DNA of 64,000 nt, from the NCBI RefSeq assembly GCF_036417355.1, contig NZ_CP143889.1:310001-374000 (forward strand), read 5' to 3'. How positions within the stretch are numbered: position 1 is the first letter of the stretch; each line of letters begins with the position of its first letter. The notes beneath the pieces are model-generated. The model worked only from the letters and a program-made list of their open reading frames with translations, was not told the origin of the DNA and did no database searches. Below are positions 1 through 64,000 of the stretch, in pieces. The position numbers and the translations under genes are program-made. This DNA comes from Akkermansia sp. RCC_12PD. Lineage in GTDB: Bacteria; Verrucomicrobiota; Verrucomicrobiia; Verrucomicrobiales; Akkermansiaceae.

Positions 1-3000
1 GGTTTTGTTCCCGGCATTCAGCAGATTGCCCTTCGTGATCAGGATGACGTTGGCCGCATTCTGGGAAGCCAGGTCCAGAGCGCCGTTGTTGACGGTCACT
101 CTGCCGGATCCCAGGGAATCGGCGTCCGTCAGGGTCACGGTGCCCGTGCCGGAAAGTGTCGTTGATCCGGAGAAGGAGGTATTGCCTCCAGTCAGCGTCA
201 CATTCCCCGTGGTGTCGATCACCAGGGAGCCCGCGCCGGATATGGCCCCGGCCCATGTACCGCCGTCCCCCAGGCGCGCCGTGGCTCCGCCGGCAATCGC
301 CAGGGAGCCCAGGAAGGTATTCGCCCCGGTGAGTTCCAATGTTCCTCCATTGACGGCCAGCGTGCTGCCCGCCGTTCCGCTGATTACTCCCGCATAGGAA
401 AAGTCGCGGGCGAAGGCCAGCGTGGAATTATTCTGAATGTCGATGCTGTCGCCCAGCTTCGCCACCGCGGAGCTGTTCACCGTCACCGTGCCGCGGTGTA
501 CCTTGAGCTGGCCGTCCAGATCGACGCCGCCCGTCAGCGTGATATTGCCCGCTCCCTGCGTGGAAAACGCCGTGCCGCTCAGATCGCCGCTCAGGGTGAA
601 ATCAGTGGTGGCGAATACCTGGTTGCCCGTAAACACAATATCGTTGGCAAAGGTTCCCCCCGCCGTGCCGTTCCATTCCGTGCGGACGTTGGAATCCGCC
701 AGCTTCAGCACGGCATCCGCCCCCATGGTCACATTGTTGAGCTGGAAGTAGCCCGCCGTAACCGCCAGGGTGCCCTGGAATTCCGTACTCATATTCAGTA
801 CATTCAGGCCATAACTCGTGCCCAGCCCCACGGAAACGGTACCGGTTCCGGACGCATTCAGTGTCAGTGCCGCATTGTCATTCGTTCCGCTGACGGTCAA
901 TACGGAACCTGCCGCTAGCTCCACGGTTTTTTCATGGGCCAGTTCCTTGGCGATGGTCGCCGTCACATCATCACCCAGCATCAGGGCGCCTCCCGTCCAC
1001 TCCATGGTGGAGCTGGTGAATGCCGTGGCAAAATCGCCGGAGGCCAGATTCAGGGCTCCGCTCTGGAGGGAAATCATCCCCATCCCCGCCTGGACATCCG
1101 CCGTCGCCAGCGTCAGCGTGCCTCCGGCGATAGTGATGCCGCCGGAACCCAGGGAATTGGCAACCTGCGCCACCAGTTCCCCCTGTTGGATGGAAATATC
1201 CCCCGTCCAGCCCGTATTGTCCAGGTTCAGGGTCAATTTTCCTTCGCCGCGCTTGGTCAAGGTGCCGTCCGCAATCTTCCCGGTGCCGTCGGACACGAAT
1301 TCATAATCGCTCCCGGCGGCGTTGTTCACGGTGATGGAAGCCGGAGTCACCGGACCGGAAATCGTGACGGTTCCGGCCCCGGTATTATTGAAGACGAGGC
1401 TCTTTCCTGCGGCCGTTTCCGAAGAACCGGAAATCCCCCACTGTTCCCCGGTGGTGGAATCGCTCCAATCCAATCCGGGGGTCCCCTGCCAGATCCATAC
1501 TTCTCCGGCGGAAGTCACCACCAGTTTCAGGGCGGTGCCCGTCTGCTGGAGCGCGTAAATCAGCGTTTCATCCCCGATATAACCGCTCCAGTTGAAAATG
1601 GCGTTCACGGCGTCAAGACCGCTTGCGGCGCTAATCAGCGTGTATTCCCCGGCCTCCGTAATTCCTTCCAGCCCGTTCAGGGTCAGGGTGAAGGTCCCGG
1701 GACCGAACGCTCCTCCCGCCGTGATGGCGGAGCTGATATCCAGAGTCAGGCTGGAACCGGTCGTCACATTCAGGGCGCCCGCGGTGCTCATTCTGGTACC
1801 CGCAGCCATGGTAATGTTGCCCAGGGCCACGGCGCTTGTCCCGGTGAAGGCCAGCGTGCCGCCCTGGACATCGGTAAGGCCCGTATATCCTACCGTCCCG
1901 CCCAGCGTGAGCGTTCCGTCACTGACCTTGGTCAGGGAAAGCACCCCGTTCTGGTCATAGGAAATGGCGGTAGCTCCGTAGGCAATGGCTACGCCCTTAT
2001 CTACAATGGAGCCGTTGTACGTGCCGGAGCCCACCGTAAGCGTACGGGCGCCCCCCACCGCGCCCACCTGGGAGTTGGCGGTGCCGTCCAGGGAGGCAAT
2101 TTCAATATCTCCCAGCACCCGCATGAAAGCGAACCCGGTGGTATTGTCCCCGGAAGTAAGCGCGACGGAACCCTGGGTCATGGAAGAATACAAATCCAGG
2201 CCCGCGCTATAGCCGTGCGTGGCGTCTGCAACGACCGTTCCGGTGAAGCCTGAAGCATCTCCGTTAATGATCATTTTCCCATTGGCGTTATACCTGCCGT
2301 CTCCTTCGCCGCGCTTGTACGTGAGTGTTCCGTCCCCCGTCAGCGTACCGGTAAAGCCCATTTCCTTGGCCCAGCCCGCTATGCCGGTAACGGTCACATT
2401 CCCGTTGACGGTAACGTTTCCGGTAAAATTGTATTGATAATTGGCGGCGTTTGCCTGGGAAGCGTCATTCCATCTCAGGGAGACGGCATCCGAGGCTGAA
2501 GTACCCAGCACCAGGTCGGAACCGATCACATGGTGGGAATTGCTTCTGCCGCTGATGTTCAGCATCGTGCCGCCCTGGAGCGTGACGGAGGAACCGGCTG
2601 ATCCCCAGTTGATGGAGGCCGTATTGTCCCCCACCTGGAGATTACCTTCCTGCACCACAATATGTCCGGAATTGGCTCCCGACAGTCTCAGCAATCCTGC
2701 TCCGGTTTTCAAAACGGTGCCGGCCCCCGTAATATTGTTGGCAAAGGTGATTGCGGAAGGTGCCACCAAATTGATGAAGGAGCCCGCATCCGGAGAAAGA
2801 GAGAACGCCGGGTTGGTCACAGTACCCAGATTCACCGTAACCGTCGCTCCATTGGCCGCTCCCAGGAAGGAACCCGCTCCCCACGTAATGCCTGAAGCGG
2901 GCACGTCCGTATCATAACTGAACGCCAGAATGCCCTGTTCCACGGAAACCGTGGTTCCCGTTCCCAGGACGGAGGCGGAACCGATCACCAGGGTACCCGT

Positions 3001-5391
3001 TCCTTCCTTGACTACGGAAGTGTTGGTCAGGGCTCCGGTTCCTGCAAACTCATAGCGGGTCGTGGAATTCCGGACCAGTACGGAGAGGGGGGAAACTTCA
3101 GAATCCAGCTGCACGCTGGAGACGGGCACCCCCGCCTGGTCCGTGAAGGATACGGCATGTCCCGCCGTATAAGTGGCGGGAGTTCCCCCATCCGTCCAGA
3201 TATTCTCCGCACCCCAGGCTCCGCTGGCTCCGCCGGCCCACAACAGCATGGGAATTTCAGTGTAAATCAGTTCCCGTCCATTCTGTGAAAGGGAGATGGT
3301 TCCTCCCACGCCATCCGCAAAGGATGCCTGGATGGAAGTAATATTGCTCAGCCCGGTGGTGCTCAGAACAGTCATGCCATTCGTCAGGACGCCGAATTCG
3401 GACAGATCCAGTTTCAATTCCCCTTCCGCGGACAGGGAGAAGTTCCCGTTCATCTGGACGGATGTCCCCGCGCCGCCGGCCAGCGCCAGCGTGCCTCCGT
3501 CCATGTTCAGGTTCCCCGTAAAGAAGGAATCCTGGAACATTTTGACGATGTCAAACCCGGCAACGACCGTATTGGAGAAGGAAATGGCGTGGTCCGAGGT
3601 GCTTCCGTAACCGCCCAGCAGCAGGGAAGACGTTCCCCTGACCGCCCCTTCCGTGACGTTCAGCGTGCTTCCTGCCCGGAACACGGCCTTCTTCACGACA
3701 AGGGAGGCATTTCCGCTGACGACGGACTTGGCGCCTCCGCCTCCGGCGTAAAGGGCTCCTTCATACGTGCCGCCGTCCAGGGTCAGCGTGGAATTGCCGC
3801 CTACCGTTGCGTTCCCCGCACCGCCGCCCCCGGCATAGGAGCCGCCATAAATATTACCCGTGAAAACGGCTCCCGGAGAGGCGATGATGCTCACATTCGT
3901 ATCCTCGGCGATGGAAAAGGCCCGGGTCGTGCTGGTGCCGGTGCCCCCCGCATGGGAACCGCCCACAATACTCTTGACGAAATTGCCGGATGCATTTCCC
4001 AGGTCAATCGTCACGTTGGTGCTTCCGGAGATAGCTCCCCCGGAAGCGGCATTGGTTTCATACGCGCTGCCGCCGATGATGAAGCCCCTGGCCACGGAAT
4101 TGAGGGTGATGGTTTCGTCCGTCTCGCTCTGCATGCTGCGCACGACGACGTAGGTGCTGCCGTCAATGGTGTTGATGGAATTGTGGGCCGCCGTGCCACC
4201 GCCCACCAGGGACCCCTTGATCACGGCATTGCCGTCCACGGACACGTAAACGTCCCCCGTGACGGTTGCGTTCAGTCCGTCCTTATAGTTGCCGCCCACC
4301 ACCCAGTTCACGACCGAATCCCCCTGAATCTGGGTATGGATGTCCCCGGTCACGTTCCACGCGCCGGTACCGCCCCAGTTGTTGGCATAGCTGCCGCCGA
4401 TGATGATGTTGTAATCACCGTTCCTTACATCCGTCCAGATACCTGTGGTGATGGCCGTTCCCTCGGCAGTGGCGCTGGTATTGTAATAGCCGCCGGCCAG
4501 AATCACGCCCGTCAGGCCGTCTCCCGTTCCCGTCACGACATTCACAGAACCGAAGCCGTCCTGCATGGAAGAACCGCGGATGCCGTACAGGGCCATGGTC
4601 TGCTGGTCCGCAAGAGTGCCGGCCGCGGAAGAGGGAGCGCTCCCCAGTCCCCAGGCGGGATCCCACACCGTATCGTAAGCGCCGGAGCCCGTAAACGTGA
4701 TGATGGTTTTTCCGGAGGAATTGCTGATGGTGTACAGTGATTCATCAATGTCCGCCAGCGTGAACCCATTGCCCAGGTTGACACCCAGATCATAAGTTTG
4801 ACCTATCAGAGCGTCCGAACCGTACAGGTCCTGGAATTCCTGGAAAAGGGAAAAGTCGATCAGGCCGGACGTAAACGTTATGCTCTGCAGAACGGAAGAA
4901 ACATTGTTCATGGACGTGTAATACAGGCGGCCGCCGTCCACGGTAACGCTCCCCGTGATGCTCCCCGTGCCGTTGGCGAGAATGCCCATGCCCTCTCCCA
5001 CAGTAAGGGCATTCTGGAAATTCATGGTTCCGGAGGAAGCTGAGATCATGCCGCTGCCGCTTATTCCCGTTACCGTCAGATTGCCATTGCCCGCGTCCAG
5101 CCTGCCTCCGGCAAGCACGGCGTTGACGGTTCCCGCCTTGGAAAGGACCGCCCCGGAATTGACCGTATAAGTTCCCGTGAGCGCCACATTCTCCGTGAGA
5201 TGCACCCAGCCGGACTGTGCCACGAAGTTGCCCGCTCCGGTCATGGAATTGTCAATGACGTCAACCGCATCTCCCGCCGTACCGTAATACGTAATGTACT
5301 GGCTGCCGGAAGTAGTGGTGACGGCCGCGGTTCCCAGGGAACCGGAGGCGTTGATGCCCAGGGAGGTGGAATTCCGGGTGATGGAGATGGT
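1..5391 (-). CDS. Continuation of the giant autotransporter-type passenger domain; runs off the left edge
   Basis: Codons starting at positions divisible by three on the minus strand carry coding sequence from 5391 down to position 1. I translated five separate spots and found no stop in any. The content is repetitive Gly/Thr/Asn/Ser beta-strand sequence with motifs such as LTKRGEGKLTL (near 1260) and TLSGTGTVTLTD (near 150), typical of autotransporter-associated repeats. Together with the upstream part the protein exceeds about 2,140 residues, and neither its C-terminus nor any beta-barrel or sorting domain lies inside the window. Removing one G from the 8-G run (or adding two) would join it to the signal-peptide part. 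No alternative start with a signal peptide is evident, so as written it would not be exported. Confidence 0.75.
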
Positions 5392-6442
5392 CCCCCCCCA
5401 GTTGGTTCTCCGTGTTGGACAGGGTATAATACGTGTACTCACTGTCTGAGCCGCTGATCGTAAAGCCGTCGGCCGCCGTGAGCACCCCCGTGAACTTGAT
5501 ATTCTTGCCGTACTCGGTCGTCATGTTGACGCCGCTTCCGAACGTGGCTTCCCCGGAGAACGTAAAACCGTTGCCGTTGATGGAATTGGCATCGTAGCTA
5601 TAGTACCCGCTGACGGGCGGTCCGTCCTCTACGGTCAGCACCGTATTGTCCCCCATGACGAGTTTCTGTGTCCAGTTGACGTTCCCGGAATACAGGGAAA
5701 GCGTGCCGCTGCTGATTTTAAGGGTGGCGTCCGGAGACGCGGCGGGCGTCAAAGCCGTATTCTTGTTGGAGTTGCCCAGCGTAAAAATCCCTCCCCCCAC
5801 ATAATCCACCGTGATGGAACCGCCGAAACTGCCGCCGTAGGAAGAGGAATCTCCGGTAATGGTCAGGGTAGTGCCTTCCCCGGTGATCAGGGCGGCCACA
5901 TTGTCATGTTCCAGCTTGCTGATGCTGGTGTCCACATTCGCCTGCAGCACGGAAGCCCCCGCCGCATAGCTGTAGCCGCCCAGCCTGATGGTGGCGTTCT
6001 GCGCCGCCAGGGCATGGTTGAGTTCCAGAATATTATTCCGGGTACCGCCTGTCGTGTTGGAATACATGGAAATCACACCGTTGAACGTACCCGGACCATT
6101 CAAAATCAATGAAGAAAGACTGGCGGCGCCACTGGCTACGCGGTTCACCCTCAGAACGGCGTCCGCGGCGTCTCCATTCAAATTCGTGATGGTGGCCGTG
6201 CCCGCTCCGGAAAATTGGAGAGTTGTGGATGCAGTTACGTTTCCTGCGTCATAAGTCACTGAACCTCCGGAAGGAACCGTTATCTGGGTGCCGTCAAATG
6301 TGATATCCGCTCCAAGCGCCGGAGAAAGCGACACGGTAACGGCAATCCCGGCAAGAGCGGTTATAGTAACGGTTCCGACGGTAACTCCGGCAAAGGAAGT
6401 CACCAGTGCGGCCAGCAAACGCAGAGGCAGTTTCAATTTCAT
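5261..6442 (-). CDS. N-terminal part of giant autotransporter-type beta-strand-repeat surface protein (frame interrupted)
   Basis: The 393-codon frame opens with a classic Sec signal peptide: MKLKLPLR, a long hydrophobic stretch, and a likely cut after SPALGA near residue 46. A Thr/Ser/Gly/Asn-rich passenger follows, of the kind seen in autotransporter-associated beta-strand-repeat proteins, which form right-handed beta-helices outside the cell. The genuine passenger sequence ends at an 8-G run (coding strand, 5399 to 5392). After it this frame reads His/Pro/Arg-rich nonsense and stops at 5261. The passenger continues in another frame at 5391. Either the run makes expression phase-variable or the base count is a sequencing artefact. 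No Shine-Dalgarno sequence precedes the start. Export and surface location are inferred from the signal peptide and repeat type; adhesin function is a guess. Confidence 0.8.
   Translation of the reverse strand: MKLKLPLRLLAALVTSFAGVTVGTVTITALAGIAVTVSLSPALGADITFDGTQITVPSGGSVTYDAGNVTASTTLQFSGAGTATITNLNGDAADAVLRVNRVASGAASLSSLILNGPGTFNGVISMYSNTTGGTRNNILELNHALAAQNATIRLGGYSYAAGASVLQANVDTSISKLEHDNVAALITGEGTTLTITGDSSSYGGSFGGSITVDYVGGGIFTLGNSNKNTALTPAASPDATLKISSGTLSLYSGNVNWTQKLVMGDNTVLTVEDGPPVSGYYSYDANSINGNGFTFSGEATFGSGVNMTTEYGKNIKFTGVLTAADGFTISGSDSEYTYYTLSNTENQLGGDHLHHPEFHLPGHQRLRFPGNRGRHHYFRQPVHYVLRYGGRCG
5392..5399 (-). repeat. 8-G homopolymer run at the frame change in the giant surface protein
   Basis: Eight consecutive C on the plus strand (G on the coding strand) fall exactly where the signal-peptide frame and the long passenger frame separate. 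Runs of this length can slip during replication, and in adhesin genes they are a known means of phase variation. Against this, an equally long run at 8672-8679 lies inside an intact trpB. A miscounted homopolymer in the assembly is the simple alternative. Confidence 0.8.
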
Positions 6443-6689
6443 GTGATGTATGTTTTCTATATTTCATATACGGAAATCTCATTTTTCCGTCAAAAGAAAA
6501 CTTCCCTGCCAAAAAAAGTTCTCCAAAAAAAATCAGGAAAACGTAAATACACCCTCTATCTAACAAATATTTCCAGCACTAAAATACCAATCAATTAGTT
6601 CACTTTTATCACGTTAATCATATATTGACTTTTGTCTAAGTATGACAAACTTTTTTACCGTTCATTTCCTCCCCTTCCGCTGTACCATA
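6443..6689 (-). other. AT-rich intergenic region upstream of the giant surface protein
   Basis: No gene is seen here. The stretch is markedly AT-rich compared with its neighbours and should hold the promoter for the surface protein. On the minus strand a TTGTCA (6651-6646 approx.) lies about 18-20 bases before TATATG/TATGAT, giving a candidate but unproven promoter. An inverted repeat TTTGTC-(7)-GACAAA at 6631-6649 overlaps it and could be an operator. Confidence 0.35.
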
Positions 6690-6729
6690 AAAACGGGGCC
6701 TTGTGCGGTTTTCTCCCGCCCAAGGCCCC
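6690..6729 (-). terminator. Rho-independent terminator of the trp operon
   Basis: A 9-bp perfect stem GGGGCCTTG/CAAGGCCCC (6721-6729 and 6695-6703) has an additional GCGG/CCGC inner pairing. In the minus direction it is followed by a GTTTTT tail. It lies 37 bases after the trpA stop codon. Confidence 0.9.
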
Positions 6730-6766
6730 GGAATGGAAACCAGTCAAAACCAGGCGTGTCAGCGGC

Positions 6767-7552
6767 TTACCTGGTCCACGGCAGCAGGAATTCTCCCGCA
6801 TCCCCCCCTGCGGCAATGTGCTTGAGCAGGGCGCTTCCCAGCACGGCGGCATCCGGACGGGCGTCTTCCGGCAGGGCCTCAAGCTGGTCCGGCGTCTGGA
6901 GGCCGAAGCCCAGCGCCAGCGGAACGTCAAACACGGAACGGGCACGGCGCATGGTCTCCGCCACACTCTGCTCCAGATCCGTCTTCCCTCCCGTGGTGCC
7001 GAGGACGGACACCACGTAAACGAATCCTTCCGTACAGGGCTTGTACTCTTTCATGCGTTCCACGGAGGTGTTGGGAGCCACCAGTGTCACGAGTGTCAGG
7101 CCATAAGGGGCAAAGACCTTCCTGAACATGCCGGATTCCTCCAGCGGCATGTCCGGCACGATGAAACCGTAAACGCCCGCTTCCGCCGCGTCCCGTGCCA
7201 GATTTTCCAGGCCGTATTGATAAAAGGGATTCACGTAACCCATCAATGCCAGCTTGGCGGAGAACTGCCCCTTGCGGGCCTTCAGGCCGTCCAGAATCCA
7301 TTTCAGGCTGACCCCGCGGGCCAGCGCGTCCCGGGAGGCGTCTTCAATAACGGGGCCGTCCGCCACCGGGTCGGAAAACGGAACGCCTATCTCGATGATG
7401 TCCGCCCCGGCCGCGTCAATGCGCTCCAGATGGGTCCAGAAGGAATCCATGTCCGGAAAGCCGGCGGTGATGAATGGAATGACGGCGCGGCGCCCCTTGG
7501 CATGGGCCTGTTCCACGGCTTCCTGCAACGGTGATTTCTGCGTATTGTTCAT
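6767..7552 (-). CDS. trpA: Tryptophan synthase alpha subunit
   Basis: TrpA cleaves indole-3-glycerol phosphate to indole and glyceraldehyde 3-phosphate and channels the indole to TrpB. The 261-residue length is normal for the family. The family motifs FITAGFPD and EIGVPFSDPVADGP (substrate site, including the catalytic Glu and Asp region) are intact. It is the last gene of the trp operon, 13 bases after trpB, and is followed by a strong terminator. It is cytoplasmic and works as part of the alpha2-beta2 complex. Confidence 0.97.
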   Translation of the reverse strand: MNNTQKSPLQEAVEQAHAKGRRAVIPFITAGFPDMDSFWTHLERIDAAGADIIEIGVPFSDPVADGPVIEDASRDALARGVSLKWILDGLKARKGQFSAKLALMGYVNPFYQYGLENLARDAAEAGVYGFIVPDMPLEESGMFRKVFAPYGLTLVTLVAPNTSVERMKEYKPCTEGFVYVVSVLGTTGGKTDLEQSVAETMRRARSVFDVPLALGFGLQTPDQLEALPEDARPDAAVLGSALLKHIAAGGDAGEFLLPWTR

Positions 7553-7565
7553 GAAAAGGCGGCAA

Positions 7566-8741
7566 TTAAATGTTCAGATATTTTTTAACGATTCCCAGGT
7601 CCTTGTCTCCGCGGCCGGAGAGATTGACCAGCACGTCGCCCCCTTTGGGCAGTTCTTCCGCGTGGTCCAGCACCCACGCCACGGCATGGGAGGATTCCAG
7701 CGCCGGAATGATGCCTTCCCCCCTCGTAAGCGCCTGGAAGGCATTCAGGGCGGAAGCGTCGCAAACCATGCCGTAATGCACGCGGCCGATTTCCGCCAGA
7801 TGGGAATGCTCCGGCCCCACGCCGGGATAATCCAGGCCGGCGGAAATGGAATGGGAAGGCTGTATCTGGCCGTCCCCGTCCTGCAAAAGCATGGTCACAT
7901 GTCCATGCAGCACGCCGGGGCTCCCCAGGTTGATGGGGGCGGAATTGTAGCAGCCGGGCTCGCCCGTGCCGCCGGCCTCCACGCCTACGAGGCGCACATC
8001 CTCATCCTCCACAAAGGGGTGGAGCATTCCGATGGCGTTGGAGCCGCCTCCCACGCACGCCACTACCACGTCCGGCAGCCTTCCGGTGCGCTCCAGCATT
8101 TGCGCGCGCGCCTCCCGGCCGATGACGGACTGGAGCTGCCTGACCAGTGTGGGGAACGGATGGGGGCCTGCCGCCGTACCAAAACAGTACAGAGTATCCG
8201 CCTGATGGGAAATCCAGTAACGCAGGGCCGCGTTAATGGCGTCCTTCAGCGTGCGGGAACCGCTGTCCACGGGAACTACCTCCGCACCCAGCAGCTTCAT
8301 GCGCATCACATTCATGGACTGGCGCTCCACATCCTCCGCCCCCATGAAGACGGTGCAATCCATCTTCAGGCGCGCCGCCGCCGTGGCCGTAGCCACGCCG
8401 TGCTGGCCCGCCCCGGTCTCCGCGATGAGGCGCGTCTTCCCCATCATCCGGGCAAGGAGGGCCTGGCCCAGGGCGTTGTTGATCTTGTGGGCGCCCGTAT
8501 GCAGCAGGTCCTCACGCTTCAGCCACAGGCGGAAGCCAAGTTTCTCCGAGAGGTGGGGGCAGAACGTCAGGGGCGTTTCCCTGCCCGCGTAGTTGACCAG
8601 CAGATCCTGCAATGCATCCCGGTACGCCGGGGACTGCATGATGGTGTCCATGGCCTGTTCCAGTTCCATCAGGGGGGGGCGCAATGCCTCCGGAACGAAA
8701 CGGCCGCCGAAATTGCCGAAGTATCCTTCTTTGTTATTCAT
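7566..8741 (-). CDS. trpB: Tryptophan synthase beta subunit
   Basis: This PLP enzyme condenses indole with serine to give tryptophan. The 391-residue product has the TrpB1-type start (GRFVPEAL), the PLP lysine in HTGAHKINN, and the phosphate-binding loop GGGSNAIG. Its start overlaps the end of trpF by four bases, which implies translational coupling. The gene contains an 8-C run on the coding strand (8672-8679) that does not disturb the frame, a useful comparison for the broken frame in the surface protein at 5392. Confidence 0.98.
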
Positions 8742-9385
8742 GCGATGTGGTAAGGTGTGTAGGAAATGAGGGGCTTGAGCGCCGCCAGCAGCTTTTGCGG
8801 GCTTTTCTGGCCGGGAATGGCCTCCACGCCGGAATTCAGGTCAATGCCGTTCGGGGTGCACTGTTCCAGCGCCCTGTTCAGGGAAGCGGAGGAAAGGCCG
8901 CCGGCCAGGAACCAGGGGCGGGGGGCCTGCAGGGAAGCCAGCGCCTTCCAGTCCAGCGCGGTTCCGTGGCCGCCGCCCTGCCTGCCGGCATCCAGCAGGA
9001 ACCAGGAACAGCTGTCCGCCCAGAGATCCATCTCCCTTTGCATGGCGTCCAGGGAATCGTAACTGTCCGGCCACAGAACCCGGATGACTTTTCCCGCGCC
9101 GATCCGGCGCGCGCAATCCAGGGACTGGTTGCCGTGGAGCTGGGCGAATTCCAGCCGGGCCGTCTTCATGATGTCCATGATCTGCTCCGCATCCTGGTTC
9201 ACGAACACGCCCACGCGGCGGATCAGCGCGGAATCCAGCGCGGCGGCGCGTTCCGGCGCAATATAGCGCGGGCTTTTGGGATGGAACACGAACCCGCAGA
9301 AGTGGGCCCCCATTCCCATGGCGGTTGACAGGTCACTCTGGCGGGTAATCCCGCACACCTTGATTGCGAATGAATGTTTCTTCAT
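8738..9385 (-). CDS. trpF: Phosphoribosylanthranilate isomerase
   Basis: TrpF isomerises N-(5-phosphoribosyl)anthranilate to the carboxyphenylaminodeoxyribulose phosphate used by TrpC. The KVCGITR motif near the N-terminus carries the catalytic Cys, and DLNSGVE near the C-terminus is the conserved phosphate-site region. At 215 residues it is a free-standing enzyme, not fused to TrpC as in enterobacteria. It overlaps trpC and trpB by four bases each. Confidence 0.96.
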
Positions 9386-10167
9386 CTTGTTTTTTCTAAA
9401 ATTGCAGCCAGTTTTTCACCCGGCTTTCCGCCGTCCATCAGGGCTGTGCCCATCAATACGGCCTGGAAGCCCGCCTCCGCGGCTTCCCTGAGATGCTCCC
9501 CGGCGCTCATGGCGCTGGCGGCTATCCATACTTCCCCGCCGCGGCGGAGCTTCCCCAGGTCCAGGCAGGCCTGCCTGTCCGTTTCCAGCGTATCCAGGTC
9601 ACGGGCGTTCACCTGGATGATGCGCGCGCCGGATTCCCGGGCAAGCGCCAGGTCCTCCTCGTCAAAAATCTCCACCACGGCCTGCATTCCGTAGGCTTCC
9701 GCCTGTTCCCGCAAAACACGGAGTTCCCGTGCATCCGGCGTCAGGCGCACGATAAGCAGCAGGGCGGAAGCCGGGGTGGAAGCCGTCTCCATCACCTGAA
9801 GCTGGTGGAAAATGAAATCCTTGCGGAGCATGGGAACCCCGGTGCGGTGCATGCGTTCCAGATACCCGATGCGGCCGCCAAAAAACCGTTCCTCCGTCAG
9901 CACGGAAATGCAGGAGGCCCCGGCGGCGGCATACTGTTCCGCCACATCTTCCGGCTTCAATCCCTGGGCAATGACGCCGCGCGACGGAGACGCCTGCTTG
10001 AATTCCGCAATCACGGCCACGGGCTGCCCGTCAGGCGTCTCCGCAATCGCCTTCAGGAAATCCGGCCTGCGCCCCTTCCAGGGGCGCGGCAGTTCCCGGC
10101 GGGACGCCAGGTCCGTGAGCAGGGCGATTTCCTCCGCCTTGGCTTCCCTGAACCGGTCAAGCAACAT
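9382..10167 (-). CDS. trpC: Indole-3-glycerol phosphate synthase
   Basis: TrpC closes the indole ring. The 261-residue TIM barrel shows the family blocks AEFKQASPSRG (catalytic Lys), VLTEERFFGG, LRKDFI and VNARDL in order. The start overlaps the end of the trpGD fusion by 11 bases. It is the third enzyme gene of the operon and length and motifs are regular. Confidence 0.96.
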   Translation of the reverse strand: MLLDRFREAKAEEIALLTDLASRRELPRPWKGRRPDFLKAIAETPDGQPVAVIAEFKQASPSRGVIAQGLKPEDVAEQYAAAGASCISVLTEERFFGGRIGYLERMHRTGVPMLRKDFIFHQLQVMETASTPASALLLIVRLTPDARELRVLREQAEAYGMQAVVEIFDEEDLALARESGARIIQVNARDLDTLETDRQACLDLGKLRRGGEVWIAASAMSAGEHLREAAEAGFQAVLMGTALMDGGKPGEKLAAILEKTR

Positions 10168-11732
10168 GGAGCGTTCTCCTTCCTACGCCGGCGCACACGG
10201 CCTCACGGGCCTTCGCCATGCAGACGGCCAGGTCCATGTGGTCCTCCAGCAGGAACATGGCCACGCCCACATTCAGAATCACCATGTCCATCATGGCGCG
10301 GGGCCCCCTGCCCGCCAGAATATCCTTCAGCACGGCCACCGCCTCCGCCTTGGAATGGACGGCCAGCTCCCCGGGATCACAGGGCTGGATGCCGTAATCG
10401 GCGGGGTCCAGCGTCATGGGCGTCAGCTTCCCGTTGTGCACGATCATCATCTTGGTGGGCCCCAGCGGCGTCACCTCGTCATACCCTCCGGCGCCGTACA
10501 CCACGGCCGCCCTGCGGATATGGGACTGGCTGAGGGTTTCCGCCAGCAGTTCCACCAGTTCCGGACGGGCCACTCCCAGCAGAATGTGGGTGGGGCGCGC
10601 CGGATTGATCAGGGGTCCCAGCAGGTTGAACAGGGTGCGGATGCCCAGTTCCCTGCGGATGGACCCCACGTTGCGGAAGGCGGGATGAAAATTCGGCGCG
10701 AACAGGAAAGCGAAATTGCGTTCGTCCAGCAGGTGCTGCACGTCCTCCGGAGCCACGTCCAGCGGAAATCCCAGCCCTTCCAGAGCATCCGCGGACCCGC
10801 AGGAGGAGGACACCGCGCGGTTGCCGTGCTTCACCACCTTGTAGCCCATGCCCGCCAGCGTCAGGGACGTGGCGGTGGAGCAATTGAAGGAGCTGCGGCC
10901 GTCGCCGCCCGTGCCGACTACGTCAATGCAGTCGCCTTCCAGCCCTTCCACGCGGTTGGCGCGGCCCAGGGCAATGCCCACGGCGTGGGCCATTTCCAGC
11001 GGGGTTTCCCCCTTCATGCGCAGGCCCATCAGGAAGCAGCCCGCCTGGGCCGGCGTCATGCGTCCGTCCATGATATCCGCAAAACCGGCGGCGGCCATGT
11101 CCGCCGTCAGGTCCTGCCCGGCGGCCAGCGTATCCAGAATGCGGTTGATCCGCTTCTCCTTCTGACCGGCGGGAACGACATTGTCCGGAAAATTGCCCAG
11201 AAGCTGGAGACCGTCCGGCGTCAGGATGGATTCCGGATGGAACTGGATGCCCACCCACGGGCGGTCGTTGTAGCGCAGCGCCATAACCTCCCCTTCCGGA
11301 CCGCGGGAAGTGACGGTGAACCGGGGATTCGGTTCATCCTCCTTGGACTGGACCACCAGGGAATGGTAGCGGCCCACGGTCATGGGATTGGGAAGTCCTG
11401 TGAACAGCCCGGCGCCGTCGTGGATAATGTCCGAACTCTTTCCGTGCATCACGTACGGAGCGCGGGAAACCTCCGCCCCGGCAAAATAACCCAGAAGCTG
11501 GTGGCCCAGGCATACGCCCAGCACGGGAACGGCGGCGGGAAGGCGCTTCAGGAACTCCAGGCACAGCCCGGCATTGCGCGGATGGCTGGGGCCGGGGGAA
11601 ATGCACACGGCTTCCAGTTCCGGGCTGGCTGCCAGGTCCAGAATGCGCGGATCGTCGTTCGCATACACCACGGGCTTGCGGCCCAGGGAATAAAACGCCT
11701 GCACCAGATTCCACGAAAAGGAATCGTAATTA

Positions 11733-11749
<17 letters not shown>
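10157..11749 (-). CDS. trpGD: Bifunctional anthranilate synthase glutaminase / anthranilate phosphoribosyltransferase fusion
   Basis: One 530-residue frame carries two enzymes. Residues 1 to about 190 are a class-I glutamine amidotransferase with the triad Cys80 (GVCLGHQ), His171 and Glu173 (FHPES). It supplies ammonia to TrpE. Residues from about 200 are TrpD, with the PRPP-binding GTGGDG motif followed by SSFNCST and KHGNRAVSS. TrpD attaches phosphoribose to anthranilate. The same fusion is known from enterobacteria, but here trpC and trpF are separate. The start overlaps trpE by 17 bases, so the two anthranilate synthase components are probably made in step. Confidence 0.96.
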
Positions 11750-13139
<1,390 letters not shown>

Positions 13140-13164
13140 GGATGGATCATTGTGTAAGTTGAAA

Positions 13165-13205
13165 ATAAAAAAACTGCTTTGACTCTCGGAGGAATCAAAG
13201 CAGTT
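13165..13205 (-). terminator. trp attenuator: intrinsic terminator between trp leader peptide and trpE
   Basis: On the minus strand an 11-bp perfect stem AACTGCTTTGA/TCAAAGCAGTT (arms 13205-13195 and 13182-13172) is followed by seven U. Its 5' arm and loop contain GATTCCTCCG (13196-13187). This segment can instead pair over ten bases (one G-U) with CGGGGGAATC (13256-13247), which lies in the last codons of the leader peptide. That pairing would prevent the terminator from forming. This is the layout of a classical ribosome-mediated attenuator. Confidence 0.88.
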
Positions 13206-13232
13206 CTAGAAAATCGTCATAGCTGAATGCCG

Positions 13233-13340
13233 CTACTGCACATCGGGATTCCCCCGTCCGGACATGGGTACACGCCACCAATAGCCGTTGCCGTAATAAC
13301 GGGTGTTGCTAAAAAAGGGCTGTACTGTGCTGAATGGCAT
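13233..13340 (-). CDS. trpL: trp operon leader peptide (35 codons, tandem Trp)
   Basis: A 35-codon frame, too short to stand out as a gene, runs from ATG at 13340 to TAG at 13233. Codons 21-22 are TGG TGG (13280-13275), preceded by Tyr20. The peptide is aromatic overall, with FF at 9-10 and YY at 15-16. It lies between a consensus promoter and a U-tailed hairpin in front of trpE. A ribosome stalled at the Trp codons leaves CGGGGGAATC (13256-13247) free to form the antiterminator. A ribosome reaching the stop codon would cover it and allow termination. A GAGGAG sequence lies upstream, but it falls before the predicted transcription start, so initiation is probably leaderless or nearly so. Confidence 0.87.
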   Translation of the reverse strand: MPFSTVQPFFSNTRYYGNGYWWRVPMSGRGNPDVQ

Positions 13341-13348
13341 CTGCGCGT

Positions 13349-13377
13349 TTATTACTCCTCTCCCCCGCCCTTGTCAA
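13349..13377 (-). promoter_or_regulatory. Consensus housekeeping promoter of the trp operon
   Basis: TTGACA (13377-13372) and TAATAA (13354-13349) are separated by exactly 17 bases on the minus strand. Transcription is expected to start around 13342-13340, at or within a few bases of the ATG of the leader peptide. Confidence 0.85.
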
Positions 13378-13545
13378 AAAAACTTTTCATCGATGGCAGA
13401 AAAAAATCCAGCCCCCCCTTCTTGCCAGCCGATGAAAGAGAGCCCTTTCCACAGAGTGCGAAAAAGAGAACGTCAAAAAACGGAAGAACCGGCCGCCGGA
13501 ATCTTCACAGGCTCCGAACGCCTGTTTCCGCCCCGGATGCACCGG

Positions 13546-13950
13546 CTACTGTTTCTCTCCCCCCGCACGGCTTTCCATTTCCAAAAGGCGGCATTTGGCG
13601 GCAAGCCCTGCCTCCTGTGAGCGGTATGCCTCCAGCCGGAGGGAAGGATCCGCCTCCAGTGACTTCTGAAACACACGGTATTCCTCTTCACGGAGAGCCA
13701 CAATTTCCTTTTGGAAGGCTATTCCCTCCTTGAGGGAAGCGGCATGGTCGCGACGGAACTCCAGAAGCTGCAATCTGGAGAGAACAGTCTCCGTCCAATG
13801 GCACAATCCGGACTTGTAGCGATCCTTCATCAACTCATCTATCCTGACCAGGATTTGTTCCCGTTCCTGAAGAAGTGATTTCAGCGTTTCCTCTCCCGGA
13901 GAGGCGGAAGCAAGGCATGCCGTCAGCAATAAAAGCAGGGTAGTTCTCAT
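13546..13950 (-). CDS. Small putative lipoprotein, coiled-coil, unknown function
   Basis: The frame extends upstream to 14136, but I choose the ATG at 13950. It gives a clean signal sequence MRTTLLLLLTAC with a lipobox ending at Cys12, and a GGGGAG lies just ahead. The 134-residue product is then charged and helical (Glu/Lys/Arg/Leu-rich, for example LLQEREQILVRIDELM), suggesting a periplasm-facing coiled coil. I recognise no domain. It lies between the hppA terminator and the trp promoter, on the same strand, probably as its own unit. Confidence 0.6.
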   Translation of the reverse strand: MRTTLLLLLTACLASASPGEETLKSLLQEREQILVRIDELMKDRYKSGLCHWTETVLSRLQLLEFRRDHAASLKEGIAFQKEIVALREEEYRVFQKSLEADPSLRLEAYRSQEAGLAAKCRLLEMESRAGGEKQ

Positions 13951-14031
13951 GACTCCCCTTTTAAACCGCAGGAAAACCGAATCAAGAAAAAAAACAGCGT
14001 TCTTCCCTGAACTGCAGATACTTCCCCCATA

Positions 14032-14070
14032 TAAAAAACGGGAGCGCCGGCGGTTACCCGGCACTCCCGT
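14032..14070 (-). terminator. Rho-independent terminator after hppA
   Basis: ACGGGAG-GCCGG pairs with GCCGGC-CTCCCGT (arms 14070-14057 and 14050-14038, one mismatch) and is followed by TTTTTT in the minus direction. It lies 26 bases beyond the hppA stop. Confidence 0.85.
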
Positions 14071-14095
14071 TATCATGATGCAGCAAGCACCCGGC

Positions 14096-16324
<2,229 letters not shown>

Positions 16325-16332
16325 TGTCAGTA

Positions 16333-16349
16333 CACTTTAAATTAAAGTG
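16333..16349. promoter_or_regulatory. Perfect palindrome just upstream of hppA
   Basis: CACTTTAA-A-TTAAAGTG is an exact 17-base palindrome ending eight bases before the hppA start codon. It overlaps where a -10 element or translation-initiation region would be, so it could be a regulator binding site or a small 5' hairpin. No regulator is identified. Confidence 0.45.
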
Positions 16350-16737
16350 GTAGGAAAATAGCACTCCCCCGGCTTTACTCCAAGAAAAAACCGCTGTCCG
16401 GGACGGAAAATTCGCCTTCCTGCAGAAAGACCAGGACAGATGCGAAACCGGGCGTGAACAAGGAAGAAGCAAGTTCTGCAAGGATTAATCCAAAGTGCGG
16501 TTTGCCTATGTGAAGGCTGCTTTTCCAATCTCCCGCCGCTTCTGCTTCCAGGACGCGCAACCGGACGTAGCGCATCCCCGCCGCTACCGCCCCTTGATGT
16601 GGCAAAAAGCCGTGCCGCATTGGGCATGAGGGTACTTCTGCCAAGCGTTTTCCGGGGAAATTCCGCCCCCCTGAAGCATTCTGTTGACCTCCCCCGGCAG
16701 GCAAAGCTAAAAGCCGCGGGCGGAGACATCCCATCCG
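16350..16737. other. Intergenic region between aldo/keto reductase and hppA
   Basis: No convincing gene is seen. A minus-strand frame covers most of it (16375-16734). Its last 66 codons, from an ATG at 16575, look mildly protein-like (hydrophobic, ending FSVPDSGFFLE), but there is no signal, domain or start context to support it. The region should contain the hppA promoter. Confidence 0.4.
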
Positions 16738-17724
16738 TCAATCAGCCGTGCTGTCAATGACAGCCAGTTCCTCTGGAGAAAACTGCGTATTCTTCAACGA
16801 ACCCAGGCAATCCCTGATCTGGGCGGAACGGCTGGCTCCAATGAGGGCGGTGGTCACGACCGAATTCCTCAACACCCAGGCCAGGGCCATCTGCGCCAGG
16901 CTCTGGCCGCGATCCCGCGCCAGGGCAGCCAGGCGGCGGATTCTGTCCCCATGCTGCTGCACGCGCTCTCCCGTCAGGAAGACGGAAGCCCCTGCTGCCC
17001 GGGAATCCGCGGGAATGCCATCCAGGTAACGGTCCGTCAGCATCCCCTGCGCCAGAGGGGAAAATGCCACGCAGCCGAGCCCTTCCTCGCGGATAGCGGC
17101 GAAAACTCCTGTCTCCGGCTCCCGGTTGAACATATTGTACCGGAGCTGGTGCACCAGGCATGGCACGCGGGCTTCCCGGAGCATGGCGCAGATCTGCCTG
17201 GTCTGTTCCGCCGGGAATTTGGAAATGCCGGCATACAGGGCCTTTCCGGACTGGACCGCCGTGACGAGAGCCCCCGCCGTCTCTTCCAGCGGAGTTTCCG
17301 GATCATGCCGGTGCGCATAAAAAATATCCACATAATCCAGCTTCATCCGGGAAAGGGACTGATTCAGGCTGGCAAGCATGTGCTTGCGGGAGCCCCAGTC
17401 CCCGTACGGCCCCTCCCACATCAAATGCCCCGCCTTGGTGGCAATCACCAATTCGTCGCGGTAACGGGACAAATCCTGCATGAAAATGCGCCCGAAGCAC
17501 TCTTCCGCGTAACCGGGCGGTGGCCCGTAATTATTCGCCAAGTCAAAATAGGTAATGCCGGAATCAAAAGCGCTGTGAACAAGACGGCGCGCGTTCTCAT
17601 AATCGGACTCTGCGCCGAAATTGTGCCACAGTCCCAGCGATACGGGGGGGAGCAGCAATCCGGACCGTCCGCAGCGGCGGTAGGCGGTACCGGCATAACG
17701 TTCCGGATCAGGTAAATAACTCAT
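16738..17724 (-). CDS. Aldo/keto reductase, YghZ / L-glyceraldehyde 3-phosphate reductase type
   Basis: This is an NADPH-dependent cytoplasmic TIM-barrel reductase. From memory it closely tracks E. coli YghZ along its length, including YRRCGRSGLLLPPVSLGLWHNF at the start (family part), FDLANNYGPPPG with the catalytic Asp/Tyr region, and GCVAFSPLAQG. I take MSYLPDPERY at 17724 as the start because it aligns with the family, although the frame allows an ATG five codons earlier. The characterised relative reduces L-glyceraldehyde 3-phosphate and methylglyoxal; the substrate here is inferred. It follows the lipoate-pathway gene on the same strand by 25 bases. Confidence 0.87.
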   Translation of the reverse strand: MSYLPDPERYAGTAYRRCGRSGLLLPPVSLGLWHNFGAESDYENARRLVHSAFDSGITYFDLANNYGPPPGYAEECFGRIFMQDLSRYRDELVIATKAGHLMWEGPYGDWGSRKHMLASLNQSLSRMKLDYVDIFYAHRHDPETPLEETAGALVTAVQSGKALYAGISKFPAEQTRQICAMLREARVPCLVHQLRYNMFNREPETGVFAAIREEGLGCVAFSPLAQGMLTDRYLDGIPADSRAAGASVFLTGERVQQHGDRIRRLAALARDRGQSLAQMALAWVLRNSVVTTALIGASRSAQIRDCLGSLKNTQFSPEELAVIDSTAD

Positions 17725-17749
17725 GGGGTTGCAATTCAATGGAATTTAA

Positions 17750-18487
17750 TCAGGAATGCGCAGAACGGCCGTGACGGACGCCGTTTCTCCACTCTTCAGT
17801 GGAATACTTGGATGAGAGCAGTTCCGCTACGCGGGCGGCCATGCCGGGAAAAAGAAAGGAATCCGCACGCAGCACATGCGTATCCGCCAGGCGGGAGGCA
17901 AGCATCACATCCCAGCCGTCAGGCAAAATGCAATTCTGAATGCTGCCCTGGTGAAGAACGCCGTCACGCACCCGTCTCTGGCCCCCGCCCGCCAGTTTTT
18001 CTCCGGAAGGCAGTATCAGGTCGCTGGTGACAGGGCTGGAAAAACAGGCGCGGCCGCCATCGGGCGCATCCCCGGCCAGCATCACGCACTCCACGCCGCA
18101 ATCCTTCAGCACGCGGGCCAGCGCCCCATGAATCCACCGGTACAAGGTGGCGCTTGAAGGGCGCCCCTTCCCGTCTCTGCGGTGCATGGCCAGGGTAAAG
18201 GGAATATCCTGCCGATGATCCACAATGCCCCCGCCTGTCCAGCGGCGGACAAAATGCAATTCCTCTCCGGGGAAAATCCGCCTGGCTGTGCTCTCCTCGT
18301 CAAAATAGCCGAACGTCACGGCAGGTTCTCCCCACCGGTATATCCGCAGAACGGGAAATTTCCCCCATTCCAGCAGGGCCTCATCCACGGCCATGGCTTC
18401 CGCGGCGCTTCTGGCCACGGGATCGCGCCAAAGAATCAGCTCCGGCAGCGGAGGCAAATTACCCACAACATCTGCAAATCCCGGCAT
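17750..18487 (-). CDS. Lipoate-protein ligase / octanoyltransferase family (LipM-like)
   Basis: The protein attaches lipoyl or octanoyl groups to the lysine of lipoyl domains or GcvH. Within 245 residues it has the BPL/LplA fold motif RRWTGGG (81-87), the conserved lysine in SGEKLAGGGQRR (Lys164), and Cys148 in an ACF..P context. A Cys at that place is typical of the octanoyltransferase LipM branch, whereas lipoate ligases lack it. I therefore lean to octanoyltransferase, but the substrate is not certain. The C-terminal tail is short, with no LplA-type C-terminal domain. It is probably co-transcribed with the aldo/keto reductase, though no functional link is known. Confidence 0.78.
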   Translation of the reverse strand: MPGFADVVGNLPPLPELILWRDPVARSAAEAMAVDEALLEWGKFPVLRIYRWGEPAVTFGYFDEESTARRIFPGEELHFVRRWTGGGIVDHRQDIPFTLAMHRRDGKGRPSSATLYRWIHGALARVLKDCGVECVMLAGDAPDGGRACFSSPVTSDLILPSGEKLAGGGQRRVRDGVLHQGSIQNCILPDGWDVMLASRLADTHVLRADSFLFPGMAARVAELLSSKYSTEEWRNGVRHGRSAHS

Positions 18488-18585
18488 AGATCGGAAACAG
18501 GGTTAACAACAAGGTAGGGAATGCCGCTCCGGAAAAGGCGGGACACCGTGAAAACAGGCGTCCGCCTGCTGTTCCGGACTTGGGC

Positions 18586-19656
18586 CTAATGGCTCAGCGG
18601 AAGGGAAACGCGCTGCGTGAAAGATCGAGTGTAACGTTCGAAAAACTCTTCCGGAGAGGGAGCGGGACGCCCCTTGCGTATCTGGTCCACCAGGGCCATG
18701 CCTTCATCCGTCACCACCGTCATGGAAATGGTCACTCCGGTAACGCGGCCCGACTTTAAATCGTCAATATCCATGCCGCTGCCGATCACGTCCAGCCGGT
18801 TGCCGTATACGTCCATCTGGGAACAGGACCCCAGGCGGTTGGCGCCTGTCGTCATAACGGGGACCAGAACGGATGCCCTCTGCGTCGCATCCTTGTCGGA
18901 CTTGTTGCTGCCGGAACTCCCGATCTTCTTCTGGTAATCTACCTCAAAAATGAGGGTCATTTCCACCACATTCTCCACCAGGAAATTGGCGGGAATGGTT
19001 TCATCCTGCTGGAAGCGGGAATAGGCGGCCCAGAGGTCCTCCTTGCCCAGAAGCTCCCGCACGGTATCCTCCGCATTGACCAGATTGCGGTACAGGGCAT
19101 AGACGGGGAACCCGTCCGACTCGGACGTGGCGTCCCGGTCCAGAATCTGGTCGCGGTAAAGCAGCTTGTAACCTACGCAATTCACGTCGCCGATGATGCG
19201 GTCGTTCCTCATGTCCATGCTGGACTTGGCCGGATTGCGGTCCGTGGGCGTGGTAAAGAAAATCAACTGGGAGGCATTCGTAATCTTGGCGCCTTCCGGC
19301 CCCATGGTCATCATATTGACGCGGGACTCCCCGGTGGAAGGCCTGCGCCCCCTGGCCTGGGAGGAAGAGGCGGTCCGGGCGCCGCGGCCGGCTAGATCGC
19401 TGTCCCTCTGCACGAGCATCCATTCAAAGGGGTTTCCAGGGCGGAACTGCATGCTCTCAAAATCCTTGGTCATGGTATCCATCGCCGTACGGGCGAGGGT
19501 CGTCGTCCGCACGTCCTGAAGCACCCATCTCCAGATATCCACCCCGCGGGACGTCAGCGCCACGATCACAAGCACAAGAATCGTCGTGATCGTCATGGCC
19601 GCCAGCAGCTCAATCAGAGTAAACGCGCCGGATTTGATTTTGGCAAATGTCTTCAT
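18586..19656 (-). CDS. Pseudopilin-like protein, Verru_Chthon cassette protein C type
   Basis: This is a 356-residue prepilin-like protein with an N-terminal methylation-type signal, GAFTLIELLAAMTI (10-23), followed by a transmembrane helix. The conserved Glu is at position +5 of the mature form if cleavage is before Phe12. The residue before the cut is then Ala rather than the usual Gly. The large globular part resembles minor pseudopilins of the GspJ type. The set of three neighbouring genes matches the Verru_Chthon cassette found in Verrucomicrobia, whose function is unknown. It is last of the three on the minus strand, 27 bases after the B-like gene. The role is probably assembly of a pilus or secretion pseudopilus, by analogy only. 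Confidence 0.75.
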   Translation of the reverse strand: MKTFAKIKSGAFTLIELLAAMTITTILVLVIVALTSRGVDIWRWVLQDVRTTTLARTAMDTMTKDFESMQFRPGNPFEWMLVQRDSDLAGRGARTASSSQARGRRPSTGESRVNMMTMGPEGAKITNASQLIFFTTPTDRNPAKSSMDMRNDRIIGDVNCVGYKLLYRDQILDRDATSESDGFPVYALYRNLVNAEDTVRELLGKEDLWAAYSRFQQDETIPANFLVENVVEMTLIFEVDYQKKIGSSGSNKSDKDATQRASVLVPVMTTGANRLGSCSQMDVYGNRLDVIGSGMDIDDLKSGRVTGVTISMTVVTDEGMALVDQIRKGRPAPSPEEFFERYTRSFTQRVSLPLSH

Positions 19657-19683
19657 GATTCTTTCAGTATCTCGATGATGCGG

Positions 19684-20487
19684 TTAACGGCGGAAGGCAA
19701 GATTGCGCGTGAACACGGGCGTCTTCAGATTCTCCCATGTCGTGTTCTGCAGACGTTCCGGGTCCGTATTCAGCAATTGGAAAAATTCCGCCTGGTACAG
19801 CACTTCCGCCCCCCAGGGCAGATTCAGGCCGCCGCCCCCTTTCTCCGCCGTGTACACGTACTGGGACGGGTCCGTAATGATCCGTCCGCGGTTGTAGGGG
19901 TTGGAAATCACGGCGTACTTGGGAGCCAGCTTGTAGCCGTAGGCGTTGGAATCCATGCGCTCCACCACAAGCTGGGTCATGCGCACCGCGAACACGGGGC
20001 CTACCAGGGCCTTGAAATCATTCCAGCGGTCCTTGTTGTTCGCCAGGCATACGCCCGTAACCACGGCGGAATTCTTGCCGGGAATGCTGCCGCCGTCCTC
20101 CAGCCAGGGCTGGGGCGTGCCGTCCTTGCGCACGGGCTTGGACAAATCCGCCCGGTAATTGTACACCAGAATAGTGGTGGCGGGCTTTGCCGTAAACTGC
20201 ATCCAGTAAAAAGCCTTGTCAAAGGCGGAAACATACCTGCCGGGGGAAGACTTCTTTGCATTGCCCGCCGCCCGTTCCGAATTGCGGAGCTCTCCAAGCT
20301 CCGCCGTCAGGGCATGGACGATGCGGTCCGCCTCACGAATGGTCAGGGCGGCCTGGACCGTTCTCCTGGCCGGGATGAACATAGCCATAAACACCACGAT
20401 CAGCACCCCGACCACGCCGATGGCAAGCACCACCTCTGTCAGGGTAAACCCTTTGGAACGAACCTGTTTCATACGATTGGTCAACAT
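19684..20487 (-). CDS. Pseudopilin-like protein, Verru_Chthon cassette protein B type
   Basis: The 267-residue protein has a short basic leader and the prepilin motif KGFTLTEVVLAIGVVGVLIVV (12-32 region), with Gly before the predicted cut and Glu at +5. The globular remainder has no recognised catalytic site. It lies 20 bases after the D-like gene and 27 bases before the C-like gene, so the three are one operon. Processing by the prepilin peptidase encoded at 42947-44062 is likely but unproven. Confidence 0.75.
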   Translation of the reverse strand: MLTNRMKQVRSKGFTLTEVVLAIGVVGVLIVVFMAMFIPARRTVQAALTIREADRIVHALTAELGELRNSERAAGNAKKSSPGRYVSAFDKAFYWMQFTAKPATTILVYNYRADLSKPVRKDGTPQPWLEDGGSIPGKNSAVVTGVCLANNKDRWNDFKALVGPVFAVRMTQLVVERMDSNAYGYKLAPKYAVISNPYNRGRIITDPSQYVYTAEKGGGGLNLPWGAEVLYQAEFFQLLNTDPERLQNTTWENLKTPVFTRNLAFRR

Positions 20488-20507
20488 GGTAGTAAAATCC
20501 TGTAAAA

Positions 20508-21260
20508 TTATTGGGGAATCACCTGCTCATCCGTCCTCAGGCGGCTTATATTGCCTTTGGGATAAATCACGATGCCGCCGGCCAACCCCGGCTTGCCGTC
20601 CGTCATGGGAGAGGGGCGTTCCTCCTTGCCGTCCCCGGCAGAGCCGGAAACCACTACCAGGCGGGTGGGAGCATTCGGCTGGGACATGCGGCCCTCCTCG
20701 TCAAACTCAATGAAATAAATATCAGTCAGGCCGTTGCCGGGCAGATTGACGGTATCCTGCCCGTCCCGGCTGGAAAAGCTCTTGTACGTGCTTTTGGCCC
20801 TGGACTTGCCCGAACCTTCCAGCAGGGTGCTGTAGGTGGGGCTGATATAAAATCCGGCGGGAAGCGTCTGCAGGCGGTTGACAAGGTGCCACTTGCCTGT
20901 GCGCGTATTCTTGGACATCACGCCCAGGGTGCGCATGTTCCGGCTCGCGTCGTCGGGGGTGCTGACAATAATCAGGCGGCTCCAGGTTCCCTTGCCCATG
21001 GCATCCAGCCGGGCCTCCTGCACCATGCCGTCCACCATTTCAACGGCGGACTGGAGTCCCTGCGCCCGGCCGCCGCCTCTCAGCATGCTGGCGGCAAGAG
21101 CCATCATGGCAACCATGATGGTAATGACGACGATCAATTCCACCAGGGTAAACCCTTTGACCCCTGCGGAAAAACGAAAATGTGCAGCTCTGGAATGTGC
21201 GGAAAAATTTCTCATACAGGTCATGCAGGATTGAACAACGATTTTTGGCATGCTACCCAT
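20508..21260 (-). CDS. Pseudopilin-like protein, Verru_Chthon cassette protein D type
   Basis: The first gene of the cassette carries the prepilin motif KGFTLVELIVVITIMVAMM after an unusually long N-terminal leader. ATGs at 21260, 21224 and 21215 are all possible. The ATG at 21215 gives the shortest leader (about 20 residues before the cut) and may be the true start, but no Shine-Dalgarno sequence decides it. The mature part is GspH-like in size. Its neighbours are the B- and C-type proteins. The A-type member of this cassette is not found in the window. Confidence 0.72.
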   Translation of the reverse strand: MGSMPKIVVQSCMTCMRNFSAHSRAAHFRFSAGVKGFTLVELIVVITIMVAMMALAASMLRGGGRAQGLQSAVEMVDGMVQEARLDAMGKGTWSRLIIVSTPDDASRNMRTLGVMSKNTRTGKWHLVNRLQTLPAGFYISPTYSTLLEGSGKSRAKSTYKSFSSRDGQDTVNLPGNGLTDIYFIEFDEEGRMSQPNAPTRLVVVSGSAGDGKEERPSPMTDGKPGLAGGIVIYPKGNISRLRTDEQVIPQ

Positions 21261-21570
21261 TTCAAACGATCACGGCAATCATTTTTTGAGCATCGGGAAC
21301 CTCGAATACATATCTGTTCAAATAAAACTCCGGCGGTATCCGTAACCATTCCCGCGGAGGCAAACATCGGGCATCTGAAGCAACAAACCGCCCGACTCTC
21401 TCCATCAAGGCATTCTGGAGAAAAACAGATACCAAAGCAACGGATACGCGCCCCCCCGCCCATCCCTGCCACCATGTAAAAAGGATGTGAAAAGGAAATT
21501 CGGAATATTTTATCTCCGCAACGCCTGTTCAACAAGGCTTCATTGATGTTCAATCCCGCTGCCGGGGAGC
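21261..21570. other. Intergenic region upstream of the pseudopilin operon
   Basis: No gene is seen. It lies between the start of the pseudopilin operon and the terminator of the upstream EEP gene, and should contain the pseudopilin promoter. I found no clear -35/-10 pair. Confidence 0.4.
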
Positions 21571-21598
21571 AAAAAGGAAATCCCGGAGCCATCCGGGA
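21571..21598 (-). terminator. Terminator of the EEP-family gene
   Basis: TCCCGGA/TCCGGGA stem (21598-21592 and 21587-21581) with a 4-base loop, followed in the minus direction by TTTCCTTTTT. Confidence 0.7.
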
Positions 21599-21617
21599 CC
21601 ATCCCGGTTTAACACCA

Positions 21618-22631
21618 TCACCGCAGCTCCACCCATATGCCGCGGTGGTCGCTGGCCTGGCGGGAGGGGAGAGTGTCGAGGACGCCCATGGGGGGCTTGC
21701 GGCCAAGTCGTTTTTTCAGGGTATTGTTGATGAAGATATGGTCAAAGGAATGGTAAGTGTCGCCGTCTTCGTAATAGATGGTCCACGTTTCTCCGCGGGA
21801 ATCCTTTGGTTTCAGACGATTCAGGCGGGAGTCCGTTTTCGCCGGTCCCTGGATAACCTGCACGGAACTGTCCGCGGGGCCGTCATTGAAGTCCCCGTAT
21901 AACAGCAGGGGCATGCCGTCCTGGGAGGCCATAACGCCGTTCAGGTAGTCGCGCAGGGCATAGGCTTCCCTTCTGCGGGTTTCCTCCGCGGAGCCGTCAC
22001 GGCTCAGCCGGGATTTCAAATGAACGCCTATCAGGCGGAACTGGCGGGAATCCGGCATTTTTACGGTGGCGTCCAGAATGCCGCGGAGCATCGTTTTACG
22101 CCGTTTGGGTTCTCCCGGTACGGGCACATCCGTCACGGAACGGTTGCTGACAATGGGGTACTTCGACAACAGGGCCAGTCCACGGTCTTCACCGTCCCGC
22201 ATGACCAGTACCTTGTGCGGCAGCTGCACGCCCTTTCTTTTCAATCGCATTTGCAGGTCGCGCACGGCGGCTTCCCCGCCCATTTCGGACAGGCCCACGA
22301 TTTCAGCGCCGGATTGCCTGACGAGCTCCACTATGGCCTCCCGTGCTTCCACGGGCTTGTACTTCACTTGAAAATTGCTTCTTCGCGGGTCTTCCGGCAC
22401 AAAATAGTTGCCCGTATTCATGGTCAGCATCCTGACGGGCTCCCCCTTCTCCGGAAGGGTGATCTTTTCCGGCGCCATTCCCTCCTCCGCCGCCTGCCGG
22501 GACGCGGGTACGGCCTCCATCGTGTCCGGAAGCAGTTTCCATTCCGACAGGCCGTAGCCTATCAGGGCGCACAGCACAATCAGGGCCGCGATTACCGAAG
22601 ATCCCCTGCTTTTGGACGTTTTCCTGACCAT
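21618..22631 (-). CDS. Membrane-anchored endonuclease/exonuclease/phosphatase (EEP) family protein
   Basis: The 337-residue protein has a basic N-terminus and one transmembrane helix (about 12-30), then an EEP domain with its metal and catalytic motifs: GLSEMGG (Glu), IGVHLKSR (His), YGDFND (Asp/Asn) and a terminal SDHRGIW (Asp-His). The domain is therefore probably active and would face the periplasm. Substrates in this superfamily range from nucleic acids to phospholipids and inositol phosphates, and nothing here chooses among them. It is divergent from the ECF sigma factor gene with a 120-base shared upstream region, and it has its own terminator. Confidence 0.82.
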   Translation of the reverse strand: MVRKTSKSRGSSVIAALIVLCALIGYGLSEWKLLPDTMEAVPASRQAAEEGMAPEKITLPEKGEPVRMLTMNTGNYFVPEDPRRSNFQVKYKPVEAREAIVELVRQSGAEIVGLSEMGGEAAVRDLQMRLKRKGVQLPHKVLVMRDGEDRGLALLSKYPIVSNRSVTDVPVPGEPKRRKTMLRGILDATVKMPDSRQFRLIGVHLKSRLSRDGSAEETRRREAYALRDYLNGVMASQDGMPLLLYGDFNDGPADSSVQVIQGPAKTDSRLNRLKPKDSRGETWTIYYEDGDTYHSFDHIFINNTLKKRLGRKPPMGVLDTLPSRQASDHRGIWVELR

Positions 22632-22751
22632 ATCCGTTTCCTTGAAAGAATGTTTCCCGCAAAAGCGTAGTGAATGAATAACACCGCCGTGAAAATTCCG
22701 CTCCCATTACTCGGCTTTCACTTCACTTTCATCCGTAATTCATGATAAAAC

Positions 22752-23438
22752 ATGAATGTGCCCCCATTGCAACCCAAGAACGAGTCCCAGCCTGACGAGA
22801 ATACGCTTTCCCAGTATGCGGAACATACCAGGAAAAGCCTGATTGCCCGTCTGGAAAATTGGGAAGACCAGCGCACCTGGGATGAATTTTACCGTACATA
22901 CTGGCGGCTTATTTACTCCGTGGCGCTGAAGGCCGGATTAAGGGAGGACGAAGCCTGGGACGTGGTGCAGGAGACCATTCTTTCCATCGCCAAGCAGAGC
23001 AAGAAGAACATCTACAACCCGGAACAGGGCTCTTTCAAGCTATGGCTCTGGAACATGACCCGCTGGCGCATCAACGACCAGTTCCGCAAACGGAAAAAGG
23101 ACACGGCCATGCTGATGAATCCTGACGCCGGCGAATCCCAGGAACACCCCATCGACAAGATTCCGGACGAAGGCAAGAACAACTTTGACCAGGTATGGGA
23201 GCGGGAATGGCAGAACAACCTTCTGCAGGCCGCGCTGGAACGCGTCAAGGCCAAGGTGTCCCCCAAGCAGTTCCAGATTTTCGACTACTACGTGCTGAGG
23301 GAATGGGATGCGGCCAAGGTCCGCAGGCAGCTTGGCGTCACCATCGCCCAGGTGTACCTTGCCAAGCACCGCGTGGGCAGTGTTCTGAAAAAGGAACTGC
23401 AATTCCTCCAGTCCCAGGAGGAAGAACACCGGAAATAG
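22752..23438 (+). CDS. RNA polymerase ECF-type sigma factor
   Basis: The 228-residue sigma-70 family protein has region 2 (about residues 30-110), with the DEAWDVVQETIL and RWRINDQFRKRKK segments, and region 4 (about 155-215), with the helix-turn-helix WDAAKVRRQLGVTIAQVYLAK. It lacks regions 1 and 3, as ECF factors do. A long acidic linker separates the two regions. No anti-sigma factor gene is adjacent. Instead the next gene on the same strand, 168 bases on, encodes a PP2C phosphatase with PAS sensors, which hints at partner-switching or phospho-control (inference). Confidence 0.88.
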   Translation: MNVPPLQPKNESQPDENTLSQYAEHTRKSLIARLENWEDQRTWDEFYRTYWRLIYSVALKAGLREDEAWDVVQETILSIAKQSKKNIYNPEQGSFKLWLWNMTRWRINDQFRKRKKDTAMLMNPDAGESQEHPIDKIPDEGKNNFDQVWEREWQNNLLQAALERVKAKVSPKQFQIFDYYVLREWDAAKVRRQLGVTIAQVYLAKHRVGSVLKKELQFLQSQEEEHRK

Positions 23439-23562
23439 CATTTTCCGCAACGTTCAACGTTTTACGATCCCGGAAAATTTCAGGAAAGCCGTCCGGAAAC
23501 CTCCCGGCATGCCTTTTCCGGGCCGTCCTTCCGGCCGGGATAAGATTCCCTTATTTTGTCTC

Positions 23563-23592
23563 TTGCCAAGGGAGCTGTTTTGTCGTTAGATT
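23563..23592 (+). promoter_or_regulatory. Candidate promoter of the PAS-PP2C phosphatase
   Basis: TTGCCA (23563-23568) and TAGATT (23587-23592) are 18 bases apart. The start codon is only 14 bases past the -10 element, so the 5' leader would be about 7 bases. Confidence 0.4.
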
Positions 23593-23606
23593 AGCGGCAA
23601 CTGCAT

Positions 23607-25244
23607 ATGCCGCCCTCACGCAACAGACATTCCGCCCAGAAGGTGTTCACCTGGGACAAGATCAAGATGGCCCTGTCAGCGGCGGAAGAGGGATTCTACA
23701 TCTGGAATATCAAGACGGGCGTCATCCACTACACGGACCGCTGCCTGACCATGATGGGGGCCAGCCGCAAGGAAAAGGCCCCCAATATTTTCACCCAGCC
23801 GGAACTCACCATCCATGAGGAGGACCAGGCCTTTTTCTCCCAGGAAGTGCGCCGGTACCTAGACGGGCATTCACACATGCCCATGCGCATCGAAATCCGG
23901 ATGAAGAAGCTCAACTCCAAAAGCTGGAGCTGGGTCCGGGTCAACGGCATCGCGCGCCGGGACAAGCAGCGCCGTCCCGTCATGCTCATAGGCGTCTGGG
24001 TCAACATCACCAGGCGCAAGACGGCGGAACTGCGCGCCGCGGAGGACCGGGACCTGTTCCATACTCTGATTGAACACATTCCGGACAGCATTTATTTCAA
24101 GAACCGGGAATCGCGCTTCGTTCTGGCCAACTCGGCCACGGCCAACAAGCTGGGCGTCCCCACTCCGGCGGACCTGACCGGACGGACGGACGCCTATTTC
24201 TTTGACAAGACCATGTCCGACATTTCCCGGAACGAGGAACTGGACATCATGAAGACCGGCCGCCCCATCCGCGCCCGGCTCCATCATGAGACATGGCTGC
24301 ACAGGGACGATACCTGGAGCCAGATCAGCAAATTCCCGTGGTATGGCCGCAACGGGGACCTCAAGGGAATCGTGGGCATTTCCAGCGACGTCACTAAACT
24401 GGTCAAGACGGAGATCAAGGCGAGGGAAACGGCCCGCATCCTGGAAGAACGGAACAAGTCCCTGGAAAAGGAAATCGACCTGGCCCGTGAAATCCAGTTC
24501 GCCCTGCTCCCCTACGAGCTCCCCTCCCGTTCCCGCACGGAACGCGGAGTGACCCGGAAGGCGGATTTCCACCACATCTTCACCCCTTCCGAAGGGGTGG
24601 CGGGCGACTGGTTCGACGCCTTCCCCGTAGGCGACTCCGGCGTAGGGGCCATTGTCTGCGATGTGATGGGGCACGGCATCCGCGCCGCCCTGATCGCCTC
24701 CATGCTCCGGGGCCTGATGGAACAGCTTTCCCACTTGGCGGACAATCCCGCCGCATTCCTCACTTCCCTCAACCACCAGCTTTCCAAAATACTGCAAAGG
24801 GCCAACACCACCATGTTCGCCTCCGCCGTTTATATTTACCTGGACCTGGAAACGGGCGTCATGACCGCCTCCACGGCGGGCCACCCGCATCCCATCGTGC
24901 TGGGACCGGACGGAATCGCACGCAAGATGCCCCTGCCCCGCGGCATCGCCATGGGCCTGCTGGATGACGCCGCCTACCAAAACGCCCAGTTTCCCCTCCT
25001 TCCGGGTTCACGCATCCTGATGTACACGGACGGCCTGACGGAAGCCGCCAATGCTGAAGGCGAAGAAATGGGAGTGGAACGCCTGATTGATTACTTCAAC
25101 AATTCCACGGCCAAGACCACCAAGGACTTCGTGCATCAGGCCCTTACCTGCGTAGCTAAATTCACGGGCTGCACCAACCAGGCGGACGATATCTGCATGC
25201 TGGGCATCAGCTATTCCGAGCAGGAGGAAGAAACCGGACATTAA
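23607..25244 (+). CDS. PAS-PAS-SpoIIE/PP2C serine phosphatase (RsbU-like)
   Basis: The 545-residue cytoplasmic signalling protein has two PAS folds (about 18-135 and 145-268), a short coiled coil (about 270-295, ERNKSLEKEIDLAREIQ), then a SpoIIE-type PP2C domain. The metal-binding Asp motifs VAGDWFDAF, DVMGHG and YTDGLTEA are all present, so it should be active. Family members dephosphorylate anti-anti-sigma proteins in partner-switching systems. The neighbouring ECF sigma factor makes a joint stress or environmental response plausible, but no anti-sigma or STAS protein is nearby. No transmembrane segment is seen. It ends convergently with the WD40-like gene, overlapping by four bases. Confidence 0.88.
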   Translation: MPPSRNRHSAQKVFTWDKIKMALSAAEEGFYIWNIKTGVIHYTDRCLTMMGASRKEKAPNIFTQPELTIHEEDQAFFSQEVRRYLDGHSHMPMRIEIRMKKLNSKSWSWVRVNGIARRDKQRRPVMLIGVWVNITRRKTAELRAAEDRDLFHTLIEHIPDSIYFKNRESRFVLANSATANKLGVPTPADLTGRTDAYFFDKTMSDISRNEELDIMKTGRPIRARLHHETWLHRDDTWSQISKFPWYGRNGDLKGIVGISSDVTKLVKTEIKARETARILEERNKSLEKEIDLAREIQFALLPYELPSRSRTERGVTRKADFHHIFTPSEGVAGDWFDAFPVGDSGVGAIVCDVMGHGIRAALIASMLRGLMEQLSHLADNPAAFLTSLNHQLSKILQRANTTMFASAVYIYLDLETGVMTASTAGHPHPIVLGPDGIARKMPLPRGIAMGLLDDAAYQNAQFPLLPGSRILMYTDGLTEAANAEGEEMGVERLIDYFNNSTAKTTKDFVHQALTCVAKFTGCTNQADDICMLGISYSEQEEETGH

Positions 25245-26590
25245 TTGCCGGACTCTCCATTTCCGGATATTTTCCAAACCCTGACATTCTCGCCGTCCAG
25301 CCATGCGATCATGGAATCGTCCGCGGAAAAAGCTAGGATTTTTCCCGGAGCTTTCATGGGCGTCCCCGAGGCGAAAGAGACAACTCCTTCAGGCGCCCTG
25401 TTTCCACCATGGAAATGCAAATATTTTTCCCCCGGAGAAATCTCCATGTATAAAATGAAGGGAAACCAGTACACGACCTCCCCGGAGGCCCTCTTTTTCC
25501 CAATATCCCAGATCAGCACTGCCGGTTCGTAATTATACAGGGAGCATCCGGAAAACTGCGCCATCACGGCATAACGCCCGTCCCGGGTCACATAAAAAAT
25601 ATCCGGCGGATTATTTGATTCAAAGTCCGCACTCCTCTTCGCCTTAAAAGGATTTTCAAATTTTCCTGAAGCTTCTTTCAATTGGCTGCGCATGGTGGAA
25701 ACGGGCAAATCCACCTTCCGCATTACCTTGTTTTCGGGATCAAAGCACATTCTGGAAAATGGTTTGACGATGCCGAACAGGGGGCTCGAGAGAGAAGTCG
25801 TCTGCCGGTCTGCCACGCCGGTTTTCTCCAAAATCCGATGATGCTCCAGATCATATATTTCCGCACATTCTCCCGCCCTGTCTGCTACAAATACTGCCGA
25901 ACCGTCTTTACTGAACCGGACGACGTCCACGGAAGCGCCTTTTCTTCCTCCCGGTTTCTTCCAGAGTTCTTTTCCCTGCAACAAATCCCACACGGCTACA
26001 TACCCGTCCTGATTAAAAAACGCTGCCCTGCCTCCATCCGGGGAATAGGTAAAAAACTTCCCTTTCTCCGATACGGCACGAAATGGCGAACTGATGCCTT
26101 CCTCCGTCACTTCATGTACCGTCCAGCCCTTTACACTTCCCCTCCCTAAAAGCAGAGAGCCATCCGGACTCAGCAACCCCTGGAAAACCGCTTGCCTTTT
26201 ATAAGGCCCCTGTGTCTTTCCAAGAAGAGTACCCGCCACGGCATCCCACACGGTATAAAAATAACCATTCTGCCCCCTGCCCGCTTCCGCCAGAATGCGT
26301 GATCCATCGCCAGAAAAAGAAAAACTGTTCCATAAGGAAGGCTCGTCCCATAAAGGAGGGCGCACCAAATCCGCGACTTTCTTTCCCGAAGGAATGGCCC
26401 ACAAGGAAGGCACGCCCTTTCCGCAAACCAGGAGGCGGCTCCCATCAGGGGAAAAAATGGCACTTCCCGCTCCCTGTTTTCCCGCAGGAATGGAACACAC
26501 CTGCCGCCCCTGCAGCGGCACAGGTTCCCGAAGGGGCAGCTGTGCGCCGGACAGCCCGCAGCAGGCGATGCCGGCAGCGAGGAACTTCAT
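25241..26590 (-). CDS. Secreted WD40-repeat-like beta-propeller protein
   Basis: I choose the ATG at 26590, giving a signal sequence MKFLAAGIACCGLSG; the frame allows one eight codons earlier. Cys near the end of the hydrophobic stretch could make it a lipoprotein. The 449-residue body has several WD40-like blades (for example SAIFSPDGSRLLV, FFTYSPDGGRAAF, VVRFSKDGSAVFV, LAFSADDSMIAWLDGENVRVWKI). It therefore probably folds as a propeller used for protein binding. No catalytic residue is evident and partners are unknown. It lies downstream of the MFS gene on the same strand with an 86-base gap. Confidence 0.7.
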   Translation of the reverse strand: MKFLAAGIACCGLSGAQLPLREPVPLQGRQVCSIPAGKQGAGSAIFSPDGSRLLVCGKGVPSLWAIPSGKKVADLVRPPLWDEPSLWNSFSFSGDGSRILAEAGRGQNGYFYTVWDAVAGTLLGKTQGPYKRQAVFQGLLSPDGSLLLGRGSVKGWTVHEVTEEGISSPFRAVSEKGKFFTYSPDGGRAAFFNQDGYVAVWDLLQGKELWKKPGGRKGASVDVVRFSKDGSAVFVADRAGECAEIYDLEHHRILEKTGVADRQTTSLSSPLFGIVKPFSRMCFDPENKVMRKVDLPVSTMRSQLKEASGKFENPFKAKRSADFESNNPPDIFYVTRDGRYAVMAQFSGCSLYNYEPAVLIWDIGKKRASGEVVYWFPFILYMEISPGEKYLHFHGGNRAPEGVVSFASGTPMKAPGKILAFSADDSMIAWLDGENVRVWKISGNGESGN

Positions 26591-26676
26591 GAAAAAAACT
26601 TTCATTATCAACATCTAACAAAACGAAAAAATGTTGGCAATTCATTTTTCAATAACAAGGGATAACCCATAATCCT

Positions 26677-27927
26677 TCATGCTCCTTCCAGGCAGTCATC
26701 CGGGGTAAACCTGAAATTGCGCCAGAAAGGCACGCTGAGCATCCAGATGGAGAACAGGGCTTCCAGCCCTCCGGCCATGATAATCGTCGCTTGGACTCCC
26801 AAGGAATCCACCACGGCCCCCCAGCCCATGGCGGCCAACGGCTGCACTCCGATCGTGACGATGCTGAAAAGCCCCAGAATGGCGGATTTCCTTTCCGGAG
26901 GCGCCAGAAGCTGAACGGCGGAAGAGGAGGTAACGAACAGCGTGGAGGTAGCCAGGCCCGCAAAAAAGAAACACAGGGCCTGCACCTCCACCACGTTGAC
27001 GATGCCCGCCACGCAAAGGGCGCTCCCCATCCACAGGGTTCCGGAAGAAAGCTTGGCCCCCACCCTGTCGCTTTTGCGCGCAAAGGGCATTACCAGCAGG
27101 ATGCTGACCATGGCTCCAGCTCCCACCGCTCCCAGTATCAGTCCGGTATTGCGGGGATTTCCGTGCATCAGGGCCGGAACGATCTGGTAGAGAGACTGCC
27201 CGCAAATATTCTGGATCAGGGCGCTGAGCATGATGAACAGCAGGCTGCGGGTGGACAATACCGCCTTGAGACCGGAAACCTTTCTGCCGGAACCGCGCTG
27301 CTTTTTCGGCGCGGCGGCTTCGGAAATATGGCCTTTCAGGGAAACCAGGCAGCCGATCAGCGGAAGACTGGCCAGGACATTGCCACCGAAAGCGGTGGCC
27401 GCCCCCCATTCCGCAATGATATAGCCTGCCAAAGCCGGGCCCACCGCCCTGCATGTGTTGAATACCAGGGAATACATCCCCACCGCCTCCTGGAGCTGCT
27501 TCCGGGGGATCAGGTCCCCCACAAACGCCTGCTGCGTGGGAAAGCCCACCGTCTGGTTGATGCCCATGACCAGCCCCGCCGCATACAAATGCCACAATTG
27601 CAGGGCATCCAGAAACGTCAGAAGAAACAGGACCGCCGCCACCAGCCATTGCACGGATTGCACGGCAATCAGCAGCTTGCGGCGGTCAAAGCGGTCGCCC
27701 AGTCCGGCCAGCAGCATGCCCCCTAAAAAGAAGGGCAGCGCATTTAGGGCGGCCAGCAAACCCACCGCCGTGGCGGAACCGCCGGAAATGCTGTAAACCA
27801 GGATGCCCATGGCTGTAACCTGCAGCCACATTCCGATCAGGGCACATGCCTGCCCGGACCAGAAAATTTGCAGGTTCTTCACCTGAAGGGGCTTGAAAAA
27901 GCCCAGCCAGTCATTCAGCAATTTCAT
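26677..27927 (-). CDS. Major facilitator superfamily transporter (EntS/MFS_3-like exporter)
   Basis: The 416-residue protein has about 12 hydrophobic segments and the MFS cytoplasmic loop motif GLGDRFDRRKLL between helices 2 and 3. The opening LQVKNLQIFWSGQACALIGMWLQ is characteristic of the MFS_3 group, which contains EntS-like siderophore exporters and uncharacterised efflux proteins. The substrate is unknown and there are no siderophore genes nearby. It sits 92 bases downstream of the M60 peptidase gene on the same strand. Confidence 0.85.
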   Translation of the reverse strand: MKLLNDWLGFFKPLQVKNLQIFWSGQACALIGMWLQVTAMGILVYSISGGSATAVGLLAALNALPFFLGGMLLAGLGDRFDRRKLLIAVQSVQWLVAAVLFLLTFLDALQLWHLYAAGLVMGINQTVGFPTQQAFVGDLIPRKQLQEAVGMYSLVFNTCRAVGPALAGYIIAEWGAATAFGGNVLASLPLIGCLVSLKGHISEAAAPKKQRGSGRKVSGLKAVLSTRSLLFIMLSALIQNICGQSLYQIVPALMHGNPRNTGLILGAVGAGAMVSILLVMPFARKSDRVGAKLSSGTLWMGSALCVAGIVNVVEVQALCFFFAGLATSTLFVTSSSAVQLLAPPERKSAILGLFSIVTIGVQPLAAMGWGAVVDSLGVQATIIMAGGLEALFSIWMLSVPFWRNFRFTPDDCLEGA

Positions 27928-28019
27928 TCAACCCCGGCATCCTAATCCGCGCCGCCGGAACCGTCCAGACGCGAGTATGACACCGGGGAGAAGCCCGTTT
28001 CCAGGCAATTTCCCCTCTT

Positions 28020-29960
28020 CTATTCATCCCGCGTATAACAGGCGGGATAATCGCTGGAAGGCAGCCAGACAGGCAGATTTTTCATTTTGGCCCTGGCGTG
28101 TTCGGAAACGGGTATGCGCCAGATTTCAAAGAAGGGTCCCATGTTCTTACCCGTCACCTTGGAAAAGGCGGACATCACCCATTCCCATTTCTTTTCATCG
28201 CTTAACTTGCCATTGTCGTAAGGCTTGTCATGGTATTGCAGGGCCACTTGCCGGAAGGCGTCAAACCCCAGATGGTACATCAGCTCCACCCAGAAGAAGA
28301 GCTGCACCTTGTTGGGCGCGTCCTTGTAAGTCTGGCTTCCGGTAAAATATTTCTTCAGTTCGGAGCTCATGCCGTACGGCCCCATGCCCCCGCCCCAGCA
28401 GGACTCGTAATTCTTGCCCGTCCCCATCACTTCACAGAGCATGGAAAAAATGTTGACGGAAACTTCCGTCTGCCCCTCCATCGTGAACGGAGGCGCCTGA
28501 TGGTTGTGCCCCAGTTCATGCCAAAGCCCCCAGCTTCCGGAATTGATGATGGCGCCGCTGGCGATCGAATTCGTCCAGTCGGTCGTCGCCATGGCGGGAT
28601 AGCCGGAGTGCCCGGCTCCTGCGGAAATCTGTCTGTCCACGACAAAGCGCATGGGATGATGAAGGCGGTCCGGCTTGGTATCCCACCCCATGATCCAATC
28701 CTGGAGCGCCATGTTTTTTTGCAGGAATTCCGCCACCTTCTGAACGTCGGGGCAGCGTTTCAACTGCTCCACCGGCATGGTCATCACCAGGCGCGGCATG
28801 CGGATTTCCCCCCACGGGGCCTTGCAATTTTCCAACTGCGCCGCCCATTGTTCCGGAGTAGTCACCCCCAGAATAAAGAGAGGCGCCGGAGTAGCTCCGG
28901 AAATCTGCACCTTGAAGGTCCGGCCTCTCTTGGAACGCTTGCCCACATTCACATACACCAGGCCGCCCATCGGATTCACCAGCTTCACGCGCCCCCGGTC
29001 CGCCGGGACCTGCACCGTTATTTCCGGAACCCTTCTCCAGGCATCCAGCTTGTGCAGGCTGTCCGTATGGCACCCGATGCGGATTCCGAGAGAACTCTCC
29101 TTGGGCGCCCCGGACAGGGAACATGAAATTTCCGCTCCCGGTGGGGCATACAGACCCGTGCTGTGCCATCCTGTGATGTTGGAATCTATCTCCACCGTGC
29201 GCCTCACGAGCGGAGCGCCGTCCTGCGGAGCTCCGGGAAAATCCTTTGCCGCCGGGCAGGCCTTCAGGGTGGAAGGCTTGTCGTCCTTCCAGGAGCGGCA
29301 CCTTTCCAGCAAGTCATCCATGCGCTTGTCATCCGTCCCTCTTTTCCACGGTGTACTTCCGGAAGGGAATTCCTCCATGCCTGTCAATTTTTCAGCCTTG
29401 TCCCATGACCATGTTTCCAGGGGCTTGTCGGCATCCATCGGTATTTCATCCTTGCAGACGGTGGCGTACACGGAAAGATCCGGCATGGGATTCTTGACAG
29501 GCTGCGGAAAGCGCCCTTCGGGTTCCGGCTCTTCCTCCTCGGCGGGTTCTTCCTGCTGGCGCTCCTGTTCCTCCCGCTCACGGCGTTCCAGCTCTTCCCT
29601 CCTCCTCTTTTCCGCTTCCTCCCTCTTGGCCTGCTCCTGAAGTTTTTGCACCGCCTCCTGTTCCAGGGCCTCCTTCTTCTTCCTCGCTTCCTCCCTGGCC
29701 AGTTCGGCGGCTTCCCGCTCCTTCTCCCGGCGTTCCCTTATTTCCTTTTCCCGCTGCTTTCTCTGTTTTTCAGCGGCGGCCTTCATGGCTTTTTCCTTTG
29801 CCTGGCGTTCAGCAGTCAACTCCTGCGCCACCCTTTTCTTTTCCTGATTGTCCTGATACAGATAATACCCGGCTCCGACGCCGCAAATCAACAGCAGCAT
29901 CAGGAACCATCCTACGGCAGAGCCCCTGCCTGCCTTGCGGGCCAACGAAGAAACATGCAT
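28020..29960 (-). CDS. Peptidase M60 (enhancin/mucinase-type) with N-terminal anchor and coiled-coil stalk
   Basis: This is a zinc metallopeptidase of 646 residues. The gluzincin motif HELGHNHQ (481-488) is followed by GQTEVSVNIF, which supplies the third ligand. This is the M60 pattern of secreted peptidases that cut mucin-type O-glycoproteins. HSTGLYAPPG and NPMGGLVYVN upstream also fit the M60 fold. What is unusual is the N-terminus: a transmembrane helix at about 16-36 with no clear cleavage site. A highly charged Glu/Lys/Arg coiled coil follows (about 38-145), ending in an acidic run, like a stalk. The enzyme may thus be tethered to the inner membrane and reach outward (inference). Mucin as substrate is likely by family, not shown. 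Confidence 0.87.
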   Translation of the reverse strand: MHVSSLARKAGRGSAVGWFLMLLLICGVGAGYYLYQDNQEKKRVAQELTAERQAKEKAMKAAAEKQRKQREKEIRERREKEREAAELAREEARKKKEALEQEAVQKLQEQAKREEAEKRRREELERREREEQERQQEEPAEEEEPEPEGRFPQPVKNPMPDLSVYATVCKDEIPMDADKPLETWSWDKAEKLTGMEEFPSGSTPWKRGTDDKRMDDLLERCRSWKDDKPSTLKACPAAKDFPGAPQDGAPLVRRTVEIDSNITGWHSTGLYAPPGAEISCSLSGAPKESSLGIRIGCHTDSLHKLDAWRRVPEITVQVPADRGRVKLVNPMGGLVYVNVGKRSKRGRTFKVQISGATPAPLFILGVTTPEQWAAQLENCKAPWGEIRMPRLVMTMPVEQLKRCPDVQKVAEFLQKNMALQDWIMGWDTKPDRLHHPMRFVVDRQISAGAGHSGYPAMATTDWTNSIASGAIINSGSWGLWHELGHNHQAPPFTMEGQTEVSVNIFSMLCEVMGTGKNYESCWGGGMGPYGMSSELKKYFTGSQTYKDAPNKVQLFFWVELMYHLGFDAFRQVALQYHDKPYDNGKLSDEKKWEWVMSAFSKVTGKNMGPFFEIWRIPVSEHARAKMKNLPVWLPSSDYPACYTRDE

Positions 29961-30075
29961 GGAATTAGAAATAAAGATTTATATTATTCCTGCATGGGAA
30001 AAGGACGTTGTCAACAGGATTCTTTCCGTCCCTTGCACAATATAATGCGCCGCTTCCCAATCCCGGCAAAGAAGC

Positions 30076-30984
30076 TCATTCGGCAAGCGGTTCATCCGCA
30101 CCCCGTTTCCATTCCGCCGCCTTCAAGACATCCGTCCGCATGCCGAAATGCGGAAGGACCCCGTTCACCAAGCCGTCCAGAACTCCCATGGTTCGCGCTT
30201 TTGGACTGATGTAGCCGTGGCCGGAAACGACCATGGCCTTCACTTCATCCGCCGCATTAGACGGACAGCAACGGAACGCTTCCGGCAAATTCCTCATGGC
30301 GTCCAGGTCATTGTGCCCGTCGCCGAAAACGGCCGCACGAGCATAGGGGATGCCGAACCGGGATGCTATAAAAGCCAGAGCCGTTCCCTTGTTGTAATCC
30401 CGGTGGCTGAAACGCAGGTAAGGCCCCGCCCTCTGCGTGACGATTTCCTCATAAGGGGCCACCGTTCCATGAATCACGCCGGACACTGCATCCAGCCCCC
30501 GCGCATCGTTCACCACCAGGGAAAAGGCGTCATGCTGCTGCCTCTGGAGCTCCAGCCCGGAAAACTGCTTTTCCAGATGCTCCATCAACTCCTCCAGCAT
30601 ACGGCCATACCGGCTGAACAGGGAATCATGGGCAACCGCACATGCATCGTTCCAGCACACACCCGGCATCAGGCGGCCTTCCGCATCCGCCAGATGGACG
30701 TTGCGTTCCATGGTCACGGTAAAATCCGGGGCAAACGCTTCCGGATCATCCTGAAACATGTCCATCAGTCCCTCCCTCAGGTAAACCGGGTCACGCCCCG
30801 TATTGATGCCCCAAAGCACGCCATAGCGCGCCCGGAGCGCACGCATGAGGCGGAAAAAACTGCGGCGCTCCCCGGCAGGACCGCCCAGGGTGAACAGGGT
30901 ATCGTCAAAATCGAACGAAAAAAGGTACCGGGACTCTTCGGGCAGCGGAAGTGCCCGGACCGGAAGAAAACGCATCAATTCCAT
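30076..30984 (-). CDS. HAD-superfamily hydrolase, type IIB (Cof/SPP-like)
   Basis: The 302-residue cytoplasmic phosphatase has the nucleophile motif SFDFDDTLF near the N-terminus and the terminal metal motif GDGHNDLDAM, with a type-IIB cap between them. These are the hallmarks of Cof-like and sucrose-phosphate-phosphatase-like enzymes that hydrolyse sugar phosphates. The exact substrate is unknown. The start is one base after the stop of the OmpA-domain gene, so the two are translationally linked. The third gene of this operon is the alpha/beta-hydrolase-like protein. Confidence 0.85.
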   Translation of the reverse strand: MELMRFLPVRALPLPEESRYLFSFDFDDTLFTLGGPAGERRSFFRLMRALRARYGVLWGINTGRDPVYLREGLMDMFQDDPEAFAPDFTVTMERNVHLADAEGRLMPGVCWNDACAVAHDSLFSRYGRMLEELMEHLEKQFSGLELQRQQHDAFSLVVNDARGLDAVSGVIHGTVAPYEEIVTQRAGPYLRFSHRDYNKGTALAFIASRFGIPYARAAVFGDGHNDLDAMRNLPEAFRCCPSNAADEVKAMVVSGHGYISPKARTMGVLDGLVNGVLPHFGMRTDVLKAAEWKRGADEPLAE

Positions 30985-30985
30985 G

Positions 30986-32410
30986 TCAGGCCAGTCCTCC
31001 CTTCATCCCCACAGAGCCATACGCTTTCACCACGGGTTCCGCCAGTGGAATGTCATCTTCCAGCGGTTCGGCATTGGGAATATCTTCCTCCACCGGTTCC
31101 GCGGACGGGATGGTTTCAGGCACGGGCTCCGCCACGGGAATCCGTTCCTTCTGCGGTGGGGAACTTACCGGAGGCTTCACGGCAGGAGCAGCAGGACGGA
31201 CGGACGGAGCGGAAACGGCGGGACGGCCTTCCGCCGGGGCGGAAATCTTCGCCTTGGCCCCCATCCTTGCACGCACCTGGCGGGCGATGGGTGTATTCAT
31301 GTCCACGGCATGGGTGACGGGAAGGCTGCCGGCGGGGATCTCCTCGCCCGGCTTGCGCATGTGGATTTCCACGCGCCGGTTGGCAGCCTGTGCATTCTGG
31401 TCCCCCTTGGTGGACACCACCGGGCGGGAAGCCCCGCAAGCCCGGATGTACAATCTGCATTCCCCGTTGGGCCGCGTCAGTGAAATGCCGTTATCCAGCA
31501 GCCACTGGCGCACCGCGTTCGCCCGCATGAGGGAAAGCACGGCGTTATATTCCTCGGAGCCGAAACTGTCCGTATGCCCCTCCACAATGAAAATCGTGTC
31601 CGGATTCTTCATCATCAGCCCCGCAAGCTGGAGCATGCTGAGACGGGCGGAATTCTTCATCACCGCCTTGTTGTACTCAAACAGGAGATCCGCCCCCAGC
31701 CTGCTGTACCCGCTGTCCTTCCCCAGATTGGACTGGGCCATCAGCTGGGCCAGGGACTTGCTGCCGTCCGGCAAATGGGAATCGTCCTGGCCGCCTGAGC
31801 CCTTCAGCTTGTTATTGTACCATTCATCCGGATTGACCATCTCCGGCTCCGCCGTCTTGACGGTCGCCGGACTGGCGGAAGGCTTCAGCGCTTCCGGAGG
31901 GGAAAGCTCCGGAAGCCCCTGGGCAATGGATTTCATGTCCACCAGGGGCATTTGGGGGGAGAGAGATTCCGGAGGGGAGGGAGAAACGGGATCAGCGGAA
32001 AAACTGGTTTCTCCCGGTGCAATCACCACCTGTTCCGGAAGCATGTCCTCCAGATCGGGCAGTTCCGGAGGGGGCAGTTCCTTGATCTGCTCAACCACCG
32101 GCATTTCAGGAATTTCCGTCACGTCCGGAGCCGGACGGTCGTCCGCCTTCAGAACGATTTTCTCAGGAAGCGGCTTTGAAGCCGGCTCCTCCGCGACAGT
32201 CTTGTGGACATGAATACCCAGGTCGAACCAGCTCAGGACGACAAACCCCAGATAATGCACCAGCAGCGCCGCCAGAACGCCTCCCACGGCCACAGCCGCC
32301 AAATGGCGCGGCGCAGGCAGAATGAAACGGCTGCGCCTGCGGCGGTTCTCGCGGAGTTCTCCGCTGTTGTCCTGATACTCACTCACGGGATATTCACTAT
32401 GCTGCACCAT
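30986..32410 (-). CDS. Inner-membrane-anchored OmpA-domain protein
   Basis: In 474 residues the protein has a cytoplasmic basic stretch (ENRRRRSR), a transmembrane helix (about 36-62), a long Pro/Glu-rich periplasmic linker, and an OmpA C-like peptidoglycan-binding domain (about 255-385). That domain carries FIVEGHTDSFGSEEYN and the closing RANAVRQWL and NRRVEIHM motifs. A Pro/Ala/Glu-rich tail follows with repeats of the type E(E/D)DIP.AEP. The domain binds diaminopimelate peptidoglycan in known members. Lack of a beta-barrel and the N-terminal anchor suggest it bridges inner membrane and cell wall, like MotB or TolR-type proteins. It lies 22 bases after the alpha/beta-hydrolase-like gene. 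Confidence 0.85.
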   Translation of the reverse strand: MVQHSEYPVSEYQDNSGELRENRRRRSRFILPAPRHLAAVAVGGVLAALLVHYLGFVVLSWFDLGIHVHKTVAEEPASKPLPEKIVLKADDRPAPDVTEIPEMPVVEQIKELPPPELPDLEDMLPEQVVIAPGETSFSADPVSPSPPESLSPQMPLVDMKSIAQGLPELSPPEALKPSASPATVKTAEPEMVNPDEWYNNKLKGSGGQDDSHLPDGSKSLAQLMAQSNLGKDSGYSRLGADLLFEYNKAVMKNSARLSMLQLAGLMMKNPDTIFIVEGHTDSFGSEEYNAVLSLMRANAVRQWLLDNGISLTRPNGECRLYIRACGASRPVVSTKGDQNAQAANRRVEIHMRKPGEEIPAGSLPVTHAVDMNTPIARQVRARMGAKAKISAPAEGRPAVSAPSVRPAAPAVKPPVSSPPQKERIPVAEPVPETIPSAEPVEEDIPNAEPLEDDIPLAEPVVKAYGSVGMKGGLA

Positions 32411-32432
32411 GAAACAAAACGGGGAGCACGGC

Positions 32433-33539
32433 TCATCTGCCGGACGGCGCCGCAGCCGTCACGGGAAAACGGTAGGATTCATTCATCAGCACCCTGGGCA
32501 TGGGCATGCGGGTATTGTCATGAATCCACTCCGCAATGCCAGCCTGCAGCTCGTCATCCCCATCATACACGTTGACTTTATACGTTTTCTCAAATTTTTC
32601 CCCCTTCTTTCCTTCAATAACATGGAGAAAGGTCCGTTCCTTCGTTCCGTAGGGCTCCCCTTCCCGGATGGATTCATAAAGTTGCTTCTTGTCGTTCTTC
32701 AGGGAATCGTAAATGTTCAGGGAATCTTCCAGAGTGGAAAAAAAGTACTGGTTGGTACAGACGACCATAGCCGGATAATCCAACTTCAGGGCATAATCCA
32801 CCGGAGCCACGTCAAACGTGCTGAAATCAGCACGCCACGCCACCCCGGCATCCATGAGCCAGAAAGCAGGATAGCACAGGGTTTTTCCCCAGTCCTGCTC
32901 CATCTCCCGCATCGCCACCGTCTTCAGGGAGGGGAAGCAGTCCATGGACACCATGCAGCGGATGCGGGGATCTTCGGAAGCGGCCTTCAACAGCACAGCC
33001 GCCCCGAACCCCTGCCCCACGGCGGCCACAGGCGGCAAACCTCCCGTTTTCTCCGCCACGGCGTCAAGCAAGGCGGTAACATCCGCATATTCCTTCAATC
33101 CGTACGTGCAATATTGCCGTGCGTTGTCCCTGCCGCGGGGATTCCAGACCAGGCAGGAATATCCGGCTCCGGTCAGGCCTTCCGCCAGAGGAAGGGACCC
33201 CTGCACGCCATTATCCCAGGAAGTGCAGATCACCACCAGTTCCGGCTTTTCATCCAGATGCGTCATGTTGCCCCGCAGTTTCAGGGCGTCCCTCACGCGG
33301 TTCTGGCGCGGCGTCAGAGTGCCGGACAGGCGGGGACGCACCAGATAGCCGGCAATCGCCGTCCCATCGGCGGAAACGGTCTCCACAGGCTCCATGATCA
33401 TGGACTCTCCGGAAGCGGAACTTTCCGCCGCCCCCACCGGAACCAGCAGCGGGGTGGAGGCATACCAGGAAAACCACACCAGCCCGGCCACCGCAACAAG
33501 CACGAGCAGGAAAAATAGTTGGACAAGACGCTTGAACAT
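32433..33539 (-). CDS. Membrane-anchored alpha/beta-hydrolase-like protein with the nucleophile position changed to Gly
   Basis: The 368-residue protein has one N-terminal transmembrane helix (about 6-26). A serine-aminopeptidase/dienelactone-hydrolase-like fold follows: GLTGAGYSCLVWNPRGRD corresponds to the oxyanion strand, and AAVGQGFGAAV (172-182) to the nucleophile elbow. That elbow should read GxSxG; here residue 177 is Gly (codon GGG at 33011-33009). The enzyme may therefore be catalytically dead, or the assignment of the elbow may be off by a turn. It is the first gene of an operon with the OmpA-domain protein and the HAD phosphatase. It shares a 268-base divergent region with lptF/G. 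Confidence 0.65.
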   Translation of the reverse strand: MFKRLVQLFFLLVLVAVAGLVWFSWYASTPLLVPVGAAESSASGESMIMEPVETVSADGTAIAGYLVRPRLSGTLTPRQNRVRDALKLRGNMTHLDEKPELVVICTSWDNGVQGSLPLAEGLTGAGYSCLVWNPRGRDNARQYCTYGLKEYADVTALLDAVAEKTGGLPPVAAVGQGFGAAVLLKAASEDPRIRCMVSMDCFPSLKTVAMREMEQDWGKTLCYPAFWLMDAGVAWRADFSTFDVAPVDYALKLDYPAMVVCTNQYFFSTLEDSLNIYDSLKNDKKQLYESIREGEPYGTKERTFLHVIEGKKGEKFEKTYKVNVYDGDDELQAGIAEWIHDNTRMPMPRVLMNESYRFPVTAAAPSGR

Positions 33540-33742
33540 GGAAAAGGAAGCACCCGGAAAATTGTTGACGGGAAAAATTTTATCCCATCCAGACTACGTT
33601 GACAACCACCAACTTCTATCGGGAGATTCCCGGGAACCCGCAAAATGCGGCATTTCCGGAGGCGTGTTCTCGCACCATGAACGCACCAGCAGGCGCCGGT
33701 TCCTCTGCCGCCGCAGGGAATTGAGCCGCTTTCCACAATTTC

Positions 33743-33774
33743 CGGAAGGGAAATAACGCTTTATTTCCCTTCCG
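33743..33774. other. Perfect 14-bp inverted repeat with 4-base loop upstream of the LptF/G permease gene
   Basis: CGGAAGGGAAATAA is followed by the 4-base loop CGCT and an exact reverse complement. It ends 33 bases before the permease start codon and lies in the divergent region 33540-33807. There is no U run on either side, so it is not a standard terminator. It could be a 5'-UTR hairpin, an mRNA stabiliser or a large operator. I see no gene in the rest of the 33540-33807 gap. Confidence 0.6.
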
Positions 33775-33807
33775 TGATCTGGCATTCTTGGCGCATACTT
33801 CTTTTTC

Positions 33808-35199
33808 ATGGCAAACCCGGCACAACATCTCCGCCAATGGTTCACATTCCTTGTCCTGCTTGTGCTGGGAGGCGTGGCGGCCTGGTTCCTGATGCCGCGG
33901 GAGTGGTCCCAGATGCAGTGGGAAATACCCGGCACGCCCTCCGAATATCCGCTTGCACAGCTTCTGCGTCCGTGGCTGATCCTTCTCGGCTGCTTTCTCC
34001 CCGCCGCGGGCATGTTCCTCTACAACTGCTCGGACATCATGGACAGGTATGTGGCGCGCACCTGGTTCACCGCGTTCATGATGTGCACGGCCATTCTGAC
34101 CCTGATCTACATCATCGGAGACTTCGCGGACAACGTGGGAGACCTGATGAATCTGGAATCCCCCCTGGAAGGCACTTTCCGCTTTTACCTGAGCCAGCTC
34201 CCCATGATCCTGAACCTTATTCTGCCCTACACGCTGCTGCTGGGCACGCTGTGGGCACTCACCAAGCTTTCCTCCTCCTCGGAAATCACTGGAATGCTGC
34301 AATCCGGCCGATCCCTCCTCCGGATCAACTCCCCGGTCATCATCGGCGCCGTCTTTGCCGCCGTTTACTTCGGTATCTTCGGGTTCCACTGGGCGCCGAA
34401 CTCCACGCTGTACCGGAAACTCATGTTCTCCTCCCTGAGCCAGAACAAAAATGACAGCTCCCGAAGCATTATTTACAAGAATGACGACGAATCCCGAATC
34501 TGGTACATCGGCGATCCTCCCGGCATAGACTCCCCGGGCGAACCGTTCAGACAGGTGCGCGTAGAACAGTTCGGAGCTCCAGGAAAAATGGAATACGAGC
34601 TATTCGCGGACGAAGCCTCCTGGGACCCGCATTCCAGAACGTGGACCTTCCTCCATGCCATTGAGAAAGCCTATCCCCAGCAGCAGCCCAGGGAACTGAA
34701 CGGGGTTCCCCTATTCTCCGGAGACGGGTATCAAACGCGGAAAAAACCTTATTCCGAAACTCCTTGGCAGCTCATCTCCCCCAATGTCCGGGTAGATACC
34801 CAGGGAACACCGGCCCTGCAGGAAATCATCAAGGCGGGCTCCACCAACGCCAAGCAGCTCAGAAGCCTGGAAACGGAGTGGCACGTGAGAATTGCGCGCA
34901 TGTTTTCCTGCATCATTCTGACGTTCATCGCCATTCCCTCCGCCATCACGTTCCAGAGGCGCTCCACGATGTCCGGCATAGGCATTGCATTGTTCCTGGC
35001 GGCAGCCATGCTGTTCCTGTATGAATTCTTCCCCACCCTGGCATCGGCCGGGTACCTGCCCACCTGGCTGGGCGCCTGGATGCCCAACATCATTTACACC
35101 GTCATCGCCATCCGTTTGTTCCAGACCAGGCTGGCACACAGGGGCTTCCTGGAAATGCTGAAAGGCCTGGAAAAAACGCCTGCCCATGACCATTCCTGA
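33808..35199 (+). CDS. LptF/LptG family lipopolysaccharide export permease
   Basis: The 463-residue inner-membrane protein has the YjgP/YjgQ layout: transmembrane helices near 14-30 and 50-72, with further pairs near 88-170, then a large periplasmic beta-jellyroll region (about 205-350) and three C-terminal helices (about 365-445). LptF and LptG form the membrane part of the LptBFG transporter that extracts LPS for delivery to the outer membrane. YVARTWFTAF and GMLQSGRSLLRI match the family's conserved coupling regions. The N-terminus has an extra helix and linker before the usual first helix. Only one permease gene is present here; the partner, LptA and LptB are elsewhere. Confidence 0.85.
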   Translation: MANPAQHLRQWFTFLVLLVLGGVAAWFLMPREWSQMQWEIPGTPSEYPLAQLLRPWLILLGCFLPAAGMFLYNCSDIMDRYVARTWFTAFMMCTAILTLIYIIGDFADNVGDLMNLESPLEGTFRFYLSQLPMILNLILPYTLLLGTLWALTKLSSSSEITGMLQSGRSLLRINSPVIIGAVFAAVYFGIFGFHWAPNSTLYRKLMFSSLSQNKNDSSRSIIYKNDDESRIWYIGDPPGIDSPGEPFRQVRVEQFGAPGKMEYELFADEASWDPHSRTWTFLHAIEKAYPQQQPRELNGVPLFSGDGYQTRKKPYSETPWQLISPNVRVDTQGTPALQEIIKAGSTNAKQLRSLETEWHVRIARMFSCIILTFIAIPSAITFQRRSTMSGIGIALFLAAAMLFLYEFFPTLASAGYLPTWLGAWMPNIIYTVIAIRLFQTRLAHRGFLEMLKGLEKTPAHDHS

Positions 35200-35881
35200 C
35201 CAAATTCCGGAAGATCCTGCAAATGCAGAAAAGGCGCGGAACCTGCTGCGCCGGGCAAGCGCCGTGATTTTCGACTTCGACGGTCTGCTGGTAGACACGG
35301 AATACGCCATTTACGCTTCATGGCTGCGGGTATTTGACTCCTGCGGCCATCCCCTGCCTCTGGACCTGTTCAACCAGTGCCTGGGAAGCGGTTACACGCA
35401 CTGGAACCCCGGCGACCATCTGGAAAAACTGACGGGAAGAACATTCGACTGGGACGAAATCAATGCGCTCCGCCAGAAGGAAATCGTACGCGATCTGGAA
35501 CATGCCGGGCTGCTGCCCGGAGCCGGCGAACTCATCCGCAGCCTGGCGGAAAAAGGAATTCCCATGGCCGTAGCCTCCAGCTCCTCCCATCGCTGGGTGG
35601 ACGGCTGGCTGAACAAGCTGGACATCATGCCTTATTTCAAAACCGTCGTCTGCCGGGACGACAATCTGCCCGTCAAGCCCGATCCCGCCCTGTTCCTCAG
35701 AGCGGCGGAAAACCTCGAAATTCCTCCTTCGGCGTGCCTGGTGCTGGAAGATTCCCAGAACGGCACCACGGCGGCCTTCCGTGCGGGCATGCCCGTCATT
35801 TCCATCCCGAACCGGGTGACGGCCCAGGCGGATTTTTCCCATGCAAGCGTCAAAATAGGTTCCCTGAAGGAACTCCTTTAA
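35186..35881 (+). CDS. HAD hydrolase, beta-phosphoglucomutase-like (subfamily IA)
   Basis: The 231-residue protein has the nucleophile motif IFDFDGLLVDTE, the Ser motif AVASSSSH and the Lys/Asp motifs VKPDPALFL and VLEDSQNG, with a type-I helical cap. These are typical of beta-phosphoglucomutase and related sugar-phosphate phosphatases. Asp-x-Asp at the start fits both, so mutase or phosphatase cannot be separated here. The start overlaps the end of the LptF/G gene by 14 bases, so it is co-translated with it. A functional link to LPS transport is not known. Confidence 0.85.
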   Translation: MTIPDQIPEDPANAEKARNLLRRASAVIFDFDGLLVDTEYAIYASWLRVFDSCGHPLPLDLFNQCLGSGYTHWNPGDHLEKLTGRTFDWDEINALRQKEIVRDLEHAGLLPGAGELIRSLAEKGIPMAVASSSSHRWVDGWLNKLDIMPYFKTVVCRDDNLPVKPDPALFLRAAENLEIPPSACLVLEDSQNGTTAAFRAGMPVISIPNRVTAQADFSHASVKIGSLKELL

Positions 35882-35959
35882 CAGCGGGCCGGGGTACGGC
35901 ACACCTTGACGTTTGGAAATGTGGTCGGGGCCGCTCGCCCCACTGCGCCAAACGGGACA

Positions 35960-36451
35960 TCACTCCACCTTTTCCGACGGAAAAACATGAAGATAATTGG
36001 GCAATAACAAACAGAATTCGCTTTTCGCCTTCCAGACTGCAATATCCCCGCCATTTTCCGAGCCGACTCCCTCCGCGCTTATATGCAGGATTCCATCAAC
36101 ACAGGAGGCTTCGTAACACAACTCCTCCTGGGGGCAAATCAGGGAAAAAGTGGCCATCCTGCTCCACCGGCCATCCAACAGCCCCCACATGACACAGCAG
36201 ACATTCATCTTTTTCCCCGGAACGAAAGGCTTCATATCCGGCAGACCCACCGCATCACACTTCAGGAAGAACATGCGCATGGGAATACCCGCACCCATTA
36301 CCTGGCTGATTTCCGCCAAAACATGTTCCTGCGTACGCATCTTCACCCATTCGGGCGGAACAGCCTTCCGGTCCCCGCCATCAACCGCCTCAGAAAGGCT
36401 ACAGACAAGCACTCCCAGAAGCAGGCCGCACAAACAGAAAAACAATTTCAT
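35960..36451 (-). CDS. Secreted protein of unknown function, paralogue 1
   Basis: The 163-residue protein has a signal peptide (MKLFFCLCGLLLG...CSLSEA). The next section, starting at about residue 25, is nearly identical to its neighbour at 36698-37288: it shares AVPPEWV-MRTQEHVLAEI and the spacing of FFLKC, then diverges towards the C-terminus. I recognise no domain. It has four or more cysteines in the mature part and may be periplasmic or lipid-anchored. Promoter and leader are also duplicated between the two copies, so this is a recent tandem duplication with fast divergence. Confidence 0.65.
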   Translation of the reverse strand: MKLFFCLCGLLLGVLVCSLSEAVDGGDRKAVPPEWVKMRTQEHVLAEISQVMGAGIPMRMFFLKCDAVGLPDMKPFVPGKKMNVCCVMWGLLDGRWSRMATFSLICPQEELCYEASCVDGILHISAEGVGSENGGDIAVWKAKSEFCLLLPNYLHVFPSEKVE

Positions 36452-36467
36452 AACAGGATAGTTTTCC

Positions 36468-36497
36468 GTATCATGCAGAAAGTAGCCGCCTAGTCAA
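36468..36497 (-). promoter_or_regulatory. Promoter of secreted paralogue 1
   Basis: TTGACT (36497-36492) and TGATAC (36473-36468) are 18 bases apart. The same arrangement and flanking bases occur before paralogue 2 (37305-37334), which supports it as functional. The predicted leader is about 10 bases. Confidence 0.6.
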
Positions 36498-36697
36498 CAT
36501 TGGCTCTTGGAAATAGAAAACCTTTTCCGTAATTTGCATAATTTCAGAAAGTTTATAGTGATTTTTGCAAAAAGAAAAACATTAGATTTATTTGAGGAAG
36601 GCATCCAGAAATCCGGCGCAGCGGCTGGAGCAAAATGAAAAAAATGCACCCAAAAAAATCAAGAAAGGTATCAAGCGGATTTCTCCGTTACCCACCA

Positions 36698-37288
36698 TCA
36701 GTTCTTTGAAAACACCTCTCCCGTATTCCTATGAACACGGTTCCCAAGCTGCAGCTTTTCTTCAGGAATCAGACGATCCTCTTCCTTTGATGCGGGATTG
36801 TCCCCTTTTTCTTCCAAACGCATGCGAATAATGTCATCCAAGGCAAGAAGAGCTTCCTCGCTTTCTATCCACGCTGCAATATCTGCTCCCTTTTTTGAAA
36901 GGAAACCTTCCGCTTTCAAACAAAGCATCCCGTCGGCATAGGAAGCCTTGTAATCCAGATCTCCCTGTGGACTTTTGAAACAAACTCCGAGCATACAGCG
37001 CCATACCCCTTTCATTTGAACCCAAATACTGCACCGCAGCAACATTTCATTTCCTGGCTCCATCAGGTTCATGTCAGGACGCCCCATTTCGGTACACTTC
37101 AGAAAGAAAATATGCACAGGCATATTGAAGCCTTCCACCTGGTTAATTTCCGCCAAAACATGTTCCTGGGTCCGCATCTGCACCCACTCAGGCGGAACAG
37201 CCTGGCGATCCTCACTATCAGCCGCCGCAGAAATGCTACAGACAGACGCCCCCACAAGCAAACCGCACAAACAGAAAAACAATTTCAT
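36698..37288 (-). CDS. Secreted protein of unknown function, paralogue 2
   Basis: The 196-residue protein has the same type of signal peptide as paralogue 1 (MKLFFCLCGLLVG). It also has the same conserved block, AVPPEWVQMRTQEHVLAEI, then GRPDMN in place of GLPDMK. Its C-terminus is longer, with an acidic and Lys-rich tail (residues 155-196) absent from paralogue 1. No known domain is recognised. The 246-base gap between the two copies is AT-rich and shows no gene. The tandem arrangement and common promoter suggest joint expression, perhaps with different binding partners (inference). Confidence 0.65.
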   Translation of the reverse strand: MKLFFCLCGLLVGASVCSISAAADSEDRQAVPPEWVQMRTQEHVLAEINQVEGFNMPVHIFFLKCTEMGRPDMNLMEPGNEMLLRCSIWVQMKGVWRCMLGVCFKSPQGDLDYKASYADGMLCLKAEGFLSKKGADIAAWIESEEALLALDDIIRMRLEEKGDNPASKEEDRLIPEEKLQLGNRVHRNTGEVFSKN

Positions 37289-37304
37289 AACAGGATAGTT
37301 TTCT

Positions 37305-37334
37305 GTATCATGCAGAAAATATCCGTTCGGTCAA
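37305..37334 (-). promoter_or_regulatory. Promoter of secreted paralogue 2
   Basis: TTGACC (37334-37329) and TGATAC (37310-37305) with an 18-base spacer. About 45 bases of promoter and leader are nearly the same as before paralogue 1. Confidence 0.6.
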
Positions 37335-37407
37335 CAGGGACGTTCAAAAATGAAAACTCTTTCCCGCAGGATTTCTCCCGCTCTTGTTTCTTGACGGAAT
37401 TCCTTTC

Positions 37408-37857
37408 ATGCCTTATGTAGGGAGAATGCCCTCCCAACATTGCCCATTATATCACTATCGCGTCAAGGACAAGGTCGTCGGCCCCGTCAGCCTGGCCGAC
37501 CTTCATGTTCTGCTCACTTCCAAAAAAATTCCTCCGGACACCATGATCCGTGAAGAACATTGCCAGACATGGATGCCCCTCACGGCGGAATTCCGCCGCC
37601 AGGAGCGCCTGGCCCGCCCCCGGACGTCGGCCGCCCTGCTGGCCTGCCGTCCTCCGAAAAGCAGTTTCCTGTTCTACGCCATTGCCCTGTTCAGCATGGC
37701 CTGCGGTATTGTTCACTCCGTGATGGAAAACTACTTCCAGTACATGGAAGTGGTGTTTCTGCCTTCCATAGCGTTTTTCATGGGCAAAATGCTGGCATAC
37801 ATGCACCTGCTCACCGGAGGAATCAGAAAAATTCCCATAGACACCCCGGACCGCTGA
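37408..37857 (+). CDS. GYF_2-domain membrane protein
   Basis: The N-terminal part (YHYRVKDKVVGPVSLADLHVLLTSKKIPPDTMIREE...TWMPL) is a GYF_2/DUF4339 domain, which binds peptides and is often fused to membrane segments. Two hydrophobic helices follow (about residues 80-105 and 112-135 of the short form). The start is uncertain: ATGs at 37384, 37408 and 37426 are in frame. The last has a GGGAG directly before it, too close to be a good site, so I give the middle one. It is divergent from paralogue 2 with a small shared upstream region. Function is unknown. Confidence 0.65.
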   Translation: MPYVGRMPSQHCPLYHYRVKDKVVGPVSLADLHVLLTSKKIPPDTMIREEHCQTWMPLTAEFRRQERLARPRTSAALLACRPPKSSFLFYAIALFSMACGIVHSVMENYFQYMEVVFLPSIAFFMGKMLAYMHLLTGGIRKIPIDTPDR

Positions 37858-38275
37858 AAACACCCCGGTATTTTCATACCCCAAACGTTCTTTTTCTACT
37901 GAAACAGAATGTATTGCATATCCTACCCCGTAGAGCATCACTGAACTGTTACCGGGCCATGGAGAAATAGCGCAACCCGTCCGCATGGATATGTTCCTGG
38001 ACACGGAAGGAGCTGCGGCATTCCGTTTTTCACGGCCATAACCGCAAGGAGGGCTCCCCACGGAGAATACCTCCATCGCCATCCAGCAAAGCCGGATAAA
38101 AATCAAGTCCTTTCAGGGGAAGAACGTCCCGTCCTCCATCCGTCTTCTAGTTGATGCGGGCGTCCGGATGTTCCATGCAAACAGTAATAACAGGCCCGGC
38201 CTCTCGTCAAAAACCCATTCTCCGGCAGCGGCTCCCCCGTTGCAGGAAATATGGAGGAAAACCTGAAACAGAAAA
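37858..38275. other. Intergenic region, no gene seen
   Basis: Between the GYF_2 gene and the fabD terminator I see no convincing frame, RNA gene or repeat. Short minus-strand frames cross it without start context. Confidence 0.5.
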
Positions 38276-38310
38276 ACCGCCGGAACCTCCAACGGCTCCG
38301 GCGGTTTAAA
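38276..38310 (-). terminator. Terminator of fabD
   Basis: AAACCGCCGGA pairs with TCCGGCGGTTT around a GC-containing loop (38279-38310), followed by further U in the minus direction. It is 17 bases past the fabD stop. Confidence 0.8.
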
Positions 38311-38326
38311 AACAACAATCCGGTCA

Positions 38327-39253
38327 TTACTTGCCCAGTTCCGCAACGGCGGCTTCCAGACTGGGCACGTCTTCAATGGAAATAACAGTGGCATCCTTGC
38401 AGATGCGGCCCATCATGCCGGCCAGGGTCTTGCCCGGCCCCAGCTCAATGAAGAGGCGGTGGCCCTGGTCCACAAGCTTCTGCATGGAGGCCGTCCAACG
38501 TACGGAACCGCACACCTGATGTTCCAGCATGCTGCGGATATCGTCGGGACCTTCCACCACGCGCGCTTCATAATTGCAGTACACGGGCATTGACGGAGTA
38601 CCGAAGGAAACATTTTTGAGCTCTTCCGCCAGCTTCACCATGGCGCTGTGCATCAGGCGGGAGTGATAGGCGCCCGCCACGTTGAGCTTTTTGGCGATCT
38701 TGCATCCGGCGCCCTTGGCTCCGGCAATGGCCTTGTCCACGCCTTCTTCCGTACCGGAAATGACGGTCTGGCCGGGACAGTTGAAGTTGGCTACGTCCAC
38801 ATCGCATTCCTGCGCCAGTTTGATGACGTTCTCATCGGAACCGCCGATCATCGCGGCCATGGTGCCCTTGGTGGCGTTGCAGGCTTCCTCCATGAAAGCT
38901 CCGCGTTTCTGAACCAGGCGCAACCCTTCTTCAAAGGAATAGGTACCGGCGGCGGCATGAGCCGTGAATTCCCCCAGGGAGAGGCCGGCGGCGGCTACGG
39001 GATTCAGGGACGGCGCCAGTTCCTTGAGAACGGCCAGACAGGCCAGGCCATGCACATACAGGGCCGGCTGGCAATTGCAGGTGCGGGTGAGTTCTTCGCC
39101 GGGGCCTTCAAACATGACGGTGGAGAGAGATTCCCCCAAGGCTTTGTCGGCCTGCTCAATCAGGGCTTTGGCGGTAGGATACTTGTCATACAAATCTTTG
39201 CCCATGCCCACCTTCTGGGCACCCTGTCCGGAAAACAATAATACTGCGTCCAT
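38327..39253 (-). CDS. fabD: Malonyl-CoA:acyl carrier protein transacylase
   Basis: FabD loads malonyl onto ACP for type II fatty acid synthesis. The ATG at 39253 is chosen over the upstream one because MDAVLLFSGQGAQKVGMG aligns with the family start and sits just behind a good promoter. The 308 residues have the active Ser92 in GLSLGE (the usual GHSLGE has His before Ser), His197 in AGAYHSRLMH, and NFNCPGQTVISG. It is monocistronic here, away from other fab genes, with its own promoter and terminator. Confidence 0.95.
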   Translation of the reverse strand: MDAVLLFSGQGAQKVGMGKDLYDKYPTAKALIEQADKALGESLSTVMFEGPGEELTRTCNCQPALYVHGLACLAVLKELAPSLNPVAAAGLSLGEFTAHAAAGTYSFEEGLRLVQKRGAFMEEACNATKGTMAAMIGGSDENVIKLAQECDVDVANFNCPGQTVISGTEEGVDKAIAGAKGAGCKIAKKLNVAGAYHSRLMHSAMVKLAEELKNVSFGTPSMPVYCNYEARVVEGPDDIRSMLEHQVCGSVRWTASMQKLVDQGHRLFIELGPGKTLAGMMGRICKDATVISIEDVPSLEAAVAELGK

Positions 39254-39265
39254 AGTTGAGATACT

Positions 39266-39294
39266 AGTATACCGCCCGCAACGGAAAGAAGCAA
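39266..39294 (-). promoter_or_regulatory. Promoter of fabD
   Basis: TTGCTT (39294-39289) and TATACT (39271-39266) are exactly 17 bases apart. The -10 element ends 12 bases before the start codon, so transcription should begin about five bases upstream of the ATG. Confidence 0.65.
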
Positions 39295-40045
39295 GAGCGA
39301 TCAAAAAACCTTATCCGTTAAAAATCCCGGCCATGCGCCATTCACGCATCAGGAACGGTTTTCAACTTCCAAACCATATGCCTCTCCGTCTCTTCCACCA
39401 AAACAGCCTGTACATCAACAGCATATTTTTTACTCATGCATTACAGCATATGCGGTATGGGAAATAATTCGAGTGCACGCTTTTCCACAAAATGAATAAA
39501 TTGGCGCCTTATCCTCTGTAGGCAATTAAGCGAATTTGGAATTCGATGGCACATGCCCATTTTTCCGACCACGGCGCCCATGGAGTTTCCCTGTAAAATG
39601 GGAATAATCACTTAATGGGAAGATTCCCTGAACTCTTCCGGATAATGCTTGCAGAAGCTAAAACGGGATAAAGTACTTCATCATTTTAACCCCCGTCCTA
39701 TTGCCCGGTATTCCTCCCCTCAAGACGGGAAAATAAGCGGCCATGTTCCCTCTTTTCCCTTCAGGCAATTCCCTCCACCCTGGAAACATTGACAAGTTTA
39801 TCAAACGAGCCCAAAAGCCAGGAAAAGAGCAGAAGCGGTGAGATAACAAGCCATGAACAAGATCAGCTCCAAAGCCAGCATCTACCTAGAATTCCTCTAT
39901 TCCAGAATGGATGGATGAAAAGGAAAACACTCCTTCCCAAGAAAGCGCTTCCCCCCGCAAATGGAAGTTTGCGGGGGGAAGAATCACCAGGATGTCAAAT
40001 CCCGGATATGACGCTTTTTTAAAACGCGGAACAAAAGAACTACCT
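39295..40045. other. Long gene-poor region between fabD and rplQ with a perfect hairpin
   Basis: About 750 bases without a credible gene; short frames on both strands have no start context or recognisable product. It holds a perfect 14-bp inverted repeat CTTCCCCCCGCAAA (39948-39961) / TTTGCGGGGGGAAG (39968-39981) with a 6-base loop. That repeat lies 65 bases past the rplQ stop and probably serves as its terminator or 3'-end stabiliser, although the U run is poor. A TTGACA at 39789-39794 on the plus strand has no gene behind it. Confidence 0.5.
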
Positions 40046-40456
40046 TCAGGCAGTGGCTTCCGTCGTCGCGGGAGCTTCTTCCGTTTCAGCCGCTTCACGG
40101 GGCAGATCGATGATTTCGATCATGGCCACGAGAGCGGAGTCGGTCATGCGCTGACCAAGCTTGATGATGCGGGTATAACCGCCCTTGCGTTCCGCGCAAA
40201 GGGGGGCGATTTCATCAAACAGGCGCTTGACGGCCGTCGTGTTGTGAATAGTGGCGATGGCCTGGCGGCGGGAATGCACGTCACCGCGCTTGGCAAGCGT
40301 GATGAGCTTTTCCACATAGGGGCGCAGAGCCTTGGCCTTGGCCAGGGTGGTGGTGATCCGCCCATTGAGGATGAGGCTGCATGCCTGGTTGGCGAGCAAA
40401 GCCCTGCGATGGGAGGCATTGCGCTGAAGCTTGGAGGTTTTTACACCGTGTCTCAT
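40046..40456 (-). CDS. rplQ: 50S ribosomal protein L17
   Basis: The family-typical start MRHGVKTSKLQRNASHRRALLANQ (residues 1-24) and KRLFDEIAPL are present. The 136-residue length includes an Ala/Glu/Thr-rich C-terminal tail of about 17 residues beyond the usual core. It follows rpoA by 36 bases as in most bacteria. No Shine-Dalgarno sequence precedes it; the leader is AT-rich. Confidence 0.97.
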   Translation of the reverse strand: MRHGVKTSKLQRNASHRRALLANQACSLILNGRITTTLAKAKALRPYVEKLITLAKRGDVHSRRQAIATIHNTTAVKRLFDEIAPLCAERKGGYTRIIKLGQRMTDSALVAMIEIIDLPREAAETEEAPATTEATA

Positions 40457-40492
40457 GATGATATTTTTCTATGTGTGTTGGTTTTGTGAGAT

Positions 40493-41617
40493 TTAGTCGT
40501 CGTCGTCTTCGATGTTGGCGGCAATCAGGTCCGCCAGGCCCACGGGGCTTTCCTCTTCCAGGCCCAGGCGCGGCTTGGCCTGCGGCACGGGGCCGGTCAG
40601 CAGGGAGGGGTCCACCTGGACGCCCAGGGAAAGGCCCAGTTCCAGCAGCTTGTCCTTGATCTCGTTGAGGGACTTCTTGCCAAAGTTGCGGTACTTGAGC
40701 ATTTCGCTTTCGCTCTTCATGGCAAGCTGTCCGACGGTGGTGATGTTGGCGTTGTTGAGGCAGTTGGCGGCGCGTACGGAAAGCTCGATTTCGTTGACGC
40801 TCATGTTGAGCAGCTTGCGCAGGCGGGCCGTTTCCTCGTCCTGGACGGCGGAGGGGGCTTCCTCGAAGTTGACCTGGTTGTCGTCGTAGTTGACGAACAC
40901 GTCCAGATGGTGGCGCAGAATGGCGGAGGCCTGGAGCATGGCGTCAGCCGGGCTGATGCGGCCGTCCGTCCAGACTTCAAGGGTCAGCTTGTCATAGTCG
41001 GTCATCTGGCCCACGCGGGTATTCTGCACGGAATACTTCACACGGGTAACTGGGGAGAAAATGGAGTCAATCGGAATCACGCCGATGGGCATGTCCGGCA
41101 CCTTGTTTTCGTCGCCGGTGGCAAAGCCGCGGCCGACGCGCACCTGGAATTCGCATTCAAACATGGTGTCCTGGTCCAGGGTGCAGATGATCTGGTCGGG
41201 GTTGACGACCTGGTAAGTGGTATCGTCGGCAATATCGGCGGCGGTCACAACGCCCTGCTTGTGTACGCGCAGGGAAAGCAGGCGCGGTTCCTTGCCATGG
41301 TGCTTGAACTTGACCTTTTTCAGGTTCAGCACGATTTCCGTGACATCTTCCACCACCCCGGGAAGGGAGGAGAATTCATGCTGGGCGCCGGCGATGCGGA
41401 CGGAGGTGATGGCAGCCCCTTCAAGGGAGCCCAGAAGAACGCGGCGCAGGGAGTTGCCAAGCGTGTGTCCGTAACCGTTTTCAAACGGTTCCGCCACAAA
41501 GGTCAGATGGTTCGGATCGTTCGGATCCTCAATCTTTTCCAGGCGGCTGGGGACTTCAAAGCGGGCCAGCGTGGTAACGGCCGTTTCTTCTGCAGTAGTG
41601 GTTTCGTTTTCCGACAT
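40493..41617 (-). CDS. rpoA: DNA-directed RNA polymerase alpha subunit
   Basis: The ATG at 41617 is chosen (MSENETTTAEE...); the frame is open 50 codons further up but that part has no family similarity. In 374 residues it has the N-terminal assembly domain (FVAEPFENGYGHTLGNSLRRVLL), which forms the alpha dimer. After a linker comes the C-terminal domain (VNEIELSVRAANCLNNANITTVGQL), which contacts UP elements and activators. An acidic tail ends it in EDDDD. Normally rpoA follows rpsM-rpsK-rpsD. Here the upstream neighbour is on the other strand, so rpoA-rplQ is a detached pair with its own promoter. A candidate TTGAGG-(17)-CATTAT lies directly before the start codon. Confidence 0.96.
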   Translation of the reverse strand: MSENETTTAEETAVTTLARFEVPSRLEKIEDPNDPNHLTFVAEPFENGYGHTLGNSLRRVLLGSLEGAAITSVRIAGAQHEFSSLPGVVEDVTEIVLNLKKVKFKHHGKEPRLLSLRVHKQGVVTAADIADDTTYQVVNPDQIICTLDQDTMFECEFQVRVGRGFATGDENKVPDMPIGVIPIDSIFSPVTRVKYSVQNTRVGQMTDYDKLTLEVWTDGRISPADAMLQASAILRHHLDVFVNYDDNQVNFEEAPSAVQDEETARLRKLLNMSVNEIELSVRAANCLNNANITTVGQLAMKSESEMLKYRNFGKKSLNEIKDKLLELGLSLGVQVDPSLLTGPVPQAKPRLGLEEESPVGLADLIAANIEDDDD

Positions 41618-41829
41618 AATATAATGTAATGTACCGGGTTTCCCCTCAACACGAACACGGCGGGGCGACCCGCCTGAAGGACCAACGGCATGTTTTGGGA
41701 ACGCTCGTGCGGGGAGCAATTTAACGATCTGCTTCCAACAATCAACTCTTTTCACGCATGCCGGCAATTTTTCTGTGACTTACCGTGTGTCATCTGGCAT
41801 AGTGACAGGGCAAACGCACACACAAGCCA

Positions 41830-42954
41830 ATGAAGCATCCTGATTTTCTGGACAACAGGGATTTTACGGGGGAAGACAAGAAGCGCCCCTCCACCCTGCA
41901 CATGGACACCAGCTACAAGGCCCTGGAAGGGGACGTAAAAAAACTTTCGGAAACCGCCTCTACCCGGCATGACCCCCGCTATTTGCAGGAATATATCAAA
42001 ACGGGCATCAACATGGCGCAGTCGGACGCTTCCGACCACGATTTCACCGTCCTGATCCGCGCCGGGCGGGAGATGTACCGCGCCAACTGCGTGTTCGCGC
42101 CGTACCGCCACATCCGCAAGGTATCCATCTTCGGTTCCGCGCGCATCCGGCACGATGAGCCGGCCTATGAAACGGCGCGGGAATTCGCCCGGGAAGCCAA
42201 CGAACACGGCTACATGGTCATCACGGGGGGAGGTCCCGGCATCATGCAGGCGGCCAATGAAGGGGCCGGGGAGGAACGCTCCTTCGGCCTGAACATCACG
42301 CTGCCCTATGAACAGACCTCCAACCATGTGGTGGCCAACAGCAACAAGTTGATCAACTTTTACTACTTCTTCGTCAGAAAGCTGAACTTCGTGGCGGAAA
42401 GCGACGCCATGGTGGCGTTCCCCGGCGGCTTCGGCACCATGGACGAAGTGTTTGAGACCCTCACGCTGATCCAGACCGGGAAAGCCACCATTTACCCCAT
42501 CGTCCTGCTGGACTCCCCCGGCAAGACCTTCTGGCTGAACTGGCTGGCCTTCATCCGCGTGGAGCTGGTAGACGCCGGCCTCATTTCGGAAGACGACCTG
42601 CATCTGATCCACGTCACCAAGAATCCGGCGGAAGCCATCGACCACATCGACCGGTTCTACCGCATTTTCCATTCCTACCGCTTCATCGGGGACACGATCG
42701 CCATCCGCCTGAACGCCCCCATTCCAGCCCAGTGGGTGGAACACCTGGAACGGGATTTTGCAGACCTGATCCTGCCCGGAGGCCGCATGGTCCAGACCGG
42801 CCCCCTGCCGGACGAAGCGGACGAACCCCATCTGGACAAACTGCCGCGCATCGCCTTCCCCATCCGGCGCGGCAATTACGGCAGGCTGCGCCTGCTGATC
42901 GACCGCATCAACGAGGCCCCCAGCAGGACCTACACCCCCGCCCCCCATGCCTGA
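41830..42954 (+). CDS. LOG-family nucleotide phosphoribohydrolase (TIGR00730-like)
   Basis: The 374-residue protein has the LOG (lonely guy) motifs GGGPGIMQAAN and PGGFGTMDEVFE, which bind the nucleotide phosphate and carry the catalytic Glu and Arg. LOG proteins split nucleoside 5'-monophosphates to base and ribose phosphate. The bacterial role is usually nucleotide salvage or is unknown. The protein is longer than simple LOGs (about 190 residues), with extensions of about 100 residues at each end, like the larger PpnN/YgdH-type members. The end overlaps the prepilin peptidase start by eight bases. Confidence 0.87.
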   Translation: MKHPDFLDNRDFTGEDKKRPSTLHMDTSYKALEGDVKKLSETASTRHDPRYLQEYIKTGINMAQSDASDHDFTVLIRAGREMYRANCVFAPYRHIRKVSIFGSARIRHDEPAYETAREFAREANEHGYMVITGGGPGIMQAANEGAGEERSFGLNITLPYEQTSNHVVANSNKLINFYYFFVRKLNFVAESDAMVAFPGGFGTMDEVFETLTLIQTGKATIYPIVLLDSPGKTFWLNWLAFIRVELVDAGLISEDDLHLIHVTKNPAEAIDHIDRFYRIFHSYRFIGDTIAIRLNAPIPAQWVEHLERDFADLILPGGRMVQTGPLPDEADEPHLDKLPRIAFPIRRGNYGRLRLLIDRINEAPSRTYTPAPHA

Positions 42955-44062
42955 ACTGTTTCCGGCATGGCTCATCCCCCTGGTCTTCGGGATGGCCGGG
43001 GCGTGCATAGGCTCTTTCCTGAACGTGGTCATTTACCGCGTTCCGCTGGGCATTTCCATCAATGATCCGGCGCGCTCCTTCTGCCCGGAATGCGATGAAC
43101 CCATTCCCTGGTACCTGAACATTCCGGTCTTCAGCTGGCTGTTCCTGAGGGGGAAATCCGCATGCTGCCGGACACCCATTAGCTTCCGCTACTGGCTGGT
43201 GGAACTGCTGACGGCGCTCATCTTCGCGGCCATGGCCTGGAAATACGCGGATATGTCCCTGGCCGCCGCCGTTCTGCTCTGCGTGTGGAGCGCCCTGGCC
43301 ATTGTCATCATCTTCATTGACGCGGAACATCTCATCGTTTACCGCTCCCAGGCGCTGGCCGCCGCCGCTGCGGGCGTGGGCGCCAGCTGCTTCTTCCCCT
43401 TCCTGCTGCCGGACAAGGATATCATGACCTGGACAGACGCTTTTCAAGGAGCCGTCCTGGGCGGAGCCGCAGGCTATGCCATCATCAGACTGGTCATTGA
43501 ACTGGGCAAGCTGCTCTTCGGTTCATGGAAGGAGCATTTCGACACTCCCGCCGCATGGAGCTTGAAAGAGCCGGAATCCGACCATGAGGAATTGCAGCTT
43601 GTGGTCAACGGCCAGCGCCATGACTGGTCCATGCTTTTTCACCGCACTGCGGACAGGGCCGTGCTTTCCGGCGGTTCCGTCGTCATCGACGGAGAGGAGC
43701 AGTCCCCCGGCGACGTTATCTTGTACCGGGACAGAATAGAGCTGGAAAACGGAGACGTTTTTCCCCTGGAAAACGTGGAAAGTGTAGAAGGAGCCCTGAC
43801 GGACATTCACGCAAGGCGGGAGGCCATGGGCTCCGGGGACGCCTGGATATTGATGATGGCCGGCTGCGTGGGAGGCTGGCAGGGAGCCGTTTTCTGCCTT
43901 TTTATCGGCTCTTTGCTGGGAATTGCCCAGGCTGTCGTCTCCCGCCTGGGTTTCGGTAAAAACCTCCCCTTCGGCCCTGCCCTGCTCAGCGCCGCCTTTA
44001 TCTGGCTTCTGGGAGGCGACCGATGGTGGTTTCTGTACATCAGGTTCATTTCCGGAGAATAA
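42947..44062 (+). CDS. Prepilin peptidase (A24/PilD-like) with an inserted domain
   Basis: The 371-residue membrane aspartic protease cleaves prepilin leaders and N-methylates the new N-terminus. The N-terminal GACIGSFLNVVIYRVPLG is typical. The Zn region has CPEC, but the second pair is CC (KSACCRTP) instead of CxxC. The first catalytic Asp is in FIDAEHL, and the second in GSGD (near residue 297, AMGSGDAWIL). Between the two lies an extra soluble segment of about 85 residues (about 195-285) with a small beta-rich part (VVIDGEEQSPGDVILYRD). PilD homologues lack this segment. Substrates probably include the pseudopilins at 18586-21260. Confidence 0.88.
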   Translation: MPELFPAWLIPLVFGMAGACIGSFLNVVIYRVPLGISINDPARSFCPECDEPIPWYLNIPVFSWLFLRGKSACCRTPISFRYWLVELLTALIFAAMAWKYADMSLAAAVLLCVWSALAIVIIFIDAEHLIVYRSQALAAAAAGVGASCFFPFLLPDKDIMTWTDAFQGAVLGGAAGYAIIRLVIELGKLLFGSWKEHFDTPAAWSLKEPESDHEELQLVVNGQRHDWSMLFHRTADRAVLSGGSVVIDGEEQSPGDVILYRDRIELENGDVFPLENVESVEGALTDIHARREAMGSGDAWILMMAGCVGGWQGAVFCLFIGSLLGIAQAVVSRLGFGKNLPFGPALLSAAFIWLLGGDRWWFLYIRFISGE

Positions 44063-44083
44063 TTTCCTTTCCATGACACATTC

Positions 44084-44118
44084 AAGACCGCACCTGCAAC
44101 AGGCTCGGTCTTATTTTT
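44084..44118 (+). terminator. Terminator after the prepilin peptidase gene
   Basis: AAGACCG/CGGTCTT with an inner CCTG/CAGG stem, followed by ATTTTTG on the plus strand, 22 bases past the stop. The remaining gap to 44347 shows no gene. Confidence 0.75.
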
Positions 44119-44347
44119 GTCGTTTTTCATTCACAGCCAGTGATTTTATCTATCCGCCGCCTTGTGGGCACATGGGGTCCGTCCCACCGGGTTTCCACCG
44201 TGATCTACGGAACATCCATATTTTTATTTTGAAACCAAACCCGGACTCGGGTGTTCATCATAACAAAGGGAGGTAATTCCGAACCGCCGCAAGATGTGCG
44301 GAAAGGATTCCCTCTCCAAACGCATTAACCTCACCACTCAAAAAATT

Positions 44348-45367
44348 ATGACCAAACAAATGATATTAGCCGCAGCCTTCGCCGCGTGTTCGGCATTCGC
44401 CCAGGATGCGCCCGCTCCGGATATGCCCGGAGCTCCGGACGGCCAGCCGGCACCGGAAATGAGGGGGGCCCCGCGCCACAGGGGCGACGGTCCCCGCCGC
44501 CAGGGCCCCCGTCCTGGCCAGAGGGAACTCCAGATCAGGCAGATCAATCCCGGCATGATGATCATCGGGGAAGAACTTGTCATGGCCCGGTATGACACCG
44601 ACAAGGACGGAAAGCTTTCCGATGAGGAAGTAGCCGTTCTGAAAGCCGATGTGCAAAAGGACCAGGAAGCCAAGAAGGCCGCCATCCTGAAGAAATTCGA
44701 CAAGGACGGCGACGGCAAGCTCTCCGCTGAGGAAAGAAAAGCCATGCGGGAGGAATGGGCCAAGGATAATCCGGAAGCCGCCAAGCGCATGGAGGAAATG
44801 AAAGCCCGTCAGGAAGCCCGCAAGGCGGAAATGCTGAAAAAGTTCGACAAGGACGGAGATGGCAAACTCTCCGACGAGGAAAAGAAAGCCATGCAGGAGG
44901 AATGGGCCAAGGAACACCCGGGAGCCGCCAAGCGAATGGGAAAGATGAACAACCGCGGCCCCAGAGGGCCTGAAGCCGGAGACCGTGGCCGCGGTCCCCG
45001 CGGCCCAATGGCGGACGGCCCGCGCCACCAGGGAGGTCCGCGCTCGGAAGCTCCCCGTCCACCCAGAGCTCCGGAAGGACGCCGCGGTGACGGCGACCGC
45101 GGCCCCCGCGGCAACCGCCCTGACGGTCCCCGTCCCCAGCTTGATCCCAACCGAGCCCCCATCATGATGGCCGGCTGGATGCTGATCGAAGAAAAATACG
45201 ATGCCGACAAGGACGGCAAGCTGAATGAAGCTGAAATGACGCAGCTCAAGGCTGATGCCGACAAGGCTCTGGAAGCACGCCGCGCCGCACGCAGGGAAGC
45301 CAGAAAGGCAGCCCGCGGCAATGACACGCCTCCGCCCGCTCCGGCTCCGGCTGAAGAAGGCGAATAA
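44348..45367 (+). CDS. Secreted EF-hand calcium-binding protein with Arg/Gly/Pro-rich spacer
   Basis: I choose the ATG at 44348 because it gives a signal peptide (MTKQMILAAAFAACSAFAQ); an upstream ATG at 44294 does not. The 339 residues hold four canonical EF-hand loops of the DxDxDG type: DTDKDGKLSDEE, DKDGDGKLSAEE, DKDGDGKLSDEE and DADKDGKLNEAE. The middle two are near-identical 48-residue repeats (FDKDGDGKLS through WAKDNPEAAKRM). Between the third and fourth loops lies a low-complexity Arg/Gly/Pro stretch of about 80 residues. It is probably an extracytoplasmic calcium sensor or buffer. Similar EF-hand proteins are common in Planctomycetes and Verrucomicrobia, with no known function. Confidence 0.8.
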   Translation: MTKQMILAAAFAACSAFAQDAPAPDMPGAPDGQPAPEMRGAPRHRGDGPRRQGPRPGQRELQIRQINPGMMIIGEELVMARYDTDKDGKLSDEEVAVLKADVQKDQEAKKAAILKKFDKDGDGKLSAEERKAMREEWAKDNPEAAKRMEEMKARQEARKAEMLKKFDKDGDGKLSDEEKKAMQEEWAKEHPGAAKRMGKMNNRGPRGPEAGDRGRGPRGPMADGPRHQGGPRSEAPRPPRAPEGRRGDGDRGPRGNRPDGPRPQLDPNRAPIMMAGWMLIEEKYDADKDGKLNEAEMTQLKADADKALEARRAARREARKAARGNDTPPPAPAPAEEGE

Positions 45368-45404
45368 TCTACCCGCACAGCAAAAGAGAGAAAACAGAGA
45401 TACG

Positions 45405-45440
45405 GCCCCGTCTGCCTCACGGCAGGCGGGGTTTCTTTTT
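45405..45440 (+). terminator. Terminator of the EF-hand gene
   Basis: GCCCCGTCTGCC/GGCAGGCGGGGT stem (one mismatch) with a 4-base loop, followed by TTCTTTTT. Confidence 0.85.
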
Positions 45441-45584
45441 AGCCGGAAAAACACGGGGAAATACCCCGCTGCCTGTTGTTGAAAAGAAGGAATGGCAGAA
45501 CCGGGGAAGGTACCGGGAGAGTCCTCCTTCCATGCCAGTTCTTTCCCATGTCCTACGGAATCCGGCTTCTTCCTTTCCGGACAT

Positions 45585-45618
45585 TAAAAAGCCGGGGAAG
45601 GCACAGCCTTTCCCCGGC
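45585..45618 (-). terminator. Terminator of secDF
   Basis: GCCGGGGAAGGC/GCCTTTCCCCGGC (45606-45618 and 45591-45602) with a short loop and TTTTTAAT in the minus direction, 31 bases beyond the secDF stop. Confidence 0.85.
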
Positions 45619-45649
45619 GTCATAAACTCAACTGATCCAGGATACCGGA

Positions 45650-48082
45650 TCAGGCTCCGGCCTTCATGGCCTGCTTGACTTCCGCATGCAGCCCATGCTT
45701 TCTGGAGAAGAGGAGCGCCGCCGGAGAAGCGATGAAGATGGAGGAATACGTACCAATCAGGATACCGGCGGAAATCGTCCAGGCGAAGTCTTCCATGGAA
45801 GGACCGCCGAAAAAGTACAGGCAGACCAGCACGGCCAGCGTGGAAAGGGACGTCAGCAAGGTACGGGAAAGCGTTTGATTGATGGCGTCATTCATGATTT
45901 GCTCTGCACTTTCGTTCGGGTCAGCATAGCGTATGTATTCGCGAATGCGGTCGAACACGATGATCTTGTCGTTGATGGAATAGCCCGCCACCGTCAGCAG
46001 GGCGCCGATGTGAATCACGTTCAATTCCGTGCCGCTGATGATCACCAGGCCCAGCACCAGCAGGACGTCGTGCGTCAGGGCGATCACGGCCCCGATGGCA
46101 AAGGTCCATTCAAACCGCACCGTCAGGTAGATCATGATGCCCAGAATACCGAAGAACAGGGCCCATGCGGAGGTAATCAGCGTGTCGTACCCCATGGACT
46201 GGCCGATGGTTTCCTCGCTGAACGGCGCGTTGTCCAGCACCGGGAAGGATTTCTTCAGGGCGGAGGTGATTTCCGCCTTGTCCTGGGCATTGTCGGAAAA
46301 GTTGACCAGGATGTTCACCTTGCTGCTGTCCGTGGATTCCGCCACTTCCTGCACGGTAGCCTTCTGGGTCAGGGCCAGCTTGTTGACGGCATCTTCCGCC
46401 TCCTTGACGGAAATGTCCCCCTTGTTGACCAGATAGGAAATGGAGGAACCGCCGGTGAAGTCCATGCCCAGGCAGTCCTTGCCCTTCATGGCCCCTACCA
46501 CGATGCAGATGACCAGCAGAATGGCGGAAATGGAGCAGGACCAGCCGCGCTGGCCCATGAAGTTGATGTTGCTCTTGCTCTTGAAGAGGTTCAGGAATTT
46601 GACATCTTTCATGATGCCGATCGTGTCCGCCCAGTAGAACAGGACGCGGGTGACGAGAATGGCCCCGATCATGGAAGTAATGACGCCCACCGTCAGGGTA
46701 ACGGCAAAGCCTTTGATGGTGCCCGTAGCCATCCAGTACAGGATGACGGCCGTAATCAGGGAGGTAATGTTGGAGTCGAAAATGGCGGAAAAGGCCTTGT
46801 CGAAGGAATTGCGGATAGCCACGCGGAAGGGGCGTCCCGCTTCCTTTTCTTCCCGGAGGCGTTCGTAAATAAGCACGTTGGCGTCCACCGCCACGCCCAG
46901 GGTAAGCACGATACCCGCAATGCCCGGAAGAGTCAGTTCAAAGCCGAAGATGGACATGGCGCCCAGCAGAAGCAGGGCGTTGATCGTCAGGCCCACGATG
47001 GCCACCAGACCGGCAAAGCGGTAGTAGATGATCATCATGATAAAGCACAGGATCAGGCCCGTGATGCCGGCATATTCCCCCTGAAGCAGGGCCGTATGGC
47101 CCAGCGACGCGGAGATTTCACTGGCGGATTCAAAGTTGAGCTTGTTGGTCAGCGGGTTGGAGAGGACCTTCGTCAGGGCTTCCGCCTCACCGGGGCCGTC
47201 CAGGCCGGTAATCACGAAGCTCTTGGAAAGAACGGAGTTTACAGTGGGCGCACTCTTGACCACGTCATCCAGAACGACGGCCATGCGGTCACGTTTGAGC
47301 TCCATGCGGGAAGTCAGGTTGTACATCTTGTCCGCGCCGTCGTTGCTCAGCGTAACAGCTACTTCCGTAGGGCGGGAAAGGTCCACGCCCGCATGGACAA
47401 TGTCCTTGCCCGTCAGTGATTCACGTTTCTCCAGGAAAAGCTTTTCCGTAACTTCCTCTCCCTTTCCGTTCTTGAACGTGTATTCATACAGCCTGTAGCC
47501 GGGAACGCGCACGCGCCCTTCCGCCACCAGTTCATAGTTGCGGGGGTGGACAGGCAGAATCTGGAGCTTGGCCACCTTGGTCAGGATGGACTTGGTTTCC
47601 TCGCGCTTGGCGGGGTCCGCCGCGGGAATTTGGACTTCAATCAGGTTCAGATCATCCTTCTTCTTGGGGCGGATGATGACGTCGTTGGCTCCGGTGCTGT
47701 TCAGGCGGTCCGTCAGGATGGTGCACGCCTGCTCCATGGCCTCGTTAGTCAGCGGAATCGGCTTGCCGTCGTCCCCAATGTTCGGTTCCACGCTCAGCGT
47801 GAAGGAAACACCTCCGGCAATGTCAATGCCGTATTTCAATCCCTGCTGGAAAAGGGAAAAGAGGGAAAAGGACGCAATGCCGATGATAAAGAAGGTCCCG
47901 GCATTGCGCTTGACCTTGTCCTGGTCAGAACCCAGGTACCAGAAAAACACGCCCAGCAGAACCAGACCGCCTACGAAAATAAACAGAGGGTTGTTGAAGA
48001 GATCGTAAATAAACGCGAGAGACGCGGACATGCCGCCGGCCGCGGGGAGAGTATCGGCAGATGCCAGGAGATTCATAGACAT
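45650..48082 (-). CDS. secDF: Fused protein translocase subunit SecDF
   Basis: SecD and SecF are fused in one 810-residue frame. The RND-type membrane protein uses the ion gradient to complete Sec export. The SecD half holds the first helix, the large periplasmic P1 region (starting near 70 with SVEPNIGDDGKPI) and FDSNITSLITAVIL. The SecF half starts near residue 505 (NFMGQRGWSC) and holds the matching NDKIIVFDRIREYIR region. The frame opens at 48115, but the ATG at 48082 (or 48076) gives the better start in front of the first membrane segment. It has its own terminator. Confidence 0.94.
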   Translation of the reverse strand: MSMNLLASADTLPAAGGMSASLAFIYDLFNNPLFIFVGGLVLLGVFFWYLGSDQDKVKRNAGTFFIIGIASFSLFSLFQQGLKYGIDIAGGVSFTLSVEPNIGDDGKPIPLTNEAMEQACTILTDRLNSTGANDVIIRPKKKDDLNLIEVQIPAADPAKREETKSILTKVAKLQILPVHPRNYELVAEGRVRVPGYRLYEYTFKNGKGEEVTEKLFLEKRESLTGKDIVHAGVDLSRPTEVAVTLSNDGADKMYNLTSRMELKRDRMAVVLDDVVKSAPTVNSVLSKSFVITGLDGPGEAEALTKVLSNPLTNKLNFESASEISASLGHTALLQGEYAGITGLILCFIMMIIYYRFAGLVAIVGLTINALLLLGAMSIFGFELTLPGIAGIVLTLGVAVDANVLIYERLREEKEAGRPFRVAIRNSFDKAFSAIFDSNITSLITAVILYWMATGTIKGFAVTLTVGVITSMIGAILVTRVLFYWADTIGIMKDVKFLNLFKSKSNINFMGQRGWSCSISAILLVICIVVGAMKGKDCLGMDFTGGSSISYLVNKGDISVKEAEDAVNKLALTQKATVQEVAESTDSSKVNILVNFSDNAQDKAEITSALKKSFPVLDNAPFSEETIGQSMGYDTLITSAWALFFGILGIMIYLTVRFEWTFAIGAVIALTHDVLLVLGLVIISGTELNVIHIGALLTVAGYSINDKIIVFDRIREYIRYADPNESAEQIMNDAINQTLSRTLLTSLSTLAVLVCLYFFGGPSMEDFAWTISAGILIGTYSSIFIASPAALLFSRKHGLHAEVKQAMKAGA

Positions 48083-48218
48083 TTCAATCCGGATTGGGTG
48101 TGAGTAATACGGCAAGGGATTTTGGAGAATTTCATCAGCAGGTCAAGCCTTCTGTGCGTGTACCGCCGGATGATCCGGTTCCGCCCGCCAAATGCCGGAA
48201 AGCGCGGCGCCGCCGCAA

Positions 48219-48250
48219 TAAAAAACCCGGTCTCCCTCAGGGGACCGGGT
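48219..48250 (-). terminator. Terminator of the polysaccharide deacetylase gene
   Basis: ACCCGGTC-CC pairs with GG-GACCGGGT (48239-48250 and 48225-48236) around a CTCA loop, followed by TTTTTTATT in the minus direction. Confidence 0.85.
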
Positions 48251-48275
48251 TGAAAAGGGAAGCGGCAGGCAAGCC

Positions 48276-49259
48276 TTACATGCCAGCCATTGTCTCCACC
48301 GGAACGGAAGCCGGAGCGGCAGGGACGGGATTGGGAATGGTCTCCATCCCCGGTGTGACAGGAGAAATGGGAGCAGCAGGAGACAGAGGCTGCACCGGGG
48401 AAGCCTGGCGGGAAGCGGCGCGGCCGCGGCGCAGCAGTTCGGAAACGGTCACAAGCTCATACCCCCGGTTTTTCAGCCCCTTCACGATGGCGTCCACGGC
48501 CGCTACGGTGGAAGCATGGATATCATGCACCAGGATAATGGAGCCGGGCTTGGCCCCGTTCACGGCGCGGGCGGCCACCACGGCGGAACCGGGCTTGCGC
48601 CAGTCGTTCGTATCCACGTCCCACATGATGGTGGTAAACCCGAAGCGCTGCCGCGCCCAGGAGGCTACTCCCGCATTCGTATAACCGCCCGGAGGGCGCA
48701 TGACCACGGGGATCATGCCGCAGGCGTTGCGGATGGCTTCATTGGTCCGCTGAAGCTGGTCTTCCGCCTTCTCGCGGGATACCTTGCTCAGATAAGCATG
48801 GTTCCAGGTATGATTCCCCACTTCATGGCCTTCATTGACCATGCGGCGCACTACCTGGGGATGGGCCGTCACGTTGCAGCCCTGCACGAAGAAAGTACCT
48901 TTTACGTTATTGTTGCGCAGGATATCCAATACCCTGGGGGTGAGCGTTCCGTGGGGGCCGTCGTCAAAAGTCAGGGCCACCACCTTGTCCGGAACGGCCA
49001 CGCGGTTCACCGTGACGCCCGGAATGCACGGAGCCAGGGGGACATCATTGTAAGATGGGCTCACGGACGGCACGGGAACGGACTTTTCAGGCAGCTTCAC
49101 CACGGGACGGTCCGGCTTTTTTCCCGGAGCGGTGACGGGAGCCAGCGCCGTTCCGGCGGAAACGGAATTTCCGGTCGTCCGGCCAGCCTGGTCCTGATGG
49201 GAGGAACAGGCGGAAAGACCGATGATCACGGCGCATGTAAGGAATAAACGTTTCTTCAT
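48276..49259 (-). CDS. Lipoprotein polysaccharide deacetylase (NodB/CE4 family)
   Basis: The ATG at 49259 gives a lipoprotein signal (MKKRLFLTCAVIIGLSAC, lipobox LSAC). After a Pro-rich linker the CE4 domain shows motif 1 TFDDGPHG, motif 2 HTWNH (two His metal ligands), motif 3 RPPGGYTN, motif 4 WDVDTNDW and motif 5 ILVHDIH, all intact. The protein should thus remove acetyl (or formyl) groups from GlcNAc- or MurNAc-containing polymers such as peptidoglycan or host glycans. A C-terminal Pro/Ala-rich tail of about 50 residues follows. As an outer- or inner-membrane lipoprotein it acts in the periplasm or at the surface. Confidence 0.9.
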   Translation of the reverse strand: MKKRLFLTCAVIIGLSACSSHQDQAGRTTGNSVSAGTALAPVTAPGKKPDRPVVKLPEKSVPVPSVSPSYNDVPLAPCIPGVTVNRVAVPDKVVALTFDDGPHGTLTPRVLDILRNNNVKGTFFVQGCNVTAHPQVVRRMVNEGHEVGNHTWNHAYLSKVSREKAEDQLQRTNEAIRNACGMIPVVMRPPGGYTNAGVASWARQRFGFTTIMWDVDTNDWRKPGSAVVAARAVNGAKPGSIILVHDIHASTVAAVDAIVKGLKNRGYELVTVSELLRRGRAASRQASPVQPLSPAAPISPVTPGMETIPNPVPAAPASVPVETMAGM

Positions 49260-49375
49260 GACAGGTTTTTGCACGGTGTACGCCGATCGGGTCTTCTTGT
49301 CACGTCCTAAATCATCCATGAATGCGGCATGAACTCCAATAAAGAACGGTTGTGAAAAGAGGGCGCAGGGCCCTG

Positions 49376-50104
49376 TTACGGATTTTCCATGTCAATGTAG
49401 CTGACGGAGATCGTCTTCCTGGGATTGGACGGGTCTCTCACCTCCACCTTCATCCGCTTGAAGAACCAGGAACCGTCCTTGAGCTTCATCAGGGAATCAA
49501 TCATGAATCTTTTGGCCAGCTCTCCACGGCCGTCGATGCCGTCTATCTGCCACATGGCCCCGTTTTCCTTGTCAATCCAGACGCGTACCCAGGCGTACTG
49601 CCCCACCTTGGGATTGGGATTCGGAATCTGGACGATCCAGCAATCCCTGCCCTTTACCGTGCTGGCCGCGTCGTCCTTCACTACCTTGGCGGCGGGCCAG
49701 TACAGGTAGCGCATCGAAAGGTCTTCATACGTCACGTCCGTTCCCGCAATGGGCACGGAATACCGGGTCACAGGCAGAACTCCTGCCCTGCCGTCCTTCC
49801 AGGACAGGATTTCCTGGCCGCGGTCCTTGAACTTCAGGTCGAACCTGTTCCAGACTCCGCCCTGCTGGTACTGGAAGACAATCAGGTTGCCGCGCAGGCT
49901 CATGGAGAAAGGCACTTTCACGCTGCGCTTGCGTATCTGGCCCTTGACATCCTTGTTTTCCTGTAAGGTGGCCGCCTGGCGGACCCTTTTCAAAAGCTGC
50001 CCGGCATCCGGAACCGCTCCCTGCCCCCACATGGGCGCCAGGGAAAGCACCATGACGGCCATGCCCGTAAAAAAAGCTGAAAGTGAAGGGTGTTTTCTCA
50101 ACAT
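49376..50104 (-). CDS. LolA-like outer-membrane lipoprotein-sorting family protein
   Basis: The ATG at 50104 gives a signal peptide MLRKHPSLSAFFTGMAVMVLSLAPMWG (first 27 residues); the frame opens 17 codons earlier. The mature part of about 215 residues has the pattern of the LolA_like/outer-membrane lipoprotein-sorting group, with WNRFDLKFKDRGQEILSW, TYEDLSMRYLYWPAAKVV, DCWIVQIPNPN and YAWVRVWIDKENGAMWQID. The fold is a half beta-barrel that binds a lipid chain. Whether it is a true lipoprotein chaperone or a binder of another lipid is unknown. It is divergent from the YfiH gene and 116 bases upstream of the deacetylase. Confidence 0.75.
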   Translation of the reverse strand: MLRKHPSLSAFFTGMAVMVLSLAPMWGQGAVPDAGQLLKRVRQAATLQENKDVKGQIRKRSVKVPFSMSLRGNLIVFQYQQGGVWNRFDLKFKDRGQEILSWKDGRAGVLPVTRYSVPIAGTDVTYEDLSMRYLYWPAAKVVKDDAASTVKGRDCWIVQIPNPNPKVGQYAWVRVWIDKENGAMWQIDGIDGRGELAKRFMIDSLMKLKDGSWFFKRMKVEVRDPSNPRKTISVSYIDMENP

Positions 50105-50244
50105 GAATTGCTCATACCATCCCGGAAACGCAGAAAAAAACCTTTTCTCAGTCACCGGAAGGCCTCCGTGACATTTTGCTCCGATTTTGCTCGACTAGGT
50201 TATACAAAAAGACAAGATGTGCCCAACGACATTTACCAACCACT

Positions 50245-50937
50245 ATGATGGAAACGCCCGCATTCCTGAAACCCATCCAGTCCTACCCCGGAGAAATCGT
50301 CCAGTTTATTGAAAGAATCCCGGGAGTGGACGTAACCGGAGACCGCCAGACCGTCCTGGAACGGCTGGAACCGTACCACAGGGCAGAGGTGGAAACTCTC
50401 GGCTGGCGGTGGAAGGACCTGCGCCGCGCAGAGCAGGTGCATGGAACCAGGGTGGCGCTGGTGGGTGACATCGGCTCCAACTATCCCGTGGAAGGCGTGG
50501 ACGGCCTCCTGTGCTCCGGAGTTTCCGACTGCGTGCTCGCCATCTACGTGGCAGACTGCGCCGCCGTCTGGCTGTACGACAAGGAAAACTGCCACCGCGC
50601 CCTGATCCACTCCGGCAAGGCAGGAACGGCAGGCAACATCGTCGCCAACACGATCAGGTCCATGAAAAAATTCCTGGGTGTCGATCCCGCGAACTTGATC
50701 GCCGTCATTTCCCCCTGCGTACGTCCTCCGCATTATGAGGAGGACATTCCCACAGCCATCAAGAACCAGCTCCTCAATGAAGGAGTGCTGGAAGAACAGA
50801 TCCATGACTCCGGGCTGGATACCGCCGCAGACACCAGGCGCTTCTACTCCTACCGCATGGAAAAGGGGCAGACGGGCCGCATGCTGGCCCTGTTCGGGCC
50901 GGACCACGCCACGCGCCCCCACCAGATCATCATCTAA
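50245..50937 (+). CDS. YfiH/laccase-domain (DUF152) purine nucleoside-processing protein
   Basis: The 230-residue protein (ATG at 50245 or 50248, chosen because the upstream part of the frame is not like the family) has the three motifs of the YfiH group: QVHG (His), VADCAAV (Cys) and ALIHSGKAG (His), and SPCVRPPHYEED near the C-terminus. Characterised relatives bind zinc and act on purine nucleosides (phosphorolysis and deamination); the older name polyphenol oxidase is doubtful. It is followed by two hairpins, the second a good terminator. A TATACA-type -10 near 50199 suggests its own promoter. Confidence 0.85.
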   Translation: MMETPAFLKPIQSYPGEIVQFIERIPGVDVTGDRQTVLERLEPYHRAEVETLGWRWKDLRRAEQVHGTRVALVGDIGSNYPVEGVDGLLCSGVSDCVLAIYVADCAAVWLYDKENCHRALIHSGKAGTAGNIVANTIRSMKKFLGVDPANLIAVISPCVRPPHYEEDIPTAIKNQLLNEGVLEEQIHDSGLDTAADTRRFYSYRMEKGQTGRMLALFGPDHATRPHQIII

Positions 50938-50942
50938 CCTCA

Positions 50943-51008
50943 GGGAATCAGAAGATTCCCGCCTCCCTTTTCAGTGCATCACGATTCCGCCGTGGTGCGC
51001 TGTTTTTT
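50943..51008 (+). terminator. Double hairpin terminator after the YfiH gene
   Basis: The first hairpin is GGGAATC/GATTCCC (50943-50960). The second is GCATCACG/CGTGGTGC (50976-50998, one G-U pair), followed after two bases by TGTTTTTTT. Confidence 0.75.
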
Positions 51009-51164
51009 TGCATGGGCCATATCCGTTTTGCAGGATGGGACCGGCCGCGCAATCCCCGCACGGGGACCAGGCTGCGCCCCTCTGCGGCAGGACCGCTCCG
51101 TCCGCACCGGACACGCCAATCCAAAATGCCGCTCCCGCACTTAAACATCATTTCATTTACGATT

Positions 51165-52085
51165 ATGGCAGTAACAATCACAGACAATTATCAGGTCAAG
51201 TACACCAAAAAATGGGGCACCCTGCTTCAGCAGCACGCCTCCCGGCTGGACAAATACGTCAGCGTCATGCGCGACTTGAGCGGCAAGGTGGTCTTTCTGG
51301 ACCAGTTTGGCGTTCTGGACTTCACGGAAAAGACGACCCGCGTAGGGCAGACCGTCCTGAACGAGGCACCCACCACACGCCGTTCCATGCGTCCACGCAC
51401 CTTCACCAAAGCCATCGGCTACGATGAATTCGACGCCACGCGCCTGGGCGACATGGACCTCCCGGTCAGCAAGACCATTGAGGGCCTCCAGGCCGCCGCA
51501 GGCCGCCGCATGGACGACGTGATGATCTCCGGCTTCCTGGATACGAACTATGTGGGCGAGGACGGCATGACCGCCGTTCCCTTCAAGGAAAGCCAGCAGA
51601 TTCCTGTGGACCATGTGGACAGCGGCACCAAGGCCAACAGCAACCTCACCGTAGCCAAGCTGCGTGCCGCGCTCCAGCTCTTTGAGGAAAACGAGGCCTG
51701 GAACCAGGACGCTCCGCAATTCGGCGACCAGCTGGTCATCGCGGTAACCAGCTCCCAAATCATGAGTCTGTTGCGGGAAACGGAGGTCAGCAGTTATGAC
51801 TTCAACAACGTCAAGGCTCTGGTGGAAGGCAAGATAGACTCCTTCATGGGATTCAAGTTCATCCGCACACAGCGCCTGCCGAAGGCGGAGAACGGCACCC
51901 GTTCCTGTCTTGCCTGGGTCAAGAGCAAGGCCCAGTTCGGCATCTGGAACGACTTCAAGGTGAAGCTTTCCGTGCGCGACGACATGGAAGAGGCGCTCCA
52001 AATCCGCGCCAAATTTGCCTGCGGCGCCACGCGCCTTCAGGAGGAAGGCTTCGTCAAGATCCTCTGCGACGAAGGGACAAACTAA
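51165..52085 (+). CDS. Orphan phage major-capsid-like protein (Phage_capsid_2-like)
   Basis: The frame opens earlier, but the ATG at 51165 is the credible start: a 306-residue product beginning MAVTITDNYQVKYTKKWGTL. Its opening layout is that of a family of tailed-phage capsid proteins. A short N-arm and a LLQQHASRLDKYV segment lead to a GKVVFLDQFG sheet, then a YDEFDATRLGD block and AAAGRRMDDVMISGFLDTNYVGEDG. The end carries QFGIWNDFKVKLSVRDDMEEALQI and ACGATRLQEEGFVKI, typical of HK97-like folds. There is no scaffold, portal, protease or tail gene within several kilobases, and base composition matches its neighbours. The gene looks resident and perhaps domesticated. It has its own strong terminator. 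Confidence 0.65.
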   Translation: MAVTITDNYQVKYTKKWGTLLQQHASRLDKYVSVMRDLSGKVVFLDQFGVLDFTEKTTRVGQTVLNEAPTTRRSMRPRTFTKAIGYDEFDATRLGDMDLPVSKTIEGLQAAAGRRMDDVMISGFLDTNYVGEDGMTAVPFKESQQIPVDHVDSGTKANSNLTVAKLRAALQLFEENEAWNQDAPQFGDQLVIAVTSSQIMSLLRETEVSSYDFNNVKALVEGKIDSFMGFKFIRTQRLPKAENGTRSCLAWVKSKAQFGIWNDFKVKLSVRDDMEEALQIRAKFACGATRLQEEGFVKILCDEGTN

Positions 52086-52125
52086 TCCCTCCCTGCAAGC
52101 CGCCTCCGCGGCATTTGAGAACCAC

Positions 52126-52160
52126 GCCCCGGACCTTCCCGAAAGGTCCGGGGCATTTCT
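52126..52160 (+). terminator. Terminator after the capsid-like gene
   Basis: A 12-bp perfect stem GCCCCGGACCTT/AAGGTCCGGGGC (52126-52137 and 52143-52154) with a 5-base loop and ATTTCTATTT tail. Confidence 0.85.
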
Positions 52161-52181
52161 ATTTCTTGCAGGAAAGCGAGT

Positions 52182-52209
52182 TTGACTTTTGCCGCACGCT
52201 GGATAGATT
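52182..52209 (+). promoter_or_regulatory. Promoter of the ThuA-domain gene
   Basis: TTGACT (52182-52187) and TAGATT (52204-52209) with a 16-base spacer. The ATG at 52216 is only six bases beyond the -10 element, so the mRNA would be leaderless. Confidence 0.55.
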
Positions 52210-52215
52210 GCCCGG

Positions 52216-53139
52216 ATGAAATGGAAGTTTCTTCCCCTGGTTATCCTCATGACGGCCCTGACGGCTTTTGCCCCGGCAAAAGGGGAGCAGACACGCGTGC
52301 TGATCGTGGACGGCTTTTCCAACCACGACTGGAAACGCACGACGGCCTGCCTGACCGACCTGCTGGAAAAACACGGAGGCTATTCAGTGGACGTCAGCAC
52401 TTTCCCCGCAGACGCTCCGCAGGAGAAACGCGAAGCATGGAATCCGGAATTCAGGAATTACGACGTAGTGATCCAAAACACGAATGGAGGAACACAGGGC
52501 CCCGAATGGGGATCAAAAGCCAAAAAATCTCTGGAGCAGTATCTGAAGGAAGGAGGGGGAATGCTGGCCTTCCACTCCGCCAATAACGCCTTTCCCCAAT
52601 GGCCGGAATACAACCGCATGATCGGGCTGGGATGGCGGCCCCGGGATTACGGCAGCTCCCTGATCGTCACCGATGACGGCGCCGTGCTCCGCCTGCCGCC
52701 GGGGGAAGGGGGCCCTACCTCCCACGGAGCGCGGATTGACGCGCTGGTGACGCGCCTGGGGGACCACACCATGCACGCGGGGCTGCCGCGCCAATGGAGG
52801 GCGGCGGACATAGAAGTGTACCGGTACACGCGCGGCCCCGCCGAACAGGTGCAGGTGCTCTCCTACGCGCGGGAACCCGCCACGGGGCTCAATTTTCCGA
52901 TCGAATGGACGGTACGGTACGGCAAGGGAAGGGTGTACACCTCCACGCTGGGGCATGTCTGGCCCGGAGATCCGGATCTGAAGGGCGTGCAATGCTCCGG
53001 ATTCCAGACCCTGCTTTTCCGCGCCCTGGACTGGCTGGCCGGAAAACCGGTGGACGGGAGTGTCCCGGCGGACTTCCCGCCTCCGGACAAGACATCCCTG
53101 AGAACATATCCCGCAGCGTCAGCTTCCGCCGCTCCATGA
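52216..53139 (+). CDS. Secreted ThuA-domain protein
   Basis: The 307-residue protein has a signal peptide (MKWKFLPLVILMTALTAFAPAKG), then a ThuA (trehalose utilisation, glutamine-amidotransferase-like) fold with RVLIVDGFSNHDWKRT and GGGMLAFHSANNAFPQWPEY. The C-terminal part has TLGHVWPG, all as in the family. ThuA-like proteins convert sugars or their oxidation products; the exact reaction is unknown, and secreted ones are frequent in Verrucomicrobia and Planctomycetes. The amidotransferase-type Cys is absent at the elbow position (FHSANN). It is followed by aroD after 185 bases, with a separate promoter. Confidence 0.83.
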   Translation: MKWKFLPLVILMTALTAFAPAKGEQTRVLIVDGFSNHDWKRTTACLTDLLEKHGGYSVDVSTFPADAPQEKREAWNPEFRNYDVVIQNTNGGTQGPEWGSKAKKSLEQYLKEGGGMLAFHSANNAFPQWPEYNRMIGLGWRPRDYGSSLIVTDDGAVLRLPPGEGGPTSHGARIDALVTRLGDHTMHAGLPRQWRAADIEVYRYTRGPAEQVQVLSYAREPATGLNFPIEWTVRYGKGRVYTSTLGHVWPGDPDLKGVQCSGFQTLLFRALDWLAGKPVDGSVPADFPPPDKTSLRTYPAASASAAP

Positions 53140-53289
53140 ATGCGGACGTCATCCGGAACGCCTCTGGAGGAAATTGTTCATTCCGTCTATAAGAACAGCC
53201 GCTTCCCTTTCCTTCAGAACGGGATTCCGCTCATTCCCGGCAACGCTTCCGGCAAGCCCTTCAAATGGATGAATGTCACTAATAGAAGA

Positions 53290-53319
53290 TTGACCTTCCT
53301 TTCTTTGTTGGGATAGTAG
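53290..53319 (+). promoter_or_regulatory. Promoter of aroD
   Basis: TTGACC (53290-53295) and TAGTAG (53314-53319), 18 bases apart, or GATAGT (53312-53317) with 16. The start codon lies five to seven bases beyond, so a very short or absent leader is expected. Confidence 0.45.
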
Positions 53320-53324
53320 GAAGC

Positions 53325-54032
53325 ATGCAGCAGATTTTACGTGAACATCAAACCTATCCGCCCAAAATAGTGGCGTCCATCACCTCCTGGGAGGTCTGGA
53401 AAACGCTTAAAGGCAAGGATTTGAAAGACCAGTGCGACTGGGTGGAACTGCGCGTGGACGCGCTGCCCCCGGAGCTTGCGCCGGAACAGGTCATGGAATT
53501 CAGGCCGGAAATGCCTTTGCTGGTCACCGTCCGCTGCCATGAAGAAGGCGGCCTGCGCCGCATTCCGGAAGAAGAGCGCTTCTCCCTGCTCCGCGCCTAC
53601 ATGCCTTGCGCCACGGCCATCGACATTGAAATCAAGTCCATGCGCCACGGCAGGGAACTGGTCATGGAAGCCGCCGACCGCGGCATCCTCGTCATCGGCT
53701 CCACCCATGACTTTCAAATCACGCCGGGCGTGGACTACCTGCGTGAACAGGAAAAGAAGGCCCGCGCCTACAGGGCCGACATCGTCAAATTCGCCTTCAC
53801 CCCCTGCGTCGCGGGCGACATTCAGACTGGAGTGCAACTTTTCAAAAAGCCGAAAGGCCCCATCGCCGTGATGGGCATGGGACCGATGGGCCCCGTCTCC
53901 CGCCTGCTTTACTCCCAATTGGGCTCCTGCCTGGTATACGGCTACCTGGGGGACCAGGAGGCGGCTCCCGGCCAGTGGCATGTCTCCCTCCTCAAGGAAA
54001 CCCTCCGCAACCTCGGCCCCATTCTCAGATAA
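53325..54032 (+). CDS. aroD: 3-dehydroquinate dehydratase, type I
   Basis: AroD dehydrates 3-dehydroquinate to 3-dehydroshikimate in the shikimate pathway, which feeds chorismate to the trp operon of this window. The 235-residue TIM barrel has ELRVDAL (41-47), His128 in GSTHDF and the Schiff-base Lys155 in VKFAFTP, then MGMGPMGPVSR near the substrate carboxylate. Type I rather than type II is certain from these. It starts a plus-strand run aroD-menA-lipoprotein-membrane protein, with 27 bases between aroD and menA. Confidence 0.95.
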   Translation: MQQILREHQTYPPKIVASITSWEVWKTLKGKDLKDQCDWVELRVDALPPELAPEQVMEFRPEMPLLVTVRCHEEGGLRRIPEEERFSLLRAYMPCATAIDIEIKSMRHGRELVMEAADRGILVIGSTHDFQITPGVDYLREQEKKARAYRADIVKFAFTPCVAGDIQTGVQLFKKPKGPIAVMGMGPMGPVSRLLYSQLGSCLVYGYLGDQEAAPGQWHVSLLKETLRNLGPILR

Positions 54033-54059
54033 CACCGGAGATTCCTTTCCCGCTCTTTC

Positions 54060-54986
54060 ATGAACATCATTACTTCCGCTTTTCTGGCGGCACGCCCAAA
54101 AACGCTCACCGCATCCCTGATTCCGGTATGGGCGGGCTGCATGGTCGTGCAGAAACTGACGGGCCACTGGGACGTGCGTCTGGCGCTGCTGACCTTCGCT
54201 TCCTGCCTGTGCATCCAGATAGCCTGCAATTTCTTCAACGACGCCATTGACCACGCGAAACACGCGGACACGGAACGCCGCACCGGCCCCGTCCGCATGA
54301 CGGCCAGCGGAGCGTTGTCCCACAGGGCGGTCATGCTCTTCGGCGGCTTGTTCCTGGCGGCGGCATGCCTTCTGGCCCTTCCCCTCATTGAACTGCGGGG
54401 GTGGCCCATCGTCGCCATCGGCATTCCCTCCCTCTACTTCTCCTACGGCTATACGGGCGGCCCGTGGCCTCTGGCATACAAGGGACTGGGAGAAGCATTC
54501 GTTATCCTCTTCTTCGGGCTGGTGGCCGTCCTGGGCACCATTCTGGTGCAGATAGGCACGGCCCCGGTAGTCCCCGGCACGCTGGTGGACTCGCTGGCGG
54601 TGTACAACGCCGGAATCGTTCTGGGAATCCAGTGCGGCCTGCTCTGCGCCGTCATGATCTCCGTCAACAACATCCGGGACAGGAAAGAAGACCAGACCAC
54701 CGGAAAGCGCACCCTGGCGGTACGACTGGGGGAAGGAAAGGCGCGCGCCATGGCCCAGGCGTTCATCGTGGCAGCCTACATCACGCTGCCCACTTCCTGC
54801 CGGGCCCTGCATCTGGACCTGTCCCGCCTGTGGTGGATGTGGATTCCCTCCATCCTGCTGGGGGGCTACCTGATGCTGCTCATCCGCAAAACGCCGGCGG
54901 ACAAGAGCATGAACAGGCTCCTGGCCCTTTCCTCCGTCCATTTGATCCTGTACCTGGCCACCTACACAATTTTACCCGGAAACTGA
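54060..54986 (+). CDS. menA: 1,4-dihydroxy-2-naphthoate polyprenyltransferase
   Basis: MenA prenylates DHNA, the penultimate step in menaquinone synthesis. The 308-residue UbiA-family membrane protein has about eight to nine helices. The first Asp-rich motif appears as NFFNDAIDHAKHAD, with GPVRMTASG following. The second is NNIRDRKEDQTTGKRTLAVRLG. Both bind Mg2+ and the prenyl diphosphate. MenA rather than UbiA is shown by ASLIPVWAGCMV at the start and the absence of UbiA-specific motifs. It lies downstream of aroD, which also serves chorismate-derived metabolism. Confidence 0.92.
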   Translation: MNIITSAFLAARPKTLTASLIPVWAGCMVVQKLTGHWDVRLALLTFASCLCIQIACNFFNDAIDHAKHADTERRTGPVRMTASGALSHRAVMLFGGLFLAAACLLALPLIELRGWPIVAIGIPSLYFSYGYTGGPWPLAYKGLGEAFVILFFGLVAVLGTILVQIGTAPVVPGTLVDSLAVYNAGIVLGIQCGLLCAVMISVNNIRDRKEDQTTGKRTLAVRLGEGKARAMAQAFIVAAYITLPTSCRALHLDLSRLWWMWIPSILLGGYLMLLIRKTPADKSMNRLLALSSVHLILYLATYTILPGN

Positions 54987-55024
54987 AAAACGCCGCTCCG
55001 CCCCACCGTAGTAAAAGACGTATC

Positions 55025-55456
55025 ATGAATCCTCTCAAACTCGTTCCCGTTTTTCTCATTCTTCCTGTACTGTTCTCCTGCACGCAAAAAAGCACTCTGG
55101 AAATCGCCACCGGAAAGGTGACGACGATCAAGCTGGGCAATGTCGTCCGCATCAAGGAAATCAACGTGCTTACCTCTACGGATGACGGAACCTTCGCCAA
55201 CATGGCGGGAACCGCCGCAGAAGCCATGACCCCCGGCATCATCGGCATGGGCACCTCCAAGCTGGCCTCCGCTACAGGCTCCATCGTGGACGGCCGGGTG
55301 GAAGCCACCAAAATGATCCGTGTGCGCGTGAAGCTGAAGGACACGAACGAACTGGTGGAAGTCCAGCAGGAGGTCACGCCCAATTTCACATTGAAAATCG
55401 GCCAGGAAGTAGTCATTACTCAAGGCAGCACCCCCGGCAATGTCTGGCCGGATTGA
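55025..55456 (+). CDS. Small lipoprotein, SlyB/glycine-zipper-like
   Basis: The 143-residue product (ATG at 55025) has a lipoprotein signal MNPLKLVPVFLILPVLFSC. A beta-rich segment follows (GKVTTIKLGNVVRIKEI), then a central Gly/Ala/Ser stretch (AEAMTPGIIGMGTSKLASATGS) of a glycine-zipper kind, and a C-terminal VRVRVKLKDTNELVEVQQE. This order resembles SlyB/Pal-like small outer-membrane lipoproteins, but the similarity is weak. The stop overlaps the start of the next gene by four bases. Confidence 0.6.
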   Translation: MNPLKLVPVFLILPVLFSCTQKSTLEIATGKVTTIKLGNVVRIKEINVLTSTDDGTFANMAGTAAEAMTPGIIGMGTSKLASATGSIVDGRVEATKMIRVRVKLKDTNELVEVQQEVTPNFTLKIGQEVVITQGSTPGNVWPD

Positions 55457-55914
55457 CAGATATGCGCCGCCCTCTTTCATCCCCCGCTGCTCTTCCCGCT
55501 CTTTTCACGAAAAGTGCGGGCATCCTCATCTCCGTGTCACCCCTCGCGGTGTGGATGAAATGGAAAATTCTTCCTTCCGCCGCCCTGCTGGCTCCCCTGG
55601 CCGTCATCGGCCTAGTGGCATGCTCCGCACCGTTTTGCAAACGCTCCGTACGCGACATGCTGGAGTCTCTCCTTCCGTCCATCCGCTTCACCTTGGGCGC
55701 GGCCCTGGTCTTCACGGCCATTTGCCTGGCCTCCCAGAATTTTTTCATCTTTCTTCCCGAGGCGCTGGCGGCCATGGGAAAACTTCCGCACTCCTTCCTC
55801 GTCCCTCTGATTCAGGGAAATCTGCTGGTCCATTTGGCCTCCCTGGCGCTGCTGACTCTGGCGGCGGCGTATTCCTGCATGCGCTGCATGGGAAAACACG
55901 GAAAAAACTCCTGA
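55453..55914 (+). CDS. Small membrane protein of unknown function
   Basis: The 153-residue frame has three hydrophobic helices (about 38-58, 75-98 and 120-140 of the long form) and a Cys pair near the C-terminus (CMRCMGKHGK). It begins inside the lipoprotein gene by a four-base overlap, the usual sign of coupling. An internal ATG at 55555 would give a shorter form starting directly before the first helix. I do not recognise the family. It ends seven bases before the convergent gluQ. Confidence 0.5.
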   Translation: MTDMRRPLSSPAALPALFTKSAGILISVSPLAVWMKWKILPSAALLAPLAVIGLVACSAPFCKRSVRDMLESLLPSIRFTLGAALVFTAICLASQNFFIFLPEALAAMGKLPHSFLVPLIQGNLLVHLASLALLTLAAAYSCMRCMGKHGKNS

Positions 55915-55921
55915 AACGCCC

Positions 55922-56770
55922 CTACCTTTCCCGCATCATGCGGAAAATATCTTCCGGGCGCATGCCTGCGGCGCGCATCTCCCGCAGGCTCATGCTCCGG
56001 TCCCTCTTGGCCAGCCTCCTGCCGGAAGCGTCCCTCACCAGCCGGTGGTGGTACCACTGCGGCACGGGCAGCCCCAGCAGCGCCTGGAGCGTGCGGTGAA
56101 TTCCGGTTACAGGGAGCAAATCCTCTCCACGGCTCACATGAGTCACCCCCTGGGCCGCGTCATCCACCACCACGGCAATATGATAACTTGCCGGACAATC
56201 CTTGCGCCCCAGAATCACGTCGCCGAGTTCCTCCGGACGGCAGACCTGCTCTCCGAAACGCATGTCCCGCCAGACAAGCGGACCGGTAATCCTGGCGGCG
56301 GCACGGCAGTCCAGCCGCCATGAAAACGGCTTGCCGGACTTCATCAGCTCCTTCCTCCGCGCCTTATCCAGCTTGAGGCAGGTGCCGGGATAAACATCCA
56401 CGGCCCCGCTGCCCTGCGGAGCGGCGCCCATGACGGCCACTTCCTCAGCAATTTCCCTGCGGGTGCAGAAGCAGGGGTACAGCACTCCGCGGTCCTTCAA
56501 CACCTGCAGTGCATGGTCGTAGGAACTAAAGCGCGAGGACTGGACCATCATCGGGCCGTCAAAACGGATTCTCAGCCAGTCCAGGTCCTCCAGAATGGCC
56601 TGCACAAACTCAGGACGGCTGCGAGTCTGGTCAATATCCTCCATCCTCAAAACGCACCTGCCGGAAAAGCGGTCCGCCAGGGAGCGGGCCTCCCATGCGG
56701 CCAGCGCATGCCCCAAATGCAAGAATCCAGTAGGACTGGGAGCAAACCTTGTTACTATGGGAGAATCCAT
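55922..56770 (-). CDS. gluQ: Glutamyl-queuosine tRNA(Asp) synthetase
   Basis: GluQRS charges glutamate onto queuosine at position 34 of tRNA(Asp). The 282-residue protein (start MDSPIVTRF at 56770; an ATG three codons earlier exists) keeps the class I catalytic core of glutamyl-tRNA synthetase. It has RFAPSPTGFLHLGHA (HIGH motif) and the KMSKS equivalent RLAKRD, but lacks the anticodon-binding domain. The CFCTRRE pair and a later YPGTC fit the Zn site of this family. The modification implies that queuosine is present in tRNA(Asp) of this organism. Confidence 0.9.
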   Translation of the reverse strand: MDSPIVTRFAPSPTGFLHLGHALAAWEARSLADRFSGRCVLRMEDIDQTRSRPEFVQAILEDLDWLRIRFDGPMMVQSSRFSSYDHALQVLKDRGVLYPCFCTRREIAEEVAVMGAAPQGSGAVDVYPGTCLKLDKARRKELMKSGKPFSWRLDCRAAARITGPLVWRDMRFGEQVCRPEELGDVILGRKDCPASYHIAVVVDDAAQGVTHVSRGEDLLPVTGIHRTLQALLGLPVPQWYHHRLVRDASGRRLAKRDRSMSLREMRAAGMRPEDIFRMMRER

Positions 56771-56781
56771 GCGGCGCACTC

Positions 56782-56810
56782 ACCATAAGGAAGGACAAGG
56801 CCCATTTCAA
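56782..56810 (-). promoter_or_regulatory. Promoter of gluQ
   Basis: TTGAAA (56810-56805) and TATGGT (56787-56782) with a 17-base spacer. The -10 element ends 11 bases before the ATG at 56770. Confidence 0.5.
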
Positions 56811-56835
56811 ACCCTTTCCGGAAAATTATTGCGGC

Positions 56836-56864
56836 TTGACAGAACGGCCCCGTAAAAGTAGGAG
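56836..56864 (+). promoter_or_regulatory. Promoter of the SLC13-type permease gene
   Basis: TTGACA (56836-56841) and TAGGAG (56859-56864), 17 bases apart. The expected leader is about 30 bases. Confidence 0.5.
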
Positions 56865-56901
56865 AGTTGCGCTCCTTATCCGTCAAACCACCCGCCACGA
56901 C

Positions 56902-58773
56902 ATGCCATTTCCCAACATCGACTTCGCCTCCATCATGGGCTGGCTGGATTCCGCCGCTACCCAGCAATGGATTGTAGGCATTCTTCTCGTCTTCCTGTTC
57001 ATCAGCTTTATCAGGGAATGGCTCCCGGTGGAAATCACCGCCCTGGCCGGAACCGCCGTCCTGATGCTCACGGGAATCCTGACGACGGGAGACGTGTTGT
57101 CCAGCTTTGCCAACAGCGGCCCCCTGACGGTCGTGTGCATGTTCATCCTGAGCGCCTCCCTGGAACGCACGGGCCTCATCGGAGACCTCTCCAAGCTATT
57201 CAACAAGGTGGCCAAAGGCAGGGAATTCGCCGCCCTTCTGGTCATCACGCTGGGCGCGTTCGCGGTATCCCCCTTCGTCAACAACACACCGGTGGTCGTC
57301 ATCCTGATGCCCATCGTCCTGGCCTTCTGCCGCGACCACAACATCGCCGCTTCCAAGCTGCTCATCCCCCTCTCCTACGCCACCATCCTGGGCGGCACCT
57401 GCTCCGTTGTGGGCACGTCCACGAACGTGGTCGTGCTGGGGCAGGTTCAAAAGCTGGGCTTTGAAGGCATCCAGATGTTCACCGTGGCTCCCATGGGCCT
57501 CATCTATGCGGCGGCGGGACTGCTCTACCTGTGGACGGCAGGCCGCAAATGGCTGCCTTCCCGCCCCACCCTGTCCACCATGCTTCCCGGCGGCATCCAG
57601 CGCGACTTCCTGCTCCAGGTCCGGATTCCCGCCGGCTCCTCCCATATCGGAACCACCGCCGTGGACCTGATGCAATCCGAACTGCTGGGGACGAAAATCG
57701 TGGAAGTACGCCGCAGAGGCTTCTCCATGCAGGAGGAACTGCAGCACATCACGCTGGAGGAAGGAGACCGCGTGCTGTTCCTGTGCAACGCCAGAAAGGT
57801 CAACCAGGTCCGGGAGGCCAAAGGCGTGGACCTTGGCTGGGATGACAGCCGCGGGCTGGAAACCATGGAACAGCGCGACGTGCAAATCGTGGAAGGCATG
57901 ATCGCCAACAACTCCGAATTCGCCGGGCAGTCCCTCGCGGAACTCAAACTGCGCCAGCGGTTCAACATCTTCGTACTCGCCATTCACAGGCAGGGCAGGA
58001 ACATCACGGACATGGGATCGGACACCAAGCTAATTGCCGGGGACACCCTGCTGCTGGAAGGTCCGCAGGAAGGCATGAACCGCATCCTCACCAAACAGCG
58101 CATCATTCCCCTCAGCCAGCGTCCGGCGGACGCCCACAACCGCAGCAAGCAGGGCTGGGCCATTCTGGCCATGGGCATCTTCATCTTCATCGGCCTGCTC
58201 GGCTCCTTTGAACAGTATGGGGAATTCTTCAAATTCTTCGCGCGCTTCAATCCCTTCTACCTGGCCTTCATCGGCGCCCTGATCGTCGTCATCTCCGGCT
58301 GCATCAAGCCCAAGGAAGCCTACCAGTCCGTGGACTGGGGCATCATTTTCCTGATTCTGGGCATGCTCTGCGTGGGGGAAGCCATGAGCAAGACGGGGCT
58401 TGCCAAGGCCATCGCCTTCGGCGTAGTGGATACCATGGGGCCTCTGGGCTGCCTGTTCGCCATCTCCGGCCTGTACCTGCTGTGCTCCATCCTGACGGAA
58501 ATGATCTCCAACAACGCCGTGGCCGCCGTCATGGGCCCCCTGTCCTATGAAATGGCCCTGCAATTCGACGCCAATCCCCTCCCCTTCATCCTGGCCGTCA
58601 TGTTCGGCGCCAGCGCCAGTTTCTCCACCCCCATCGGCTACCAGACCAACACGTACGTGTACAACGCAGGCGGCTATAAATTCAAAGACTTCGTGAAAGT
58701 CGGCCTCCCCCTCAACCTCCTGCTCTGGGTCATCTTCACCTGCTCTATCGGCTGGCTGTACCCGCTCAAATAG
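56902..58773 (+). CDS. SLC13/DASS-type permease with RCK_C (TrkA-C) domains
   Basis: The ATG at 56902 gives MPFPNIDFASIM and a 623-residue protein; the frame opens earlier without family sequence. Two halves of membrane helices carry the DASS signature loops GTCSVVGTSTNVVVLG and, near the end, GASASFSTPIGYQTNTYVY. Between them (about 205-410) lie two cytoplasmic RCK_C/TrkA-C domains (EVRRRGFSMQEELQHITLEEGDRVLFLC; LAELKLRQRF...GDTLLLEG), which bind regulatory ligands. Members transport sulfate or dicarboxylates with sodium; the substrate is open. It is divergent from gluQ and ends with a hairpin terminator. Confidence 0.88.
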   Translation: MPFPNIDFASIMGWLDSAATQQWIVGILLVFLFISFIREWLPVEITALAGTAVLMLTGILTTGDVLSSFANSGPLTVVCMFILSASLERTGLIGDLSKLFNKVAKGREFAALLVITLGAFAVSPFVNNTPVVVILMPIVLAFCRDHNIAASKLLIPLSYATILGGTCSVVGTSTNVVVLGQVQKLGFEGIQMFTVAPMGLIYAAAGLLYLWTAGRKWLPSRPTLSTMLPGGIQRDFLLQVRIPAGSSHIGTTAVDLMQSELLGTKIVEVRRRGFSMQEELQHITLEEGDRVLFLCNARKVNQVREAKGVDLGWDDSRGLETMEQRDVQIVEGMIANNSEFAGQSLAELKLRQRFNIFVLAIHRQGRNITDMGSDTKLIAGDTLLLEGPQEGMNRILTKQRIIPLSQRPADAHNRSKQGWAILAMGIFIFIGLLGSFEQYGEFFKFFARFNPFYLAFIGALIVVISGCIKPKEAYQSVDWGIIFLILGMLCVGEAMSKTGLAKAIAFGVVDTMGPLGCLFAISGLYLLCSILTEMISNNAVAAVMGPLSYEMALQFDANPLPFILAVMFGASASFSTPIGYQTNTYVYNAGGYKFKDFVKVGLPLNLLLWVIFTCSIGWLYPLK

Positions 58774-58801
58774 GAAAAAGGCCATTCCGGCAAAAACATT
58801 C

Positions 58802-58833
58802 AAGCCTTCATCCCCTTGAAGGCTTTTATTTTT
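58802..58833 (+). terminator. Terminator of the SLC13-type permease gene
   Basis: AAGCCTTCA/TGAAGGCTT stem with a 6-base loop, then TTATTTTT. The remaining 270 bases before the Sel1 gene are AT-rich and show no gene. Confidence 0.8.
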
Positions 58834-59108
58834 CCAACGTTCCTCCGCAGATTCAGCACCGGAAACGGATATGGCAAACACGAAATTTTGCCGGCATCCA
58901 TTACAGGAATGTGCAATATACGGCACATTTTTATTCCGAAATATACGGAAATCAAACTGCTGAAATTCTCCGCTACTCCCGTTATCCTTACTCCACGGTC
59001 AGCCGCGAGAAAACACCCGGAGCCGTTCATCATCCAAAATATATTTACTTTTCCTTTCTTGATATTAACATATTTTTACTGTTCCAAGCTTTTCATATTC
59101 ATAAAATA

Positions 59109-60683
59109 ATGTCTCCCAATCCTTCTGTTCTCTCAACTTCTCCTCCTTGCGGGGAAAAAACGCTCCATGCAGGCAAGGGTTCACTTCTGCCGGTCCTGGT
59201 TCTTCTGGCAGGCTGCGGCCTGTCCGTACCTGCAGTACTCGCCACAGAGGGGACGTCTCCCCCCGCAAATTCCTCAACAAACGCAAAGGGGACCTCTCCG
59301 GCTTTCCAGAAGACTCTCAAGGCCGCGCGGCAGGGAGATATCCAGGCACAGAGAAACCTTGCCGTTTTCTATGCCACAGGAATAGGCGTCAACCAGGACG
59401 ACAAGGAGGCTCTCCAATGGTTAATCCGGGCTGCGGAACAAGGAAACGCCGAGGACCAATATAATGTTGGCACTTATTATGAGCACGGGAAAGGCACGGC
59501 CCAAAATTCCGGGGAAGCCGTCAAATGGTTTACTATGGCTGCCCGGCAGGGAAATGCTGACGCACAATACAGCCTCGGCATAGCCTATTACCAGGGAAAA
59601 GGCGTGAACCAGGACTTCCAGGAAGCCGCAAAATGGTTCGCACTGGGAGCCGCACAGGGAAACGCTGACGCGCAACACAACCTCGGTGTGCTTTACCAGG
59701 ATGGGCAAGGCGTCCCTCAGGACTTCAAAACAGCCGTCAAATGGTTCTCCATGTCTGCCGAACAGGGGAATGCCAAAGCCCAGACTGTCCTCGGCGGCTG
59801 TTACATGCGGGGAACAGGCGTAAATCAGGACCTGCAGAAAGCCATTAAATTGTTCCTTCTGGCGGCGGAACAGGGAAACGCCCAGGCACAAAACAATCTG
59901 GCCTTCTGCTATGAAAGCGGAACCGGCGTGGACCGGGACCCCAAAGAAGCCGTCAAATGGTTCACCGCTGCCGCCAAGCAGGGATACACGCAAGCCCAGA
60001 ACAATCTGGGCCTTTGTTATCTTGAAGGGAACGGCGTGGACCAAAATCCCGGGGAAGCCGTCAAATGGTTCACCACTGCCGCCAGACTGGGTGACTCCCA
60101 GGCTCAAAACCAGCTCGGCACCTGCTGCATGGCGGGAATAGGCGTGGACCAGAACCCCGGGGAAGCCGTCAAATGGTTTACCGCTGCCGCCAAACAGGGG
60201 AATGCCCTGGCTCAGGAGAATCTTGCCCAGTGCTATCTTCAGGGGCTGGGCGTTCCTGCGGACTTCAAGGAGGCGGCCAAATGGTTTATTCCGGCCGCCA
60301 AGCAGGGACAGGCCTCAGCCCAATATACCCTAGGACTTTTTTATCAGGATGGCATAGGAGTGCCACAGGATATTGAAGAAGCCGTGAGATGGTATACCGC
60401 CGCCGCCAAACAGGGGAACCCCCAGGCGCAGAACAACCTCGGCGTCTGTTATTTAAAAGGAACAGGAGTAAATCAAAATCTCAAGGAAGCCGCCAAATGG
60501 ATTACTCTGTCAGCGCAGCAGGGTGCTCCCGAGGCCCAGCATACCCTCGGGGTTTTCTACGAAAAAGGAATAGGAGTGGAAACGGACCTTTCCAAGGCAA
60601 AGGAATGGTGGAAAAAAGCGGCGGACCAGGGCTTTGAGCTTTCCGTTCAGAAATTAAAGGAATACCCGTCCCTGTTTCAATAA
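59109..60683 (+). CDS. Sel1-repeat (TPR-like) lipoprotein with 12 repeats
   Basis: I choose the ATG at 59109 because it gives an N-terminal stretch ending in LVLLAGC, a lipobox near residue 37. The frame runs further upstream without sense. After a Ser/Thr/Pro linker come twelve Sel1-like repeats of 36 residues, nearly continuous to the C-terminus. Each carries the pattern A.QGNA.AQ.NLG..Y..G.GV.QD..EA.KWF. The repeats are close at DNA level too (for example CCGTCAAATGGTTTAC recurs), implying recent unit duplication. Sel1 solenoids bind proteins and often act in signalling or envelope complexes. The partner is unknown. Confidence 0.82.
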   Translation: MSPNPSVLSTSPPCGEKTLHAGKGSLLPVLVLLAGCGLSVPAVLATEGTSPPANSSTNAKGTSPAFQKTLKAARQGDIQAQRNLAVFYATGIGVNQDDKEALQWLIRAAEQGNAEDQYNVGTYYEHGKGTAQNSGEAVKWFTMAARQGNADAQYSLGIAYYQGKGVNQDFQEAAKWFALGAAQGNADAQHNLGVLYQDGQGVPQDFKTAVKWFSMSAEQGNAKAQTVLGGCYMRGTGVNQDLQKAIKLFLLAAEQGNAQAQNNLAFCYESGTGVDRDPKEAVKWFTAAAKQGYTQAQNNLGLCYLEGNGVDQNPGEAVKWFTTAARLGDSQAQNQLGTCCMAGIGVDQNPGEAVKWFTAAAKQGNALAQENLAQCYLQGLGVPADFKEAAKWFIPAAKQGQASAQYTLGLFYQDGIGVPQDIEEAVRWYTAAAKQGNPQAQNNLGVCYLKGTGVNQNLKEAAKWITLSAQQGAPEAQHTLGVFYEKGIGVETDLSKAKEWWKKAADQGFELSVQKLKEYPSLFQ

Positions 60684-60717
60684 AAGGCATTGCTGCTGTA
60701 AAATATATTCGGAAAAA

Positions 60718-60764
60718 CTTTCCTTCTCCCTTCTCTATGGTAAAGAATAAAGGGAGAAGGAAAG
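60718..60764. terminator. Inverted repeat between Sel1 gene and gmk (possible bidirectional terminator)
   Basis: CTTTCCTTCTCCCTT (60718-60732) pairs perfectly over 15 bases with AAGGGAGAAGGAAAG (60750-60764) around a 17-base loop. It lies between the convergent Sel1 and gmk genes. U-rich tails are weak on both sides. Confidence 0.55.
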
Positions 60765-60783
60765 AAGGCCGAATTCCGGATTC

Positions 60784-61380
60784 CTATTCCCGCATCAGTC
60801 CCACGCGCATGGACTGGCACTTGATCAGGGCGGAAAAAGCGGCGTAATCCGCCTCCCGGTCGGAGGAAACCAGGCAGTACTGGTACTGCGGCAGGCAGGC
60901 GTCTTCCTGCGCGGCGTTCCGCAGACGCAGGGAAATGGTTTCATCACCATCCGTCTGCCGTCCGCAAAGGCGCTTTTTCAACTCCTGCTGCGGCACATGA
61001 ATGTAAACGTCCGCATAACACCGGGGAAGAATGCCGTCCCGGCACGCGCGGACCTGGGCAGCCCCCTGCACGTCAATATCCATCACCACGGTTTTCCCCT
61101 GTTCCAGAAGGTCCAGAATGTCCGCCTTCAGCGTGCCGTAGCGGTTGCCGTGTACCTCCGCGTATTCCAGAAAATCCCCCTTCTCCACCCTGGCGGCGAA
61201 TTCGGAGGGAGTCAGGAAGTGGTAGTCCACGCCGTTCACCTCTCCCGGCCTGGGCTGGCGGGTCGTGCAGGAAATGCTGTACACGCACAGTCCGTTTTCC
61301 GTCGCCCGGCGGCATAAAGTCGTCTTTCCGGAACCGGAGGGACCAGAAACCACCAGCAAAGTTCCCAAATGCTGTTTCAT
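60784..61380 (-). CDS. gmk: Guanylate kinase
   Basis: Gmk phosphorylates GMP to GDP. The start MKQHLGTLLVVSGPSGSG at 61380 is chosen because it places the P-loop GPSGSGKTT at residues 13-21, as in the family; the longer frame to 61557 overlaps yicC. The GMP-binding SCTTRQPRPGEVNGVDYHFL and the downstream VVMDIDVQGA (Asp) and RLCGRQTDGDETISLRL lid are intact. Its 198-residue length is typical. It is last in an avtA-yicC-gmk run, five bases from yicC. Confidence 0.96.
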   Translation of the reverse strand: MKQHLGTLLVVSGPSGSGKTTLCRRATENGLCVYSISCTTRQPRPGEVNGVDYHFLTPSEFAARVEKGDFLEYAEVHGNRYGTLKADILDLLEQGKTVVMDIDVQGAAQVRACRDGILPRCYADVYIHVPQQELKKRLCGRQTDGDETISLRLRNAAQEDACLPQYQYCLVSSDREADYAAFSALIKCQSMRVGLMRE

Positions 61381-61385
61381 GGCTG

Positions 61386-62261
61386 TTATTCGATATTCTG
61401 AACCTGTTCCCTGATTTTTTCCAGTTCCGTCTTGGCGGCCACCACCAGATGGGACAGCGTGGAGTCGTTCGCCTTGGAACCGATGGTGTTGAATTCCCGG
61501 AAAATCTCCTGGCAAAGGAAGTCCAATGGCCTTCCGGCGGGGGCGGAAGAATCGCACAGGGTGCGGAATTGGTCAAAGTGGGAGGAAAGGCGCGTGGTCT
61601 CCTCGGAAATGTCGCATTTGTCCGCAAACAGGGCCACTTCCCGGATGATGCGCTCGTCATCCGCAGAGACGGAAAGGTCCGCTTCCGCCAGGCGCTTGAG
61701 CATGGCTTCCCTCAGCCTGACGGGAACGGAAGGGGCGTGTTCCGCGATCTTGTTCCGGTACTTTTCCAGGGTTTCCAGCTTGCCGAGCACATCCGCCTTC
61801 AGGTTGGCGCCCTCCGCCGCGCGCATGGCGAGGAAATCTTTCAGGGCCGCCCTGAGGGCCTCTTCCACCGCAGGCCATGCTTCCTCCGGGGAAAGCGCGG
61901 TTTCCGCCTCGGAGGCGATGATGTCCAGCCTCAGCAGGTCGGACGCCTGCAACGTCATGGGCCGGGCCGCCAGATCGGAGGCGCGGTTCAGCAGCCCCAC
62001 TAGGGAGGCCAGCTTCCTTTCGTCCAATTGGAGGGAGCCGTCCGCTTCCTCCGTCCGTTCCAGGGAGATGGAAACACCTACGCGGCCACGGGAAACGCTT
62101 CCCTGCACGATGGAGCGCACGGGGGCATCCCACTCCGCGCAGTTGCGCGGCACGTTGACGGCTATTTCCGTCTGCTTGCGGTTTACTCCGGATATTTCAA
62201 CTGGAATGTTGTAACGGTCTGTCTGGGCAACGGCTCTACCAAAGCCGGTCATGCTGTTCAT
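61386..62261 (-). CDS. yicC: YicC-family endoribonuclease
   Basis: The 291-residue protein starts with MNSMTGFGRA, the signature of the family, and ends with HLVVAAKTELEKIREQVQNIE, also typical. E. coli YicC is an RNA-binding endonuclease that promotes decay of the sRNA RyhB. The pairing with gmk immediately downstream (five-base gap) is a widely conserved arrangement. It lies 21 bases after avtA. Function beyond RNA processing is uncertain in this phylum. Confidence 0.93.
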   Translation of the reverse strand: MNSMTGFGRAVAQTDRYNIPVEISGVNRKQTEIAVNVPRNCAEWDAPVRSIVQGSVSRGRVGVSISLERTEEADGSLQLDERKLASLVGLLNRASDLAARPMTLQASDLLRLDIIASEAETALSPEEAWPAVEEALRAALKDFLAMRAAEGANLKADVLGKLETLEKYRNKIAEHAPSVPVRLREAMLKRLAEADLSVSADDERIIREVALFADKCDISEETTRLSSHFDQFRTLCDSSAPAGRPLDFLCQEIFREFNTIGSKANDSTLSHLVVAAKTELEKIREQVQNIE

Positions 62262-62282
62262 GGATTGCGATTTCGGATTGGG

Positions 62283-63557
62283 TTAGGAATGGGTATAGGC
62301 GCGCTTCACTTCGTCAGCCACGATGGAAAGCCCCTTGCGCAGCAGTTCTTCAGTCTGAGTGAAGCTGATGCGTATGCACTCATGCCTGTGGGGCCACGGC
62401 TCCCGGCCCTCCGGCAGGGCAAAGAAGAAATGATGGCCCGGATTCACGAAACAGCCGCGAGCCTTGCAGCGTTCATACAATTCCTGGCAGGTGATGGGGA
62501 GACCCTCAAACCACAGCCACAGGAACATGGCCCCTTCGCTTTTGTGCACGCGCCAGGGAATCTCTTCCCCGAAAAGTTCCGGCAACAGGGACAGAGCGAA
62601 GTCAGCCCTGCTCCGGTAAAACGGCGTCAGTGTTTCACGGCACACGTGCTCCAGCGTGCCATCCTCCAGATAGGGAGTCACCAGCGCCTGCCCCAGATTG
62701 TTGGGGCACAGGGAGGAAGTCGTAACCATGCTGACCACGGCGCGGATGATGTCCGGCCGGGCGATCACGATTCCGGTGCGCGTGCCTGGCAGTCCGATCT
62801 TGGACAGGCTCATGGTCAGGATCATGTTCTCGTCCCAAACGGGCTTGACCGGGACAAAGCAGATATTGGGCAGTGGCGCGCCGTACGCGTTGTCGATCAT
62901 CAGCGGCACTCCGGCGCGGGAAGTCAACGCCCGCAGGCGGTCCAGCTCCTCGTCCGTCACCACGTTGCCCGTCGGATTCGTGGGGCGGGACATGCAGACG
63001 GCAGCCGTTTCCGGGCGGACGTCCAGACGGTCAAAGTCGATCACGTACTTGAACAAATGCTCGTCCAGCATGCGGATTCCAGGGCGGATGCCGCGGAACA
63101 TCACGCCGCCGCACAGGGACTGGGACTGGTAGCCCACATAATCGGGACAAAGGGGAAAGAGAATTTCACGGATGCCGCCTTCCGCACAGGGGCCGGCAAG
63201 CATATTGAAAAGCGTGAAGCAGGCCATCTGGCCGCCCTGGGTGATGGCGATGTTCTCCGGCTTCAGGTTCCAGCCGCAGCGGTCATTGAGAAAGCGGGCC
63301 AGGGCACGAATAAAGGCAGGGTCGCCCCCCGGATGGGCGTAATGGCCCACGAGCACGTCAAACCGCCCGTCCCGGACCAGTTCCATCATGCTGCGCCGCC
63401 ACAGTTCCGTCACTTCCGGAATCACGGCGGGGCTCCCCCCGTTCAACTGGCACAGGCCGGGATCTCCGGAATGGAGGGCCTTGAACAAATCCTCCATCAA
63501 ATCATCAATCCCGGTCCTGGCCGTCAGATGGCCTCCTATCTCCGATAATTGCATCAT
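62283..63557 (-). CDS. avtA: Valine-pyruvate aminotransferase
   Basis: AvtA is a PLP aminotransferase exchanging valine/alanine-type amino and keto groups. The ATG at 63557 (or 63554) gives a start, MMQLSEIGGHLTARTGI, that lines up with E. coli AvtA; the frame is open to 63620 but that part has no counterpart. Family blocks are GGSPAVIPEV, FPLCPDYVGY, SRPTNPTGNVVTDEEL, DNAYGAPLP, the PLP lysine in MSLSKIGLPGTRTG and EGAMFLWLWFEGLPI. The 424-residue length is near normal. It begins the avtA-yicC-gmk run and is divergent from the lipoprotein gene at 63665. Confidence 0.93.
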   Translation of the reverse strand: MMQLSEIGGHLTARTGIDDLMEDLFKALHSGDPGLCQLNGGSPAVIPEVTELWRRSMMELVRDGRFDVLVGHYAHPGGDPAFIRALARFLNDRCGWNLKPENIAITQGGQMACFTLFNMLAGPCAEGGIREILFPLCPDYVGYQSQSLCGGVMFRGIRPGIRMLDEHLFKYVIDFDRLDVRPETAAVCMSRPTNPTGNVVTDEELDRLRALTSRAGVPLMIDNAYGAPLPNICFVPVKPVWDENMILTMSLSKIGLPGTRTGIVIARPDIIRAVVSMVTTSSLCPNNLGQALVTPYLEDGTLEHVCRETLTPFYRSRADFALSLLPELFGEEIPWRVHKSEGAMFLWLWFEGLPITCQELYERCKARGCFVNPGHHFFFALPEGREPWPHRHECIRISFTQTEELLRKGLSIVADEVKRAYTHS

Positions 63558-63664
63558 GCCGGGGGCATTGTAGCCGCACGCGCGTTTTATGCGAGCAAAA
63601 TCATTGTTTTGCAGGCGCATGAACAGTTTGACTTTCCCCCCCGATCAAGGGCATAATCCCCGGC

Positions 63665-64000
63665 ATGTTCAATATCGTGCGATTCACCAGGCCAGCCTTT
63701 CCGGCACTGGCGCTTGTACTGACCCTCTCCGCGTGCGACAACGGCACGAACACGGCCCTGACCTCCCTGATTACGGGCGGGTCCACAACGGAACACCAGC
63801 AGCTCCACGCACAGCTCCAGCAGACGAAGGAAGCCCTGGCCCAAATGGACCAGGAAATCAGGCAGGCAGAATCCCACGACGCACGCGTGAATTACGATCT
63901 GCAGAAGCGGCTTTCCAATCCCGGAAAAATCCGAACGCCATTCACGGTAAAGGATATGGACATCCTGCCCTCCAAGCGCCGGGACTTCGAACACCTGTGC
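63665..64000 (+). CDS. Putative lipoprotein with coiled coil (partial, cut by the window end)
   Basis: The frame opens at the ATG at 63665 with a lipoprotein signal (MFNIVRFTRPAFPALALVLTLSAC, lipobox LSAC at about residue 21-24). It continues for 112 codons to the window edge. After the anchor there is a Thr/Ser segment and a Gln-rich heptad-like stretch (HAQLQQTKEALAQMDQEI), suggesting a coiled coil. The family is not recognised. It is divergent from avtA. Confidence 0.65.
   Translation, partial: MFNIVRFTRPAFPALALVLTLSACDNGTNTALTSLITGGSTTEHQQLHAQLQQTKEALAQMDQEIRQAESHDARVNYDLQKRLSNPGKIRTPFTVKDMDILPSKRRDFEHLC

Follow-up and report, generated by a model that had tools for sequence, protein, structure and literature searches.

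In Escherichia coli and other Proteobacteria, the trp leader trpL combines tandem Trp codons in a short open reading frame (ORF), a terminator before trpE and an antiterminator that shares the 5' arm of the terminator. A 1:2 protector or pause stem also occurs in attenuators of the E. coli type and is not treated here as defining. Rfam has a Trp leader family, and the phylum of Chlamydia, for which a trpL has been proposed, belongs to the same PVC group as Akkermansia. According to the available text of Naville and Gautheret (2010), leader peptide systems, ermC aside, were known only in Proteobacteria and Actinobacteria, to which the authors added a case of their own in Firmicutes (PMC2965389); neither Akkermansia nor any name in Verrucomicrob- is mentioned in the main text of that paper. 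In the accessible text of the literature searched, we found no description of trp attenuation in Akkermansia or Verrucomicrobiota; the matches included papers on ErmB and on EF-P. The same searches returned no report of a horizontal transfer of trpE between Akkermansia and Desulfovibrio, and none of a Trp leader peptide with a terminator in Desulfovibrio.

Here we describe a trp attenuator in a stretch of 64,000 nt from Akkermansia sp. RCC_12PD (NZ_CP143889.1, positions 310,001 to 374,000), referred to as the window. Judged from comparative sequence analysis, the attenuator is real and well conserved, and it looks functional. The best explanation of the whole is a ribosome-mediated attenuator together with one transfer of the operon from Desulfovibrionaceae, to which we assign a probability of roughly 0.88.

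Leader region and trp operon

The promoter, the 35-codon leader and the TGG TGG pair named in a preliminary description of this DNA were all confirmed, with their positions, by direct reading (Table 1). The hairpin with its run of seven T before trpE was likewise present, but its length had been given as 11 bp; we counted 12 bp within 13203-13168, and 15-16 bp if the T-run pairs in part. Downstream of the attenuator lay a complete trpE-(GD)-C-F-B-A operon, every gene of which was backed by Pfam.

Table 1. Features of the trp leader and operon, in window coordinates
Feature	Position	Strand	Evidence or remark
-35 box TTGACA	13377-13372	minus	Read directly in the sequence
-10 box TAATAA	13354-13349	minus	Read directly; 17-nt spacer to the -35 box; 8 nt 5' of the leader ATG
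trpL leader peptide ORF, MPFSTVQPFFSNTRYYGNGYWWRVPMSGRGNPDVQ	13340-13233	minus	35 codons, stop TAG 13235-13233
Regulatory codons TGG TGG	13280-13275	minus	W-x(0,1)-W kept at 34/35 trpE loci of the genus
Antiterminator 5' arm, CGGGGGAATC	13256-13247	minus	Duplex and permutation test
Antiterminator 3' arm, GATTCCTCCG	13196-13187	minus	Overlaps terminator 5' arm and loop; duplex and permutation test
Terminator hairpin	13206-13171	minus	T-run of seven T 13173-13167; 27 nt 5' of trpE
trpE (anthranilate synthase component I)	13139-11733	minus	PF00425 and PF04715
trpG-trpD fusion	11749-10157	minus	PF00117 and PF02885/PF00591, one frame
trpC	10167-9382	minus	PF00218
trpF	9385-8738	minus	PF00697
trpB	8741-7566	minus	PF00291
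trpA	7552-6767	minus	PF00290

Past trpA, an ORF on the minus strand (5261-6442) resembled a signal sequence at its start and shifted in composition towards its end; it may encode a secreted repeat protein and carry a frameshift. In an Akkermansia record from rabbit (L062:5979-7290), the TrpG and TrpD matches lay about 1.3 kb apart, possibly due to an insertion, whereas they form one fused frame in the window and in Desulfovibrio.

Classical ribosome-mediated attenuation is very probably the mechanism at this locus. RNA polymerase would start at the leader ATG or a few nucleotides off, and a ribosome would translate the leader. With charged tRNA-Trp scarce, the ribosome would stall at TGG TGG and leave the 5' arm of the antiterminator free to pair with the 3' arm once the latter is transcribed; this pairing would break the terminator and allow the polymerase to enter the operon. 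With ample tryptophan, the ribosome would reach the stop codon and cover part of the 5' arm, whereupon the terminator would form and transcription would end before trpE. We infer this response to tryptophan from the sequence. The logic had been recognized in the preliminary description as that of Proteobacteria, and the Trp codons, terminator, antiterminator, spacing and coevolution of related loci strongly supported it.

Conservation in the genus

Loci were scored by a fixed rule: an ORF 10-60 codons long that contains W-x(0,1)-W, followed by a hairpin and a T-run, at most 450 nt from trpE. A high-scoring trpE of the window's type was found in 35 of 76 Akkermansia genomes; the others had weak matches to chorismate enzymes or none, some genomes being incomplete, and tryptophan prototrophy looks patchy across the genus. 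By the rule, leader and terminator were present at 34 of the 35 Akkermansia loci, which include the five weakest of the high-scoring trpE matches. The corresponding counts were 3 of 700 for dinucleotide-shuffled upstream stretches as the chance control, 2 of 20 for trpE loci from other genera of Akkermansiaceae, and 9 of 566 for tiles of the window, two of the nine being the attenuator site. The expectation that the paired Trp codons would be conserved among Akkermansia relatives was thereby borne out, in the form of W-x(0,1)-W with a terminator.

The Trp motif itself varied (WW, WSW, WRW, WQW, WYW, WAW, WLW and WWW). Constraint on the leader peptide appeared weak, with 5 synonymous changes per 21.3 sites and 12 non-synonymous changes per 80.7 sites among 12 close relatives, counts too small to serve as evidence. 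At one locus (L035) the rule picked a spurious frame; the true leader passed the terminator test too. The sole exception in Akkermansia (L027) had no leader and was left out of the promoter and arm tests for that reason. There, a tRNA-Ala gene (L027:1343-1415) lay about 85 nt before the trpE match, with a separate hairpin upstream.

Both matches in other genera look spurious: one (L043) ended where the trpE frame opens, and the other (L055) was a 13-codon TTG frame. A further locus of another Akkermansiaceae genus (L051) had a WW frame 113 nt 5' of the trpE frame and no terminator by the rule. No credible Trp leader was thus found at the 20 trpE loci of other Akkermansiaceae genera. A system common to the phylum Verrucomicrobiota was ruled out, since these genera were without a credible leader and TrpE of this type occurred, among 387 genomes, only in Akkermansia.

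Antiterminator arms and RNA folding

The pairing of CGGGGGAATC with GATTCCTCCG comprised 10 bp, one G-U among them, as the preliminary description had proposed. In a free search, 16 of 17 Akkermansia representatives had the first antiterminator base 17-24 nt past the last Trp codon (45 nt in L025); when the arm was sought 8-40 nt downstream, the distance was 17-24 nt in all 17, with 22 nt in L025. The arm of the window starts 18 nt past the last Trp codon. The end of the stop codon varied between 12 and 48 nt past the last Trp codon in the 17 representatives, and the arm lay within the ORF in the window's group and past the stop codon in most other Akkermansia. Since the distance of the arm is constant while the stop codon varies, the arm appears tied to the Trp codons and not to the stop codon. 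At loci of the Desulfovibrionaceae type, the arm started at 8-21 nt in 28 of 29 representatives and at 57 nt in one (L174), with a median of 16 nt (free search). The outliers L025 and L174 are explained by a competing longer pairing.

Arms and terminators coevolve, judging by a permutation test. The duplex formed with the locus's own arm had a mean of -16.5 kcal/mol in the 17 Akkermansia representatives, compared with -11.4 kcal/mol for permuted terminator arms, and none of 5000 permutations was as low. The ten-base pairing proposed for the window, whose conservation in relatives had been suggested as a check, withstood this comparison. For 29 representatives of the Desulfovibrionaceae type, the means were -16.5 and -13.1 kcal/mol, again with 0 of 5000 as low. 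When arms were swapped over whole spacers, only 3 of the 17 Akkermansia representatives and 4 of the 29 of the Desulfovibrionaceae type had the native terminator arm in first place. This ranking is blunt because the arms group into few similar motifs, while the permutation means on narrower stretches were clear.

Folding of both conformations, suggested as a check in the preliminary description, gave -21.9 kcal/mol for the antiterminator stretch (13262-13182) and -21.0 kcal/mol for the terminator stretch (13221-13168) of the window RNA. The putative antiterminator excludes the terminator and would be set just past a ribosome stalled at the Trp codons. At equilibrium, with the entire leader free, the terminator wins; the choice between the two must therefore be kinetic and made during transcription.

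A competing 1:2 stem between CCCGTT (13303-13298) and GACGGG (13258-13253) had also been considered for the window. The letters are present, but the stem was absent from the minimum-energy folds, and with a predicted upstream pairing of the arm of 0.14 it was set aside as unsupported. Within the window's subclade, this value was 0.25 in L014, 0.19 in L015 and 0.66 in L017. The mean probability of pairing between the arm and upstream sequence exceeded 0.5 in 10 of 17 Akkermansia representatives and in all 15 Desulfovibrio free leaders folded (out of 28 Desulfovibrio-type loci with free leaders). Untranslated window RNA folded into the antiterminator, the arm not being strongly sequestered by anything upstream, so an untranslated leader should read through. 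If this is right, the operon of the window's species would be switched on whenever the leader is not translated, which differs from what is generally understood for E. coli.

Origin of the operon

Named genomes were searched for TrpE with two peptide patterns, and the best 80 matches were taken. Among these 80, the nearest outside Akkermansia came from Desulfovibrio (62, 61 and 56%), followed by two Deltaproteobacteria (51 and 50%) and then by matches of at most 43%. TrpE of other Akkermansiaceae genera was 40-53% identical over the matched part, among the matches listed. TrpE of the window's type was found at E 1e-150 in 125 of 149 genomes from the family of Desulfovibrio L063, which we call Desulfovibrionaceae; it was found in 21 of 387 Verrucomicrobiota genomes, all of them Akkermansia (1 of 197 genera).

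In TrpE trees with outgroups, Akkermansia formed one clade (SH-aLRT 99 in the first tree; 100/99 in the second) nested within Desulfovibrionaceae, and the Desulfovibrionaceae sequences were recovered as one group in 0% of 200 bootstrap trees. The first tree omits 10 rows of Akkermansia and 13 of Desulfovibrionaceae, most of them near-copies, and the second omits 22 further rows (7 Akkermansia, 10 Desulfovibrionaceae-type and 5 outgroup); L138 duplicated the locus L063 and was removed. TrpG and TrpD were encoded in one frame in three Desulfovibrio loci as well (L058, L059 and L063), with 67-68% identity to the window over 530 aa. For TrpC, TrpF and TrpB, the best match among the loci compared was Desulfovibrio L059 (TrpB: 73% over 321 aa). 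Leader and terminator were detected by the rule at 44 of 54 Desulfovibrionaceae-type loci (4 of the 5 named loci and 40 of the other 49). Where the leader was free, this held for 27 of 28 loci of Desulfovibrionaceae and their kin, and the remaining one (L059) has a leader with a terminator loop one base over the limit.

The operon was most likely acquired, with its attenuator, from Desulfovibrionaceae. From the trpE tree, the trpGD fusion and the leaders we infer a single transfer of the operon, as one piece, into an ancestor of Akkermansia. The nested position of Akkermansia TrpE, the near-complete occurrence of the switch at free-leader loci, the agreement with Desulfovibrionaceae in gene order, arm spacing and trpGD fusion, and the lack of a credible leader at the 20 loci of other Akkermansiaceae genera make it very unlikely that the attenuator arose independently in Akkermansia with the enzymes alone transferred or ancestral, even though leader peptides and arm sequences differ strongly among subclades and Trp leaders also precede more distant trpE genes (L064, L067), so that they can arise or survive widely. 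On this comparative evidence, the Akkermansia case is a transferred member of the proteobacterial kind. The earlier remark that no such attenuator had been described in this phylum agrees with the literature searched; with TrpE nested in Desulfovibrionaceae, it does not amount to an independent verrucomicrobial invention. The case suggests that a whole operon moved between phyla with its cis-acting RNA switch, and that the switch, though remodelled in sequence, promoter spacing and folding, persisted at 34 of the 35 loci descended from it.

Trp codons in the tail of tyrA

In Desulfovibrio vulgaris, tyrA adjoins the trp operon, and this supraoperon has been listed with a predicted attenuator (PMC1173090); Trp codons in the tail of tyrA are not described in the available text of that paper. 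We found a TyrA-like match just 5' of trpE at 26 of the 54 Desulfovibrionaceae-type loci (L145, L147-L152, L171-L180, L182-L183, L185-L186 and L188-L192), and none at the other 28 or at the 35 Akkermansia loci in the 412 to 4000 nt upstream that were searched. Both full-length genes tested (L145 and L171) encoded prephenate dehydrogenase by Pfam, and a partial one (L191) gave no match. In 25 of the 26 (the exception being L183), Trp codons stood in the C-terminal tail of the TyrA-like gene, for example DRAQWWWRSHTERGGVRPS in L145, and a terminator by the rule followed the tail in 17 of 26. At seven loci (L172, L173, L176, L178, L182, L188 and L189) the tail ended in WWW or WW and no terminator followed by the rule, so that the Trp codons may predate the switch. 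At L171, a bulged hairpin 5' of a T-rich stretch fell outside the rule's count.

In the first tree, each of the 17 TyrA-type rows diverged before the clade with free leaders and Akkermansia, and the tails are alike (RAQWWWRSHTERGGVRPS in L145 versus AYRWWWRVVDVKGGVRPA in L144). These observations suggest that the leader peptide may derive from a TyrA tail that was set free; the Trp leaders before the distant trpE genes speak against this direction from tail to leader. We give even odds to a course in which the ribosome finishing TyrA, with its WWWR end, senses tryptophan in basal Desulfovibrionaceae, the tail became a stand-alone leader, and this leader entered Akkermansia with the operon, turned leaderless and, in the window's group, has no 1:2 stem. 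In the TyrA-tail form, the 3' end of a structural gene would itself house the attenuator. It suggests a route for the birth of leader peptides, from Trp codons that already ended an upstream gene.

Promoter and predicted leaderless start

The fitted -10 box lay 7-10 nt 5' of the leader ATG in 31 of 34 Akkermansia leaders in a free search, with the ATG set by script at 12 loci and picked by hand at 22. The hand-picking took account of the promoter distance and is thereby biased towards a uniform one. When the search was limited to 6-12 nt upstream, the box was found in all 34. In single-letter shuffles, a mean of 4 and a maximum of 9 of 34 fell within 6-10 nt. The fitted -35 box started with TTG in 33 of 34 leaders (TGCACA in L015), under a score that favours TTG. 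Transcription generally starts 6-9 nt past the -10 box, which would leave a 5' leader of about 0-3 nt; by this promoter model, the Akkermansia leader mRNA should be leaderless. For the Desulfovibrio-type free leaders, in contrast, promoters were fitted at 20 of 28 loci, and the best fit lay 22-36 nt before the ATG in 17 of these. A Shine-Dalgarno-like match of 5-6 of 6 letters occurred in 17 of the 20 versus 4 of the 34 Akkermansia leaders. Shine-Dalgarno-like cores stood 5' of 4 of 41 ORFs in the window against a background of 11%, a weak comparison as the first ATG was taken as the start.

Many Akkermansia trp leaders also had a TATGACAAAA-like stretch about 8-17 nt 5' of the -35 box (loose motif match in 20 of 34). 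It is possibly an activator site or an upstream promoter element.

In Sinorhizobium meliloti, the trpL RNA starts with the leader ATG and acts in trans, according to the available text of PMC7298713. Given that a leaderless start is also predicted for Akkermansia, its terminator might work with constant efficiency while the leader RNA or peptide acts mainly in trans, like rnTrpL and peTrpL; we consider this very unlikely, because only cis control requires a coevolving antiterminator at a fixed distance from the Trp codons. An additional role in trans, besides control in cis, is conceivable.

Searches for other tryptophan switches

No match to TrpR (PF01371) was found in the window's genome; as a control, 2 of 14 genomes matched, E. 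coli included. In 11000-15000 of the window and in eight related loci, neither a T-box nor any other Rfam amino-acid switch came up at E up to 1, and the covariance model of the Rfam Trp leader family gave no match there either. A genome that lacks TrpR must still control its trp operon somehow. Given the missing matches in the sequences searched, TrpR and T-box control were nevertheless rejected, and a tryptophan switch of another kind, be it a TrpR operator, a T-box or another riboswitch, is highly implausible.

The Rfam matches listed for these sequences were few microRNA and sRNA families, far below the cut-offs. At the Desulfovibrio trp locus L058:6953-7047, weak microRNA-family matches appeared on either strand, a pattern expected of a strong inverted repeat. 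Four other loci of the window's genome were searched, namely the regions before hisG, before pheA and before each of two DAHP synthase genes, and none showed a further attenuator; an F-rich frame that precedes one of the DAHP synthase genes had no terminator.

Comparison with known systems

As far as our searches show, neither the place of the attenuator nor its probable transfer has been described before, and the leaderless start predicted for it, the lack of a supported 1:2 stem in the window and the form with Trp codons in the tyrA tail are likewise new. If the ribosome-mediated reading is right, it yields a concrete rule, open to test, for how tryptophan supply is governed in Akkermansia, a medically relevant gut bacterium. 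Like trpL of E. coli and other Proteobacteria, the Akkermansia attenuator has a short ORF with tandem Trp codons, an intrinsic terminator before trpE and an antiterminator sharing the 5' arm of the terminator. It differs in having no Rfam match, a predicted leaderless start, no convincing 1:2 stem in the window and no TrpR.

To our knowledge, the trp leaders of S. meliloti and Streptomyces lividans are unrelated to that of Akkermansia at the operon level. In the available text on S. meliloti trpLE(G) (PMC7298713) and S. lividans trpL1-trpE (PMC8079986), a Trp leader mRNA that starts at the ATG, or is leaderless, is reported from data, whereas in Akkermansia this start is predicted. The trpL proposed between trpR and trpB in Chlamydia likewise has a Trp-rich leader and a predicted attenuator, but in the available text it belongs to an operon of trpR, trpB and trpA, with another leader and with TrpR present (PMC3937554). 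The trp attenuator of the Desulfovibrionaceae type (L058-L061, L063 and L144-L192) shares with that of Akkermansia a homologous operon, the trpGD fusion, a W-rich leader, the arm spacing and the terminator. Most Desulfovibrio free leaders examined differ in a promoter fitted 22-36 nt upstream and a Shine-Dalgarno-like match (17 of 20 each), and all 15 folded have a predicted 1:2 stem; the basal members carry their Trp codons in the tail of tyrA.
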